64,000 bases of DNA. Source: Peromyscus leucopus (Eukaryota; Chordata; Mammalia; Rodentia; Cricetidae). Positions 1 through 64,000 of this stretch are shown here, in pieces (the stretch's first letter is position 1; the number at the start of each line of letters is the position of its first letter). The DNA is taken from assembly GCF_004664715.2 (NCBI RefSeq), contig NC_051072.1, positions 41,905,142-41,969,141 on the forward strand. Reading direction: 5' to 3'. Both the position numbers and the translations under genes were made by a program. Below the pieces are notes generated by a model. The model saw only the letters and a program-made list of their open reading frames with translations. It was not told the origin of the DNA and made no database searches.

Positions 1-1503
1 ACTTCTGTTATTCCTTTTTCATGCTGTTGTTCGATGGAGCTAGTTGTCCTGTTTGTGTCTCACCTTCTGTGCTTGCTGACTTGTTTCTTGCTGATAAGTT
101 TCAGGTGAAAGTGTCTTGGTTTTTACAGTCTGTTGCATTGTTATTAGTTAGGAGTTCCATGGCTTTAATACTTTATTGTAACTTTTCCTAATGGGGAATC
201 CAAGGACAATGGGCCTGAGTATTTAAGGGTACTTGAAATGCTAAAAAAAAGTTAAACTTACTTTAATGGCTCCCGTTTTATATTGAAAGGAGCTAAGTGT
301 GTGCTTCTCAGCTAAACTCACCAAACTGTCAGTGGGTGGCACTGTCTTCTATTTAGAAAGAAAACCCAACCAGTTGGAGTTTGGACAAACCAGTTCTCAA
401 GAGTGTGTTTTCACATAGTTTATTTGTGTAGTGTTTCACTGAATATCCTTCCCCTGGTACGTTTTTTAGAAGAAAATGTGGAAGAAATAGGTTTATTCCT
501 CCTACTTGGTTTTCTTCATTACTTTCTCTTTTCCATCTGAGCTATAAGCAGACATCAGTTGATGGCTCTGGAGCAGATGAAGGTTATGCATAGCGTGTGG
601 ACATGATAGTGGTCAGTGGTTTCTTTCTTAAATCTGTCTTCCCTTGTTTTACAGTAAGATGAAAAAATGGTTGAAAATGGCTGAAATACTTGTCAAAGAT
701 AGTCATAGTAAAACTGATTTTATTCAGAAGGTGCTACTAGAGGAGGGGTCACAGGGGGGACGAGAGGCTGGACACAACACTGAATGTAAGAAAATGGGAG
801 TTTATAGTCAAAGAATTAGGAGACGGTGTGGGAGGTGTTAGTGGCTGGGAAGTTACTAGGAGGAAACATCCAGGATAAGGGGCAGTTTCTGTTGAAATTG
901 ACCTTCTTAAGGCAGGCCAGGATGATGAGATACCATCAGGATTGTAGAGGTAAGGAACCTAACTAGATATTGAGAGTGAGTGAGATGTCCATGAGAGAGA
1001 GGCTTTGTCTGACTATACCATTGCGTAAACTGTACAATGAAGAGGCAGACCAGGAAGTCTAGAAGTCCACGCCCAATTAGGAAAGGGATTTAGGAGAGCC
1101 TGACTAGAGTTTAATCAAGAGTGATATGATTGCTCCTGCACTGTAATCATCTCTTTGTGTAGCAGTGTAGATTAGCTTAAAACTACTTAAATTGGAGCCT
1201 TAGTATGTGTCTGATGTCCTTACTCAGGTACTTTGTTCAAGATCTAGACTAGGAAACAAGGGATATTAAGAACAGCATTTTCATACTGTTCATTTATTTC
1301 TGTCCAAAGTGGTATATTGCCCTCATTCAGAAATACTTGATGTATGCAAAACATGTTGCTCACATAGTTTTTATATTGAAATAATGGTAACTTTTACTAA
1401 TATAATAATAAATTTTAGGAGTAGAAAAAGGGAAGAATGCAAAAAAGAAAAATTGAGGAAAAAAGAGAGAGAAGAATTAATAGATAAGATCTTTGTCATT
1501 GCT

Positions 1504-1660
1504 AAGTGGTGGTGGCATACACCTTTAATGACAGCACTCTGGAGGCAGAGGCGGATGGATCTCTTGAGTTTGAGGCCAGCCTGGTGTACAGAGTGAGTTC
1601 CAGGACAATAAGAGCAACACAGAGAAACTTTGTCTCAAATAACAAACAACAAAAAAAGAT
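1504..1660 (+). repeat. B1 SINE
   Basis: Plus-strand 7SL-derived SINE with A-rich tail. TTTGTCATT flanks it at 1492-1500 and 1662-1670. Confidence 0.85.
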
Positions 1661-1689
1661 ATTTGTCATTAATATCTATATTTTAAAAA

Positions 1690-1930
1690 ATTTTTGAGAT
1701 AGTATCTCCCTGTGTTGCTCAGGCTGGATTGGAACTCAGGAGTCTCTGATCTCAGCCTCTCAGTTACCTGGGATTATGGGTAAGTTCAATTTTGCCCACT
1801 GTCATATATATATAATTCTTCTGTTGTTCTCTTGAGACATGGCTTTATGTAGCCTCGGGTGTTCTTGAACAACTGATCCTCCTGTCTTTACCTCCCTAGT
1901 ATTATAAGTGTTTGTCACCCTACTCATCTT
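1690..1930 (-). repeat. Two old antisense B1-like monomers
   Basis: Diverged copies at about 1690-1790 (TGTGTTGCTCAGGCTGGATT) and 1826-1930 (GAGACATGGCTTTATGTAG). Confidence 0.6.
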
Positions 1931-1947
1931 AATATCTGTAACTGTTT

Positions 1948-2096
1948 TTTGTTTTTGTTTTTGAGACAGAGTCTCTCTGTAGCCCTGCCTGCCCTGAAAC
2001 TCACTATGTAGACAGACTGGCCTAGAATTCACAGAGATCCACCTTCCTCTGCCTCCAGAGTGCTGGGATTAAAGGTGTGCACCACGCTGCCTGGGC
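1948..2096 (-). repeat. B1 SINE, antisense
   Basis: GAGACAGAGTCTCTCTGTAG to GGTGTGCACCACGCTGCCTG. Imperfect AATATCTRTAACT repeats on both sides look like a decayed target duplication. Confidence 0.85.
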
Positions 2097-2114
2097 AATA
2101 TCTATAACTTTTAC

Positions 2115-2395
2115 TGCATTTTTATTATGTATGTGTGTGTGATGTGTGCAGACATGAATTTGCTACAGTGTGCAAGTAAAGGTCAGAGGACAACATTTTG
2201 AATTTGATTTTTCTCTTATTTTATGTGGGTTCCAGGGATCCAGCTTGCTGGACCTTCTCACAAACTCCCTTTTGTTTTTTGAGACAAGGACTCAGGTACC
2301 CAGGCTTCCATCAAACTTACTGTGTAGCTGAGACTGGACTTGAACTCCTGATCCTCTTTCCTCCTCCTCCTAAGTTAACTATTCTTATGATTGTC
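2115..2395 (-). repeat. B3-like piece then old B1, antisense
   Basis: AAAGGTCAGAGGACAACATT (to about 2260) resembles B3 in antisense; 2270-2395 (TTTTGAGACAAGGACTCAGG onward) is a diverged B1. Confidence 0.5.
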
Positions 2396-2951
2396 TGAAT
2401 TACCAAACTTTCTTATACATGTTTTTAGAATTACATTTTAAATGTAAAAGGTTTTGTGGAACAAGCAAAATTTTACTTTGATGACTTTGTTTCAACCATG
2501 AAGAAAATGTTCCTTTTATCCTAATCTTTTGATTAGTATACCTTATTTAGACTTTGGGAAATGAGTGGAGAGGCTCTTAGATTTAATGTAATTTGTACTC
2601 TGTGTGCAGATAGTAGATTTTGGTAATATTTTCCTGTGTCTTAGTTAAGGTTTCTATTGCTGTGAAGAGATACCGTAATCACAGCAACTCTTATAAAGGA
2701 AAACATTTAATTGGGACTAGCTTATAGGTTCAGAAGTCAGGAAGTATGGGCACTGGAAAAGGAGCCGGGAGTTCTACATCTGAGTTGGCAGGCAGCAGGA
2801 AGAGATAGAGAAACACTGGGCCCAGCTTGATCATTTGAAACCTCAAAGTCCACACCCCAAGTGACACACTTCCTCCAACAAGGCCACACCTCCTAAATGT
2901 GGCACTCCCTAGTGACCAAGCATTTTCAAATCTGTGAGCCTAGGGGAGCCA

Positions 2952-2993
2952 TTCCCTCCCTCCCTCCCTCCCTCCCTTCCTCCCTCCCTCCCT

Positions 2994-3042
<49 letters not shown>

Positions 3043-3122
3043 TCTCTCCCCCTCCCCCTCTCTCCCCTTCCCCCCTCTCCCTCCCTCCCTCCCTCCCTCT
3101 CCTCTCTCTTCTCTCTCTTTTT
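2952..3122. repeat. 171-nt uninterrupted pyrimidine tract, (CCCT)n and (CT)n
   Basis: Every base from 2952 to 3122 is C or T on the plus strand. Blocks are (CCCT)n, then about 38 nt of (CT)n, mixed C-rich pyrimidines, (CCCT)n again and (CT)n. It abuts a B1 stump and probably derives from the SINE's A-rich tail. Confidence 0.97.
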
Positions 3123-3159
3123 GATTTTCAAGACAGGATTTCTCTGTGTAGTCCTCAGG
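3123..3159 (-). repeat. B1 3' stump, antisense
   Basis: GACAGGATTTCTCTGTGTAG is the B1 3' end in antisense; the rest of the SINE is absent (5' truncation). CATTCC occurs on both sides of the insertion (2950-2955 and 3160-3165), a possible short target duplication. Confidence 0.6.
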
Positions 3160-3394
3160 CATTCCTGTTCAAACCACCACATCCCGGTACCAGAAATAAT
3201 GCTTAAAAATTGTAACAGTTAAGGTCATCTTGTTATTTTGCTATCATTGTTATAAAACACTTAACATAAATCTGACATGGGTTTGAAATGTATTGGTCAT
3301 TCAGGGGTCCTGATTTTTTCTTCACATTTGCCTTCTTGAGCAAATTGTAGTTTCTATGTGGTTAACTCTCTTTTCAAGCTTGATCTTACATTAA

Positions 3395-3645
3395 TTTTTT
3401 ATTAATGACAGGGTTTCAGTGTGTAACTCAGCCTGGCCTCAAGTGTGAGATTCTCTTTTCCTTAGTCTCACAAGTACTGAAGTTACAGTGTACACCAATT
3501 CGCCTACTTTAATCATGTTTTAAATTGGACTTCTTTTGTTTGTTTTTTTGAGATGGGGTCTTGGTGTGTACAACAGGCTGGCCTGTGATTCTCCTGCCTC
3601 AGCCTCCCTGGTACTGATTTTATAGATGAATGTCACTCTACCAGG
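3395..3645 (-). repeat. Two antisense B1 copies
   Basis: About 3395-3500 (GACAGGGTTTCAGTGTGTAA) and 3545-3645 (TTTTTTTGAGATGGGGTC). Both are old. Confidence 0.65.
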
Positions 3646-3676
3646 CTAGACTTCTTAATCTTTTTGTGTGTCCCGT

Positions 3677-3704
3677 CCCCCCCCCCCCCCCCCCCCCCCC
3701 CCCC
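3677..3704. repeat. 28-nt poly-C run at a B1 tail
   Basis: Uninterrupted C on plus, sitting where an antisense B1 would have its T tract. The element resumes at AGACAGTCTTTCTGCGTAG. Confidence 0.95.
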
Positions 3705-3842
3705 AGACAGTCTTTCTGCGTAGCTTTGTGCCTTTCCTGGAACTCATTTGGTAGCCCAGGCTGGCCTCGAACTCATAGAGATCCTCTTGGCTCTGCTTCC
3801 CATGTGCTGGGATTAAAGGTGTATGCGCTACCACCGCCCGGC
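3705..3842 (-). repeat. B1 SINE, antisense, cricetid-type core
   Basis: TAGCTTTGTGCCTTTCCTGG and TTTGGTAGCCCAGGCTGGCC, ending CTACCACCGCCCGGC. Low divergence. Confidence 0.88.
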
Positions 3843-3994
3843 TGACTTCTTAATCTTATTTTGTTTTGAAGAACTAAAGAATGCTTATCACCATCAATTT
3901 TTCATTTTCTAGTGAGTTTAGCACATGGTAGTAATGGAGAGAAAAAGGTCCTGTGACTATTTGAACTTGTTCCAAATTACATTTGTATGTTACT

Positions 3995-4090
3995 TTTTTA
4001 AAAGACTATCTCAGGCTGACCTTAAACTTCTGGCAGTCCCCTTGCCTCAGCCTTCCAAGTGCCAGGATTATAGTCATGTGCCACTGCTGT
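3995..4090 (-). repeat. Old B1 fragment, antisense
   Basis: CTCAGGCTGACCTTAAACTT and CAAGTGCCAGGATTATAGTC. Confidence 0.55.
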
Positions 4091-4214
4091 ATGTGTGCTA
4101 TATGTACGTGGGAAAAACTGAAGATACCACTAGTTGGTGCTTCAGCGCTTCACACAAGGAGGTGGAGGCTGACTGTGTTCTCAACCAAGGCGTCTGGTGT
4201 TTCCTTCCTTCCCT

Positions 4215-4290
4215 TCCTTTTGTGCCGAGGATAGCAACGGGGGTCTCAAGCATGCTAGGCAGGTGCTATAGAAACGAGTCATTTCCCAGC
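4215..4290 (-). repeat. ID-like (tRNA-derived) fragment, antisense
   Basis: CTCAAGCATGCTAGGCAGGTGC followed by TTTCCCAGCCC resembles the tRNA-Ala-derived ID SINE in antisense. Diverged. Confidence 0.4.
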
Positions 4291-4813
4291 CCTTTGGTCA
4301 TTTTTTAACCATTGGTATAGGTTAGGAACATAGTCTGAAGTCATGTGGTTTGTATGTTTCTAGTTTTAAATACTATGGGCAGAACTGGAGGAGGAGCACA
4401 GAAAGTCAGACTGACTTGATAGTCTAGCATAGTGTATCAACATGTGTGACATACTGAGTGATGGTCCATAAATGATTGTTTTCAATCCCTTAGTACTAGA
4501 GTGCAAAAGAAAAGCCAAAGTAATCACCAGTCTGTAAATATAGGTATCATTGGGATAAATATTGTTTTCAGAGACTGATTCTTTAGGTATGTGTCTCTGT
4601 GTATGTGTTCAAAGCAATTAGCCAGAGAACACTAATCATTACTATGTATTGTAGTTAATAATCTTTGAAAAGCATCACCATAAATACTTTTTAACTCTTT
4701 CAAACCTCACTAAAGATGTTTTTTTTGTTGTAAGACTACAATGTAATTGCTTTGTAGTTGTAATTTATTATTAAAACAAGTGACGTGTACAAACTTGATG
4801 CTTTTTCTTGCAG

Positions 4814-4946
4814 TTAGCTTCTGGAATTTATAATTTTGCCTGTTCTCTGTGGAATCATCATACGGACACATTCCTGCAGCAGGTTTCTTCTGGCAATGAA
4901 TCTGCAGTTCTTAGTTCACTAGAACGAACACTACTATCTTTAAAAG
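4814..4946 (+). CDS. Ipo11: Ipo11 exon A
   Basis: 133 nt, encoding window residues 1-44 ([20 protein letters not shown] at the start, [10 protein letters not shown] at the end) plus one base of the next codon. The acceptor is cttgcag and the donor is aaag|gtattg, somewhat weak because it lacks the usual A at +4 to G at +5 context. It enters in phase 0. The preceding exon (ending near ...KLFYD in the family) is not in the window, so at least 4.8 kb of intron precedes it. Confidence 0.95.
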
Positions 4947-7900
4947 GTATTGTTAAATTAGATGAGTTCATCTTTGAAATGCCATGCTTCAACACAGTTG
5001 CCAGGTAGTTGCTCTGGACAGATTTCTTTCTCGGGTGCACTTGGGAAATGGGTTGATTTCTCTTTAAGATAAGAACTAGAGAGCTTTTTTTCTTTTCTAA
5101 GAAACTTATCAAAATACCAAGTCATTTCAAATGGATGAATTGTACGTTACTATGGTTTCAGTCCCCAAGCATGCTTCTTTCATGTACTTCTATTTTCCCT
5201 TACTTCTCATTCTGGGCCCTACTTTTACCATTGGCCTGTTAAGGTTCCAGTCCTACATGCTTGGTTCAATGGTGTCTCTCAAGTCTCTTTTCCTTAAACT
5301 TGATCTTTGACGTTTGTGCCTCAGGCTTGCCTGGAATTTAATAGATGGTGGTAGGGATGCTATTTTGGCCTATGCTTTCCTGTACCATATTTGTGATCAT
5401 TCTTGTAGCATCATTTCCATTTTACCTTCCATGAGCCAATTACTTATCTTACTGAATGTAGCCCGCGCTTCTTTTACCTTCTGACCCACACATTTGTCCA
5501 TTTATTATCACCCCGCACCCAGTCCTCTTCCTGAAACATGGTGGCTAAGACTGTGTGTTTTTTTGTTTTATTTGTTTTTCCTCATAGAACATACTTTTCT
5601 CTTTCTCAACTCTGTTTTGGATTCTTTACAGTTTTATTTATAAGATATTTAATTATGCTCAGCACCATACCTTGGAATTTCACTGTACACTCTTGGCACT
5701 GTCTGAGGGCATCATTTACGCAAATTAACTAGACAGTGTCTGCACAACCCCCAAACTGTGGGTCCATCTTGGTGAGGTCTGTGGACAAATATGTGAATGG
5801 TTTTAAAGGACTATCCACATTTTAAGAAGTTGAGTTGTAGATAGTCATATGCTTAATTTTTTTTTTTTTAAACATAGGCTGACCTGGAACTCAGTATATA
5901 GGTTTACCCAGGCTGGTCTTGAACTCACAGAGATCTGACTTCCTCTGCTTCCGGACTTCTGGGATTAAAGATGTACACTACCACACACAGCCTAAATTTA
6001 ATTTCAATACTCTGGTCTTTGGGTTCATGAGCACTAATAGATAATTATTTAGTAATAGAGATAGCAATGCTTATTTAATGAAGTGGCTTTAATTTTTGTC
6101 TTCGGCTGGGATGAGGCCCAACGTTAGTGTGTTTGCCTGGTATTCAAGAGGCCCTACGTTCTTCCTTCTTCCAGGTTGTCTCATGTTATCATACTTGTTG
6201 TGGAATTGTGCTGTTTTACATATATTACACTCTTGAACCCTTTAGTTAAGTACGAAGTCAGTTGTAGTAACCACATTTTCCATGAGGAAAGTGGATATAG
6301 AAAAATTGCTCTGAGTAATACAGATACTGAAGAAAAGACTTAAACCTAGCTCTGACTTAAAATCTATTACCTTAATTGTCTCTGTGCACAAGGATTTTAG
6401 TTACCATAAGATATAATACTTAAATTAAGCACTCTGGGGCTGGAGAAATGGCTCAGTGTTTAAAGAGCACTGACTTCTCCTACAGAGGACCTGGGTTCAA
6501 TTCCCAGCACCCACATGGCAGCTCACAACTGTCTGTAACTCCAGTTCTAGGGTATCTGACACCCTCACACAGACAAAACACCAATGCACATGAAATAAAA
6601 ATAAATTATTAAAAAAAATTAAGCACTCTAGTCTGTTCCAGATATAGAAAGAATTTAGTTTTAAATCAGTTTTAGGAGACAACTGTATTTTCATATAGCC
6701 TGAATTTGAAGGTTTTAGTTGTATCTTAAAATGTCTAAGAATTAATTACCCTCAATTTCAAAATAAGTCTGACTGACAGTTATATGTATAGTATAGCTAC
6801 ATGTGAGAACAAACATTGCTTATTTTGTTCAGGAGAACTAGGCGTAGTACTCACCCACAAGACTAGGGGTTGTCTGTCCGTGTCTACTAAGTGAGAAGAC
6901 AATCATCTTTGACTTGATTGAGTTTTGTTACTCAGACTCATTATAATTATGGTTGTAATAGAATATAGTTTGAAGAAGTACAGTTCAAATGGAACTTTCT
7001 TTGCTTTTCAGTGCTGCGTAAGTTAACTGTGAATGGATTTGTGGAACCTCATAAGAACATGGAGGTGATGGTAAGAAACAGAAAGGATTATGACAAGTGA
7101 CCTTGGGAAAGTGATGTTTTTCTGACTGCCTTACAGCATACTCTTTTTATCTGGCATTGATTTGGAACAGTTTTTAATTAAGTGGCCATCTAGGTCTTAT
7201 TGTGGCTTTTACCATTTCCTGTATGTTATAGTGAATTTTGTAGTTGTCTGCTTTCACCATATTAAAGTGGCTGTTATATAAAGGAGGGGAAATGGACCTA
7301 GGATGTTTTTCAATTTGTCAGATATAATGACAGGGTTAATTTGAATTTAAGTTAAAGTGAGTTCCTGTGAATTTGAATGCTGTTTTAACATTATTAGGTG
7401 CATTCCAAATTGTCAGTTAAGTCTTTTTCTTTGTTTTTATATACTTAAAAATGAAATATTTTTCTCTTTATAACAGTAACACATCTTTACAAGAAGTTTG
7501 ATAAATAAATACATGAGCCTTAGATATAGTTAGTTATAAGGTACTTGCCTTCACATATATGAGGTCCTGTGTTAGACTCCTAGCACTGCAAAATGAAAAC
7601 CCCTGTCTTACATTCTTTTGCTGTGATTAAACACCATGACCAAAGCAACTCATAAAAGAAAGTATTTAATTGGGATTATGGTTTCAGAAGGTTAGAGTCC
7701 AAGATGGAGCAAAGGCATGTTGACAGGAGATCAAACACCATAACCAAGGCAACCAAAGCATTTAATTGGGCTTATGAGTTAGAGTCCATGGTGGAGCAAA
7801 GATTTTTTTGACAGGAGCAGCTGAGAGTTCACATCGAGATCTGCAAGCAGGAGGCAGAGAGGATACTGGGAATGGCATAGGTCTTTTGAAATTTCAAATT

Positions 7901-9783
7901 TGGCCCCCAGTAACACACGTCCTCCAACAAGAGCACACTTTCTAATCCTTCCCAAACAGTCCCACTAGCTGAGGACCAAATATTTAAACATATAATTTAT
8001 GGGGGGGCTATTCTCATTCAAACCACTACAACCCACAGACTAACTGTGTATAAACAATATGTGTGTGTGAACAACCTTATACAAGCCCATATAGGTTGTT
8101 ATCTTAGTTCCTATTCTATTGCTATGAAGAGACACCACGATCAAGGCAGCTTATAAAAGAAAACATTTAATTGGGGGCTTACTTACGGTGTCTGAGGGGT
8201 AGCCCATGATTATTGCAGCAGGAAACATAGAGGCAGGCAGGCAGGCATGGATGGATGGTGCTGAAGCAGCAGTAGCTGAGAGCTTACATCCTGAATTGTA
8301 GGCAGCAGTTGAGGGAGAGTTGACTGGGCCTGGCATGGGCTTTTGAAACCTCCAAAGCCCACCCCCAGTGACGCACCTCCTCCATCAAGACTGTACCTCC
8401 TTATCCTTCTAAACACCCCACCAACTGGAAACCAAACACTCAGTAAGACTGTTGGGACCATTTTCATTCGGACTACAGTTGTACCATAAATTCCCTGTTG
8501 ATATATAGCATCTCTTGTTTCTTCTGTACAAAAGTGTATAGCTATGTGATTTCTGCTTAAATATAAATTGGTTTTTAGGATGAGTTTAGCTCAGTTTACA
8601 TGTTCTCTGGGGATATTTTAGGGGCTGCATGGAGTTGAGGGAAGTAGTACATTGAGTTAGGGTCTCCTAAAAAATATTGAAAAAATTCATTATTATATTC
8701 CTGTTGAAGATTTGCTTATGATGATGCATTGTTACTGAGCATGATTCACATCTGTAATATCATTTTCTTGGTATGTTCTGACAGGAAGACTACAAGTTTG
8801 AGGCTAGATAGGGTAACTTAGCAAGACTGTATCTCAAAATAAGAAGGTCTAGAAATGTAACTTAGTGATACAGTACTTGCCCAGCATGTGTAGGTCTTGA
8901 GTTTGTTGTGTTCATGATCCTTCTCCTTCAGTCTCTAGCATGTTGGGCTTGTAGGCATATTTGACCACACCTAGCTCTCTCAGGTACTTGTACAAAAACT
9001 ATGTGCTGTGTGTTTTAGTAACCTTGACAAAAAGCATAAGGTTATGTTTACAACAGAATACATTGAGATTTTAAAATATATTCTTTTCTAGGGTTTTTTA
9101 CATGGAATATTTGAACGTCTCAAGCAATTTCTAGAGTGCAGTAAGTACTTCCATTGCAGGTTTGGCTGTAGAACTGACATTCATTACTGTTTATTATTCA
9201 TTAACAGCTGGGATTAATGAGGGTTAATATAGATTAGCAAATTACTCCTAATTCATCAACAGCTTCTACTCTGTACATACAAATCTGTAGATGGTGATTT
9301 GGACAGTCTGAGTGAAGTCTTGGTAGTGGGGCAGATTCTGTAAGTGGCTTAGAATGAGTGTCTTAGAAGTTGGTAACTAGCTATTGAGGATGGATCAGAA
9401 GCTTAGTTTTGCCTCCATATACCCGTTTTATCCCAAATCTAGAGGAAACCCTTTCCTTAAATTCTGTGTTGTGTGTTCATTCCTTCCTTTAACTAATACT
9501 GCTACCCTAGGCGTGACAATTTTATGTTTAAGAAGTAATAAGTGTAGAGTATATGCTAAGCCCTATTTAGATTCTTGTAGATTTTTCTTTTAGTGTAGTT
9601 TATATGTCACTATGACAAAAATGTCCATCCTTAAATTATACTGTATATACTTTTTTTTTTGTAATCCAAAGCCCCATAAAGAAAATTTAGCACTCATGTT
9701 TGTGTTGTACTTTTATTGGTGACCTATTATCCTGTCTCTTCCATATATGTATTGTGGACATCTTTGCTTGGGATGCACTTGTA

Positions 9784-9837
<54 letters not shown>

Positions 9838-12800
9838 ATGAGTATATTTAGACTCTTGCTATCTGAATCTTAATCATATTTGTAGGAGTTGTTGATTACT
9901 TTACACTTGTCATTTTTAATTTAGCAAACGCTTTATTGAACCTGTTGCCAAGCATTTTGTATCATGTAGTTAATTTTTTAAAAAAACTGGTCACTTTGCT
10001 CTGGTCATCAAAAAGGTAGCAAAGTTAGTTGAATGAGATATGTCAAAGCAGATTATAGAGAGTGATTAGAGAGCAAAGGAGTTGATGAACTGATAGTGTT
10101 CAGAATGTACAAAATTAAGTGGAAGACTTTTTAGAATAAATTTGTTGTAAAGTATGACAAAATGATAGTGAATACATTATTCTTTGAGTGCTTTGTGTTA
10201 TTTAAAAATGCTTCAAATATAGTTGATTTAGTCTTTAAAAATGTGATTTGTAATTTGTTGCTAAAATCACTTTATTTAAAAATGTGTTCTATATTTTAGG
10301 ATTAATTTTGTTTATTGTAACATTGATAATTACTGTTTTATTAAGTACAAATCTTGTTACTACTTTTTCAGTCATGAATTTCTTATGTGAAATATCTTAT
10401 TTTTGTTAAAGTTTTGATGCTTTTTTGTAATTTTACAGACTATTAAAAACTTGAATTGTATTCTTAATAGGTAGAAGTATAGGTACAGATAATGTGTGTC
10501 GTGACAGACTGGAAAAGACCATCATTCTTTTTACTAAAGTGGTAAGTGTTCTTTTTCTGTTATATATGTTTTTTTTTTTTTTTCAAGTAAAATACACCCT
10601 CACATTTAGAAATGGAAATATGTTTGTAATAGTTTTTGCTTTAATGAAAGGAAACTTCTGTTTTAAGTCTTCATTGGAAAGCCAAAAATCACCTTTATCT
10701 TTAAATTTAAGAACATGTATAGTAATTAAACTTACATACAGAATGTCATAGTATGTAAGTTGTCTTGATGTAAAGGAATCACCTCCAGTTGATTATGTAG
10801 TGGTTGATGGGTTGCCTAGCATGCATTGTTGTTATTAGCACTGGGAAAAGAAAATCAACTATAATGAATATAAAGTTGATTTTTCTAAAGTTCATTACTC
10901 TTAGATCTACTAGAGATCTAAGGAAAAAAGCGGAAATAGCAGTTCAGCCAGAAGTGCATCAATGCAGCTGGCCAGTGTAAATAATATCAGAGTATTTTCA
11001 GAATGAATATCAGATTATTATCACAACTACCACATCTTTTGAATGGAATTTATGGTTGTACTGTAATAGGCAATGCATCTAAACGCCTGATAAAGTTCAG
11101 TTTTATATAATATTTTATGAAAACTGGGGGTTGGAGAATTGGAAGAAATAAAAAGAATTGTGTTATATCACTTAGGAAGGCCTGATTGGAGACTATTTGC
11201 ACACAAAATAGATACTTGAAGATGGTCAGAATATCTGTTTTTTCTTTTATTAATGCTTTTTTAGTTTTTAGTATTAGGGTTAAGATTTGAAAGTCAGTTG
11301 TCTTCATTTCCTACATTCTAGGTAGCATCAGCCATTAAAATCAAATTAATTTAACCTTTAAAGACCCAGTGTAAAGCTGACTTATTATATTTATTTATTT
11401 ACTTATTTCTTATTTTATATAGTTTGAGACAGAGTTTCTATGTAGCTCTGGCAGTCCTAGAACTCACTATTTAGAAGACCAGGCTGGGATCAAACTCACA
11501 GAGATCCGCCTGCCTCTTCCTCCCGAGACCTGGGATTAAAAGTTTGTGCCACCACTCCTGGCTTGACTTAGATTCTAAACACAAAGCAAACAAAAAGGAG
11601 TTGAGGTTAAATCAGAGGGGCAGTTTGTACCACTGACACCTGCCTACTTCTCTGCTGGTATAGTTCCTGTTAGCTATCAGATAGTAGCCGAGGGACATTT
11701 CTTCTTTTTAAAGGATTCTAGTAGATAATGTCAGAGGAATATAGAATGTCGTCATTTTGTAATTCCTAAGGAAATAACAGATCCAGGCAGGGATCATCCC
11801 CGGCTCTTTACATCAGGAGTGGAAAGGCTGCTGAAGCTACTCACCTGGTAGCCTTGCACATGCAGAGCCAACGTTATGCACATGTTTTAGAAACCACATT
11901 GGTCACTTACTGGACTGCTGGGTTTCTTAGTTCTCTTGGCTTTGTAATTTATTGTATTTTTTAGAACAAGTTGACAGTGATAACTTCACTTACGACATTT
12001 ATAATCTCCAAATTTTTGCTAAAACTTTAAAAATTAAAACATTTCAAACGTTGCCCCAAATAGAATTGCTGAGTCCACTGAGTCCCCATGAAGTTACTCC
12101 TCACCTTCAACATCTGTCAATACATAGTCATTGTCAGTCTTTTTTTTGAGGCAGGGTCTCACTATGTACTCTTGGCTGGCCTAGAGTCTTGAGGTTGTCT
12201 AGGCTGGCTTCTGCATCTACTGAGATTAAAGGCTTCTTCTGTCCTCTTTTTTTTTTTTTGTTTTTTTTGAGACAGGGTTTCTCTTTAGCTTTGGAGCCTG
12301 TCCTGGACTAGCTCTGTAGACCAGGCTGACCTCGAATTCACAGAGATCCAACTGCCTCTGCCTCCCGAGTGCTGGGATTACAGGCGTGCGCCACCACCGC
12401 CTGGCCTGTCTGTTCACTTTTATGTTCATGCTTCTGCTGACTTTCGCTGATTATTTTAAAGCAAATCCTAAATAAGATTCCAATAACGTTCAATAAGCCA
12501 GTTAGCCAGCCTTCCCGCCTGCCATCCATGTGTGCGTGCGTGCGTGCGTGCGTGCGTGCGTGTGTGCGTGTGTGCTTCCGTTCGTTTGTCCATCCATTCA
12601 TCCATGCATCATCCATCTATCCATGCATGCATGCATCCATCCATCCATTCATGACAACAGTTTCATGTACCCCATTATGGCTTTGAATTTGATATTTAGG
12701 TAAGGAGGATCCTGAACTTGTGATCCTCTTGCCTCTGCTTCCCAAGTGCTCAGATTACAGGTGTGCACTACTACCCTTGCTCCTTGTTTGTTAAGATAAC

Positions 12801-15110
12801 ATGTAGCATCTTAAAAAAAAAAATTCCATTTGTTTATTTGGGGTGGGGGACAGGGAGTAGTATGCCATGGGTCACATGGGGGTCAGTAAACGACTAAGAG
12901 AAATTGGTTCTTTCCTTCTGCTATGTAGGTTCTGGAGATTGAGCTCAGGTCCTCAGGTTTGGCAGCAAGTACCTTTACCTGCTGAGTCATCTTGCCAGCC
13001 TCTCCTGTAGCATGTGATTATTTGTAACCTCATGTGTTATTTAATGCGTTCTTTGTCTCCACATTCCACTTTCACCAATAAAACATTTGTCGGTTAGATA
13101 GAGACTTGGTCACATTCAGGACATTTGCCACGAGAGAGGCTTTGATAAGACTACTTCTTGGTGGTACTGTGTTTGATACTTACTCATATTGGGAAGACGG
13201 CATCTGGCTATCTGTGTGCATGGTTGGGTTGATGAGGGAGCTCTTACAGCTCTTGGGCAACCTTTCTACTTTCCCTGTGAACAGCTGTTCCCCAGAATTT
13301 AGACGGTGATAGCATCTAATTCTGCCACTTCTTTTGATTCATTAGCTGTAAAGAGGACGTTTCTCTTTACAACTATTTGATATCTCAAAATATGGTTCAT
13401 AGGAAAGGCAATCTTAATCTCTAATGACTTCCTCTTACTATTGTTCTTTTAAAAAGCCTGTATTATGTACCTATTTTTTTTATATCATATTTACTCATTG
13501 TTATCAAGTTAACTATGATGAGATCTTTTTGGTCCCTGCATTAGAACTACTAGAAAATTCTTTATGAGGTATAGCTTAGAAAAATCTACAATTTATGATA
13601 TATCTCAGGAAGGGTTATAATACATGTGAAACTGGTTGTGCCTGGACTTCCCATGAAGGTTTAAAACTAGTTAAATATTTGTTAGTAAACTGGAGTAATA
13701 TAGCCTATAAAGATTTTGTACAAAATATCATTCAAGCTTTTTTCTTTATAGCTCTTGGACTTCTTGGATCAGCACCCCATTTCATTTACTTCTCTAATTC
13801 AGAGGTCACTGGAATTTTCTGTAAGCTATGTTTTTACTGAAGTTGGTGAAGGCGTTACATTTGAGCGATTCATTGTCCAGTGCATGAATCTTATTAAGAT
13901 GATTGTCAAAAATTATGCCTATAAGCCATCCAAAAATTTTGAAGGTAATACTTTACTGATTGTTTTTTAAAAAAATTTTAATCTAAGTGTGATGTAATTA
14001 CTATTTTGATACAATTTTCTTGAAATTCATTTTAATCTGAGAAACCTATTTGTATATATAATGAGAAACACTTTACAATTTAATTTGTGAATACTGTCTT
14101 TTAAAAAGCCAAATTGTTTATGTTTACTGAGCTGTTTTGTAGCACAGTAGATGATTTGAAACTTACATAGTTTAAGAATTGTATTCCACAATGACCACTA
14201 CAGCTCCTGTTGTACTTATTGCTATTTATAGAATAAAAGTTTTCTCTGACTTATAAAGTTGAATTGCTTGTAGAGAAGGCTGAATTATATGCTGTGTTGT
14301 TTGGAATGCTTTCTTGTGTAGGTGTCAAGATGAATGAGGAAGCCTTGTTGTAGTGAGGAGGGAAGAAAGAAGAGACGGATTGGGAGGGAGATCATTTTGT
14401 ATGTTGGGACAACATAGCAGTCGTGTATAAACTATAGTGGTTAAGATAGAGCTGGACTGATGGGCTGATGTATTACACATAACGGAAAGAGTGCCTTTAA
14501 AATAGGTCCATAATAAATACGAAGAGATTCATACCGAATTATGTCTTTTCTTCTGACAGTATACTTTTCATTTCAGTTATAAGATCCAGCTTAGAGTGAA
14601 TGGCTGTCCTATTAACTGGGAAATTTTATTTTTCTAGATAGCAGCCCTGAAACAATTGAAGCTCATAAGATTAAGATGGCATTCTTCACATACCCCACGT
14701 TGACAGAAATATGTCGAAGATTAGTCTCTCATTATTTTTTATTAACTGAAGAAGAACTGACAATGTGGGAGGAAGATCCAGAAGGCTTTAGTAAGAATTA
14801 ATTTTTCAGTTCTCACATGACTTGGCTTTCTCTTTCATAAACAAATACATGTTTGAGTGACAGGTGATGGGGCAAAAGCATTGCATTTTAATAGCAGTTC
14901 TGATCTTGGCTCTTTTCTTTCTTCCTTTTCTGTTTGAGACAGGATCTCATTGTGTAGCTCTGACTGTTGTGAAATTTACCATACAGGCCAGGCTGGCCTT
15001 GAATCACAGAGATCCACCTGCCTCTGTTCCCGAGTGCTGGGATTAAAGGCCTGCACCACAATACCCTTTGGCTTTTTAAGTAAAGTTTGGAGCCCCAGTG
15101 GTGCAGCCAC

Positions 15111-15155
<45 letters not shown>

Positions 15156-18100
15156 ACTGCTTGCTACACAGTGAACTCACCCTCTCTTACCCTTCAAACA
15201 AGTGAGACATGAAAATAAGGTGCTCGTTCAGATGCATCACATAGTGGTTTTTGTTCTAGAAAAGAGACCTTTAGCGTTTTTATCTGTCCTTAAACCTGGG
15301 CGTGGTGGTACACACCCTTAGTCCCAGCACTTGGGAACAGAGGCGGGTGGATCTCTGAGTTTGAGGCAGCCTGGTCTCCAGAACAGCCAAAGCTACAAAG
15401 AGAAACCTTGTCTTGAAAAACAAAAAGCAAAAAACAACAACAACAAAAAAAAAAAAAAAAAAAAAGAAAGAAAGAAAGAAAGAAAGAAAGAAAAGGAAAA
15501 CAGCTGTTCTTACGTAGTTTAGAATGAAAATGTAAAATTAGCTACTTATCTCTTACAGATCAGTTTCAATTTTGTGACTGCGTATTTGTATATTAATTTT
15601 TATGGGACAGCATAGGTGCTTCGGATTGAACCCAGGGCCTCACAAATGTCTTCTACCCTAAGCCTCTTTTTTTTTGTTGTTGTTTAAATTATATTTTATT
15701 TATTAATGAGTAGGTACACGTGCCTGCACAGGTAGAGGTTCTTTTCTTCTGCTCTCTAGCTCAGGGATGGAACTCTGGTTGTCAAGCTTGACAGTAAGCA
15801 CCCTTACCCTCTGAATCATCTTGCATGCCCCTGAGAGTTTTTTTTTTTTAATTGTTAAAATGCTTGCTGTTTTTCTTTCATCTCCATATTCCTTATCAGT
15901 TCTGTCTTCATTGTAGTAGTTGATAGAAGAGTAGCATAAGTCTGCCAAGGTCCTTGTTATAGAAAAGAATCCTGTGTCTAATAAAATGTCTGTGTGGGGC
16001 TGCAGAGATGGCTCACTGAATACCGTGTTTACCGATGGGAGTGTGAGGATCAGAGCTTGGATCCCTAGAGCCCTCGTAAAAGCCATGTGGGCATAGTGGC
16101 CCACCTGTAATCCCAGGGTGTGGGATATGGAGACAGAAGTCCTGGAGCAAACTTGTTAACTAGATTAGCCTGAGTGGGGAGCTCTGGGCCCAGTGAGAGA
16201 CCCACTTCACTGTATAAGGTGGACGCTCATTAAAGAAAACACTACTTGTATGCACTTACACACCCTTACTCAAATGAACATATGAAACACATTTGCATGC
16301 ATGTATACATATTTATACATGTTATAGACAGGCATATAATGCCTGTGTGAAGCCCTTGGCTGCACCAGGACTTAGGCAATGTTAACCTCTTTCTGCCACT
16401 TTGACTAGATGCCCATAGTTACACATGTTGCTTCAATAGTTTAAGATGCTTAAACTTTTGAGGACAGTTATTCTCTCTGCTTTTATTCAGGAGTTATTTT
16501 AAGCTATTTGGAAAATGGATTATTTCATTGCACAGTGCGTCTTTTTTTTCCTAATTAGAATCTTATTTTTTTCTTAATGTAGCGTATATAATTTTATAGC
16601 ATGTAAATGAATTTTGAACATTGAATCCTTAGTCTTTTTTTTGTCCTAAAATATTTTTCTTGAATTTTAAATATACAGAGAAAATTTGTGGGAAGTGTGA
16701 CAAGTTTTAACTTGAGAATCACGACTGCAAGCATTAAAATGATTCTCAGGGTTATAATGCCATTGTGTGTCTTGTCATGTAATGGGGAAATGCAGGAAGT
16801 TTGAGCTTTCTTCCACTAAGAACTTTTTTCCCCCACAATTTTTTTTTTTTCAGGAAAGCAAGAGTGCTCAAAAGGGATTTAATGAGCAATTCATGGAGAT
16901 TATAAAGTACACAGATGTGATCTGTAGCAGGAGGAAGGGAGTCTATAGAGTCTCAAGTTCTCAAGGATGTGCATCTAGTGTTAGGTTTCAGACAACCCAC
17001 ATGAATGTTATGCTTTTGGAAGCATCTCTTTGGTGTTTGTGGAGAGCATCATTTGTCATGTTTTTAATTGCAGCAGTGGAAGAAACAGGAGGGGACTCTT
17101 GGAAGTACAGTTTGAGGGTGAGTATAATGAAAGAAAAGTTGATGGGGAGGGTGAGTACTGTCAAAAGAAAAGTTGATGGGGAGGGTGAGTACTAATGGAA
17201 GAAAAGTTGATGGGAGGGTGAGTACTAATGGAAGAAAAGTTGATGGGAGGGTGAGTACTAATGGAAGAAAGTTGATGGGGGAGGGTGAGTACTAATGGAA
17301 GAAAGTTGATGGGGGAGGGTGAGTACTAATGGAAGAAAGTTGATGGGGGAGGGCGAGTACTAATGGAAGAAAAGTTGATGGGAGGGCGAGTACTAATGGA
17401 AGAAAAGTTGATGGGGAGGGTGAGTATAATGGAAGAAAAGTTGATGGGGAGGTGAGTATAATGGAAGAAAAGTTGATGGGGAGGGTGAGTATAATGGAAG
17501 AAAAGTTGGTGGGGAGGCGTTAGTGTGAATCTAAAACTCCACATCGGGGTTGGATAGAGGTAACTGCTTGTAATTGCAAAAGTATTCCGGAGAAAATGAA
17601 TTAAATTATGGATTTTAGTCAAAACTTTTTTATTAAGATGGGGATGGCAGGCTGCTATTTTCTTTGTTAATTAGCTTGTTTGAGAAATAATTGTCATTGT
17701 ACAAATAGAAAATATTTAAATGAAACCTACTACTTTTGCATTAGGATGGTCCCCTTTAAATATTTTCTTGTTTTTGAGATCTTTTCATTTATTTATTTTG
17801 GTTTTTCGAGACAGAGTTTCTCTGTGTAGCCCTGTGTCCTAGAACTTACTTTGTAGACAGGGCTAGCCTCAAACTCACAAAGATCCTCCTATCTCTCCCT
17901 TCTGAGTGCTGGGGTTAAAGGCGCGCACCACCACTGCCCAGAGATACCTTACTTTTTTTTTTTTTTTTTTTTTTTTAAATGCTGAATGCCATTTATTGAA
18001 GGAGGGAGGAGGTCTTAAATACAGGCTTACAGCACAAATGGGAGAACCCTGGAGGGCAGAAGTTCTCTACTGATGTTTTACAATCTGGCATGTAATCTGT

Positions 18101-21100
18101 TAACGCCCATTATGCAGGATACACAGACAAGGAACTTCCCTTAAGCATTCAGGAGGGTGGAACCTGGCAGGGAATTAGCATAGGGAGGATATCAAGGTCA
18201 AGGTCAGCAAGCAAGGAACAGTTACCCAAAATGGGGGATAGGGCCCTACAGGTCCCCCTTTTACTAAAAAATGAGCTTCTGACTTGGGTTGAGTGGGATG
18301 TCAGCAGGTCACCTTACCATCATGGAGACGCCTTCCCAGGCCACACAGGCGCTCTGACTTAGGCTGATACCTTACTTTTTAATAAAGTATTTATTGTTTT
18401 ACAGTTTCATACACTAATATAGTGATATGCTATATTACTCTTACCACTTAGTATGATTCTCAGAAGGATACTTTTAAAACACATTTATTGGTAAGATAAA
18501 AATGTTGTCTTCAGGAATATTTGTAAAATGTGCTTATGGAGCTGTTCTTTGTTAATTATTTTTACGTTACTTGCTAATTTTTTGTGTTGTTGTGTTTGTT
18601 GGAGAGGATGGGGAGGATGACTGGGTTTTACAGTATAGACCCAGCTAATCTTGAACTTGAAGAGATAGGCCTCTTTCTGCCTCTCAAGTGCTGGGATTAA
18701 AGACATGTGCCACCACATACATGGCTGGTTTTGTTTGTTTTTGTTTTCTGTTTTAAATATTTAATTAATTAATTTTATTTAGAATCAAGGTCTCACTATA
18801 TAGTCCTGACTGGTCTGAAATTCAGCATGTAGACCAGACTGGCTTTGTTCAGAGAGCTGCCTGCCTCTGCCTCCCAAGTGCTGGCATACTTGGCAAGATT
18901 TTATTTTTATTTTATGTATATATGTATGTGTCTTTGTGTAGGTTTGTGCACATCAGTGTAGTGCCCATGAGACCAGAAGAGGATATTGGTCCACTGGGGC
19001 TGGTGATATAGGCAGCTCCCTGGCATGGATGACTTTTAAAACAAATTTAAAAAAATGTGTATGCACGTTTTGCCTCCATATAGTCTGTGTACCTCATGTG
19101 TGTCTATTACCCAATGGGGCCAGAAGGTGGTGCTGGAACTGGTGTTACAGAGGGAGTTATCTGCCTTTGGGTGCTGGGATTCAGACCTGGGTCCCCTGGT
19201 CTTCACTTGGTGCTTTTCACCTCTGAACCATCTCTCTACCCCCATGACTCAGTGCTTCTTTCTTGTTGCTGTTTATTTACTTTAAAGCTTTCTTTAGTTA
19301 GCAGTTCATTTATTCTTTTTATTATTTTTTAAAGATTTACTTATTTTATTTTATGTATATTAGTGTTTTGCCCATGTTTACGTATATGAACTATGTGTGT
19401 GCTTTGTGTCCAGTAGTTTTATGGGTGTTGGATCCTAAGGAACAGGCATTATAGTTGGTTGTGAGCTACCATGTGGGTGCTGGGAACTGAACCTGGGTCT
19501 TCTACAGGAGTGGCAAGTGCCTTTAATTGATGAGCTATCTCTGCAGCACATGCTTGAATACTTTTAAGAATCCAGATACAGCTGGAGAGATGGTTCAGTG
19601 ATTAGGAGCATTTGTTCCTATTGCAGAGGACCTGGCTTCATTCAGTTCCTAATACTGACATGAGGACTCAGAACCATCCTTAACTCCAGTTTCAGGAGGT
19701 CCAATGCCTTCTGGTTCCATGGGCACCAAACATACATGTGGTTCACTTACATACATGCAGGCAAAAACCCCTACACATAAAATAAAAATATTTAAACAAA
19801 AAGAATCCAATTAAAGCATTCTTTATGTAGCTTAATAGTTTCTGTTACTGTTTGTGTTTCTTAAATGGTGCATTGAATTTACAAACTTTGGTGGGTGGCC
19901 TTATCTATGAAAACACATTTAAATATAATAACTCTGTACTAGATACTCAGTCATTTTGCTTACATATAAGTGAGTATGGTCTGTGGAACGATTTTTAAAG
20001 TACAACGAATTAAAGATACTTTGAGCTGAGTGATGGTGGCACACATCTTTAATCCCAGTACTCAGCAGGCAGAGGCAGGCGGATATTGTGAGTTTGAGCC
20101 CAGCCTTGATCTACAGAATGAGTTCCCGAACAGCCAGGGCTACACAGAGAAACCCAGTCTTGAGAAACAAAACCAAACAAACTTTATATACATGACACCA
20201 AATGATTGAAACACTGAAAGAAGTTTTCTGTTATGAATTGACTTCATCTTGAATTCCTTTGTGTTATTTTTTAGACATGGTGGTAGAGATAGAAGCCAGG
20301 GCTTCATGATGTCCTACTGGGAATCTGGTCAAGCACTAAGCCCCAGCCCCAGTAGTTCTGTTTTTTAAGAAATCAACAGTTAGAAATACTTGTTTATAAT
20401 TTGAAGGATGAGTGTTCCCTTGCTTTATTGCAGTAGCCAATACAATATGGCATTTTTTTTCTTAACTAAGAATCTGTTCTTTTTCCTCCCTCTCTAGCCT
20501 TGCACAGAAGTATTATTTATAGATATATTCCACGAATATAATCAAACTCTTACTCCAGTACTACTAGAAATGATGCAAACTCTTGATGGTAAGTTGTGGT
20601 TTATGATAGTTTTGCCATTTAATGTTCAGCTAGAGTTGCCTAAATGCCAACTGTGTTCACTGCTCTGTTTTGGTCATACACTGAATTTGAGAAAGACTGA
20701 ATGTGTTCTTTTCCTGCAAGAGTGGCATTTGAAGTCAGCCTTGAATTACAGTTTTGAATATGATGCATCTTGCTGTTGTAAACATAACACCATAAACCAA
20801 ATGGCAGGTGTAGTACTTGGGGAAACTTTCTCTAGAGCATGTTGTAGAAAGTAGTTAGAAAGGCTCAAATAATTTGTTAGCTTTATAGTTGTAGCAGTTA
20901 GATAGGGGATAGATGTAAAAGAAGATGGCAAAGCAAATTTTGGATATTTGATTATTATATTTTTATGCAAGTAGTTAATTGCTAATAACTTTCCTTAGAC
21001 TGTCAAATGACCCAGCAACTTTTGGATAGTTAGTAGTTAATTACTAAGTGACTTTGATTAGACTATAAGTTTCAGGATATATTGGTCACACTGGCTTTAT

Positions 21101-24100
21101 TCATTCTTTACCTCAGTGCTTGGCATGTTTCATTATTATTTGTTGATTGATTGCCTTGAGCAACTAATTGAATATGCTGGGAACAAGAAAGTGATCAAAA
21201 GTGCTCTTAAACTTTTTAATCGTTACTTCATATATAGTGGTTGGAGTTGCACTTTTGGAGTACTTTTATATAAAGTCTTTAGAGAGAAAAGGCTTCAAAG
21301 ACAGGAGTAGGTGAAAGGCCCCTCAGACAAGACAAGCAAGGCCTTTCCCTGGAGGGACGGGGGAGTATGAAAGTATGAAAAGTTCCTGGAGAAGAACATG
21401 TTTGTGGAAGCTGCTGAAATCCTTAGAAGGCAGAAGGCAGAGCAGAGAATAAATTGCCCAGTTAGTTGGGTCAAGACTTCTGTAGGTGGAGATATAAAGA
21501 AACCTGAGCCTGAGGATCTCTTGAAAAGAAGGAGATTCTTAACTTTTCTTGTTCTCTTTGAATCCTTTTAGAGTTTGTCTCTTTAAATTATGTGCCAAGG
21601 GAAAAATAAGCTGCTCATTTATTGTAGTAATCTTTAAAGGTAATTTGAGCTTTGTTTATTTTCATGTTATTTACTTATAATATATAATTAAATTTCTTTA
21701 TGGGCAGTTAGAGATTGCTAAACTTGATGATGCTTATACTACTTATGTTACTCAGCTTTGTTTTTGTACACTTCTTAGTCTACCCTCGGCTTAAGTTTTT
21801 AACCACTTTAGGAAAAGGCAGATATGTTAGCTAGTTTTATGTCTACTTAACATAAACTAGTCATTTAGAAAGAGGGAACCTCAATTGAAAAAATGCCCCC
21901 ACCAGACTGACCTATGGGCAAGCACGTGGTACATTTTCTTGATTGATGATTGATGTGGGCAGTGCCACGCCTGGGCTAGTGGTCCTGGATGCTGTAAGTA
22001 AGCAAGCATGCTGAGCAAACCATGAGGAGCAAGCCAGTGAGCAACACCCTCTGTGGTCTCTGCTTCAGTTCCTTCCTCCAGATTCCTCTTTGATTTTTTA
22101 CACTTACTTTCCTCAGTGATGGAGTGTGACCTGAGAGTTGTAAGGGGAAATAATTTTTACTTCTCCAAGTTACTTATGGTCTTGGTGTTTTATCCTAGCA
22201 ATAGAAACCCTAACTAAGACAACAAACTATTTAGGTTACATTCTCATTGGTTGCTATCTGCAATTAAGTTTTTCAATGACTTCCCAATTGGGTGTTTTTT
22301 CTGGTTCTGGATCAATTTGCTAATTTTGGATTGTACTTAGTCTAGCTTATTGGAACATTAAACTTAACAGTTCATACTTACCAGAAATAAAGTACTTAGA
22401 AAAACATTATAGATTTTTTTCTTCAGGAGCTACATTTAGATAAATTGTGTTTTCCAACTGTGGTGTCCTCCTTCATGAATAGTACTGCAGGGTCTGCCAA
22501 CACTTCATTCTAGAGTCTTTACATTTCATAGTGACAGTCATTTTCTGTTAGTAACTTTTGTTTTATTGCTAGCTTTTTATGTACTGTCATACATTTATTC
22601 ATTTTATTTAATCATTTTTTAAGAAATCCTGTCTGTATGAGATGGGTTAATGCATAAAATGTGATGTGTAGACTAGGGTGGCCTTCATTTGTGACTTGTG
22701 GTGGTGAACTTCCTGCCTCTTCATCCTCCACTCCCAAGTGCTGGGATCACAGGTATATGTCAACATATTCAGCTCCTTTTTTTTTTTTTAAACAGTTTCA
22801 CTGTTTCTCAGACTAGCCTTGAACTTTTGATTCTTCTGCCTTGAGCTTTGATTCTTTTGCCTCCTGAGTGCTGGGGATATAGGCATTCATCGCTACCTTT
22901 CAATTGCATATGTCTGCCCACTTTCTCCCACTCCCACTTTCTATCCCCATATGGTTGATCTTTTTATTCTCACTTTGAAAGGATTCCTTTTGTAGTGAGT
23001 AGCTACAATACTGCTTGTCATAAACATTTCTATTATATGCATTTGTTACTGTTGTTTTGTGATCGTGGGGATTAGATCCTAGGTTTTATCCAACCTAGGT
23101 AAGTGATCTACCACTGAGTCGTGTCTCCATCCCTATGTGTGTGTTTGATATCGTAAGGTATGTTGTACTTCACTGAGTTTGGAAATTAAGTTGTGATTAA
23201 ATAAAAACTTGAGTGACTATCAACAGATGAATGTCTGAAAAAGTGAGATATGTATATACATACTTAGCATTAGTAAAGAAAGAATTTATTATTTATGGCA
23301 ACATGAACGGAATTGGAAAATACTATTGGAAAATGAAATATTCTATTTTTCACCTGTATGTGAATATAAAACAATCAGCTTCATAGAAGTCAATAGTGGA
23401 ATAGTGGGGAGAAAGGTTTCTGGGGGATGAGATGACAGTGGGTCAGAGAGTAGAACACCAGCTGGAATAACTCCAGGCTCTTTCACAGTGGCCAAAATAG
23501 TCAGCAGGAGGCAATATCAGATGCTAATTTAAAAAATTAAGTGTTTGAGATGATCGTATTATCTAACTTGGTTGAATTACTCTACAATGTTTGCATGAAT
23601 CATAATCTTTTTATACTTCATAAATGTATATAAATCATATATTTAAAATACAAGTTTAAAATAGTACTTTTTAAAAGTAAGTTTTGCTCCAAAAGACAAG
23701 TACTATGTGCTCTTACTCATGTGAAGTAAGTAAATGTTGATCTCAGAAGTTGAGAAAAGAACAGTGGCTTCAGAGGCTGGGGAGAAGTCTGAGTGGAATG
23801 GGAGGAGGAAACTTGATAGGTGGCTAGTTTTCGTGTGCTATTGTACAGTAAAGTAACTATCAAACAATAACAGACTTAGATTTCAGAAACTTAGACAGGC
23901 TGTGAATGTTTTTACCATAAGTGTTTGATGCCTATGTTTAACTTGATTTAAACATCAAACTTATATGTTCATGTATAATTTTTATCAGTTAAAATTAATT
24001 AAAAAAATAAAGTTAAATTAGTTTGAAAGTTTTAAATTAGGGTTTTTTATTTTTATTGATATTTTCTTTTTTTTCTAGGTCCAACCAATGTAGAAGATAT

Positions 24101-27100
24101 GAATGCACTGTTAATCAAAGATGCTGGTATGTTGGACTTAAGTGATTTAGAAATGTATTTATCCAATAGATAGAGGATCTATTTTGTGGTAGGTTTTGTG
24201 CTGTGAGAATTGTGATGTAAAAGTAGCTAGAATATAGGGATTGTCAGTTGCAGGAGATAATCAGGTATACAGTTAATTCTACCATTGTATGAATAGTTAA
24301 TGCTAAAGCATGTGCTAAAAACTAGGGAGTTATGCAAGGGAAAGTTTCCCTTTTAAAGAACTGTAGCATCCAATTGCAAGATTAAGTAGGAGTCAGGTAC
24401 ACAAGGTGAGGGTGCCAGAGTAGGTTTCCAGGAGGACTGCAGTGTTTAGGAGGACTTGAAGGTAAGATGGGCTAGTAGAGGGGGAGTTTAACATCTGAGT
24501 GTACTTTGGTTTAACTGGACAGTAACAAGCAGTTCAGGGATTGTTGTGCAAGATGAGCCAGAGAAAAATAAATTGGGACCAGATCATAAAATACAGCTTC
24601 CATTCAGAATCAGATACTGTTTTGAAATTGACCCTTTAGACTGGATTTAGTTTTCTGTTTGAAAATACTGAAGAGTGGTTGGGAAAAGCCTGGAATCAAA
24701 TAATTTAAGCAGTTTTTCTAAAATGCTTTTAGTAATCTCTATTCTATGTTAATATTATATATTTTCCTTAATATATTTCATGTTTCAAAGTAGGTTCCGA
24801 GTTTTATATAAGACCAAATATCTAAAATCTTCAATTTCTTTCTTTTTTCTTCCCAGTGTATAATGCTGTGGGATTAGCTGCTTTTGAGCTGTTTGACAGT
24901 GTTGATTTTGATCTGTGGTTTAAAAAACAACTTCTTCCAGAATTACAAGTTTCTCATAATAGGCAAGTAAACACCTACTTTACCTTCTTGATTTTTGAAG
25001 TTTAAAAAAAAAAAAGTATGATTTTGTTTATATTTAGCACAAAAAAGAATATAAGACTTACAAATATTATAACAAATATAAGCAAAAGAGTTATCTTTTT
25101 TAAAAAAAAGATTTATTTATTTATTATGTATACAGTGTTCTGTCTTGCATGTATGCCTGCAAGCCAGAAGAGGGCACCAGATCTCATTACAGATGGTTGT
25201 GAGCCACCATGTGGTTGCTGGGAATTGAACTTAGTAGCTCTGGAAGAGCAGCCAGCGCTCTTAACCTCTGAGCCATCTCTCCAGCCCAAGAGTTATCTTT
25301 TATGTTACTTTAACTTAAGTGTAAATTCTGAAAGAAGTATTTGATGTAATGAAATAATTTGTAGGCGAAAAGAAATAGAACTTTATGTAGAGATGAAGGT
25401 AGAGTTCTCTGAGTTTCTGGAAGAAACTGTGCACAAAATAAGACTGTTGGTGGCAACCAGATCTGAGATCATAATCAGCCCAACCAAAGTGATATTCAGG
25501 AAGAGTGACTGTTGTGGAGACCTTGAGAGAAAACAGAGGAGATGGAGATGCCTTGCTTATACAGAAATTGAACGTACTTTGAGTTTCGACAGAGGTGCCT
25601 AATTTATTATTACCAGCTCCATATGGCAGTTAGTAGCACTTTTGCCCAATTCTTTTGCTTTGCATTGTGTATTTTAATCTGTAATGGACCAAATGTAATC
25701 AAGAAATCCAACACTGTCTCCCGACCTCTGTGAAGACTGTGAACATACACATACTCTCCATACCCTCCACATTACACATCATGTGCGCATGCATATGTGT
25801 GCAGACACACAATTAAAACCTCTTAAAATATAACAAATTAGAGACTATGAAAAGTATTATAAGAGGCTTTTTTAGGGCATGTGTGTAAAGGATCAGATGA
25901 GCTACTTCTGTGTATCTAGTATCTTGTAGTCAGCATAGTACACAGTCTTAGATTAGTAAATATTTGTTGGCTACATTACTGGATGAATAGAAGACCATCT
26001 ATATGTAGATTATTTTATAAATATTTAAGAGTCATTGAATTAGAGATCTGGATCCTAGCACTCAAGAAGCCAAAGCAAGAAGACCTTGGGTTTGAGGCCA
26101 GCTTGCATCACGTAGTGAATTTGAGGCCACCCAGAGCAGCATAAAGAAATCTGACTTCAGTCCACAAACACCAGCAAAGTTAAAAACCTGAAGATACTTT
26201 AAAAAAAATTTGACCAGTTAAGTAGTAACTTATGGCTTCTCCTACTCAGTCATTGATTCAGTTACAAGTGTTTTAGCACTTGGAATTTACTGCCTCCTCT
26301 GGAGGCTGCTGTGTATGAAGTAACCTCTGACAGTGCTTTGAAGGAGTGGGAACACACTCACTAGAGAGCAATGGAAGGCCATGTGTTTGAAGACCTCACT
26401 GCCTCATGCAGCACCTCCCCTCATTTGCCACTGAACACTTTGAAATGTGCTTAGTGCTGCTGAGGAAATGAGTTTTCAGTTCATTTCAACTTCAAAGCCA
26501 GAGCTCTGTAAAATGTACTCTGAGTATGTGTTGAAGTGATGATACTGTATGTTTGGATAAACCAGAAATACTTGGCTTGCTTCATATTTTCTGTTAGATT
26601 AGTGACCTGGACCAGTGTTTCTCAAAGTTTAACGTACGTTTGTTTGACTCACTTGGTAGGTTGTCCTGTTATGTGCAAGTCCTGGTCTAGTAAGTGTTGC
26701 ACATAGGCCAGTGCTTTCCCAGCCCATGATGCTGCTGTCAGTTCAGGGACAGAACTCCGAGGCCTGGTTACTGTATGCCTAAGCTGGCTGGATATGACTG
26801 TGTCTCCTTAGAATTTCTGAGTTTCATTTTCTTTATTTCAAGTAGAACTGAGCATGGAAATCTCTGAGATTTCAGTCTTAAGGCTGATAGGTTTGTTATT
26901 TCACACTGCACATGTCTTGTTATTACTGATTTTGTGACTATTCAAACATTCCTATCCCTTGAAATGGCATTTCTCCACTTTTCATTTAAGTGGTATTTAT
27001 CTTACAGGTTCTCTCAGATCTGTGTACATTTGCTGTGTTTTAACTTTTCCTGGCCTGTATACTTTGGGGCCAAGGAATGTTTACATACATTTTTTGAAAC

Positions 27101-30100
27101 TTAGTGAGCATTTTTTTCCTGTTTGCTCAATCATCTTTTAAAATTGTGACCTTCTAAAATAACTGTGTACTCATCAGTTTGTTTCATTTATACCCAGAAA
27201 TATAATTTTGTCACTTAAAGTTTATGTCAAGAAGATATTTTTTTTAATAGACTTCTAGGATAGAAATATTTTGAATTTTAATTTGTGATTTTTCTTCTTA
27301 CCTAAGAAAAATCTTGGGAAATTTCACTTTAATAAAAACAATCAGAAAAATTATGTATTTATTACTGCTAATTCTTTACAATTTCAATGATATGTCACCA
27401 TATTTGTTCTGAGTCATGTTTGATAATTGCATACCTCTTTTAAAATCATTTAGCTAGAATCAGCAAGCTTATACAAATATTACTTAGATAAACATAAAAG
27501 CCTTTCACAATGATCTGAAAGTAATATTTATGAGATTGATGGAAATAGAAACATTGAATATAGGGTGTTACTGTTAAGATCAATCCATGTGAGTTTGTTT
27601 AATGGGTAATAGGAATTTATCAAGATATAAACAGGAAATACACTCATGAATATAGAACCAAGTAAATAGCTGAAGTTGTCCTCTGTTCTGACTGGGAGCG
27701 AATCCACCTGGCAGTTGGATCAGACCAGGAAGCAGGCAGCAGGGAGAAGGTACTTGTGACCCTTCTCCCTTTTAAGAGGTTGCTACTATACAATAGAGAA
27801 GCATCACCTTCAGACCCGATAGCCCAAGGTCATATGTGGAGCAGATACCTCTACGTGTTATTAGTATTATTTTGATACAGAGACCTGCCAGCTGCAGGAT
27901 TTATGGTGTTAGCATTGTTTGTGGTTCCTCGAGAAAGAGAAATTTGTATACCTCTGTGCTTCAAATTGCTTTATGTGTGATACTGCGGATCCAACCTTGG
28001 ATCTTCCTCATGTGAGACAAGTGCTTTGCCACAGAGAGTCACCCTAGCCCTTGCATTTTGACCCAGGGCGTGTCCTCACTCAAGCACTCCTTGCACTCAC
28101 TGTCTCAGTGTCCTAGATGCTGGGGTTACTGACCATTACAGTTCATTAACACAGAAGAATCAGAACACTATGTATGCACCTAAGAACTTTGATTTCCTTA
28201 GATCAGGACACTATTGTTTCTATTTAGAAGGTGATTTTTATCTAAATGCAAATTACATTTTTTTACTACTCTAAATGAAGCCTCTTAAAATACTGAACAT
28301 TTGAATTTTCTGATTTTTTTTTTCTCTTCCACCTAGGTATAAACCGTTGCGACGCAGGGTGATTTGGCTCATTGGTCAGTGGATTTCTGTGAAATTCAAG
28401 TCTGACATGAGACCCATGCTGTATGAAGCAATCTGTAACTTGCTTCAAGATCAGGATTTAGTGGTATGTCAGCCTGCCGAATCAGTGTCTCTAGACCTCA
28501 GAACCTCCTCTACCCTGTTCAGAATTCTTTCTTTCTTAAAATGCTCTAGAGACCGCATTGCGCCCCTTTAATCCCAGCTTCAGAGCACGATCTCTGTATC
28601 GAGCCTGCTACGATGATAGAAAGCAAACTACATAGAGAAATTCGAAAAAAAAAAAAGAAAAAAAAGAAAAAAAAAAAAAAAGAAAAATAGCTCTAGAGAA
28701 TATGCTCGTTACTATTACAGGTGTAGGAAAGTGTAGCACTTAGGAAAGGAATGGGTTCTTAACCAGGAAACAAAGGTTTTAGATATTATTGTAAAGACCA
28801 GAAGGTAGAATATAGTCATGTTACGTGGTTTGAGAACTAAAAGTATGTTAGCTGATGCCAGCTTGGCTGATAAAGTCAGAATACGAAGAAGAAAATGCTG
28901 CTCTGTGTACACCCAGATGATGTGCTGGCTGCAATGAAATATGTGTCCTAGAGTCTGGAGCTTGTCTGTTGGGTTTAGAAAGCCTCAGCTCATTTGGGAG
29001 TTAGGAAGCTTTGCTCTAACTGAGGTTAAATTAAAGGTGGGAGCTTGAACGCCCCCTTCTCCCTTCCTTCCTGCACCCTTCACTTGCGTGACTTCCAGAT
29101 GGCCGGGTTCCTTGTTTTCATGGAGCTCTATTTTCTCTCTTTCCTGGCATCTCCTGCATGCTGCTCTCCTTTGGTCCTGTGCTCTCCATTTACCTAATGG
29201 CAAAGTATTTTTTTTTTCTTGGAAATGCCTACTGCCATAAAGGCTTCTTAAGCAATTACAGAAAAACTGGAAAGGTCAAGAAAATGATGCTTGTACTTTT
29301 TGTCACTTTTTAAACTAATGGTGACATCCTTTCAGTTCCACATGGCATGTGCCCTGTGATTTAATATAGACAAAAACAGGAAAGTGGTTTGGAATAAGTT
29401 GTCTGTCATTAAGAACTAATGATGTTCAGTAGTTATAAGAATGATGATTAAAAAACTCATATTGTACTTTGATTTTTTTTTTTTTTAGGTCCGAATTGAA
29501 ACAGCAACAACTCTGAAGTTAAATATCCTTCAAAAAAATTTTTTTTGCAACCTTCTTGCAATAAAGTTTTTAAAACTTAATTTATTTGATGTGTATGGGT
29601 GTTTTGCCTACAAGCTTGTGCCATATATGGACCTAATTGCCTGAGGAGGCAAGAAGAAATTTTCAGATCCCCTGGAACTGGAGTTAATGTATGGTTGTGA
29701 GCTGCCCCATGGGTTCTGGGAATCGAACTCAGGTCCTCTGGAAGAACAGCCAGTGCTCTTACCCACTGACCCATCTCTCTAACCCTACAACAATTTTAAT
29801 TAAAAAAAATAATGAAACTTGAAAAAAACTTTCTAAAGGACTTAACTGTAAAGAAGTTCAGCTTTTTTGTTGTTTTGAATTACCTGGCCTGGAATTCTAC
29901 ACAGTCAAGACCAGCCTTCAACTTCCGGCCCCCCTGCTTCTGCCTCCCAGTGTGGGTACTGTAGGTCTGCACTGTCACACTGAGCCTTATGGTTCACATT
30001 TTAAAATTGGGTACTTCGTGAAATTGATAGGCTAGTTAAATGTATTTTCCCCAACATGTATGTTTTATAAACATATATTTGTTATTTCAATGATGTAGAT

Positions 30101-30312
30101 TTATTTTCCTCTTGATAAATTTCGTGCATTTTCAGTATTCCTTAACAGCTTTTTACCTGTTGATGATTTTGAATTTAGAACAGATCAATTTTTACCGGTA
30201 AGAATATTAGTTTCAGGGTTTTATAACAATTTCTACTTATGTCTTTGGAGTACATATATTTTATAACTGAATTTATATGTATTTTTAATATTGAAAAAAC
30301 ATACCTTTATTT

Positions 30313-30368
<56 letters not shown>

Positions 30369-33300
30369 AGACTGACCATGTTTATGGCTTGTCTGTGGAA
30401 GTCAGGAGAGCTTGAGCTACTTGGTGTCTTAGATTCTTAGATAATGGGCATGTATTTACAAAATTTTATATCTCTATGCAGCATCTGATAAGGGCCAAAT
30501 CAGTTCATTGGCCTGTTGAATATAACAGTTCATGTTCTTTTTGCTTTAATTCATAGCCTTTTTATATTGTTATCTGCAACAGCTTTTCATAGAAATGTAG
30601 TTACAGGGCACAGATGATCGCTTAGTTGACCAAAGCAGTTTAGTCTTTTAAACATTACAGTTTGTGGATAATTAAGATTCTGATGTATACACCTTTAGCG
30701 GTAATAAAGAAAAAAATCTTATATACTGGCAGCTTGTGTTAAGTATTACTAAGGTTTTATATTTTTGTATCTTACTGCTTTGACATATTTATGTTTATAT
30801 GTCAGAACCCGTTCTTTCTTCTCTCTGCAGTATTTGGAGACCATGTTCACACTGCTTTTTCAGCTACTGCAGCAAGTTACAGAGTGTGATACAAAGATGC
30901 ATGTTTTGCACGTCCTTTCCTGTGTGATTGAAAGAGTCAATGTACAGGTAATTTTGTGAAACACAAAAACAAGTGTCACATGAGAATATGTATAGAATTT
31001 AATATCTTTGCTTTATCTATGTTGTGGAAAAGATATTCTTAAAATGCTTATAACATATAGGTTACTTCATTTATGTGTTTTTTGGAATTGACATTATATT
31101 TGAATTTATTAAAAGTGACTAAGAAAAGCCAGTTGTGTTGGCTAGTGCTTATAACCCAGTATGTCCACAGATTTTTTTTAAGGGTTTATTTTGTGTGCGT
31201 GCGTGCGCGTGCGTGTGTGCGTGCGTGCACATGTGTGCCATGGAAGTGAGAGGCCAGCTCTGGGGAGTAGGTTCTCTTCTCTCACCTGTGTACAGGCAGG
31301 GTTACTGTTTGTGCCACTGCTCGGCCTTTGTGAGCTCCTGGCTGATGGTCTTGTTTCAGCCTCACATTTTGCTAAACTTCTTAGATTGCGAATGCTCACA
31401 AGACAGCCAGCTTTTTACATGTATTCTGGTGATCCAAGCAGATCAGGTCTGGCTTGCTCAGCAAGTGCCTTTATTTACCCACTGAGCCATCTTCCTGGCC
31501 CTTTTACTTAAAATTTTTTTTTTACTTAAAAATTAAAAAAAAAATTACATGAAAATATAATACAAAATAAATATACAAAAATATAGTACAAAAATAAAAT
31601 ACTATATATAGTATAATATAAAAATAAAATACCAAATATATAAATATATATGTATTTGGTATTTTTGCTCACATCATGTCCATGGTTTAGTATAAAAAGA
31701 TATGTAAGGCTTTTTTTCTTCATCTTTTTATTTATTTACTCATATAACACATCCTGACTGCAGCCTCCACTCCTCTTCTTCCCACCCTCACCTCCCCTTC
31801 CCCAATCCACTCCTCCTCTGTTTCCCTTCAGAAAAGAGCACGCTCCCAAGAGATATCAACCGAACACGACATAATATGTTACAGTAATACAGTGAGACTA
31901 GGCACAAACCCTCTTATCAGGGCTGGGACAGGCCACCCAGGAGGAGGAAAAGGGTCCCAAGAGCAGACAAAAGAGAGACATCTGCCACTTCCACTGTTAG
32001 GAGTCACACAAGAGCACCAAGCTAACAACCATGGCATATATGCAGAGGATCTAGTGCAGGCTCTGTGATTGCTGCTTCAGTCTCTGAGTTCCTATGAGCC
32101 CTGATTAGTTGATTCTGTGAGCCGTGCCTCCCATCTTCCATGGGGTTCCCCTACCTCCACCTACTATTTGACTGTGGGTCTCTACATCTGCTTCCATCAG
32201 CTGCTGGAGAAAGCCTCTCTCATGATCGGGCTAGGCAACAATCTATGAATATAGCAGAATATCATTAGGAATCATTTCATTGACTTTTTGTGTTCAGATC
32301 TCCTCTAGGTCTGTGAGCTATTCTGCTTCTGGTTCCTGGCATCCAGGTAATGTCAGGCATGCATGGGTTCCCTCTCGTGGCTTGGGTGTCAAGTTAAATC
32401 AGTCATTGGTTGGCCATTTCCACAGCTTTTAGCCAGTATTCTCCTAGTGCATCTTGTAGGCAGGACAGGTGTGAGTCAGGGGTTTTGTGGCTGGGTTAGT
32501 GTACCAGTCCCACCACTGGGAGTATTGCGTAGTTAGAAAGAAGGCCAGTTCAGGCTCAGTATCCTCTGTTACTAGGAGTCCTCACTAGGGTCACCCTTAA
32601 AAGTTCCAGGAGGTCTCATTGCACTAAGTTTCCACATTGCCCCTAAATCCAACTCCCCCACCCCTGTTCCAGTCATCTCTCCCTGTACTCTCTGCCCCTC
32701 CCTCCTCCACCTGATTCCACCCTGATCTCCATGAAAAAAATCTCATCCAAGAAACAATGGTATAATTTGTTTATACCTCTGGCTTTTTTATATCTTAGTT
32801 CACTATTTTATATATTTTTGGAAGCAGAGAAATATTTCTAGGAAAGATAGCTGGTTTTGGAGTTCACAGATTGAGTCTACTCTTGTATCTACTTATTGGT
32901 GAATTCAGACACCTTGCAGTAATTCTAGAGCTGTTGATGAGAATAGCTACTAATGACTGAGTGGTGATGTATACAATCTTCTATGCCAAGTGTTCTGCAT
33001 GTATTTCTCATTTAATGCTTACAGACTTCTTTGGTGAGAATTAAAATGAGTAACTGGTCAAAAGTTCATATTTTGTTGTGGATTTTTGAGGCAGAGACTC
33101 TTGTAGCCCAGTCTGGCCTTAGACTTGCAGTGTAGCCAAGAATAACTTTGAATATCTGATCTTCCTGCCTTCTCCTAATTGTTGGGATAACAGGTATGTG
33201 CCATGGTGCTCAGATAAAAGTTCATAAATTTTGATGGTAGTGCTAGTATTCAAATGAAACATTGTTTAATTGCAATGGCAAGTTTGAGTCACTGTTAATT

Positions 33301-36300
33301 ATTTTGAACTGATCTTGGCTCTGGTATCTTAATGTATTATTTTTTTAGCATTTTGGGTTTTTGTTAATAAGAATTACATTATTTCATTTGGTGATGGGGT
33401 TTTTTTGTTTGTTTTTTTGGTGATGGGTTTTGAACATTGAGTTTGCTTATTTAGATGAGTAACTGAAGGTGTTTTTAAAACTGTTAAGTCTCAGCCGGGC
33501 GGTGGTGGCATACGCCTTTAATCTCAGCACTCAGGAGGCAGAGCCAGGCGAATCTCTGTGAGTTCGAGGCCAGCCTGGTCTACAAAGTGAGTTCCAGGAA
33601 AGGCGCAAAGCTATACAGAGAAACCCTGTTTCTCAAAAAAAACAAACAAACAAAAAAAAAAAACAAAAAAAACCCACCAAAAAACTGTTAAGTCTCTGAC
33701 TTTGCTAGTTAGCTTGAGTAAGATCTTTAAACTTATGCCACATACAAAATGGGAATTAGAATTTTGACTTCAACCATTTACAGGATTTCATGATATAAAA
33801 TTCTTACAGATATGCTTTAGAGTATTATACATTTGTAGTAAATTTTTACTAAAAAGTTGATTATAAAAGCATGATTTGTATATTTACTTGTCAAAATCTG
33901 GCTAATGAAAATTTCTTGAAAGTTTTTTTTCTTCTTGTACAAATGAATTATTTTACACGTGTCTCCTGAAAGTGCCATTGCATTTCTACTTATGCTTGTC
34001 TTCTAGGACAAAAGCTTAGGCAGTTCAGGTGGGAACGTAACAGATAGCTTGAGGTATCCACTATACATTCTTATTTTTCCAAGGTAGGAAACGGTTAAAG
34101 AAAAAGGGAGTTCTTTGATTCTTTAGCTTTTGGTAACCATTGAACAGCTCATTATTTATATCCTTGTCATACATACTCTTCAAACTACCTTTCACTGGCT
34201 GAATTTGATTTTGTCTGATTTTATGTTTTAGTGAAGTCATTATCTTTGTATCATAGGGCACAGTTACTTGAATATTAGTAATTTTATTTTTATTTGTATG
34301 GATGTTTTGAATGTATGTCTGTGCACCTTGTACATGCCTTATACTTGAGGAAACCAGAAAAAGGTGTTGGATCCCCTGGAACTGGAGTTAAAGATGGTTG
34401 TGAGCCATCATGTGAGCCCTGGGAATCAAACCAGGTCCTCTGGAAGAACAGCTCTTAACTGCTAAGGCATCTCTCCAAACCCATGAAAAAAAAAAAAGCA
34501 TGATTAAATTATTTTATTCCTGATGCCCTACAAATCTATAGTTGAAATAAACATGCAATCAAGTTTTATGACAAACAGTCTTTGAGCTTCCACATATCTG
34601 AAGAAAAAAAAAATAAAGGGCTTCTGTGAAATATATTGTTGAAAACTTTATCTAAAAGATAAAATATCATTTAGGATTTGTAACAGTATTGAGTCCCAGC
34701 TCGACCTGTTCTGAAGCGAGGGGAGCTGTGGAATTGGGAAATGATAGCTATAAAGTATAGACATAGATGAAGAAAAAGAGACATGGGATAGCTTCAGGAA
34801 GATTCTGGGTTAATAGCGCAGACACCTCAGTTTTATTATCTACAGCCTTTATATACCCAAAGCAAGGGGAGCAAAAAGGTTCAAGGTACAAAGTACAGTC
34901 AAGTGTAAACACTTCCTTAGTATTCAAGACATCTGGTGACCATGCCTTATGGCAAAGCATCCTTAAATAGGCCTTGAGGTATAAGATACCTGGTAACCAC
35001 GTCTTTCGCCAAAACATTCTATTACGCAGCCTTGCAGGGGAAAACAAGCTTGGACTCTCTGACCTTGAGTCAAGATGAAAACAAGCTGCAAGCTGGGGTC
35101 TCTGTGGGCCCCCACGTAACAGTTTTTAAACCTCCTGAAGACAGGGCCCTTGTTAAAACATTTGTTACACTGTTGCATATTTTATGTTACTATTTCAGAA
35201 TATGCTAGCACTGTATAGTGAAGATCTCCTTTAATTTGAGACTAGCGTTCAGACTCAGCTCCACCCCACCTCCCAGACTCCCAGAAGAACACTTAACGTG
35301 AGGTGGATCCTTCAATACATCTTAAAGTGTATATTATTGACTATTCACATGATGTTATATATCAAATGAACAATCTCGAACTTAAACTTCATACGAGTTG
35401 ATTAATTAATAGATGCCCCTTTTCCTTTCTCAGCCTCTGGCAATCACTATTCTCCTCTGTCACTCAATGAATTTGACTATTTTAGGTTCTTCTTAGAAGT
35501 AGAATCAGTGTTTAAAGGCTGAGTAGTATGATTAATCATTCCTGTGTATCCTTTAGGAAACCAAAGCTTGTGGATGCTAGTTACTTACATAAAATGGCTT
35601 CACATTCCTTCATGTATTTTAGGTCATATTGAGATTACTTGTAACACATAGCATGTTGTAAACAGTTGCCATACTGCACTGTTTGTGATACAATAACTAG
35701 AGTGTACCCCCCTCCCCAACACACACACACACACACACATACACATGTTGTTGGTTGTTTTGTAGCTCTTTTTTGGTGGGGCCCAACACCCAGCTCCCAA
35801 ATAAATAACACACGGAGGCTTATTCTTAATTATAAATGCCTGGCCTTAGTTTGGCTTGTTGCTAGCCAGCTTTCCTTAACTTTAAATTATCCTGTCTACC
35901 TTTTTCCTCTGGGCTTTTCCAATTCTCTTACTTCTGTAAATCTTACTCTTACTCCATGGCTGGTTGTGTAGCTGGGTGGCTGGCCCCTGATGTCCTCCTC
36001 CTCTGGCTGCTAGATCTTAGATTTCTTCTCCCAGATTTCTCCTTCTGTTTATTCTCTCTTCCTGCTAGCCTTGCCTATCCCTTCTCCTGCCTTGCTAATG
36101 GCCAGTTCTTTATTAGACCATCAGGTGTTTTACACAGGCACAGTAACACAGCTTCACAGAGTTAAACAAATGCAACATAAAAAAAAGTAACACACCTTAA
36201 AATAATATTCTACAACAAACACACAATGGATAGTTTCTGTTCAAGGTTGGTTGGGACAAGGATTTATGGATACTGTACTATCTATACATGCTGTTTCTCT

Positions 36301-36302
36301 CT

Positions 36303-36340
<38 letters not shown>

Positions 36341-39300
36341 CCTTTTTAAAAGAAACTCAATTGCCAATGTGCTAATAATCTCTTGGTGATCTTTATCTCA
36401 GTTCTTTTTGAGAAGTGCCTTGACATGAGATGGCCGAAACATTTGATGGTTGCAGTTCTGAATGTTTGAGGAAACTTCATACTGTTTTTCATTAATGAAA
36501 GTACCATTTTGTACCTGACAAGAATGTGCAAAGGTTTCTCCTCCACATGCTCACTACTTACTGTTTTAAAAATACTCTTGCTGACAAGTATGAGGTGGTA
36601 CCTTACTGTGCTTTTGACTTTATTTATGTGATGACTCTAATACCTTCTTGGATTTGTTTCAAAAAAGTGATTATAATTGGCCTACTTCAAAATTCATGTT
36701 ATAATCCTTTTTAGAATCATGTATAGAGTTTTTTCCTTAATCTGATTTCACTGAAAAATCTGAAGATTTTAAAAAGTTTGCAAAGACAGGTCAACATTCA
36801 CCTGACTTCATTATCTACCAATGTTTTATTCCATGTTGTAGTTGTAGTTTTCTCTCCGGGTCCTGCTGAGCCCCAGCAGTCCGACAGCCCACTTACAAAA
36901 TAAACACACAGATGCTTATATTATTTACAAACTATATGACCATGGCAGGCTTCTTGCTAACTGTTCTTATTTCTTCAATTAACCCATTTCTATGTTGATT
37001 GTTTACTATAATGCTATAATTCAAGTTTTGAACATAAGGATAAATGAGTAAATATGAGAAAATAAGGCAAGATGTGAGTCTTTTTAATATTCAGTTTACT
37101 GCACTTAAGTATTTTGGGGCAAACATCTAACTCTTATTACCACTGTTACCAACAGGAAGGGTTAATAGTTCTGTAGCTTTGCTACTCTTTGGGAGTTTGG
37201 TATTGTATCAGCAGAATTAAAAAAACATTTGTGGGAGCAGTATTGTATTTAAACACATGAGGTAGAACTTGATAATGTTGAAGGTCTGGTGGTCTAATAT
37301 TTTATTTCATCACCAAGGATGCTCTGCCTATAGAATTTCAATTATTATCCTAAACTTGGGGCTGGTTTTCATGTCTCTGTGTGTGTATCTGCCCATCTGT
37401 CCGTCTGTCTATATGCCCTCCCATCCATCCATCCATCCATCCATCCATCCATCCATCCATCCATCCATCCATCCATCCATCCATCCATCCAGGTGTTCAG
37501 TAAATTCACTACTGGACCAGTGAGGTAGCTAAGTGGGTAGAGGAACTTCCTGTGCAAGCCGTCATGATGAACTGAGCTTGATCCCTGGAGCCCACATAAA
37601 GGTGGAAAGAGAGAACTGACCCCACAGAGTTGACCTGTGATGTCCACATCTGTACTACTGAGTCCCTCCTAACCCTGTGCCAATAATGAACAAACAAATG
37701 CCCTTTGAGGCTGTGCTTTAATCTGTATTTCAGGGTATATTTTAAAAAACAGACTAACTTAATCCATACTTACTAGGCATAACAATTTTATTGTGTCTGT
37801 GTATTTATGTGTTTGTGTGTGTGCAAGTGCATAGGTGTGTGAGTGAAGGCCAGAGGACAACTTTCAGTTTTTGTTCCTCGGGAGCCATCTACGTTTTTCT
37901 TAAGATAGGGTCTCTGAGTTGTCCAGGCTTGCCAGTTAGGCTAGTGTGGCCAGCCAGCAAGACCCCAAGGATCTCATCACCACCATCTTTTCAAAGTTGG
38001 AATCACAAACATGCGCCCAGCTCTTTTCTGTGGGTCCTGTGGATTGGATTCAAATCCTTATCCTTTCACAGCAAACCCTCTTCTAACCGAGCCTTTTCCC
38101 TGGCCCAGTTTCACCTTTTGGAAGGGTTCTACCAGACCTCTTGTGTACTACCCTCTCATTATTACCCTTGCCAGTTTTCTTTGTGAGGCTTGTATTCATC
38201 CTTTCTAGTGCCTTGTTCTCAGAGAGATGGCATCAGAAAACTGTAGACTCATTGGATAAATGCTGACTCATTAAAATACAATGTAGTTTAGATGTGTTTT
38301 ATTAAAAGTCAGGATGTAACACTATTTTTATTAACCTCTAAATATAATGTTTCATATCATGAATTTTTTATTCAGTCAGTATCTTTGATGCTTACGTAAA
38401 ATTATTTTAAAATGTTTTCCAAAGAACCCTGTGTTTCTATGTAATGTCTGATTTATCTTTAATTCAGTAAATTAAGTAATTTATTGCCTAACACTTCATC
38501 GTGTTTGTCAGGTGTCTCACAGTTATCGCCTTTCTTACTAAACGGTCCTGTTGTTTCCCTTTTTCTGTCTTCTGGTAGATACGACCGTATGTCGGCTGCT
38601 TGGTACAGTATTTGCCTCTGCTTTGGAAGCAGAGTGAAGAGCACAACATGCTGCGATGCGCTATTCTGACCACACTCATCCATCTTGTTCAGGTGCGTTA
38701 GCTCTTCTGTTTCTTAGTTGTTCTCTTTGTTGTTTGTTTGTTTGTAACTTTCTCACTGTTTTCGTGTGATTTATGTTACTGCTCAGGAAAATCTTCACAT
38801 TAGATTTAGGCTTTTAAAATGTGTAATCTATATACTTTCAAAAATAACTACTTATTTAGCATATTTTTGAGGATATTTCAAAAGCATTTTCTACTTTAAG
38901 AAGACATTTCTTCTGTTAATATTTCCCAGTGATGTTAGACCCGTGACTTGTGCACCCACATACCGTTTTTCTGGTGTTCAGAACGTATCAGCATGAACTT
39001 GCTCTGACCTTTTACTTTTTTCCCTGGGTTTAAAGTAAATACTTCCCATTTCATAACCCAAGAATTCAGGAAATCAGGTTAACTGCATTTGAGGAAAGGA
39101 ATGATTTTGACTTTAGATGTTTCTGACTTTTAAAGTGTTGTGATGTGTAGCAGGTAGAGAGGAACCTGAAAGTTCATGGAGAGAGATGTGGTTCTCATTT
39201 GAATTTTTTTTTAAAGATTTAATTTATTTATTTATTATATGTATGCCTGCAGACCAGAAGAGGGCGCCAGTTCTCATTACAGATGGTTGTGAGCCACCAT

Positions 39301-42300
39301 GTGGTTGCTGGGAATTGAACTCAGTACCTCTGGAAGAGCAGCCAGATGCTCTTAACCGCTGAGCCATCTCTCCAGCCCCCATTTGAATTATTAAAAGTAA
39401 ATTTGAGACATTTTCCATTCAGATATCCTTCTACATTAAGAATTACAGCAATTCTCAATCTAAAAGTTGCTAATAGTAGTTTAAAAAATCCTAAGATGCC
39501 TTGATGTTTGGGTTGAGCATATGCTTTCTATAAATGCTTATAGATGAGTTTTGTCGTTACATATTCTCAAGTTTTATAGATGATTAGTGATAGAAACTTT
39601 TTAACTGTATTTTTGCCCCTTTAAATTTCATGAATAAACTATATATATGCATGTTACTAAGAGCTAGGAAGATTGTACCCTTGAACTATGAGCCCAGAAA
39701 ACACTTTTCCTTTGAGTTGTTTTTGTCAAAATATTTCATTACAGTAGCAGGAAAATAACTAAGACAAAGGACAGATAAGGTAGCTGGGGAGATAAGGTAG
39801 AAAAAAGAAAGTTACCAGTGACATAATGATATGTGCCTTCAGTAAGTAGCCTCTGCGTTTTATTTGATTTAAGCATTTTAACCTTCTTGATGTCCTTATA
39901 GGAAATGAAGCTTTAATCTTTTTTGTGCCTTTCCTGGAACTTGCTTTGGAGACCAGGCTGGCCTCGAACTCACAGAGATCCGCCTGCCTCTGCCTCCAGA
40001 GTGCTGGGATTAAAGGCGTGCACCACCACCGCCCAGCACAGGAGGAGATAACTCTTAAAATGGTTCATGTAAAGCAGGCCTGCCTGGATTATCTCCTCCC
40101 ACCCACCCCTTTTTTTGTTTTTTTTTTTTTTTTTTTTTTGAGACAGGGTTTCTCTGTGTAGCTTTTGAGTCTTTCCTAGAACTCACTCTGTAGCCCAGGC
40201 TGGCCTTGAACTTACAGAGATCCACCTGTCTCTGCCTCCGGAGTGCTGGGAATAAAGGTGTGTGCCACCACCGCCAGCTTTATCTCCTACTCTTAAATTC
40301 TCTTATGTTGGGAATTTAGCTACATTTATAGTCTCTTTAGAGTATTATCTAGAGTATTGTTTGTAACAGGAATGTTCGAACATGTTGCTGAGTTTTCCTG
40401 CCACAGTCAGGACAATCTGTCCCCCCAGTCCCACCCTCACCCACCAAGAACACAGACACTTAATGCTACAACTGTATCGTGAGTTTGCTACTTTCTTATA
40501 GCTATTAATCCATTTCTATATCTATCTTGCACGTGCTGTGTTACGATTTCAATGCTGCTGTCATGCCAGCTGCAGTTCTTTGCTTCGCTTCTGCTTCCAC
40601 ATTCTCCTCTCCTTCTCCCCTATTCTGCTGACTGCAATCAGGTTTTATTTATTGACAATCAGAGCATTGAATACAGACGTCCACAGCAGAACAAAGAGTC
40701 TGAGGTGATCATTTTAGAATTTTTATACTCCACATAGTTTTCTACATAATCACACCTGTATTTTGATATCCAACCCTCCCTTAGGACACATCATGTATTT
40801 CTATTGTTTTGAAGAAATATGGACTGTTGTGCTGTGTTTTAAGTCTCGACTCTTTACTTTGTGCTTATGAATAGGTGTTTTAGCTGGCTCTATTTTAACT
40901 AGCTACAGAAGAATGCTCTATAAACAGCTGCTGCTACCGTCTGTTCCCCCCCTTTGCGGGGCAGTAGCATTGTGCAACACTGTTCTTCCTAGTGATCCAG
41001 GCAGTTGTTAGACGGTTCATATCGGAAGGTCATTTGGGGTTTGAAATAACTGTCTTGTTGATCGCCTTTCCCCTTATTTGTTTCTCTTTGCTGTTGAGGG
41101 GATGGATACTCGAAACTCAGTCTCTGAATTTCTTACCTTTTCTTTCTCTGTCTGTCTGGTTTTTGTCTTTGTGCTTTTATCCCACTTTTAAGAGATTTTC
41201 TCAACTTTATTTTCAAATCTGTAATTGAGCTTTCTTGCTGTCTCAAATGTTTATATCTGAGGTACTTCCCCCCCTTGAACTTTAATGATGTATTTTATGT
41301 GTGTGGGTGTTTTGTCTGCATGGATCTGTGTACCACAGACATGCCTGGTGTCCCCTGTAACTGAGTTCCAGCAGTTGGAAACTACCATGTGGGTACTGGG
41401 GATTAAAACAGGTCCTCTAGAAGAGCAGCCAGTGCTCTGAACTGCTGAGCCATCTCTCCATTCTCTGGGTTCTTTTTTTAAATATTAGTGAATAATCCTT
41501 TTGTTATTTCAGTTTGTCTTTGTTTTGTGACTTTATAGAGTTTTGTTGTTATTGATTTTATATGATAAGTTTTTTCCAGGCTCTTAACTCTGATTTGTTT
41601 CCTTCAAGATACTGTTTTCTAGTTGTTTTCTTGTTTTATTTCCTGATAGCTGCCTTCTTTGTGTCTATCAACTCTTGGCTGTTTTCTTAAGTATTTACAT
41701 TGTGTTATAAACATTGAGTATACACAAAGCGCAGTCCATCTGTAAGCACTTCCAACTTAAAGGAGTCTTCGTGTTGTTTCTGCATGTAGAGGAGTGGGCA
41801 CTGCACAGCTGAGTGGAGAGTGTGTTTAGGGAACTTGCTGGCTTGTAACTTTCTCCTGATGATTTACCTAGTTTTAAAAGGAATAACTTCCATTATGATG
41901 CCATTCCTATTGAAGGGCCCTTCAGTTTCCTACTGTTTTGGGTTAATATATTACTCTTGTAAATTAAACACCTACTTTTGACTACCTACTGGTTTCCTGT
42001 CCTGGGAGCATCTGTTCGTTTTCACCAGAAAATAAGTAGCCAGTTGGTGCTTGCTTAGAGAACAGTTGTTTGTCTGCTTATGTGTGTGGATGAGTTCTTT
42101 GCATCACCCACCTACTTTTCTTCCTTTCTTCCTTCTATTTCTTGTTTTACCTTAAGTGCTTTTATGAGCATATATAATATTAGATTTCATTATGTAATTT
42201 TTTCAAACAAAACAAGTTTTTGTTAATTCTATTTTTAAACTTCCAGAAATTATCTTATTAGCATACTTTCCTTCACTTTTTAGACCCTAAACTTGTACAT

Positions 42301-42418
42301 GCTTCTGAAAACGCCTGGAACCACCAATTACTAAGTCATGCGAGGGAGTAGGGGATTGGGTTAGCTGTGTAGATCAGGCTGCATTCTGCCTATTTGCATA
42401 GTTTGTTTTATTTAAAAG

Positions 42419-42474
<56 letters not shown>

Positions 42475-45400
42475 AACATGCATGTAGAGACGAGAGGAAT
42501 CAGTTTTCCTGTACCATGTGGATCCTTGGAGCAGCTTGGTTTTTAGGCCTGGTGGCAAACATCTTTACCCAGTGAGCCATCTTGTTGGCCCCTTTTCTGT
42601 GTAAGTTGAGCTTTGGTTTCTAGTGTTGCTAAGTCAGTTACTGCTTAACTTCTTACTTTCAGACTGGATCACTTTTATCTCTTCTAATATTCTCTTTGTG
42701 TTTGTGGTTATAGATCTTTTAAAAGTATTAAACATGTTTGTCCAGTGTATGAATCAGTCAGCTTTATGCAGATGTCAACATAGTAATTTTTTTTTTTTTT
42801 TTTTTTTTTGGTTTGTTGAGACAGAGTTTCTCTGTGTACCTTTGCACCTTTCCTGGAACTCACTCTGTAGCCTAGGCTAGCCTCAAACTCATATAGATCC
42901 GCTTGTCTCTGCCTCCCGAGTCCTGGGATCAAAGGCATGCGCCATCACCGCCCGGCTCAACATAGTAATTTCTTTTTTTTTAAAAGATTTATGTATGTAT
43001 GTATGTATGTATGTATGTATGTATTTATTTATTTATTTATTATGTATACAGCATATGTGACTGCAGGCCAGAAGAGGGCACCAGATCTCATTACAGATGG
43101 TTGTGAGTTGCTGGGAATTGAACTCAGGACCTCTGGAAGAGTAGTCAGTGCTCTTAACCACTGAGCCATCTTTCCAGCCCCCTCAACATAGTAATTTCTA
43201 ATGTTCCATAATTAATGTAGTTTGGACAATGAACTTTAGAACTTGTGTATGGGGATTGATCAAGAAGGCTAAAAGCACAATGTTGAGAGGATCATTTTTT
43301 TTAAAAAACAAACAAACAAAAAACAAAACCCAGAGCAGTACTGGGAATACTGGTTTAGAATTGAAGTAATACCAGGTCAAGGTTAAGAAAATCTATTAAC
43401 AATGAAAATGATGATCAGGGCTGGAATTAAGTCAATAGCATGAAGAGAAACAATTTGGAAAACATTAGAGAGATGGAAATTGTGGCTTGTGCAGATGCAG
43501 AATGAGCACAAGGAGGAACCAGAAGGGGTTGTGATGTATTTTATTATAGGTGTCATTTGAGAAAGAAAATGTATGAAAACTAACTTTTTCTTTTTAATAC
43601 AATGGGTTGCTTTGACACTGGTGGTCAGGATGCCTTCTAGACCATTATATCCTGTAGCCATTTGAGTATCTGAACTTCAGAAATGGATTTGGAGGAAATA
43701 GATTTCTACATAGTGTGCTCAATTGGCTGATTATCAGTCGGGTGCTCCATTCATATTCATTGTCTTCTCCTTTTCTCTCTCCTCCTCCATACAGGGTTTC
43801 ATGTAGTCTAGGATGACCTTGAACTCACCTAGGATGACCTTGTACTCCTGATCCTCCTGCTTCTGCCTCTCAAGTGCTAGTATTATAGACACATATCACC
43901 ATACCTTTCTGTCTTCTTAAATTGGAAATAAAAAAGTTTCATAGGAAATTGCAAAGATACATTATTTATAATAATTTTAGAATATGATTCTCCCCTCTTT
44001 ATCACTTCCAGTAGCTTACTTAATAACCCACAAGTTTTGCTTATGAACTTTCATAGAAACATAGTAACTATCAGGCCAGCTGGGCTATATAATAAGGCTC
44101 AGTCTCCTGAAACAAAATCAAGACCAGACGGGACCAGGAGTGAAGAGGGGGCAGGGGAAGAATGGATGTGTATGTGGTTTGTGGCATTTGAATTTCCTAT
44201 AGGTTGTATTGACATTTAAAAGATTTCCCAAGTATGGTATTTGATATTTCCTCTCTGGGTTTTTTATGGCTTAGAGATTGATTTTTTTTCTCCCTCAAAA
44301 GTTCTTTTTGTTTGCTTTAAAGTATTTCCACTGTGAGATAATCACTCTTGTCTTAGGAGAGCAGCAGGCAAACTAGAATTTTAGATTAAACTCTTTTTTC
44401 TTCCATCTTTGTGTTCTAGATGTTTTACCCATATAATAAAAATTCTCCGTGAAAGACAATAGATGCATTCAGAAAACATACAAAAAAATCTCTTTGCCCT
44501 TTTCCTCAGTATCCTTTTCTTTTTCTCATGTCTAATGGTTCTGACAGTTCTGTCAGTTTTCTCTTGGAGATATTTTTATGTATCTCCTAAATATACAGAA
44601 TCATAGGTACCTTTGCTGAGGAATTGTTATATAAATTTCTGTCTCTTTAAGTCCAATTTGTAATTTTGAAATTTCTCTGCATTTTTTGCCACATGTTTTT
44701 TCTTACCTGCTTAGTATTATAAATATGGATGTACCGTGATCGCAATGAACAATTTAGGCTGGGTTCATTTCATATTCGTTATTAAGCTGAAAGTGTTTAT
44801 ATAGTTTATATAGTTTAAAATAGCAATGTTACTACTTTTTCTATAGTCATAGCATGAGGAAAACAAATATTTCTTACATGTGTTGAGCATTCCTAATCTA
44901 AAATTCAAAATACTCCAAAACAGTAAACTTCGGCACTGATTTGATACCACAATTAAAGAATTCCCAATTGGCTTACCAAACAATATAGATACACTAGAGC
45001 ACTGTATTAAATTACTTTCGGGCTATATGTATAAGATGTGTATGAATTATAAATGAATTTTATATGAATTATAAATGAATTTTATATTTAGATTTGGGTT
45101 CCATTCCCAAGGCATTTTATTATATATTTCTAAATATTCTAGAAAATGAAATCCAAAATCTTTTTTGTTGTTGTTGTTTTTTGGTTTTGGTTTTGTTTTT
45201 CGAGACAGGGTTTCTCTGTGTAGTTTTGGTGCCTGTCCTGGATCTCACTCTGTAGACCAGACTCTGGCCTCGAACTCACAGAGATCCGCCTGGCTCTGCT
45301 TCCCGAGTGCTGGGATTAAAGGCAAGAGCTACTGTCGCCAACAAAATCCAAAATCTTAATCTCTTTTTTTCTAAGCATTTCAGATAAGGAAGGCTATATC

Positions 45401-48400
45401 TGTATGTGGAATTTCTTAAAAGGCACAGATACATATAGTCTTGATTCAAATATATGTCATATTGCCATTTTGATAGGATGATAATATTTCGACTTTTTAA
45501 CTTTTTAATAATAAATAGAACTTTGTTGCTAGTACTTATTATAAGGACTGTCCTAAAAGAGTCTTATTTATCTTATATAAATTATTTTCTGAGGCAGGTA
45601 ATTGATTGGTGGTGGGAGGGATCTTAGAATGTCTTATTATAAGTTGTATTTATACTTCCCCTAGGGACTAGGAGCAGAAAGCAAGAACCTGTACCCTTTC
45701 CTGCTCCCAGTTATCCAGCTGAGTACAGATGTTTCCCAGCCTCCTCATGTCTATCTTCTGGAAGATGGTCTAGAACTATGGTAAGAGGAATAACTCGATA
45801 CTGTGGATTACTCTACTGCTGCCTTCTCTACTTGTGTTCCAGTAGAGTAGAGGTCATGTAACAAGGCTTTGAATACTCAGCATTTAATAATAAGTACAAG
45901 AAGTTGTTATTCTCCAACTGTTTTCTTTTTTCCAGCTATTGCTCAGTGTAGGCTCTGATACAGTTAAAGCGAAATATCTCTGCTGTTGAGAGCACTGGTA
46001 TGGTTCCCAACACCCACATGGTAGTTCACAACAATCTGTAACTCCAGTTCCCAGGGATCTGACACCCTTTTCTGTCATTCACAGCCACTGCATGCATTTG
46101 GTGCATAGCCAAAAATGCAGGCATAACACTTACATAAAAAGCAAACAAACAAACAAATATTTTAAAAGAGAGAAATTTTAACAGAGACCATGCTTCATTT
46201 CATATTTGGAATTTGACCTGTAAGCTAGGCATCTTGGTAACTTTCAGAAACAAAAATTGATCTTAAAATTTTGAGTCTTTGAAATAAGATGTCTTGGGGA
46301 CATTGAGTTGTTTTCAACCTCTTGTCCGCCTTGCCAGTGGGTGCCCAGATGCTGGAGCTCAGCTCCACACACTGCTGTGAACATTTGCTCTTTGCCCTTC
46401 TGCCCAACTTCTCCCTTTTTTCTTTACTTGGTTTTGCTTAGAAATTAAGCACTTTCATTTGGGTTAGGGTTAGCTCACTGGTAGCATGATTCTCTCCAAT
46501 TTGCAAGGCCCTGAGAGCAATCCTCTTATATAAACAGCAGTATAAAGATACAAAAATGAAATTCCAGAGCTTTGATTCTCAGAAATTGTTTTTGGTGCAA
46601 ATTATTAAATTGTAAATAAATGCTCTGTATCAGAATATTGGATTAATGGCATTAAATGTAACTGGGTAGACTTTTACTGGTTGGAATGTACTCTTGATTG
46701 TCTTCTAGATTATTATTTGAGCAGTTTCTAGAGCAGTGGTTCTCAACCTTCCTAATGATGTTACCTTTTATGGTATGAACCCTAAACATTAAATTATTTT
46801 CATTGTTGCTTCATAACTAATTTTGCTACTGTTCTGAATTGTAATATAAATATTTGTGTTTTCCAGTGGTCTTAGGTGACCCCCTATGAAAGGGTCATTT
46901 GACCCCCAGGAGTCACAACCCACAGGTTGAGACCTGATGATCTAGATAGTGGTTCTGAATCAGAAGGTTGTTGAAATCTGTAATTCATGGGTTTGTATCT
47001 GTATAAGGGTGGGTTGCTCCGGGTCGGACCTTGCAGAGTTTTTGGCACAGGGCAGATATTTTTGTGTCACATGTTGCAGATGTGCTGCAGCTGCTCCACG
47101 CCATTTCAGTGTCAGAGCAGTCAGCCAGGACGGAATCAGTAGACAAACATCATTGTAGAAAATAGAATGTGGCTGGAATTTTCCCCACGACCTGTGAGGC
47201 CTGCCAATACCTGCTTCAGATTATAATTATAAATTAAAATATTAATCTTTGTTTATGAACTTACAGGTTGTGGATGCCATCACATATTAGGAAAACTTAA
47301 AATAGTCTAAGTTTATAGCTTCAGAATTCTGGTTTTGTAGACAGTTTTGTTTCTGGTACTGAGGATTGAACCGAGGGCCTTGGACCTGCTAGATTAAGAT
47401 TTCTACCACTGAGATGTACCTGCAACTTTCTTCGGCTTTTACTTTTTTGCTTTTGAGTTAAGGTTTCACTCTAGGAAAGTCTGCCTAGCTCAAGGTGGCC
47501 TTGAACTTGAAGTCCTCTTGTCTTAGTACCTGAGTACTTATAGTACCTCTTGCCTTAGTATCCGAGTACTTGCAGCCCTCTTGCCTTAGTGCCTGAGTAC
47601 TTGCCGGTCCTCTTGCTTTAGTTCTCTTCTGAATATCTGAGATTACAGCTTTCACCACCAAGCTTGGCTCAGTATTACATACTTAACACTTTTGTTAAGT
47701 ATGTATGAGTTTTCGATGGGCAAGTTTTCAGTGGATTTTATAAACAATAATAAAATTGTGTGTTCTTTTAATGACATTTTTCCTTGTCTCAAGTTATTTG
47801 TAAAAAAAAAAAATTACGGTAATTATTTTCTGGAGATACTGTCTATGAAGTTGGCCTCTAATCACAGCAATTCTCTTTACCTCCTCAAGTGCTAGAATTA
47901 AAGGCATGAACCCCTGTGTCCATGTTTTTCGAGACAAGGTTTCTCTGTGTAGTGCCTGTTGTAGATCTCGCTCTGTATACCAGGCTGGCCTCAAACTCAC
48001 TGAGATCCACCTGGCTCTGCCTCCCAAGTGCTGGGATTAAAGGCGTGCACCACCACTGCCCAGCTCCAAGTTTTAGTTTTTTTTTTTTAAATGTATTAGT
48101 TGTTAAGTTTTTCTGGGTAAAGAACAAGCAGAAATTTTTTCATATACACTTTTCTTAATGGGCTTACACTCGCATTTGGAATCAGATACAAATGTCATTC
48201 CAAGTCCTACCACATTCAAGCATTCAAGTTTGATTGACATACATCCATATCTGTTAGTCTTGGTTTTTTTTTATCTGTAATGTTGGAGAAATAATTTCTA
48301 CCTTCTAGGATGGTTATGAGGGCTTAGCATTCATATGTAGCATTTAAAGCCTGTGAATACAAGATTACCTAGGATGTGAGTTTGTCCTTGTGGAATTGGG

Positions 48401-51400
48401 GTGGTAGCAACAGAATTAGAATCAGTAGATGGGAGAATGAATGTAGGGAATCAGGTGCAGGCTGTGAGTGTTGACAACTTTTGGGAGGCTTTACACTGTT
48501 CAGAGCCACATGGAAAATAATCTGGAACGGGGAATGCAAGGTCTAGAATGAGGGAAGCTGCTTGCTTTGGGAGTGGAATAATTGAAGGAGGCAGGAATGG
48601 TGGGCATCAGATCGTAAGTGAAACGATTGCAATTTGACAGCAGCAGGTGTACTTCATTTTGACTGGCAAGTGAAATGTGGATTTCCAAATTTTATAGTGT
48701 GTTCCATTTGATGCCTTGTATTTTCTCAGTAAAATATGCAGCATGGTCATCTAGCAGTTATGGCCTAAAATAAGAGCTTGGTAAGATACAAGAAGACTGG
48801 GAAGATGAAATCACAAAATCCCAATTCTTAAACAAGAATAGAAACATATATAGAGTATTTTCTTACAAAAATAACCTTAGCTTTGTATCAGTATACAAAA
48901 GTCCATAGCAATGTAAAATATTTGAGATTAATAGTTATATTTTAGTTTAAAGTGAATTTAATAATCTACACTTTTATCCTATCATTCCTGTATCTTTTTT
49001 TCTTTTCAGAAAGAGATCCCTGAATCTAACCTCCCTTGCTTAGTTTCCTCCCTTTCTATGACCAATAACAACTTGTAACCATCCCTCCTAAATGATGATA
49101 AATATCCATAATCCACCAAATGACCAAAAACCACCCACCCCACCTCTTTGGAATGTGGATGTTGTGTTCTTAAAATTACTTTTTGCTGTTTAGGGGAAGA
49201 CAACATCTGTAGGGACCCTTAGAAAATTGAGATAGTGGTCACGTGCTAGGAGAACTCGCTGTAACGTTTGTCAGTCTCTGTGCAATGGGAACGTGCAGGG
49301 CTTATCTGAAGTCCTGGCTCGAGTAGTGCGTGAGGCTGGACCATCTCAGCTGTCAGATCTGAAGCTGTTCTGATTGCACAGTTTTTAGGAAACTCTTAAC
49401 AGAGGCATTCTGAAAGGCTGGATCACCTGGACAACTTGTCTTTATTGGTGTCTGATCCTATTGTTCTGAAAACACACAAACTTAAAGATAGCAAATTCAT
49501 ATGTATTAACACAAGTATGGAATGTGTAGCGTGCACAAGTCAGTTAAAGATGATCTTTTGTTTTATGTTAGAGCAGGTAAAAGGCAGCTGTTAACTTTGT
49601 AAGTCAGTTTGGACTATGTAACCAAACCTCTATCCATGCCATATGAAAGGATGGCATGTAAGAATAAGTCATGAGGACTTTGTAGCCAACAAGATTTATC
49701 TCATCCAGTCTCAGAGCTGTTCCCATAGTAGAGAGATGAGCATATATGTCACCTGTCCTGTAGTCTTTCTTGGTTTCTTTTTTTATGCTTCCAAGACTTT
49801 CAGGAGGTTTTCACCAATCAAATCTGATCTTATTTAATTTTGATGAGAAACATAACTTTTTGTTTCCTGTGGAAACAAAGATATAACCTCTCCTCCAACA
49901 CACCATATTTTCTGACAACCATCTTGAAGTTAAGACATTCTTTTTTTTTTTTTTGGTTTTTTGAGACAGGGTTTCTCTGTGTAGCTTTGCGCCTTTTCCG
50001 GAACTCACTTGGTAGCCCAGGCTGGCCTCGAACTCACAGAGATCCGCCTGCCTCTGCCTCCCGAGTGCTGGGATTAAAGGCGTGCGCCACCACCGCCCGG
50101 CCCAAGACATTCTTAAAATACATAGGTTGGTTTAATTTAGCAGTTTCCATGATCCAGTGCCTCTCAGCAGCTATTCTTCTTTGTACATTAGCATTTAAAA
50201 AATTCAAAGTCAGCAAAACACTATATAGGATCCAGACATAATGTATTTTCTATCTTTGCATTGCCTTACTCTCTGTTTAAAGACTGTATTATTTTTATAC
50301 TACTTATGTTTTTTTCTATCACCGTTTGTACCCATTTTTACTGTATCTTTTTAAAGGTTTTTTTCTCAGTCTGGACCACTTTACTGCATACCTACAGTGT
50401 TCTCTGACTGCAAGACAAACCTTAAAAGACCACAAGGCTCTGGTGACTGGTTCTGCGTTCTGCCTCCCCGGCCCCCGCCCCCCCCCCCCCCCCCCCGTTC
50501 CCTGAGAGTGTCGCCTCCTGCTGGCACACTTACTGCCCCCGGCTCTAGGAAACTGCTGTGACCTTGATGTGGTAGGCATTTTCACCTAGCACACTGGCTG
50601 CTCAAGTAAAGAGCTGTGCCTCTGTGTGCCGGGCCTACTGAGAGACCGCGTTTTCAGGCCCTGTGTGAGTATTTGAGCCCCTCGTTGGACACCATATGTA
50701 GTATGGGCCACCAGATCACAAATAGTGACATAGAAACTTCTTAGTAATTATGAAAGTTCAGCCTATAGCTTAGGCTTATTCCTATCTAGCTCTTATAGCT
50801 TAAATTAAATCATATCAATCTACATTCTATCATGTGGTGTTACCTTTCTTCCATCTTGTACCTTCTGTTTCCTCTCTGTGTCTCCTGCCTTCTCCCAGGT
50901 TCCTAGGTTCATTTCCTCTTTCTCTCTCTGCCTGGAAGTCCAGTCTATACTACCTGTCTAGCTATTGACCATTAAACTTTTTATTAAACTAGTCACAGCA
51001 GTGTATCTTCACACAGTGTACAAATATCCCACAACATTAATGACCACTTGTAACATGAATCTTATTAATAAAAACAAACCCAGCATTCACGTTGGGGTGA
51101 ACGCTGAAAGATCAGAGAAACAGAACAAGCCACATCCAACCTCACCTTGCCAGTTCCTCAGCTGATCTTGTTTCCCCAGACTAAAAGCCTCTGAATCCTC
51201 ATCTGAATGGATCTCAGCTGAACTGCTGCTAAAAGCTTAAAAAGGCTCTAGTTCCTGATCCTCTTGCCTTATGTACCTTTCTGCTTCCTGCCATCACTTC
51301 CTGGGATTGAAGGTGTGTGTCACTATGCCTGGTTGTTTCCAGTGTGGTTTTGAACTCACAGAGATCCAGACAGATCTCTGCCTCCAGAATGCTAGGATGA

Positions 51401-54400
51401 AAGGCGTGTGCTACCACTGCCTAACCTCTATGTTTAATATTGTGGGTGTTCTGTTTTCTGACCCCCAGATAAGTTTATTGGGGTGCACAATATATCAACC
51501 ACAACCACTGATTTTTTAGTTTTGTTATTATGTTGTTGTTGGTGGTAGTTTGTGTGTGTGTGTGTGTGTGCGCGCGTGCACAGGTTTGGAAAACTTTCTT
51601 ATTTTTAATGATCAGGAATTATGTTGTAACATTGTTTGCCTTCTTTCTTCATCTGTTTTATTTCTGGAGTTAAGTACCTGATCATTTTCCCTATTTTTGG
51701 ATCGCTTGATTTGTACTGTAGAAGCTAGCACAGGGAGTGATGTGACAATCTGAGTGGTCTGTTTATTAAAGTAATGGAAGGAAAGACCAAGCTTCTTATA
51801 GAAACTTAATCTGGACCCACTGGCAGGGAGAGGTTTATTATGTCCCCTCCCTCATTGTTTCTGGTTTTAAGAGACAGAGTTTCTCTTTGTAATAGCCCTG
51901 GCTGTCCTAGAACTCACAGAGAACCACCTGCCTCTGCCTACTGAGTGCTGGGGTTAAAAGTGTGTGCCACCACTGTCCGGCTATTATGCGATTTCTTTAC
52001 TGTTAATTATTAGGGTGTTATAGTAATTCATGATATCTGGTTAAGCAAAAATTGCTCCCTAACTCCCATACCATCATGTAAGTAAATTTTTATGGTTTCT
52101 TTTGTTGTTCTGTTTTTGTTAGTTCTTGGCCATTTGCATTCCATATCATTTTATAGTTTGCATAATTTCCAGGGCCCCTCTTTAAACAGGTTTTAAATGA
52201 AATTATGTTGATTCTGTTTAGCAGTTCGCTGAGAATTGACATCATTGTGGTATTGGACATTTATATCTGTCATTCTGATATCATCATCCCTTTACATACT
52301 AACTGTTCCTATTATAGAAAGGCAGTTGATCTTTCTATATAGATATATTTAGCAATGTTGCTGAACTCTTTGTAATTTGAAACATTTGTTTATAAATTAG
52401 TTTCTTTCCTTTGTATAGTCATATTTTTGTGTGAATAGACGTTAATGTTTTCTTGTTACTCCTTTATCTTTTATTAAGTCATTTCATATATGAGAGGCAT
52501 ATGAGAGAGTTAGTCTCTGAGAATGTGTCTTAGAGGTTATCTTGATTAGGTTAATTGTCCCTGGATGAGCCACCTTAACTGTGGGTGGAACCGCGTGGGG
52601 CTCCGCACTGTATAACATGGAGAAGAGGGAGCTGAGCACTAGCATTAATGGATGTCTGCTTCCTGGCTGTGAATGTGATGTGGTTGCCTGTTTCACACTC
52701 CTGCTGCCTTGACTTCCCTGTAGTTTTGATGTTCTAAACCCTTGAACTGAGTCAGCATGAGCCCTTTCTCTCTGAAGTTGCTTACATCAAGGTATTTTAT
52801 CACAGGAACAAGAAAAAAAACTAAGGCACCTTCCATATGTGCACTGAATAAAGGAGGAGGTAGAGAACGTAATGCAAGGTGTTTACATCAGCACAAATGT
52901 GTTGCTATGAAACTTTGGGTAGGTACTTAGGTTTAAGAAATGATTTTATTTTTACTTATGTTAGCTTTATTCCTTAACAAGTACCAAGGATACCTTATAA
53001 AACAGAAAGGCGCACTGTTTGGGAGATTTCAGTACGTAACTGATTGGTCCCATTGCTAGGGGCTTTGACACACAGTACATCATGGTAGGGGGAGAAGCAG
53101 CCCATGCACATATGGCAGATATGAAAAATAGGGTGGAAGGTACTGGAGGACCACCATAAGCAACATTGTTATGTTCCCACGCATATGAATTCTCCCAGGA
53201 AGGCCTCACTTCTAAAGAGTGGTGTTTGGTTCAAGTCTAAGCCTTTAGCACAGCGATGGGCCTTTGATGATCCAAACTGTACCAATATCAAAAACTAGAT
53301 TTTGATTAGCCCCCCTTCCCTGTTTTTTTTTTCCCCTGCTATTGTGATACTCACGGTTTTCCTTCAAGTTCTTTTTATATATTTGGTATTTAAAAACTAT
53401 ATTTTGGACTATTAAGCCCCTGATATTGGCTACTAATTTAATTGACTTATAAGTTTATCTTTAGAAATCATTTAGCGTGAGTTGTTTTACTAATTCATTA
53501 GAATAGCTTGTCATTGGAGGAACACAGAATTGATCCAAAAATTTAGAACTAAATAATTTTAAAAATTTTATTTATTTATTCTATGTGTTTTTCACATCGT
53601 GTATCTTGAGCCCATTCATTCCCATCCCTTCGCATCTACCCTTTGCTCCTGCACTCCCCCACCAAATAAAACTAAATTCAAGAGGAAAAAAAATGAAGAA
53701 AATAAAATAGGTAAAATTAACAAAGGGAAGGAATTAAAAATCTTTGTCATGGAAGCTGCAGTGTGACCCATCAAGTCATGCTGTATACCCCTTTGTCAGT
53801 ACATCTCTACTTGCAGGTATTCATTCCAAAGAGTCATTGGTCTGGTTCGAGGCCTCTGCTCTCCATTACACGTTTGATGCTGGGCCTCCACCAGGACTCT
53901 TCCTAGACATCCTGTTGCCGCCCTGTGTTGTAGAGATCCTGAAGCTTTGGGTCTTTGGGTCATGGCCCTTCACCTGCTCCAGCAGATCATAAATGGGGTG
54001 GATGTTGGGGCAGACCAAGTCTTAATGCTGGGTCTGGGCTGGGGCAGCTGTAGGGTTGGTCCAGATGGGAAATGTGGACAGCTCTTTCATAGTCACAATT
54101 TTGGGGCTGGCTCACCTACACCTGCGCTAACAGGGTTGGCTCTGTTGTGCTGCTCTCGCGAGGTGCAGGGCCTGCTCTCCCTAATGTTAGAGCTAGTGGG
54201 GGTCAGGGACAGCAGTCCCACCTGCCCCGTGCTCACAATTTCAGGAATGGCTCCTGCACTAACAGCGTTGGCTCTATAGAACGAAATAACTTTATCCTTT
54301 TTTTAAAAAAAATTTATAACAATCATGATTTTGTATAAAATTGTAAGTTTTATCTGCTTTAGCATACACTTGTTATTCCTACTATGTATATAAAAATATT

Positions 54401-57400
54401 ATTATACAGGACTGAGGAACTAGGTTATCCTGCAAACCACTTGACTTACAAGCATGAAGATTGAATTCAATTCCCAGAACCCACAAAAAAGAAAGAAAGA
54501 GGGACAGAAGGAAGAACCCGAACTGGGGCTTGAGGGCACGCCAGTGTAATCCCAGCACTAGGAAGACAGTGATGGGTGGATCCAGGGTAGGCTTGCTGAC
54601 CAGCCAACTTAGATAGTTTATGAGTTCTTGGCCAATGAGAGAACATGTCTGAAAAAGTGAAAAGATATGGCCAGTACCTGAGGAACGACACCCAGGTTGC
54701 CCTCTCTACCCCCATGGGTGTGCATGCACACAGAATGGGGACGTCATAGTGCAGCTTGTGATGGTTGGCTGTCTTGGTGGCAGGTGCTTTACCCACGGAC
54801 TCTTCTCATTGTTCCCTATACCAAGTGTTTTCCTATTTGAGTTATGGTAATGGCATGAGTGGATGTCAGAAGTGAGTTAATTGTATTTTTCTTTCCCAGG
54901 TTAGTGACATTGGAAAGCAGCCCATGTGTTACACCAGAATTGCTTCGTATATTTCAGAACATGTCACCACTTCTTGGTATGTCTTAAAATCTCACTGAGA
55001 TTTTTTTTATGTAACCACAACTTAGAAGTACTTTTCTTGACTTTACAGTTACACCTTCCATTTTTTAGAGTCCCATATATTGACAAGCAATAGTGTTTTT
55101 TATAGAAATTTCTGTGTATACATTTTTGGAGTAATTTCCATTGATTTAAAGGTAAACACTAAATAACATTGCCTTATGGAAAAATTTTCAGCATAAGCTA
55201 GGATATAAACCGATTACAAGTAGAGCTTGAGCTTTGCCCGAAGAATTTTGTCTGATAGCTGTTCTATATGCTGCTTGAGGAATATAGTCTGGACCTGCGT
55301 CTCTGTACCATGGTTTCACTCAGCTCGTTTGTCACAGGGAGTTGTGCTATAGTTGTTCAAACTGAGCTTTGTGCACACTTGGTTTCACCTGCAGAACCCC
55401 TGGGTTAGTGTCCTCTTTCTTGTTTGCTGAAGGACTGCTTACAGATTAGCTGAACAGTCATGACACTTAATGTGTGCATTGTCCCTGCAGTTCTCACATG
55501 GCCTCACACATGCTGGACAGCTGCCCATGGAGCTGTTATGCCCTCAGCACCAAACAGTTTCAAAACATCACATTAGACACATAATTCTGAGGGATCTAGA
55601 TGCTTATTCTTTCAGTCTTTTGGAGATATAACTAGATTCTTTCCCCATTATCAACATTGATTTTGTTTTTTTTTTTTTTTTTTTTTTTTTTTGATTTTTC
55701 GAGACAGGGTTTCTCTGTGTAGCTTTGCGCCTTTCCTGGAACTCACTTGGTAGCCCAGGCTGGCCTCGAACTCACAGAGATCCGCCTGGCTCTGCCTCCC
55801 GAGTGCTGGGATTAAAGGCATGCGCCACCACCGCCCGGCAATCAACATTTATTTTGATAGTGATTACTAATAGTAAGTCAGTACTCTTTCTTGCAGAGTG
55901 AGTACCATTCTACAGTATTTCTAAAGTATTCTAAAATAATTGCATTGTTTTATTTTATTGTTTTGGGTAGTGGTAGCCTTGAACTCACTGGTGCAGTGCA
56001 ATCTCCCACTGACTTACATTCCTAGCCTGAAATCTATTAAAAATAATACTTTGATTATAAAGTCATCTTAGTAAGGGAGTTTACCAATTTAGTGACACAC
56101 CTAAATTCTCTGCATATTTAATTATATATGTTTATTAATTATACATAGGGCAGTTTACTAACCCTTTGATCATTCCTTAAAAATTTCTTTTAATTCTTCT
56201 GGTTTATGTTGTGGTGTGTGCTTGTGTATGCTGTGTGTGCACCTGCACCTGCACCTATAGAGGCTAGAGGGCTCCAACAGGTGTCTTCCTCTGTCACTGT
56301 TGGCTTTATTTATTTGTGTATGTGTAAATGAGTATGTGTTTGTGTGAATGTTGGGACACATGTATGTGTGGGGATTCATGTTCCCATGCATGCATGCAGG
56401 CCAAAAGAAGGCGTCAGATCCCTTGGATCTGGAGTTACAGGCATTTGCAAGATACTCTGCTTTGTTATATGGGTATTGGACTTGAACCCTGGTTCTTGTA
56501 AGTGAATAGCAAGTGCCTGGGCCATCTTGTTCACATCTTTATTTTCTGTTTGAGACAAATTGTGTTGCTCAACCCAGAGCTCACTGATGAGCTAAACTGG
56601 CTGGCCAACAAGTCTCTGAGATCCTCGCTGCCCCACCTCCACCGCACTGAGATTAAATACTCATTGCCATGTTTAGCTTTTTATGGGGGGGTTGTGGATG
56701 TGAACCTAGGTCTTCATACTTGGACAGCAAGCCGTTTACTCAGCAAGCGCTCTCTCCAGCTCTGAAATCCCGTGAAGACTCAGCCATAAAACATTTTTAG
56801 TTGCTTTATTAAAACTTTGTGTATATTGTCCTGACACAATATTTAGGTAGAAAATACTCAAATATGGACCCTTTGCTGAGAATTTACATATACTGAAAAA
56901 TCTTTTCAGAAGTAAAAATTTGAGTTCTAGTTCAGAAAAATAGAGCAGCTACTTTGAAAACATTAGTGGACGTGAGCTGACACACAGCTTGATTAATTAA
57001 AGTAGAAACTTTCAGTGGGTAGATGACTGTGGTGACTAGATACTGCCATTAATCATTCACAATTCTTCTGCGATTCCTTCCCCACCCCAATCCTCCCTTT
57101 CCTTTGTTTTCTTTTTAATTCCCGTACCTCATTTCTCCTCAGAATAGAATTCTCAATCAATAACAAGAGTCTATTTTGCAATAAAAAGCCCTTCCCTCCT
57201 AAAACACAAGCATTCCCAAAAGCAGTGTCAATAGGTCAGTTACTTACTCCTGATTTCCCAGGAAAACTTTGTCTTTTAGTCATTGTAGGGAAAGAAAGGA
57301 AGTATACTTTCCACTGCCTTTTATCCTCTGGTAAAGCCTTGTTTAGCTCAACTCGAACTTGGAGATCTTCTGTAGTGCCAGTCTGGCCAGTCTCTTATGC

Positions 57401-58742
57401 TGTTTTATTGACCTACAAGTGAAAACGTCAGCCAGACCTGTTACCCTAAACTGTCTCATGAGCAGGATGAGGCCTTTTCTTATGGTTGCTTCATATAGTG
57501 ATTTCCCCAGTAAGAATTGGACATGATTGGCCTTTTCTTTGTAAACCAGGAAGCCATGGGACTGGACTAAAAATTTGGTTTGAAATGAAAGTCAGGTCAT
57601 ATGGTTTCCTAGTTTTGTTCTGAATGAAAATAAGGGGGAAGAAATACCTTTCCAATGGTTTTTACTAGTGAAAGGTGAATGAGATGGCATTGTTACAGGG
57701 TTTTGCCAGGTTTTAGATGCTGACTAACTTATAAATACTGACTAGATTATAGCCAGAAACATTTATGAAGAGAAGTAGGTAAGTTAGTTTTGTTTTTCTT
57801 TCAGCCCAGGCTGGCATTGAACTCACAGTCCTCCTGCCTCAACCTCTTGAGTGCTGGAATTACAATTGTGTGCCACCACCCTTGCTGTAACTGGGTTTTT
57901 CATTTTCAGTTGTTTGTAGAAATTTTTATTTTTATTTTTCTGATGGTAAAACATTATCAATCCTGTCTGATCTTCTGTCCTAGAACTTCCATCCAGCTGC
58001 CTTGCAAACGGTAAGCTGCATGCTTGCTGCTACAGGAACCATACAAAGTCAAAATCACATTAGTGATCATTACACAAACTCAAGCGCCTCATGTTGCTAT
58101 AGCAACTTAGTTCTAACAAAAATGAATCATCACTTCACTTACAGTTTGAACAGCTAGTTAATTTGCTCTTTTAAAAAATAATTACTGTTTTGGCAGAACT
58201 AAGTTCGGAGAATCTCAGAACCTGCTTTAAGATCATCAATGGCTATATCTTTTTATCATCAACAGAATTTTTACAGGTATGTTGGAATAGCTTTTGCATT
58301 GTTAATAATTATATAGTATTATTTTTGGTTTTGTGTGGTATCAGGAGGTGCCTTTTCAAAGTTCAAGTTTTGTCTGTTACTTGAGGGAGTAAGTAACTTT
58401 TCTGTCCTTGTAAGTATTCCTCACTGAAGAGAAGGTGTGATCAGTATATAGTTGCACTATTCCTCAACACAGAAAATGCATTATGTAAATACATATTCAT
58501 AAGTCAATGCATCAGTAAAATTATTAGCTATTATCTTTCTTCCTGTCTTAATTGAAAGTGTTTGCTTAGATCTTTAGTATAAATTCTCTACTAGAGTAAA
58601 AGACTTTTTAAATATCGCATCTGTGTTCTTATGCACATACTGATCTTTGATTGGATTTCAGACATATGCAGTAGGTCTGTGCCAGTCCTTTTGTGAGCTG
58701 CTACCAGAGATTACTACAGAAGGTCAAGTTCAAGTGCTCAAG
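4814..58742 (+). CDS. Ipo11: Importin-11 gene (Ipo11), central 19 coding exons, partial
   Basis: Importin-11 is a karyopherin-beta nuclear import receptor. It binds cargo in the cytoplasm, passes the nuclear pore and releases cargo on RanGTP binding; known cargoes include UBE2E-type ubiquitin-conjugating enzymes and ribosomal protein L12. Nineteen exons in this span join to 1734 nt with no stop, giving 578 codons that match my memory of mammalian importin-11 from about residue 173 to 750 of about 975. Diagnostic stretches include [50 protein letters not shown] and [18 protein letters not shown]. The part is alpha-helical, as expected of HEAT repeats. The start codon and N-terminal Ran-binding domain lie upstream of base 1, and the last exons lie beyond 64000. 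Splice phases agree at all 18 internal junctions. Sixteen introns are GT-AG, one is GC-AG and one is AT-AC. Exon numbers below count from the window edge, not from the gene start. Confidence 0.96.
5868..5992 (-). repeat. B1 SINE, antisense
   Basis: GACCTGGAACTCAGTATATA, CTTGAACTCACAGAGATCTG and TGGGATTAAAGATGTACACT. Confidence 0.75.
6436..6615 (+). repeat. B2 SINE with 14-bp target duplication
   Basis: GGGCTGGAGAAATGGCTCAG head, GGTTCAATTCCCAGCACCCA box B region and AATAAAAATAAATTATTA tail. AAATTAAGCACTCT repeats exactly at 6422-6435 and 6616-6629. Confidence 0.92.
7012..7070 (+). CDS. Ipo11: Ipo11 exon B
   Basis: 59 nt; with the carried base it gives 20 codons, [20 protein letters not shown] (window residues 45-64). 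The acceptor is ttgcttttcag with a good pyrimidine tract and the donor is gatg|gtaaga. It leaves in phase 0. Confidence 0.96.
7605..8032 (+). repeat. Dispersed rodent repeat, two joined partial copies
   Basis: The CACCATGACCAAAGCAACTC start motif occurs at about 7632 and again, diverged, at about 7737, so two truncated copies or an internal duplication lie head to tail. It ends near TTCTCATTCAAACCACTACA. Confidence 0.55.
8100..8476 (+). repeat. Dispersed rodent repeat, fuller copy
   Basis: Same family as 2638 and 7605: ATTGCTATGAAGAGACACCA at the left, TTTAATTGGGGGCTTACTTA and CACCTCCTCCATCAAGACTG inside. Not coding. Confidence 0.55.
8855..8978. repeat. ID-like and B1 fragments
   Basis: AACTTAGTGATACAGTACTTG resembles an ID head on plus; CATGTTGGGCTTGTAGGCAT at about 8940 is an antisense B1 scrap. 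Both are degraded. Confidence 0.4.
9092..9140 (+). CDS. Ipo11: Ipo11 exon C (short)
   Basis: 49 nt: [16 protein letters not shown] plus one base (window residues 65-80). The acceptor is ttcttttctag and the donor tgca|gtaagt is near-consensus. The encoded segment is one amphipathic helix, in keeping with a HEAT repeat. Confidence 0.95.
9141..10470 (+). other. Ipo11: Ipo11 intron C-D
   Basis: GT-AG intron of 1330 nt, AT-rich, with a (GT)n microsatellite at 9787-9834 and no recognisable SINE. Confidence 0.9.
9787..9834. repeat. (GT)n microsatellite, 48 nt
   Basis: Uninterrupted GT dinucleotides on plus. Confidence 0.97.
10471..10541 (+). CDS. Ipo11: Ipo11 exon D
   Basis: 71 nt; with the carried base it encodes [20 protein letters not shown] then FTKV (window residues 81-104). 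The acceptor ttcttaatag has a weak pyrimidine tract interrupted by purines, while the donor gtg|gtaagt is strong, so definition of this exon probably leans on the donor side. Confidence 0.95.
11420..11566 (-). repeat. B1 SINE, antisense
   Basis: TTTGAGACAGAGTTTCTATG to TTGTGCCACCACTCCTGGC. Confidence 0.85.
12138..12408 (-). repeat. Two antisense B1 copies, old then young
   Basis: 12138-12232 is diverged (TTGAGGCAGGGTCTCACTAT). 12248-12408 is clean, with the variant core GCTTTGGAGCCTGTCCTGGA and a GCGCCACCACCGCCTGGC end. Confidence 0.85.
12531..12651. repeat. (TGCG)n and (CATC)n microsatellites
   Basis: TGCG repeats at 12531-12574, then irregular CATC/CATG repeats at 12590-12651. Confidence 0.93.
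12678..13004 (-). repeat. Old B1 then B3-like element, antisense
   Basis: 12678-12782 carries TGCCTCTGCTTCCCAAGTGC; 12822-13004 ends with CTGCTGAGTCATCTTGCCAG, the B2/B3 head in antisense. Confidence 0.65.
13752..13944 (+). CDS. Ipo11: Ipo11 exon E (longest exon here)
   Basis: 193 nt, 64 codons plus one base (window residues 105-168). It runs from [20 protein letters not shown] through [20 protein letters not shown] to [11 protein letters not shown]. The acceptor is tttctttatag and the donor is gaag|gtaata. The sequence is close to identical to the mammalian protein as I remember it. Confidence 0.96.
13945..14637 (+). other. Ipo11: Ipo11 intron E-F
   Basis: GT-AG intron of 693 nt without any repeat I can recognise. 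Confidence 0.9.
14638..14790 (+). CDS. Ipo11: Ipo11 exon F
   Basis: 153 nt. With carried bases it encodes [20 protein letters not shown] then [20 protein letters not shown] and [11 protein letters not shown] (window residues 169-219). The acceptor is atttttctag and the donor is ttta|gtaaga. It ends with one base of a split Thr codon completed in exon G. The acidic [13 protein letters not shown] part looks like a loop between HEAT helices. Confidence 0.96.
14930..15066 (-). repeat. B1 SINE, antisense
   Basis: TTTGAGACAGGATCTCATTG to TGGGATTAAAGGCCTGCACC. Confidence 0.82.
15113..15154. repeat. (TG)n microsatellite
   Basis: Uninterrupted TG dinucleotides. Confidence 0.97.
15295..15494 (+). repeat. 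B1 SINE with (AAAG)n tail
   Basis: CTGGGCGTGGTGGTACACAC head. The tail expanded into AAC, A and GAAA repeats from 15430. Confidence 0.88.
15610..15832 (-). repeat. ID-like piece then B3-like element, antisense
   Basis: TTGAACCCAGGGCCTCACAA (about 15628) is ID-like. 15675-15832 ends CTGAATCATCTTGCATGCCCC, a B2/B3 head in antisense. Confidence 0.5.
15993..16300 (+). repeat. B4 SINE (ID plus B1 fusion)
   Basis: GGGCTGCAGAGATGGCTCAC head, then a B1-like middle (CCACCTGTAATCCCAGGGTG) and an ACTTACACACCC tail, the composite layout of B4. Confidence 0.65.
17074..17117 (+). CDS. Ipo11: Ipo11 exon G (44 nt, tandem acceptor, followed by donor array)
   Basis: 44 nt; with the carried base it encodes 15 residues, [15 protein letters not shown] (window residues 220-234). 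The acceptor is a NAGNAG pair, ttgCAGCAG: the proximal AG (ending 17073) gives TV-EET, and the distal AG (ending 17076) would replace TV with a single Met and keep frame. The proximal site restores the family sequence, so it sets the start given here. The donor agg|gtgagt is strong and is the first of twelve tandem copies of the same signal. Confidence 0.94.
17118..17517 (+). repeat. 12-copy minisatellite of 32-34 bp, each unit carrying a 5' splice-site motif
   Basis: Units begin at 17118, 17151, 17185, 17218, 17251, 17285, 17319, 17353, 17386, 17420, 17452 and 17485. Each starts GTGAGTAC/TA (ten units) or GCGAGTAC (units 8 and 9), continues with a purine-rich AATGGAAGAAAAGTTGATGG core and ends GGGGAGG or GGGAGG, or GGGGAG in unit 10. 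The first GTGAGT is the real donor of exon G, so the array duplicates a working splice signal in direct register with the exon edge. Confidence 0.96.
17801..17941 (-). repeat. B1 SINE, antisense
   Basis: GTTTTTCGAGACAGAGTTTC to CGCGCACCACCACTGCCCAG. The retroviral retrocopy inserted directly beside its 5' end. Confidence 0.87.
17958..18365 (-). mobile_element. L1-mobilised copy of an endogenous-retrovirus 3' end (poly(A), antisense)
   Basis: Read on the minus strand, the piece runs from a short internal segment through a polypurine tract (AAAAGGGGGA) into an LTR-like U3 starting TGTAGGGCCC, a TATTTAAG box, an AATAAA signal and then a poly(A) tail (poly-T on plus at about 17953-17977). Exact 15-bp repeats GATACCTTACTTTTT flank it (17943-17957 and 18366-18380), and the minus-strand cut site reads TT/AAAAAG, the L1 endonuclease preference. 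It therefore looks like a retroposed retroviral mRNA tail, not a provirus or solo LTR. No coding capacity remains. The virus family (ERVK-like) is a guess. Confidence 0.75.
18610..18890 (-). repeat. Two antisense B1 copies
   Basis: 18610-18726 (GTGCTGGGATTAAAGACATG) and 18768-18890 (CAAGGTCTCACTATATAGTC). Diverged. Confidence 0.65.
18896..19245 (-). repeat. B2/B3-like elements, antisense
   Basis: GAGACCAGAAGAGGATATTG (to about 19030) and TCTGAACCATCTCTCTACCCC at 19222-19242 mark two tRNA-derived SINE pieces in antisense. Confidence 0.5.
19332..19552 (-). repeat. B2 SINE, antisense
   Basis: AAAGATTTACTTATTTTATT tail and TTGATGAGCTATCTCTGCAG head complement. Confidence 0.72.
19576..19800 (+). 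repeat. B2/B3-type SINE
   Basis: CAGCTGGAGAGATGGTTCAG head. The tail CACATAAAATAAAAATATTT is typical of B2. Confidence 0.75.
20026..20185 (+). repeat. B1 SINE
   Basis: GAGTGATGGTGGCACACATC head to GAAACCCAGTCTTGAGAAAC tail. Confidence 0.85.
20498..20588 (+). CDS. Ipo11: Ipo11 exon H
   Basis: 91 nt encoding [20 protein letters not shown] then [10 protein letters not shown] plus one base (window residues 235-264). The acceptor tcctccctctctag has an excellent pyrimidine tract; the donor is gatg|gtaagt. Confidence 0.96.
21835..22225. repeat. Dispersed rodent repeat, second type
   Basis: It contains AAAGAGGGAACCTCAATTG, GATTGATGATTGATGTGGGC and, at the right end, TAGAAACCCTAACTAAGACA. I have seen this type across rodent genomes but cannot assign a family. 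Confidence 0.5.
22640..23135 (-). repeat. Old antisense B1 pair and ID-like fragment
   Basis: B1-like at 22640-22765 (CAAGTGCTGGGATCACAGGT) and 22775-22895 (CCTCCTGAGTGCTGGGGATA). ID-like at 23050-23135 (ATCTACCACTGAGTCGTGTC). Confidence 0.5.
24079..24126 (+). CDS. Ipo11: Ipo11 exon I (48 nt)
   Basis: 48 nt; with the carried base it encodes [16 protein letters not shown] (window residues 265-280) and one base onward. The acceptor is tttttttctag and the donor is gctg|gtatgt. The NVED stretch is probably an inter-repeat turn leading into a helix. Confidence 0.95.
24127..24856 (+). other. Ipo11: Ipo11 intron I-J
   Basis: GT-AG intron of 730 nt with no recognisable repeat. Confidence 0.9.
24857..24962 (+). 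CDS. Ipo11: Ipo11 exon J (GC donor)
   Basis: 106 nt encoding [20 protein letters not shown] then [15 protein letters not shown] and two bases of Arg (window residues 281-315). The acceptor is tttcttcccag. The donor is ataatag|gcaagt, a GC rather than GT. The next GT, six bases on (gcaa|gtaaac), would break the frame and meet TAA at the second codon of exon K, so the GC donor is required to read into YKPLRRR. Confidence 0.95.
25100..25287 (-). repeat. B2 SINE, antisense, 14-bp target duplication
   Basis: GCCAGAAGAGGGCACCAGAT and TGAGCCATCTCTCCAGCCC are near-consensus. AAGAGTTATCTTTT is exact at 25086-25099 and 25288-25301. Confidence 0.95.
26043..26155 (+). repeat. Old B1
   Basis: GGATCCTAGCACTCAAGAAG and GGGTTTGAGGCCAGCTTGC. 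Poorly conserved. Confidence 0.55.
28337..28463 (+). CDS. Ipo11: Ipo11 exon K
   Basis: 127 nt; completes Arg and encodes [20 protein letters not shown] then [20 protein letters not shown] and LV (window residues 316-358). The acceptor is cttccacctag and the donor is gtg|gtatgt. The [11 protein letters not shown] motif is the most recognisable HEAT helix in the family's central region. Confidence 0.96.
28464..29488 (+). other. Ipo11: Ipo11 intron K-L
   Basis: GT-AG intron of 1025 nt. A decayed plus-strand B1 with an A-rich tail lies at 28545-28690; the remainder appears unique. Confidence 0.88.
28545..28690 (+). repeat. Decayed B1 with A-rich tail
   Basis: CCCCTTTAATCCCAGCTTCA in the middle, TACATAGAGAAATTCG before about 60 nt of A-rich tail. 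Confidence 0.6.
29489..29522 (+). CDS. Ipo11: Ipo11 exon L (34 nt, AT-AC donor)
   Basis: 34 nt encoding [11 protein letters not shown] plus one base (window residues 359-369). The acceptor is a long T tract then ag|gtccg. The 3' edge has no usable GT: the sequence ctgaagttaa|ATATCCTTC carries a U12-type AT donor. Joining to CT at 30157 forms the Thr codon of LKL-TVDDF and restores the family sequence exactly as remembered. Confidence 0.93.
29523..30156 (+). other. Ipo11: Ipo11 intron L-M, AT-AC U12-type
   Basis: 634 nt. The donor is ATATCCTTC (29523-29531), the branch site TTCCTTAAC (30138-30146) and the last two bases AC (30155-30156). These are the three signature elements of a minor-spliceosome AT-AC intron, with the branch adenosine about 11 nt from the end and no polypyrimidine-AG requirement. 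Two antisense SINEs (a B2 and an old B1) fill most of its body. The reading frame and family protein sequence are restored only by this splice. Confidence 0.94.
29575..29990 (-). repeat. B2-like then old B1, antisense, within the AT-AC intron
   Basis: 29575-29787 has GAAGAACAGCCAGTGCTCTT and CTGACCCATCTCTCTAACCC. 29862-29990 has TACCTGGCCTGGAATTCTAC and GCTTCTGCCTCCCAGTGTGG. Confidence 0.7.
30157..30197 (+). CDS. Ipo11: Ipo11 exon M (41 nt, AC acceptor)
   Basis: 41 nt; with the carried base it encodes [14 protein letters not shown] (window residues 370-383). The intron ends in AC, 10-11 nt after a textbook U12 branch site TTCCTTAAC (30138-30146). The donor ccg|gtaaga is a normal U2 site. Together with exon L it forms a pair of very small exons around the minor-class intron. 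Confidence 0.93.
30198..30830 (+). other. Ipo11: Ipo11 intron M-N
   Basis: GT-AG intron of 633 nt with a (GT)n run at 30314-30364 and no SINE. Confidence 0.9.
30314..30364. repeat. (GT)n microsatellite
   Basis: Uninterrupted GT dinucleotides on plus. Confidence 0.97.
30831..30947 (+). CDS. Ipo11: Ipo11 exon N
   Basis: 117 nt, 39 codons: [20 protein letters not shown] then [19 protein letters not shown] (window residues 384-422). The acceptor cttctctctgcag is strong and the donor is acag|gtaatt. Phase 0 at both ends, so skipping would keep the frame. A 7.6-kb intron follows. Confidence 0.96.
31172..31502 (-). repeat. B3-like element with GT/GC-rich stretch, antisense
   Basis: TGTGTGCGTGCGTGCGCGTG at the left; CCACTGAGCCATCTTCCTGG head complement at the right. 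Confidence 0.6.
31720..32765 (-). mobile_element. L1 (Lx-type) fragment, non-coding, antisense
   Basis: About 1 kb rich in CT-rich runs, with stretches such as AGAGATATCAACCGAACACG and TATAGCAGAATATCATTAGG that I recognise from rodent L1 non-coding sequence. Many stops and no ORF2 remnant. Subfamily and orientation are from memory. Confidence 0.55.
33080..33216 (-). repeat. Old B1, antisense
   Basis: TTTTTGAGGCAGAGACTCTT and TTGTTGGGATAACAGGTATG. Confidence 0.6.
33493..33680 (+). repeat. B1 SINE, young, 16-bp target duplication
   Basis: GCCGGGCGGTGGTGGCATAC head and GGAAAGGCGCAAAGCTATAC. AAAACTGTTAAGTCTC is exact at 33477-33492 and 33681-33696. Confidence 0.95.
34272..34483 (-). repeat. B2 SINE, antisense
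   Basis: CCTCTGGAAGAACAGCTCTT and TAAGGCATCTCTCCAAACCC. Confidence 0.78.
34688..35115 (-). mobile_element. Solo LTR, antisense (ERVK-like guess)
   Basis: On the minus strand this about 430-bp stretch shows a TATATAAAGG box near 34850, then AATAAAA about 25 nt downstream, the promoter and poly(A) order expected in an LTR. Direct repeats GTAACAGT flank it (34680-34687 and 35116-35123). No gag, pol or env sequence is attached. The exact ends could shift by a few bases because the flanking repeat may include LTR terminal bases. Confidence 0.65.
35719..35739. repeat. (CA)n microsatellite
   Basis: Short CA run. Confidence 0.9.
35765..36228 (-). repeat. LTR-like dispersed element (family B relative)
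   Basis: ATAAATAACACACGGAGGCT at the left and CTAATGGCCAGTTCTTTATT at the right share the layout of 59440-59825. I recognise the type from cricetid genomes but not its name. Orientation is inferred. Confidence 0.5.
36296..36339. repeat. (CT)n(GT)n microsatellite
   Basis: CT repeats passing into GT repeats. Confidence 0.95.
36840..37010 (-). repeat. LTR-like family B, partial
   Basis: AAATAAACACACAGATGCTT and CATGGCAGGCTTCTTGCTAA are shared with 59440-59825. Confidence 0.55.
37413..37491. repeat. (CCAT)n microsatellite
   Basis: About 19 tandem CCAT units. Confidence 0.97.
37510..37690 (+). repeat. B3-like SINE
   Basis: GACCAGTGAGGTAGCTAAGT head and TTGATCCCTGGAGCCCACAT. Confidence 0.65.
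37795..38110 (-). repeat. B4-like composite, antisense
   Basis: AGGCCAGAGGACAACTTTCA, a B1-like middle (GATAGGGTCTCTGAGTTGTC) and CCGAGCCTTTTCCCTGGCCC. Confidence 0.5.
38579..38692 (+). CDS. Ipo11: Ipo11 exon O
   Basis: 114 nt, 38 codons: [20 protein letters not shown] then [18 protein letters not shown] (window residues 423-460). The acceptor is gtcttctggtag and the donor is tcag|gtgcgt. Phase 0 at both ends. It encodes a helical HEAT pair. Confidence 0.96.
39206..39379 (-). repeat. B2 SINE, antisense
   Basis: ACCAGAAGAGGGCGCCAGTT and GCTGAGCCATCTCTCCAGCC. CATTTGAATT at 39196-39205 and 39380-39389. Confidence 0.93.
39920..40279 (-). repeat. Two antisense B1 copies
   Basis: 39920-40036 lacks its tail part and starts at TTTTGTGCCTTTCCTGGAAC; 40112-40279 is full length with a T tract. 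Confidence 0.88.
40385..40800 (-). repeat. LTR-like family B
   Basis: TTTTCCTGCCACAGTCAGGA, TTAATCCATTTCTATATCTA and TTTATTTATTGACAATCAGA match the layout of 59440-59825. Confidence 0.55.
41283..41465 (-). repeat. B2-like SINE, antisense
   Basis: AGAAGAGCAGCCAGTGCTCT and GCTGAGCCATCTCTCCATTC. Confidence 0.75.
42426..42600 (-). repeat. (TG)n run and B3-like element, antisense
   Basis: TG dinucleotides at 42426-42471, then ACCATGTGGATCCTTGGAGC and CCAGTGAGCCATCTTGTTGG. Confidence 0.65.
42790..42956 (-). repeat. B1 SINE, antisense, first of a double insertion
   Basis: TTTGTTGAGACAGAGTTTCT to GCGCCATCACCGCCCGGC. TCAACATAGTAATTT lies on both sides (42775-42789 and 42957-42971). Confidence 0.95.
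42972..43182 (-). repeat. B2 SINE, antisense, second of a double insertion
   Basis: GCCAGAAGAGGGCACCAGAT and CTGAGCCATCTTTCCAGCCC, with ATGT and TTTA repeats in the tail. TCAACATAGTAATTT recurs at 43183-43197. Confidence 0.95.
43790..43910 (-). repeat. Old B1, antisense, with short internal duplication
   Basis: CTAGGATGACCTTG appears twice (about 43809 and 43831). Confidence 0.6.
45163..45343 (-). repeat. B1 SINE, antisense, 14-bp target duplication
   Basis: Variant core TTTGGTGCCTGTCCTGGATC. AAATCCAAAATCTT at 45149-45162 and 45344-45357. Confidence 0.93.
45665..45780 (+). CDS. Ipo11: Ipo11 exon P
   Basis: 116 nt encoding [20 protein letters not shown] then [18 protein letters not shown] and two bases of Trp (window residues 461-498). 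The acceptor is acttcccctag and the donor is tatg|gtaaga. Introns of 7.0 kb before and 9.1 kb after it make this one of the most isolated exons. Confidence 0.96.
45975..46170 (+). repeat. Old B2
   Basis: GGTTCCCAACACCCACATGG and TCTGTAACTCCAGTTCCCAG. Confidence 0.65.
46734..46932. mobile_element. URR1-like non-autonomous hAT DNA element
   Basis: It begins with the terminal inverted repeat CAGTGGTTCTCAACCTTCC. It ends in the partial complement CAGGTTGAGA, with a TTTGACCCCCAGGAGTCACA block before it. About 200 bp and non-coding, matching my memory of rodent URR1. The right inverted repeat is incomplete (CCTGATG in place of ACCACTG). Confidence 0.75.
47345..47422 (-). repeat. ID-like fragment, antisense
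   Basis: TACTGAGGATTGAACCGAGG and TTTCTACCACTGAGATGTAC. Confidence 0.5.
47440..47670 (-). repeat. B1-like element with internal tandem expansion
   Basis: The B1 frame (AAGGTTTCACTCTAGGAAAG; TGAGATTACAGCTTTCACCA) is split by about 3.5 copies of a 31-32-bp unit, CCTCTTGCCTTAGTACCTGA plus GTACTTGCAG, at 47513-47621. Confidence 0.75.
47830..48063 (-). repeat. Old B1 scrap then clean B1, antisense
   Basis: 47830-47915 (CTCAAGTGCTAGAATTAAAG) and 47925-48063 (TTTTTCGAGACAAGGTTTCT to CACCACTGCCCAGC). Confidence 0.8.
49005..50735. other. Possible degraded LTR-class sequence
   Basis: Segments such as ATGACCAATAACAACTTGTA, CGCTGTAACGTTTGTCAGTC and CTATATAGGATCCAGACATA feel familiar from rodent ERV-type repeats, but I cannot place gag, pol, env or LTR ends. 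A B1 (49943-50102) has inserted into it. A 19-nt C run sits at 50478-50496. Confidence 0.25.
49943..50102 (-). repeat. B1 SINE, antisense, young cricetid-type
   Basis: TAGCTTTGCGCCTTTTCCGG and CGTGCGCCACCACCGCCCGG. AAGACATTCTT at 49932-49942 and 50103-50113. Confidence 0.95.
50740..51010 (-). repeat. LTR-like family B
   Basis: TCTTATAGCTTAAATTAAAT and CTGTCTAGCTATTGACCATT match the layout of 59440-59825. Diverged. Confidence 0.5.
51065..51430. repeat. Composite dispersed repeat ending in B1-like sequence
   Basis: Starts AAAACAAACCCAGCATTCAC; from 51290 it carries B1-like antisense text twice (CCTGGGATTGAAGGTGTGTG; AATGCTAGGATGAAAGGCGT). I know the type but not its name. Confidence 0.45.
51549..51578. 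repeat. (GT)n/(GC)n microsatellite
   Basis: GT run ending in CGCGCG. Confidence 0.92.
51865..51983 (-). repeat. B1 SINE, antisense
   Basis: AGAGACAGAGTTTCTCTTTG to GTGCCACCACTGTCCGGC. Confidence 0.85.
52500..52830. repeat. Dispersed rodent repeat, third type
   Basis: It contains CCTGGATGAGCCACCTTAAC, GAGCTGAGCACTAGCATTAA and GGTATTTTATCACAGGAACA, ending AACTAAGGCA. It shares its tail layout with 21835-22225, so the two may be distant relatives. Confidence 0.45.
53565..54285 (-). mobile_element. L1 (Lx-type) fragment, non-coding, antisense
   Basis: About 720 bp, containing GACCCATCAAGTCATGCTGT and GGTCTGGTTCGAGGCCTCTG, which I associate with rodent L1 3' sequence. An internal segment ('ggctcctgcactaacagcgttggctct' type) is partly duplicated near 54110 and 54245. 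Apparent open frames here are incidental. Confidence 0.5.
54410..54735 (+). repeat. B4 SINE
   Basis: TTGAATTCAATTCCCAGAAC (tRNA-like part) followed by a B1-like part (GCCAGTGTAATCCCAGCACT) and a GTGTGCATGCACAC tail. Confidence 0.6.
54900..54976 (+). CDS. Ipo11: Ipo11 exon Q
   Basis: 77 nt; completes Trp and encodes [20 protein letters not shown] then MSPLL plus one base (window residues 499-524). The acceptor is ttctttcccag and the donor is cttg|gtatgt. Confidence 0.96.
55659..55840 (-). repeat. B1 SINE, antisense, young
   Basis: Long T tract, GATTTTTCGAGACAGGGTTT and CATGCGCCACCACCGCCCGG. ATCAACATT at 55650-55658 and 55841-55849. Confidence 0.95.
56190..56762 (-). repeat. B3/B4-type pieces, antisense
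   Basis: 56190-56530 has GGCCAAAAGAAGGCGTCAGA; 56540-56762 has a B1-like part (CTGTTTGAGACAAATTGTGT) and CAGCAAGCGCTCTCTCCAGC. Confidence 0.5.
57800..57890 (-). repeat. Old B1, antisense
   Basis: CAGCCCAGGCTGGCATTGAA and GTGCTGGAATTACAATTGTG. Confidence 0.65.
58197..58276 (+). CDS. Ipo11: Ipo11 exon R
   Basis: 80 nt; with the carried base it encodes [20 protein letters not shown] then SSTEFLQ (window residues 525-551). The acceptor is actgttttggcag and the donor is acag|gtatgt. The intron to the next exon is only 385 nt. Confidence 0.96.
58277..58661 (+). other. Ipo11: Ipo11 intron R-S
   Basis: GT-AG intron of 385 nt, the shortest here, with no repeat. Confidence 0.92.
58662..58742 (+). 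CDS. Ipo11: Ipo11 exon S (last exon in window)
   Basis: 81 nt, 27 codons: [20 protein letters not shown] then GQVQVLK (window residues 552-578). The acceptor is ttggatttcag and the donor is caag|gtaccg, a relatively weak match after +4. The following family segment (starting VVENALK) is not found in the remaining 5.2 kb. Confidence 0.95.
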
Positions 58743-59439
58743 GTACCGCCATTTTAAATTGATTGCTGTGTGTCATTGGTAAGGCTGGAACTTCCTGAGT
58801 ATGGATGGTTGGAAAGCAGAGGAACTGATACAGTTCTATTAAATATTCAGTTTGGCTTAATTCTTTGTACCAAAGGCATCAAATTTGAATGTGCATACAA
58901 GTCACCTGGAGATTTTGTTCAAATGAAGTTTTTGATTTCTAATTTCCTCTCACTGAAATAGTGTCTATCCTAAAACTTTATTGGATAGCAATTTATTAAA
59001 AGCTTTTTGACAACTTGTTCTGAAACTGGCAACATTTGATGCGTCTTAGCTTTTTAGTTGTCATTTTGATAATGTTCTAGGTGTTGAACCTATATCCTCA
59101 CACATAGGGCCGGGCTCCTAGGAGACTAGTTGAACCCTGGTCTCCAGCAGGGATAATCGCCACTCTTGTATTGAGGACAACCCTTTCAGTTTGTGAGTCT
59201 GCATTTGGGATAGCAAATTTCACTGTTATCTTTAGATAGTTTTAAGTTTAGTTAGCCTTGAAGTTAGAGTGCTGAGTTTGCTGAGATTATGTACAATTAG
59301 GAACCAATAGCCTGTAAATTTATATGTATTATCTTTATGTAACTATCTTTATCAAGGAAATACTATAGCATGAATATAATAACTTACATGTAAACATAAG
59401 TATATAACTATATTAAAAATATCACGATATGTATGTTGT

Positions 59440-59825
59440 AGCTAGAGTTTTCCTGCCTTGCCCACAGTCAGGACAAATCTTTGTCACCCGCCAGTCCCAC
59501 AGCCACTCAGACCCAACCAAGTAAACACAGAGACTTATATTGCTTACAAACTGTATGGCCGTGGCAGGCTTCTTGCTAACTGTTCTTATAGCTTAAATTA
59601 ATCCATTTCCATAAATCTATACCTTGCCACGTGGCTCGTGGCTTACCGGCATCTTCACATGTGACTTGTCCTGGTGGCGGCTGGCAGTGACTCCTTCTGC
59701 CTTCCTGTTCTTTCTTTTCTCCTCTCTGTTAGTCCCACCTATACTTCCTGCCTAGCCATGGGCCAGTGTTTTATTTATTGACCAATCAGAGCAACACATT
59801 TGCCATACAGAACATCCCACAGCAG
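59440..59825 (-). repeat. LTR-like family B, best copy
   Basis: CACAGTCAGGACAAATCTTT, GTATGGCCGTGGCAGGCTTC, CTTGCCACGTGGCTCGTGGC and TTTATTTATTGACCAATCAG. No coding remnant. Family name and class are uncertain; orientation is inferred from layout. Confidence 0.6.
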
Positions 59826-59954
59826 TATGTATATACACATTGTGTCGATACTTTCTATATGTAGTTTGAAAGGGATAGCTGTTAAAGTTCTAATTTCTTA
59901 GCTGTGTTTTTTGTCAAATAACAATTAAATTCTGGTTAGACAAGGTATTATTGT

Positions 59955-60123
59955 CTTTTTTTCTTTCTTTCTTTCTTTTTTTTTTTTCTAGACAGGGTTT
60001 CTCTTTATAGTTTTGGCTGTCCTGGAACTCACTGTGTAAACCAGGCTGGCCTCAAACATAGAGATTCATCTGCCTCTGCCTCCTGCGTGCTGGGATTTAA
60101 GGTGGGAGCCTCTATCCCCAGCT
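59955..60123 (-). repeat. B1 SINE, antisense, with (TTTC)n tail
   Basis: TTTC repeats, then CTAGACAGGGTTTCTCTTTA to TCTGCCTCCTGCGTGCTGGG. Confidence 0.82.
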
Positions 60124-60232
60124 AAGTCTTACTGTTGGACAATTACGTTTATGGTGTGAAAACCACGGCATTATCTTAGATCTTCAAGGTAGATTTTCTA
60201 CCAGTGAACTCATTATAAAAATGTTTATTTCC

Positions 60233-60396
60233 AGCCGGGTGGTGGTGGTGCATGCCTTTAATCCCAACACTCGGGAGGCAGAGGCAGGCGGATCTCCGTG
60301 AATTCGAGGCCAGCCTGGGCTACCAAGTGAGTCCCAGGAAAGGTGCAAAGCTACACAGAGAAACCCTGTCTTGAAAAACCAAAAAAAAAAAAGAAA
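60233..60396 (+). repeat. B1 SINE, young, with target duplication
   Basis: AGCCGGGTGGTGGTGGTGCA head and GAAAGGTGCAAAGCTACACA. GTTTATTTCC at 60223-60232 and 60397-60406. Confidence 0.95.
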
Positions 60397-60540
60397 GTTT
60401 ATTTCCTATTAACCAATACATATATTCTATAAATCTAACAAAATAATCGCCATTTATCATGCTGAGTGTATTGTCTGTTCTTTGGTGGCTACAAATTCTA
60501 GGTACTCATGTAAGTGTGTATGGTTGGTTGGACTTCTTTT

Positions 60541-60544
<4 letters not shown>

Positions 60545-60575
<31 letters not shown>

Positions 60576-60714
60576 AGACAGGGTTTCTCTGTGTAGTTTT
60601 GGTGCCTGTCCTGCAACTCACTCTATAGAACAGGCTGGCCTCCAACTCACAGAGATCTGCCTGGCTCTGCCTCCCGAGTGCTGGGATTAAAGGTGTGCGC
60701 CACCACCTCCCAGC
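60545..60714 (-). repeat. B1 SINE, antisense
   Basis: About 30-nt T tract, TTTGGTGCCTGTCCTGCAAC core and GCGCCACCACCTCCCAGC end. Confidence 0.92.
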
Positions 60715-61164
60715 TTGGTTGGGTTGATTTATTCAGTCATTTACTCTGTGGGTCAGGAATTAGAAAATTTTTCTGAAAGTACTTGATAGTAAATGCTTTA
60801 GTCTGTGGACCATTTAGTTGTTATCTTGAGTAATCATTTTTGATATTAGCTCTGTGTTATCACCATTAGAGAAAATTGTCATGTTAGCTTGATCTGTCTA
60901 TGTACTTTAAAATCTTTGGTCTATTAGACTCCTCTGTTAGTCCATAAGTTTCTTCATTAATCCAAAATTCAGAGTTAATAGATGCTTTATTTTCTGTGAC
61001 TTGAAAGGAAGAGTATTGATGGTTTTTACATTAAAGATTTAGAGGTTTATTATCAATCACACTGATAGTTCACTTTTGCGTATGTCTTAGCTTCTCACCC
61101 CACTGTGCTACTTAGAAGGCTCTTGGCTATACTCTGGGCTTAGTTCTTTTGTTTCGTTTTGTTT

Positions 61165-61328
61165 TTTACATATGTACATAAGTGTATGTGTGTGTTTGTA
61201 TGTGGGTTGGGGACAGGCCTGTCAGAAGACAACTCGCTTGAGTTGGTTTCCTTCTTCTACCATGTGGATCCTGGAAATGTAACTGTGTCTGAAAACACCT
61301 TTACCTGCCAAGCCATTTTGCCAGCCCA
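61165..61328 (-). repeat. B3-like element, antisense
   Basis: TACCATGTGGATCCTGGAAA and GCCAAGCCATTTTGCCAGCC. Confidence 0.65.
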
Positions 61329-61786
61329 TGAAATGAATTTTAGCAACTCTTAGTTATGTAGTTCTTGAAATCATTTATACTCAATGTATTCTAAGTCTTA
61401 AGAAAAAAAGCTTCTCTCTCACATTTAAATACTTTCCAGACTATAATTGAATTGAAAACATTTTTTAATTTTTTTTAAAATAATGCCCTTTTTGCGATAT
61501 TAGTAGTGAGTAACTGTTGAAAGCTGACTTATGAATTATTTTTTATGAGTATTGTGAAACTTCAATCAGTAATATTTTAGGGAGTTCCAGAAATAGTGTT
61601 TTCTTATTGCTTGCTTTTGATTGAGCTCTTGAAATGAAATAGAGGGTGCGGGTAGCTAGATTAGAATATGGGCCTCATTACCTCACAGCTATGTGATATG
61701 AGCAAGTTACTGTCTTCGGACTTTCTGTCTGTAAAACAAGGATAGCTTTGCCAAGTTTCTGGTGCACGTGGGAGGATTATATGAGC

Positions 61787-61787
<1 letters not shown>

Positions 61788-61840
<53 letters not shown>
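61788..61840. repeat. (GT)n microsatellite
   Basis: About 26 GT units. Confidence 0.97.
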
Positions 61841-61844
<4 letters not shown>

Positions 61845-61860
61845 CACTTAAAATGGTGCC

Positions 61861-62022
61861 GCCGGGCGGTGGTGGCGCACGCCTTTAATCCCAGCACTCG
61901 GGAGGCAGAGCCAGGTGGATCTCTGTGAGTTCGAGGCCAGCCTGGGCTACCAAGTGAGTCCCAGGAGAGGCACAAAGCTACACAGAGAAACCCTGTCAAA
62001 AAACAAAACAAAACAAAAAAGA
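61861..62022 (+). repeat. B1 SINE, youngest-looking, 11-bp target duplication
   Basis: GCCGGGCGGTGGTGGCGCAC head, near-consensus throughout, ending in AAAAC repeats. AAAATGGTGCC at 61850-61860 and 62023-62033. Confidence 0.96.
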
Positions 62023-62249
62023 AAAATGGTGCCTAGCATGTAGTAAACTAATATAAAGGTTAGCTACTTTTATCTAGATACAAAGCTGTTTCATTTTATA
62101 GTCAGCCTTTGTGGGAAGAACAGTCAAATACACTTGTAGACTAATTTTATTTGGTTGTTAGATCTTTGTCTGTAGAAAATCAAACTAAACCAAATATTCT
62201 TCCTACATGATTTCTTCTAAATAAATATTTATTGAACATAAACATTTGA

Positions 62250-62425
62250 GTGCCTGGTTATGATGGCTCATCAGGTGTTGGAATGGCCCTTGCTAACAAA
62301 CCTGATGACCTGAATTGGATCCCAAGAATCCACATGGTAGAAGAAGAGAACCAACTCTCTACAGTTGTCCTCTCACGCCAACATACACTATTGCATGTGC
62401 ATACACACACAATAATTAACTAAGT
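62250..62425 (+). repeat. B3-like SINE
   Basis: TGCCTGGTTATGATGGCTCA head, ATTGGATCCCAAGAATCCAC and a CACACACAATAATTA tail. Confidence 0.62.
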
Positions 62426-63057
62426 AACCAGTGAAAAACTAAACAAAAAATACTCCATTGTGTGAATTTGCTTTTTAAGGTATATCTAGTAATGTATCAA
62501 AGCATGTTATTATTATTATTATTGACAATTGTGTTTCTGAATGGTTCTTTAAAATTAATTGTATTTATTTCTTTTCAGAATAACACACTTTTTTAAAAAA
62601 AAATTGTTATGAAGAATTCCAAACATAAATACACACTTCCTTGATAATTTCAGTAGCAAATCTATATTTGTTTTTCATTGTGCTTGAAAACAGAAGAAGT
62701 GATGTCGTCTATCTACTTCTCTTGCACTTTTTTTGGTTGAATGAATCAGTGAAGTTATCTAAATATGGTAAAATTGTATAACTTTTTATACAAAATGTAC
62801 ATTAAAACAATTTAGTGCCAACAGTAGATCATTAATATAGTATAATACTTGAGTTATATATTGAGGACTTGATAATATGTGTTTAAGACAATTAAAAAAA
62901 ATGTTGTAGTTGAACCTTTGTTTGATTTGAAGTCACAGAAACAAATTTACTTAATAAGTGGATGTTAAGTACTAGGAATATGCTACTTAGCACAAGTAAA
63001 TCTCTTGAGCTTTTGATGTAAAAGATGTTTTTTAAAAATTTTTATGTTTTATATATA

Positions 63058-63194
63058 TTGGTTTTTCGAGACAGGGTTTCTCTGTGTAGCTTTGTGCCTT
63101 TCCTGGAACTCACTTGGTAGCCCAGGCTGGCCTCGAACTCACAGAGATCCGCCTGGCTCTGCGGATTAAAGGCGTGTGCCACCACCGCCTGGCT
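63058..63194 (-). repeat. B1 SINE, antisense, with about 14-nt internal deletion
   Basis: Young-type core (TAGCTTTGTGCCTTTCCTGG), but CTCTGC passes straight to GGATTAAAGGC, losing the usual CTCCCGAGTGCTG segment. Confidence 0.92.
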
Positions 63195-63359
63195 TTAAAA
63201 TTTTTTTATATAATGTAAAAATTATTTTATACCTGTAGTTGTAGTATGAGAGAACTCTTAGAGTTCTATTATAGCGTCTAATAATAGCTTATTTTCATTT
63301 TCAGTATCTCGCAGATTCTATTTTCTCTCTTTTTTAAAATTAATTAATTTAATTAATTT

Positions 63360-63490
63360 TCTCTCTTTATGTAGACCTGTCTGTCCTGGAATTTGGTATA
63401 TAAACTAATCTGGCCTTGAACGTGCAGAGATCCTCTTGTCTCTGCCCCTCAAACGCAGGACTTAAAGGTGTATGCCACCATGTCTGGCTA
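63360..63490 (-). repeat. Old B1, antisense
   Basis: CTGTCCTGGAATTTGGTATA and GACTTAAAGGTGTATGCCAC. Confidence 0.65.
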
Positions 63491-64000
63491 GATTATATTT
63501 CCTAATAGAGCATACTATACAACAGTCTTAATGTATTTTTGGCTAAATGTCACCATTACACTAATTTCTGATAATGTTTGTAAGTTGCTTTTTTTGTTCT
63601 TTGAAGCAGAAAATTACAATTTTAAGAAAATTGGACAGAAAGATCAGTATACCCGTGTCAGAAGTCAGTTGTTTAAAACAAAAATGGACTTTATTTTTTG
63701 ACTCAGTACAGGTTATCTACATGGGCATAATAACATTCTGAAAATAATCAAATTTAAATTGTTAGTACTAATTTGAGCTGCATTTATACAACTGTACCAT
63801 TTTGATTTTGGAAATCTTGTTTCTCGTAGCCATACCCATATGTATTATTAAACTTCCTTTACTTCATTGTGATAAGGCTCATGATGAATTAACTATTTTG
63901 TTTGGTCATTTTTTTTGGTATTTTCATTTAACTATTTTGAATGTCTAATTCTGTAATAATAGGTGACACCATCATTTATGATTTCCTACATATTTCTAAG

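Follow-up and report, generated by a model that had tools for sequence, protein, structure and literature searches.

What becomes of an exon when its 5' splice site stands not once but twelve times in tandem? This question is raised by the importin-11 gene, IPO11, which occupies, on the + strand, the 64,000-nt stretch of Peromyscus leucopus DNA analysed here (the window). A human importin-11 sequence, used as the query to locate the exons, matched one exon after another, and 19 exons spliced in silico give 578 amino acids with no stop. Among the database matches listed, the snow vole Chionomys nivalis has the closest protein, an importin-11 with 97.9% identity over 578 amino acids; the initial lead on the window's protein had been weak (a yeast KAP120 chain, E 0.33). 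The 19-exon reading frame is that of importin-11. The exon at issue encodes a peptide that matches IPO11 residues 393-406 at 100% and recurs in most retrieved IPO11 orthologues, and skipping it shifts the frame. As the 19-exon reading frame holds, the exon end at 17117 is fixed, and in silico splicing agrees with the original prediction on the exon's 44-nt length, its limits and the exon that supplies the acceptor (Table 1).

Table 1. Features of the IPO11 donor array and adjoining exons, in window coordinates, with the predicted coding outcome of each donor.
Feature	Position	Strand	Basis or predicted outcome
44-nt internal IPO11 exon	17074-17117	+	In silico splicing; encodes (T) + 14 aa
Minisatellite, 12 units of 32-34 bp	17114-17517	+	TRF, unit alignment, unit lengths
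Donor 1, native, AGG/GTGAGT	17118-17123	+	Among the gene's 18 U2-type donors, first in U1 pairing and second in position score
Donor 2	17151-17156	+	+33 nt, in frame, stop-free, 11 aa added
Donor 3	17185-17190	+	+67 nt, frame shifted, stop met in next exon
Donor 4	17218-17223	+	+100 nt, stop within extension
Donor 5	17251-17256	+	+133 nt, stop within extension
Donor 6	17285-17290	+	+167 nt, stop within extension
Donor 7	17319-17324	+	+201 nt, frame-keeping length but stop within extension
Donor 8, GC variant	17353-17358	+	+235 nt, weak score, stop within extension
Donor 9, GC variant	17386-17391	+	+268 nt, weak score, stop within extension
Donor 10	17420-17425	+	+302 nt, stop within extension
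Donor 11, GAG/GTGAGT	17452-17457	+	+334 nt, top position score of the 12, stop within extension
Donor 12	17485-17490	+	+367 nt, stop within extension
GGGGAGG, array right edge, then non-repeat sequence	17511-17517	+	Unit alignment
Next IPO11 exon, acceptor partner of the 44-nt exon	20498-20588	+	30 aa encoded; importin-11 match

Other features of the gene are recorded here in their own right. The 44-nt exon has a NAGNAG acceptor (GCAGCAG, 17070-17076), the second AG of which would give a stop-free protein shorter by one amino acid. A GC-AG intron at 24963-28336 (exon end 24962, AATAG/GCAAGT) is required for the open reading frame. At 29523-30156 there is an AT-AC intron, with donor ATATCCTT, a TTCCTTAAC-like branch motif and an AC acceptor, which we take to resemble the U12 type on the strength of these motifs. 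Another intronic minisatellite lies at 47505-47622 (32 bp x 3.7, 80% matches), and an Rfam search gave no match at the gathering threshold. Several residues of the importin-11 protein (window 4814-58742) are shared with the Scotinomys teguina record and unlike those of Chionomys, a pattern that hints at a neotomine cricetid; the changes Q-to-D, Q-to-L and N-to-K (TLDG, DLWFKK) differ from both.

Minisatellites consist of head-to-tail units of roughly 10-100 bp, and a variable copy number is common in them though not required. The array at 17114-17517 is a minisatellite, its units lying head to tail, for which TRF reports a period of 33, 12.1 copies, 93% matches and a score of 641. It is 404 bp long, with donor motifs 32-34 nt apart, and its left edge is GAGG, the final four bases of the 44-nt exon; the native 5' splice site lies within unit 1. 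The motif reads GTGAGT in ten of the twelve units and GCGAGT in two (17353 and 17386), and at 17452 GAG precedes it in place of AGG. The original prediction had described just such an array, with twelve copies of a 32-34-bp unit, the native donor as unit 1, and GCGAGT confined to units 8 and 9; TRF, the unit lengths and the motif positions bear it out on each count. The array differs in composition from the remaining intron, being 77% purine versus 48%, with 5.7 versus 1.1 runs of at least three G per 100 nt, and each unit contains G-runs. When the array region was searched against the assembly (2.475 Gb, 1,840 contigs), one match was found, on contig C10. Separately, seven units (3-9) carry TACTAAT directly after the donor (17190-17397). 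This heptamer is close to an optimal branch-point sequence.

The closest precedent is the gene IFI6 (6-16, G1P3), in which Turri, Cuin and Porter reportedly described, in 1995 (Nucleic Acids Res 23:1854), a minisatellite with multiple splice donor sites. In IFI6 two downstream repeat units act as donors and yield three mRNAs (PMC4526556). Units of both arrays carry splice donors at an exon end, and the IPO11 array is a further case of a type already known from IFI6, matching it in anatomy. However, donor use has been reported in RNA for IFI6, whereas the downstream donors of IPO11 are predicted from sequence, and an in-frame ladder of isoforms is impossible in IPO11, where donor 2 alone gives a stop-free frame. 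The original prediction knew of no description of a donor minisatellite at this gene. Among the literature matches listed there is no account of one in IPO11, but the kind is known from IFI6. Intron 11 of PAH likewise has, close downstream of its native donor, a donor-like site able to bind U1 (PMC5933811), comparable to those for which we predict U1 binding in IPO11, although PAH has one such site, at +18, and IPO11 has eleven, from +33 to +367. Intron gain through tandem duplication of AGGT segments has also been described (PMC4974935), and it too involves a splice-site-like motif within a tandemly duplicated segment; in contrast, the IPO11 unit is purine-rich, and no usable acceptor or new intron is expected from it.

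How such an array could form is indicated by its edges. With the exon-end GAGG on the left and GGGGAGG on the right, the simplest ancestor is one unit between two GAGG motifs. We propose that a 33-bp segment running from the exon-end GAGG to the intronic GGGGAGG was duplicated in tandem, and that internal duplication would later have carried the array to its 12 units. In the first duplication, two GAGG motifs separated by 33 bp probably mispaired through slippage or unequal exchange. As each unit straddles the boundary of exon and intron, the 5' splice site and the G-runs are re-created in every copy. The edge units 1, 10, 11 and 12 have ATAAT in common and units 3-9 have ACTAAT; units 5, 6 and 7 are identical to one another, as are units 3 and 4, and the GC donor variant is common to the adjacent units 8 and 9. 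Identical neighbours and the GC variant of units 8 and 9 fit local copying regardless of donor quality, and this one sequence suggests both the founder event and growth by internal duplication. Elsewhere in the window, a search for a precursor of the array gave only short matches of 8-14 bases. Selection on the donor columns was considered and is unsupported: their frequency of change was much like that of the remaining columns (three change events in 9 columns versus 13 in the other 26), and 14 of 35 circular 9-column windows show as few change events. Most likely, the array is young and mostly tolerated.

Donor quality was scored by position from a frequency table, and U1 pairing was predicted from the 5' end of U1. 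The score is 10.0 for the native donor, at least 10.0 for nine of the eleven extra donors and 3.2 for the two GC sites. Across the + strand of the window, 16 of 6,386 GT/GC sites score as high as the native donor or higher, and 10 of these, the native site included, lie in the array; from the site density outside it, 0.04 such sites would be predicted in 404 bp. The donor scoring that had been put forward as a check therefore gives ten units at or above the native score, native included, and two weak GC units. Predicted U1 pairing of the ten GTGAGT units ranges from -11.5 to -12.7 kcal/mol, compared with -11.0 kcal/mol at best for the other 17 U2-type donors of the gene. Concealment of the extra donors by RNA structure was also considered and finds support at most for unit 11 (mean unpaired 0.31), since the other 11 donors are about equally open in the predicted structure (0.54-0.65; native 0.60). 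The suggestion that the extra donors compete with the native one is hence plausible, given that nine of eleven score at least as well; that the exon's splicing changes is a prediction from sequence.

Donor-like minisatellites are not unique as DNA. A strict census of the genome for three copies of AGGGTGAGT at 22-28-nt gaps gave 23 + 23 overlapping matches, versus 2 + 11 for the reversed pattern used as control, and these 46 matches read as 11 arrays, the IPO11 array included. A looser census (three GTGAGT at 24-30-nt gaps) was ruled out as a specific signal, its 1,714 + 2,178 overlapping matches being fewer than the 2,277 + 3,086 of the reversed control. For the 10 other strict-census arrays, the 220 bases upstream and three frames were inspected by eye. 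The special point of the IPO11 array is its position on a real exon end. Two AGGGTGAGT minisatellites, L047 and L046, are larger, with 33 and 29 GGTGAGT motifs.

Of the 11 extra donors, donor 2 is the sole one whose use would leave the reading frame intact and stop-free; each of donors 3-12 ends in a premature stop. Competition between donors would therefore be likely to cost transcripts more than to yield new protein. We favour, with a probability of a little under 0.6, a history in which the border-spanning 33-bp duplication grew internally to 12 units and was tolerated, with the native donor dominant, donor 2 minor and donors 3-12 lost. The exon-adjacent donor 1 would stay the main donor, donor 2 would produce a minor in-frame form with 11 added amino acids, and splicing to donors 3-12 would yield transcripts with premature stops that would then be removed. 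Mouse embryos null for Ipo11 are dead by E11.5, whereas heterozygotes enjoy normal health and fertility (PMC7085267); enough correct product is therefore required, and partial loss is tolerable. Productive IPO11 splicing must persist, yet a sizeable loss could go unnoticed.

Traces of donor use were sought in proteins and in the genome. The 200 IPO11 proteins retrieved are representatives of 90% clusters, drawn from the best 120 of 1,308 (7,988 candidates scored) and the best 120 of 654. The donor-2 peptide occurs in none of these 200, among which rodents are few (Chionomys, Microtus, rat, Scotinomys, squirrels, marmots, Fukomys, guinea pig) and none is known to carry an array or to come from the species analysed here. 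The junction reads SLR-PC in 197 of the 200; the exceptions are horse (P0092, a different insert), Pteropus (P0110, residues added before the exon) and Varanus (P0138, SIR for SLR). An assembly-wide search with a 288-nt query of joined exons, which could reveal a retrocopy recording the donor in use, gave three matches, all of them IPO11's own exons.

Dominance of the native donor has evidence against it as well. Strengthening a downstream donor in a PAH minigene led to its use in place of the natural one in 8 of 30 and 26 of 30 clones, which implies that equal downstream donors could see heavy use (PMC5933811), and the openness of the downstream donors in the predicted structure counts in the same direction. 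The G-runs between units could favour donor 1, as no inter-unit G-run of the array lies on its exon side, though the exon's own GGGG at 17091 makes this contrast one of degree. According to PMC1877881, 40-45% of the elements examined may double as exonic silencers, and its donor reporter apparently tested elements other than G-runs. The PAH outcome stands against such a favouring of the first donor.

The same facts admit more active roles. If the downstream donors were heavily used, mostly with premature stops, array length would set the share of productive IPO11 mRNA. The nine extra GTGAGT donors, none scoring below the native one, and the premature stop that follows from every donor 3-12 agree with this, as does the PAH minigene, in which a downstream donor, once strengthened, can win (PMC5933811); but the embryonic lethality of the null in mice limits the possible loss (PMC7085267) and the donor columns are without sign of constraint, and we consider such a role unlikely. 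Alternatively, the extra sites may bind U1 downstream and so strengthen definition of the short exon, with the native donor still spliced. An exon of merely 44 nt whose skipping shifts the frame might profit from this, and the predicted pairing of the ten GTGAGT units surpasses that of the 17 other U2-type donors. PAH exon 11 inclusion is enhanced by U1 bound downstream of the 5' splice site (PMC5933811), engineered U1 particles likewise enhance inclusion elsewhere (PMC4822034), and, where exons are being defined, a downstream 5' splice site behaves as an exonic enhancer does (PMC8724738). Against it, the native donor is strong by itself and the retrieved orthologues, none of them known as an array carrier, contain the exon, so that help may be unnecessary; nor is selection evident in the donor columns. 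This too is improbable in our judgement. A combination of the two is a long shot: nine further strong sites for U1, all in a span of 400 nt, would aid recognition of the 44-nt exon and also divert a length-dependent share to premature stops or to importin-11 with 11 added amino acids, with repeat number setting output and differing between individuals.

The array or its unit number could be an assembly error, copy number in arrays being open to misassembly; however, the private unit changes follow an ordered pattern and the sole match sits in a contig of at least 41.9 Mb. An array of 404 bp is also short relative to modern reads, which counts against an artefact, and we regard one as very unlikely. 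Units acting as paired acceptor and donor sites, in intron gain or recursive splicing, are harder still to credit. An AG is followed closely by GT in the units, with GAG/GTGAGT in unit 11, but in so purine-rich an array a polypyrimidine tract before the AGs is not expected, and the units do not have the polypyrimidine-tract acceptor that such splicing calls for.

The IPO11 array offers a natural experiment in spliceosomal choice among many near-identical donors, in a gene essential for mouse embryos (PMC7085267). Natural variants in unit number, if they exist, would give a direct measure of the benefit or harm that additional U1 sites bring to a short exon. More generally, a duplication that spans an exon-intron border can multiply splice sites while leaving the native isoform's coding sequence unaltered.
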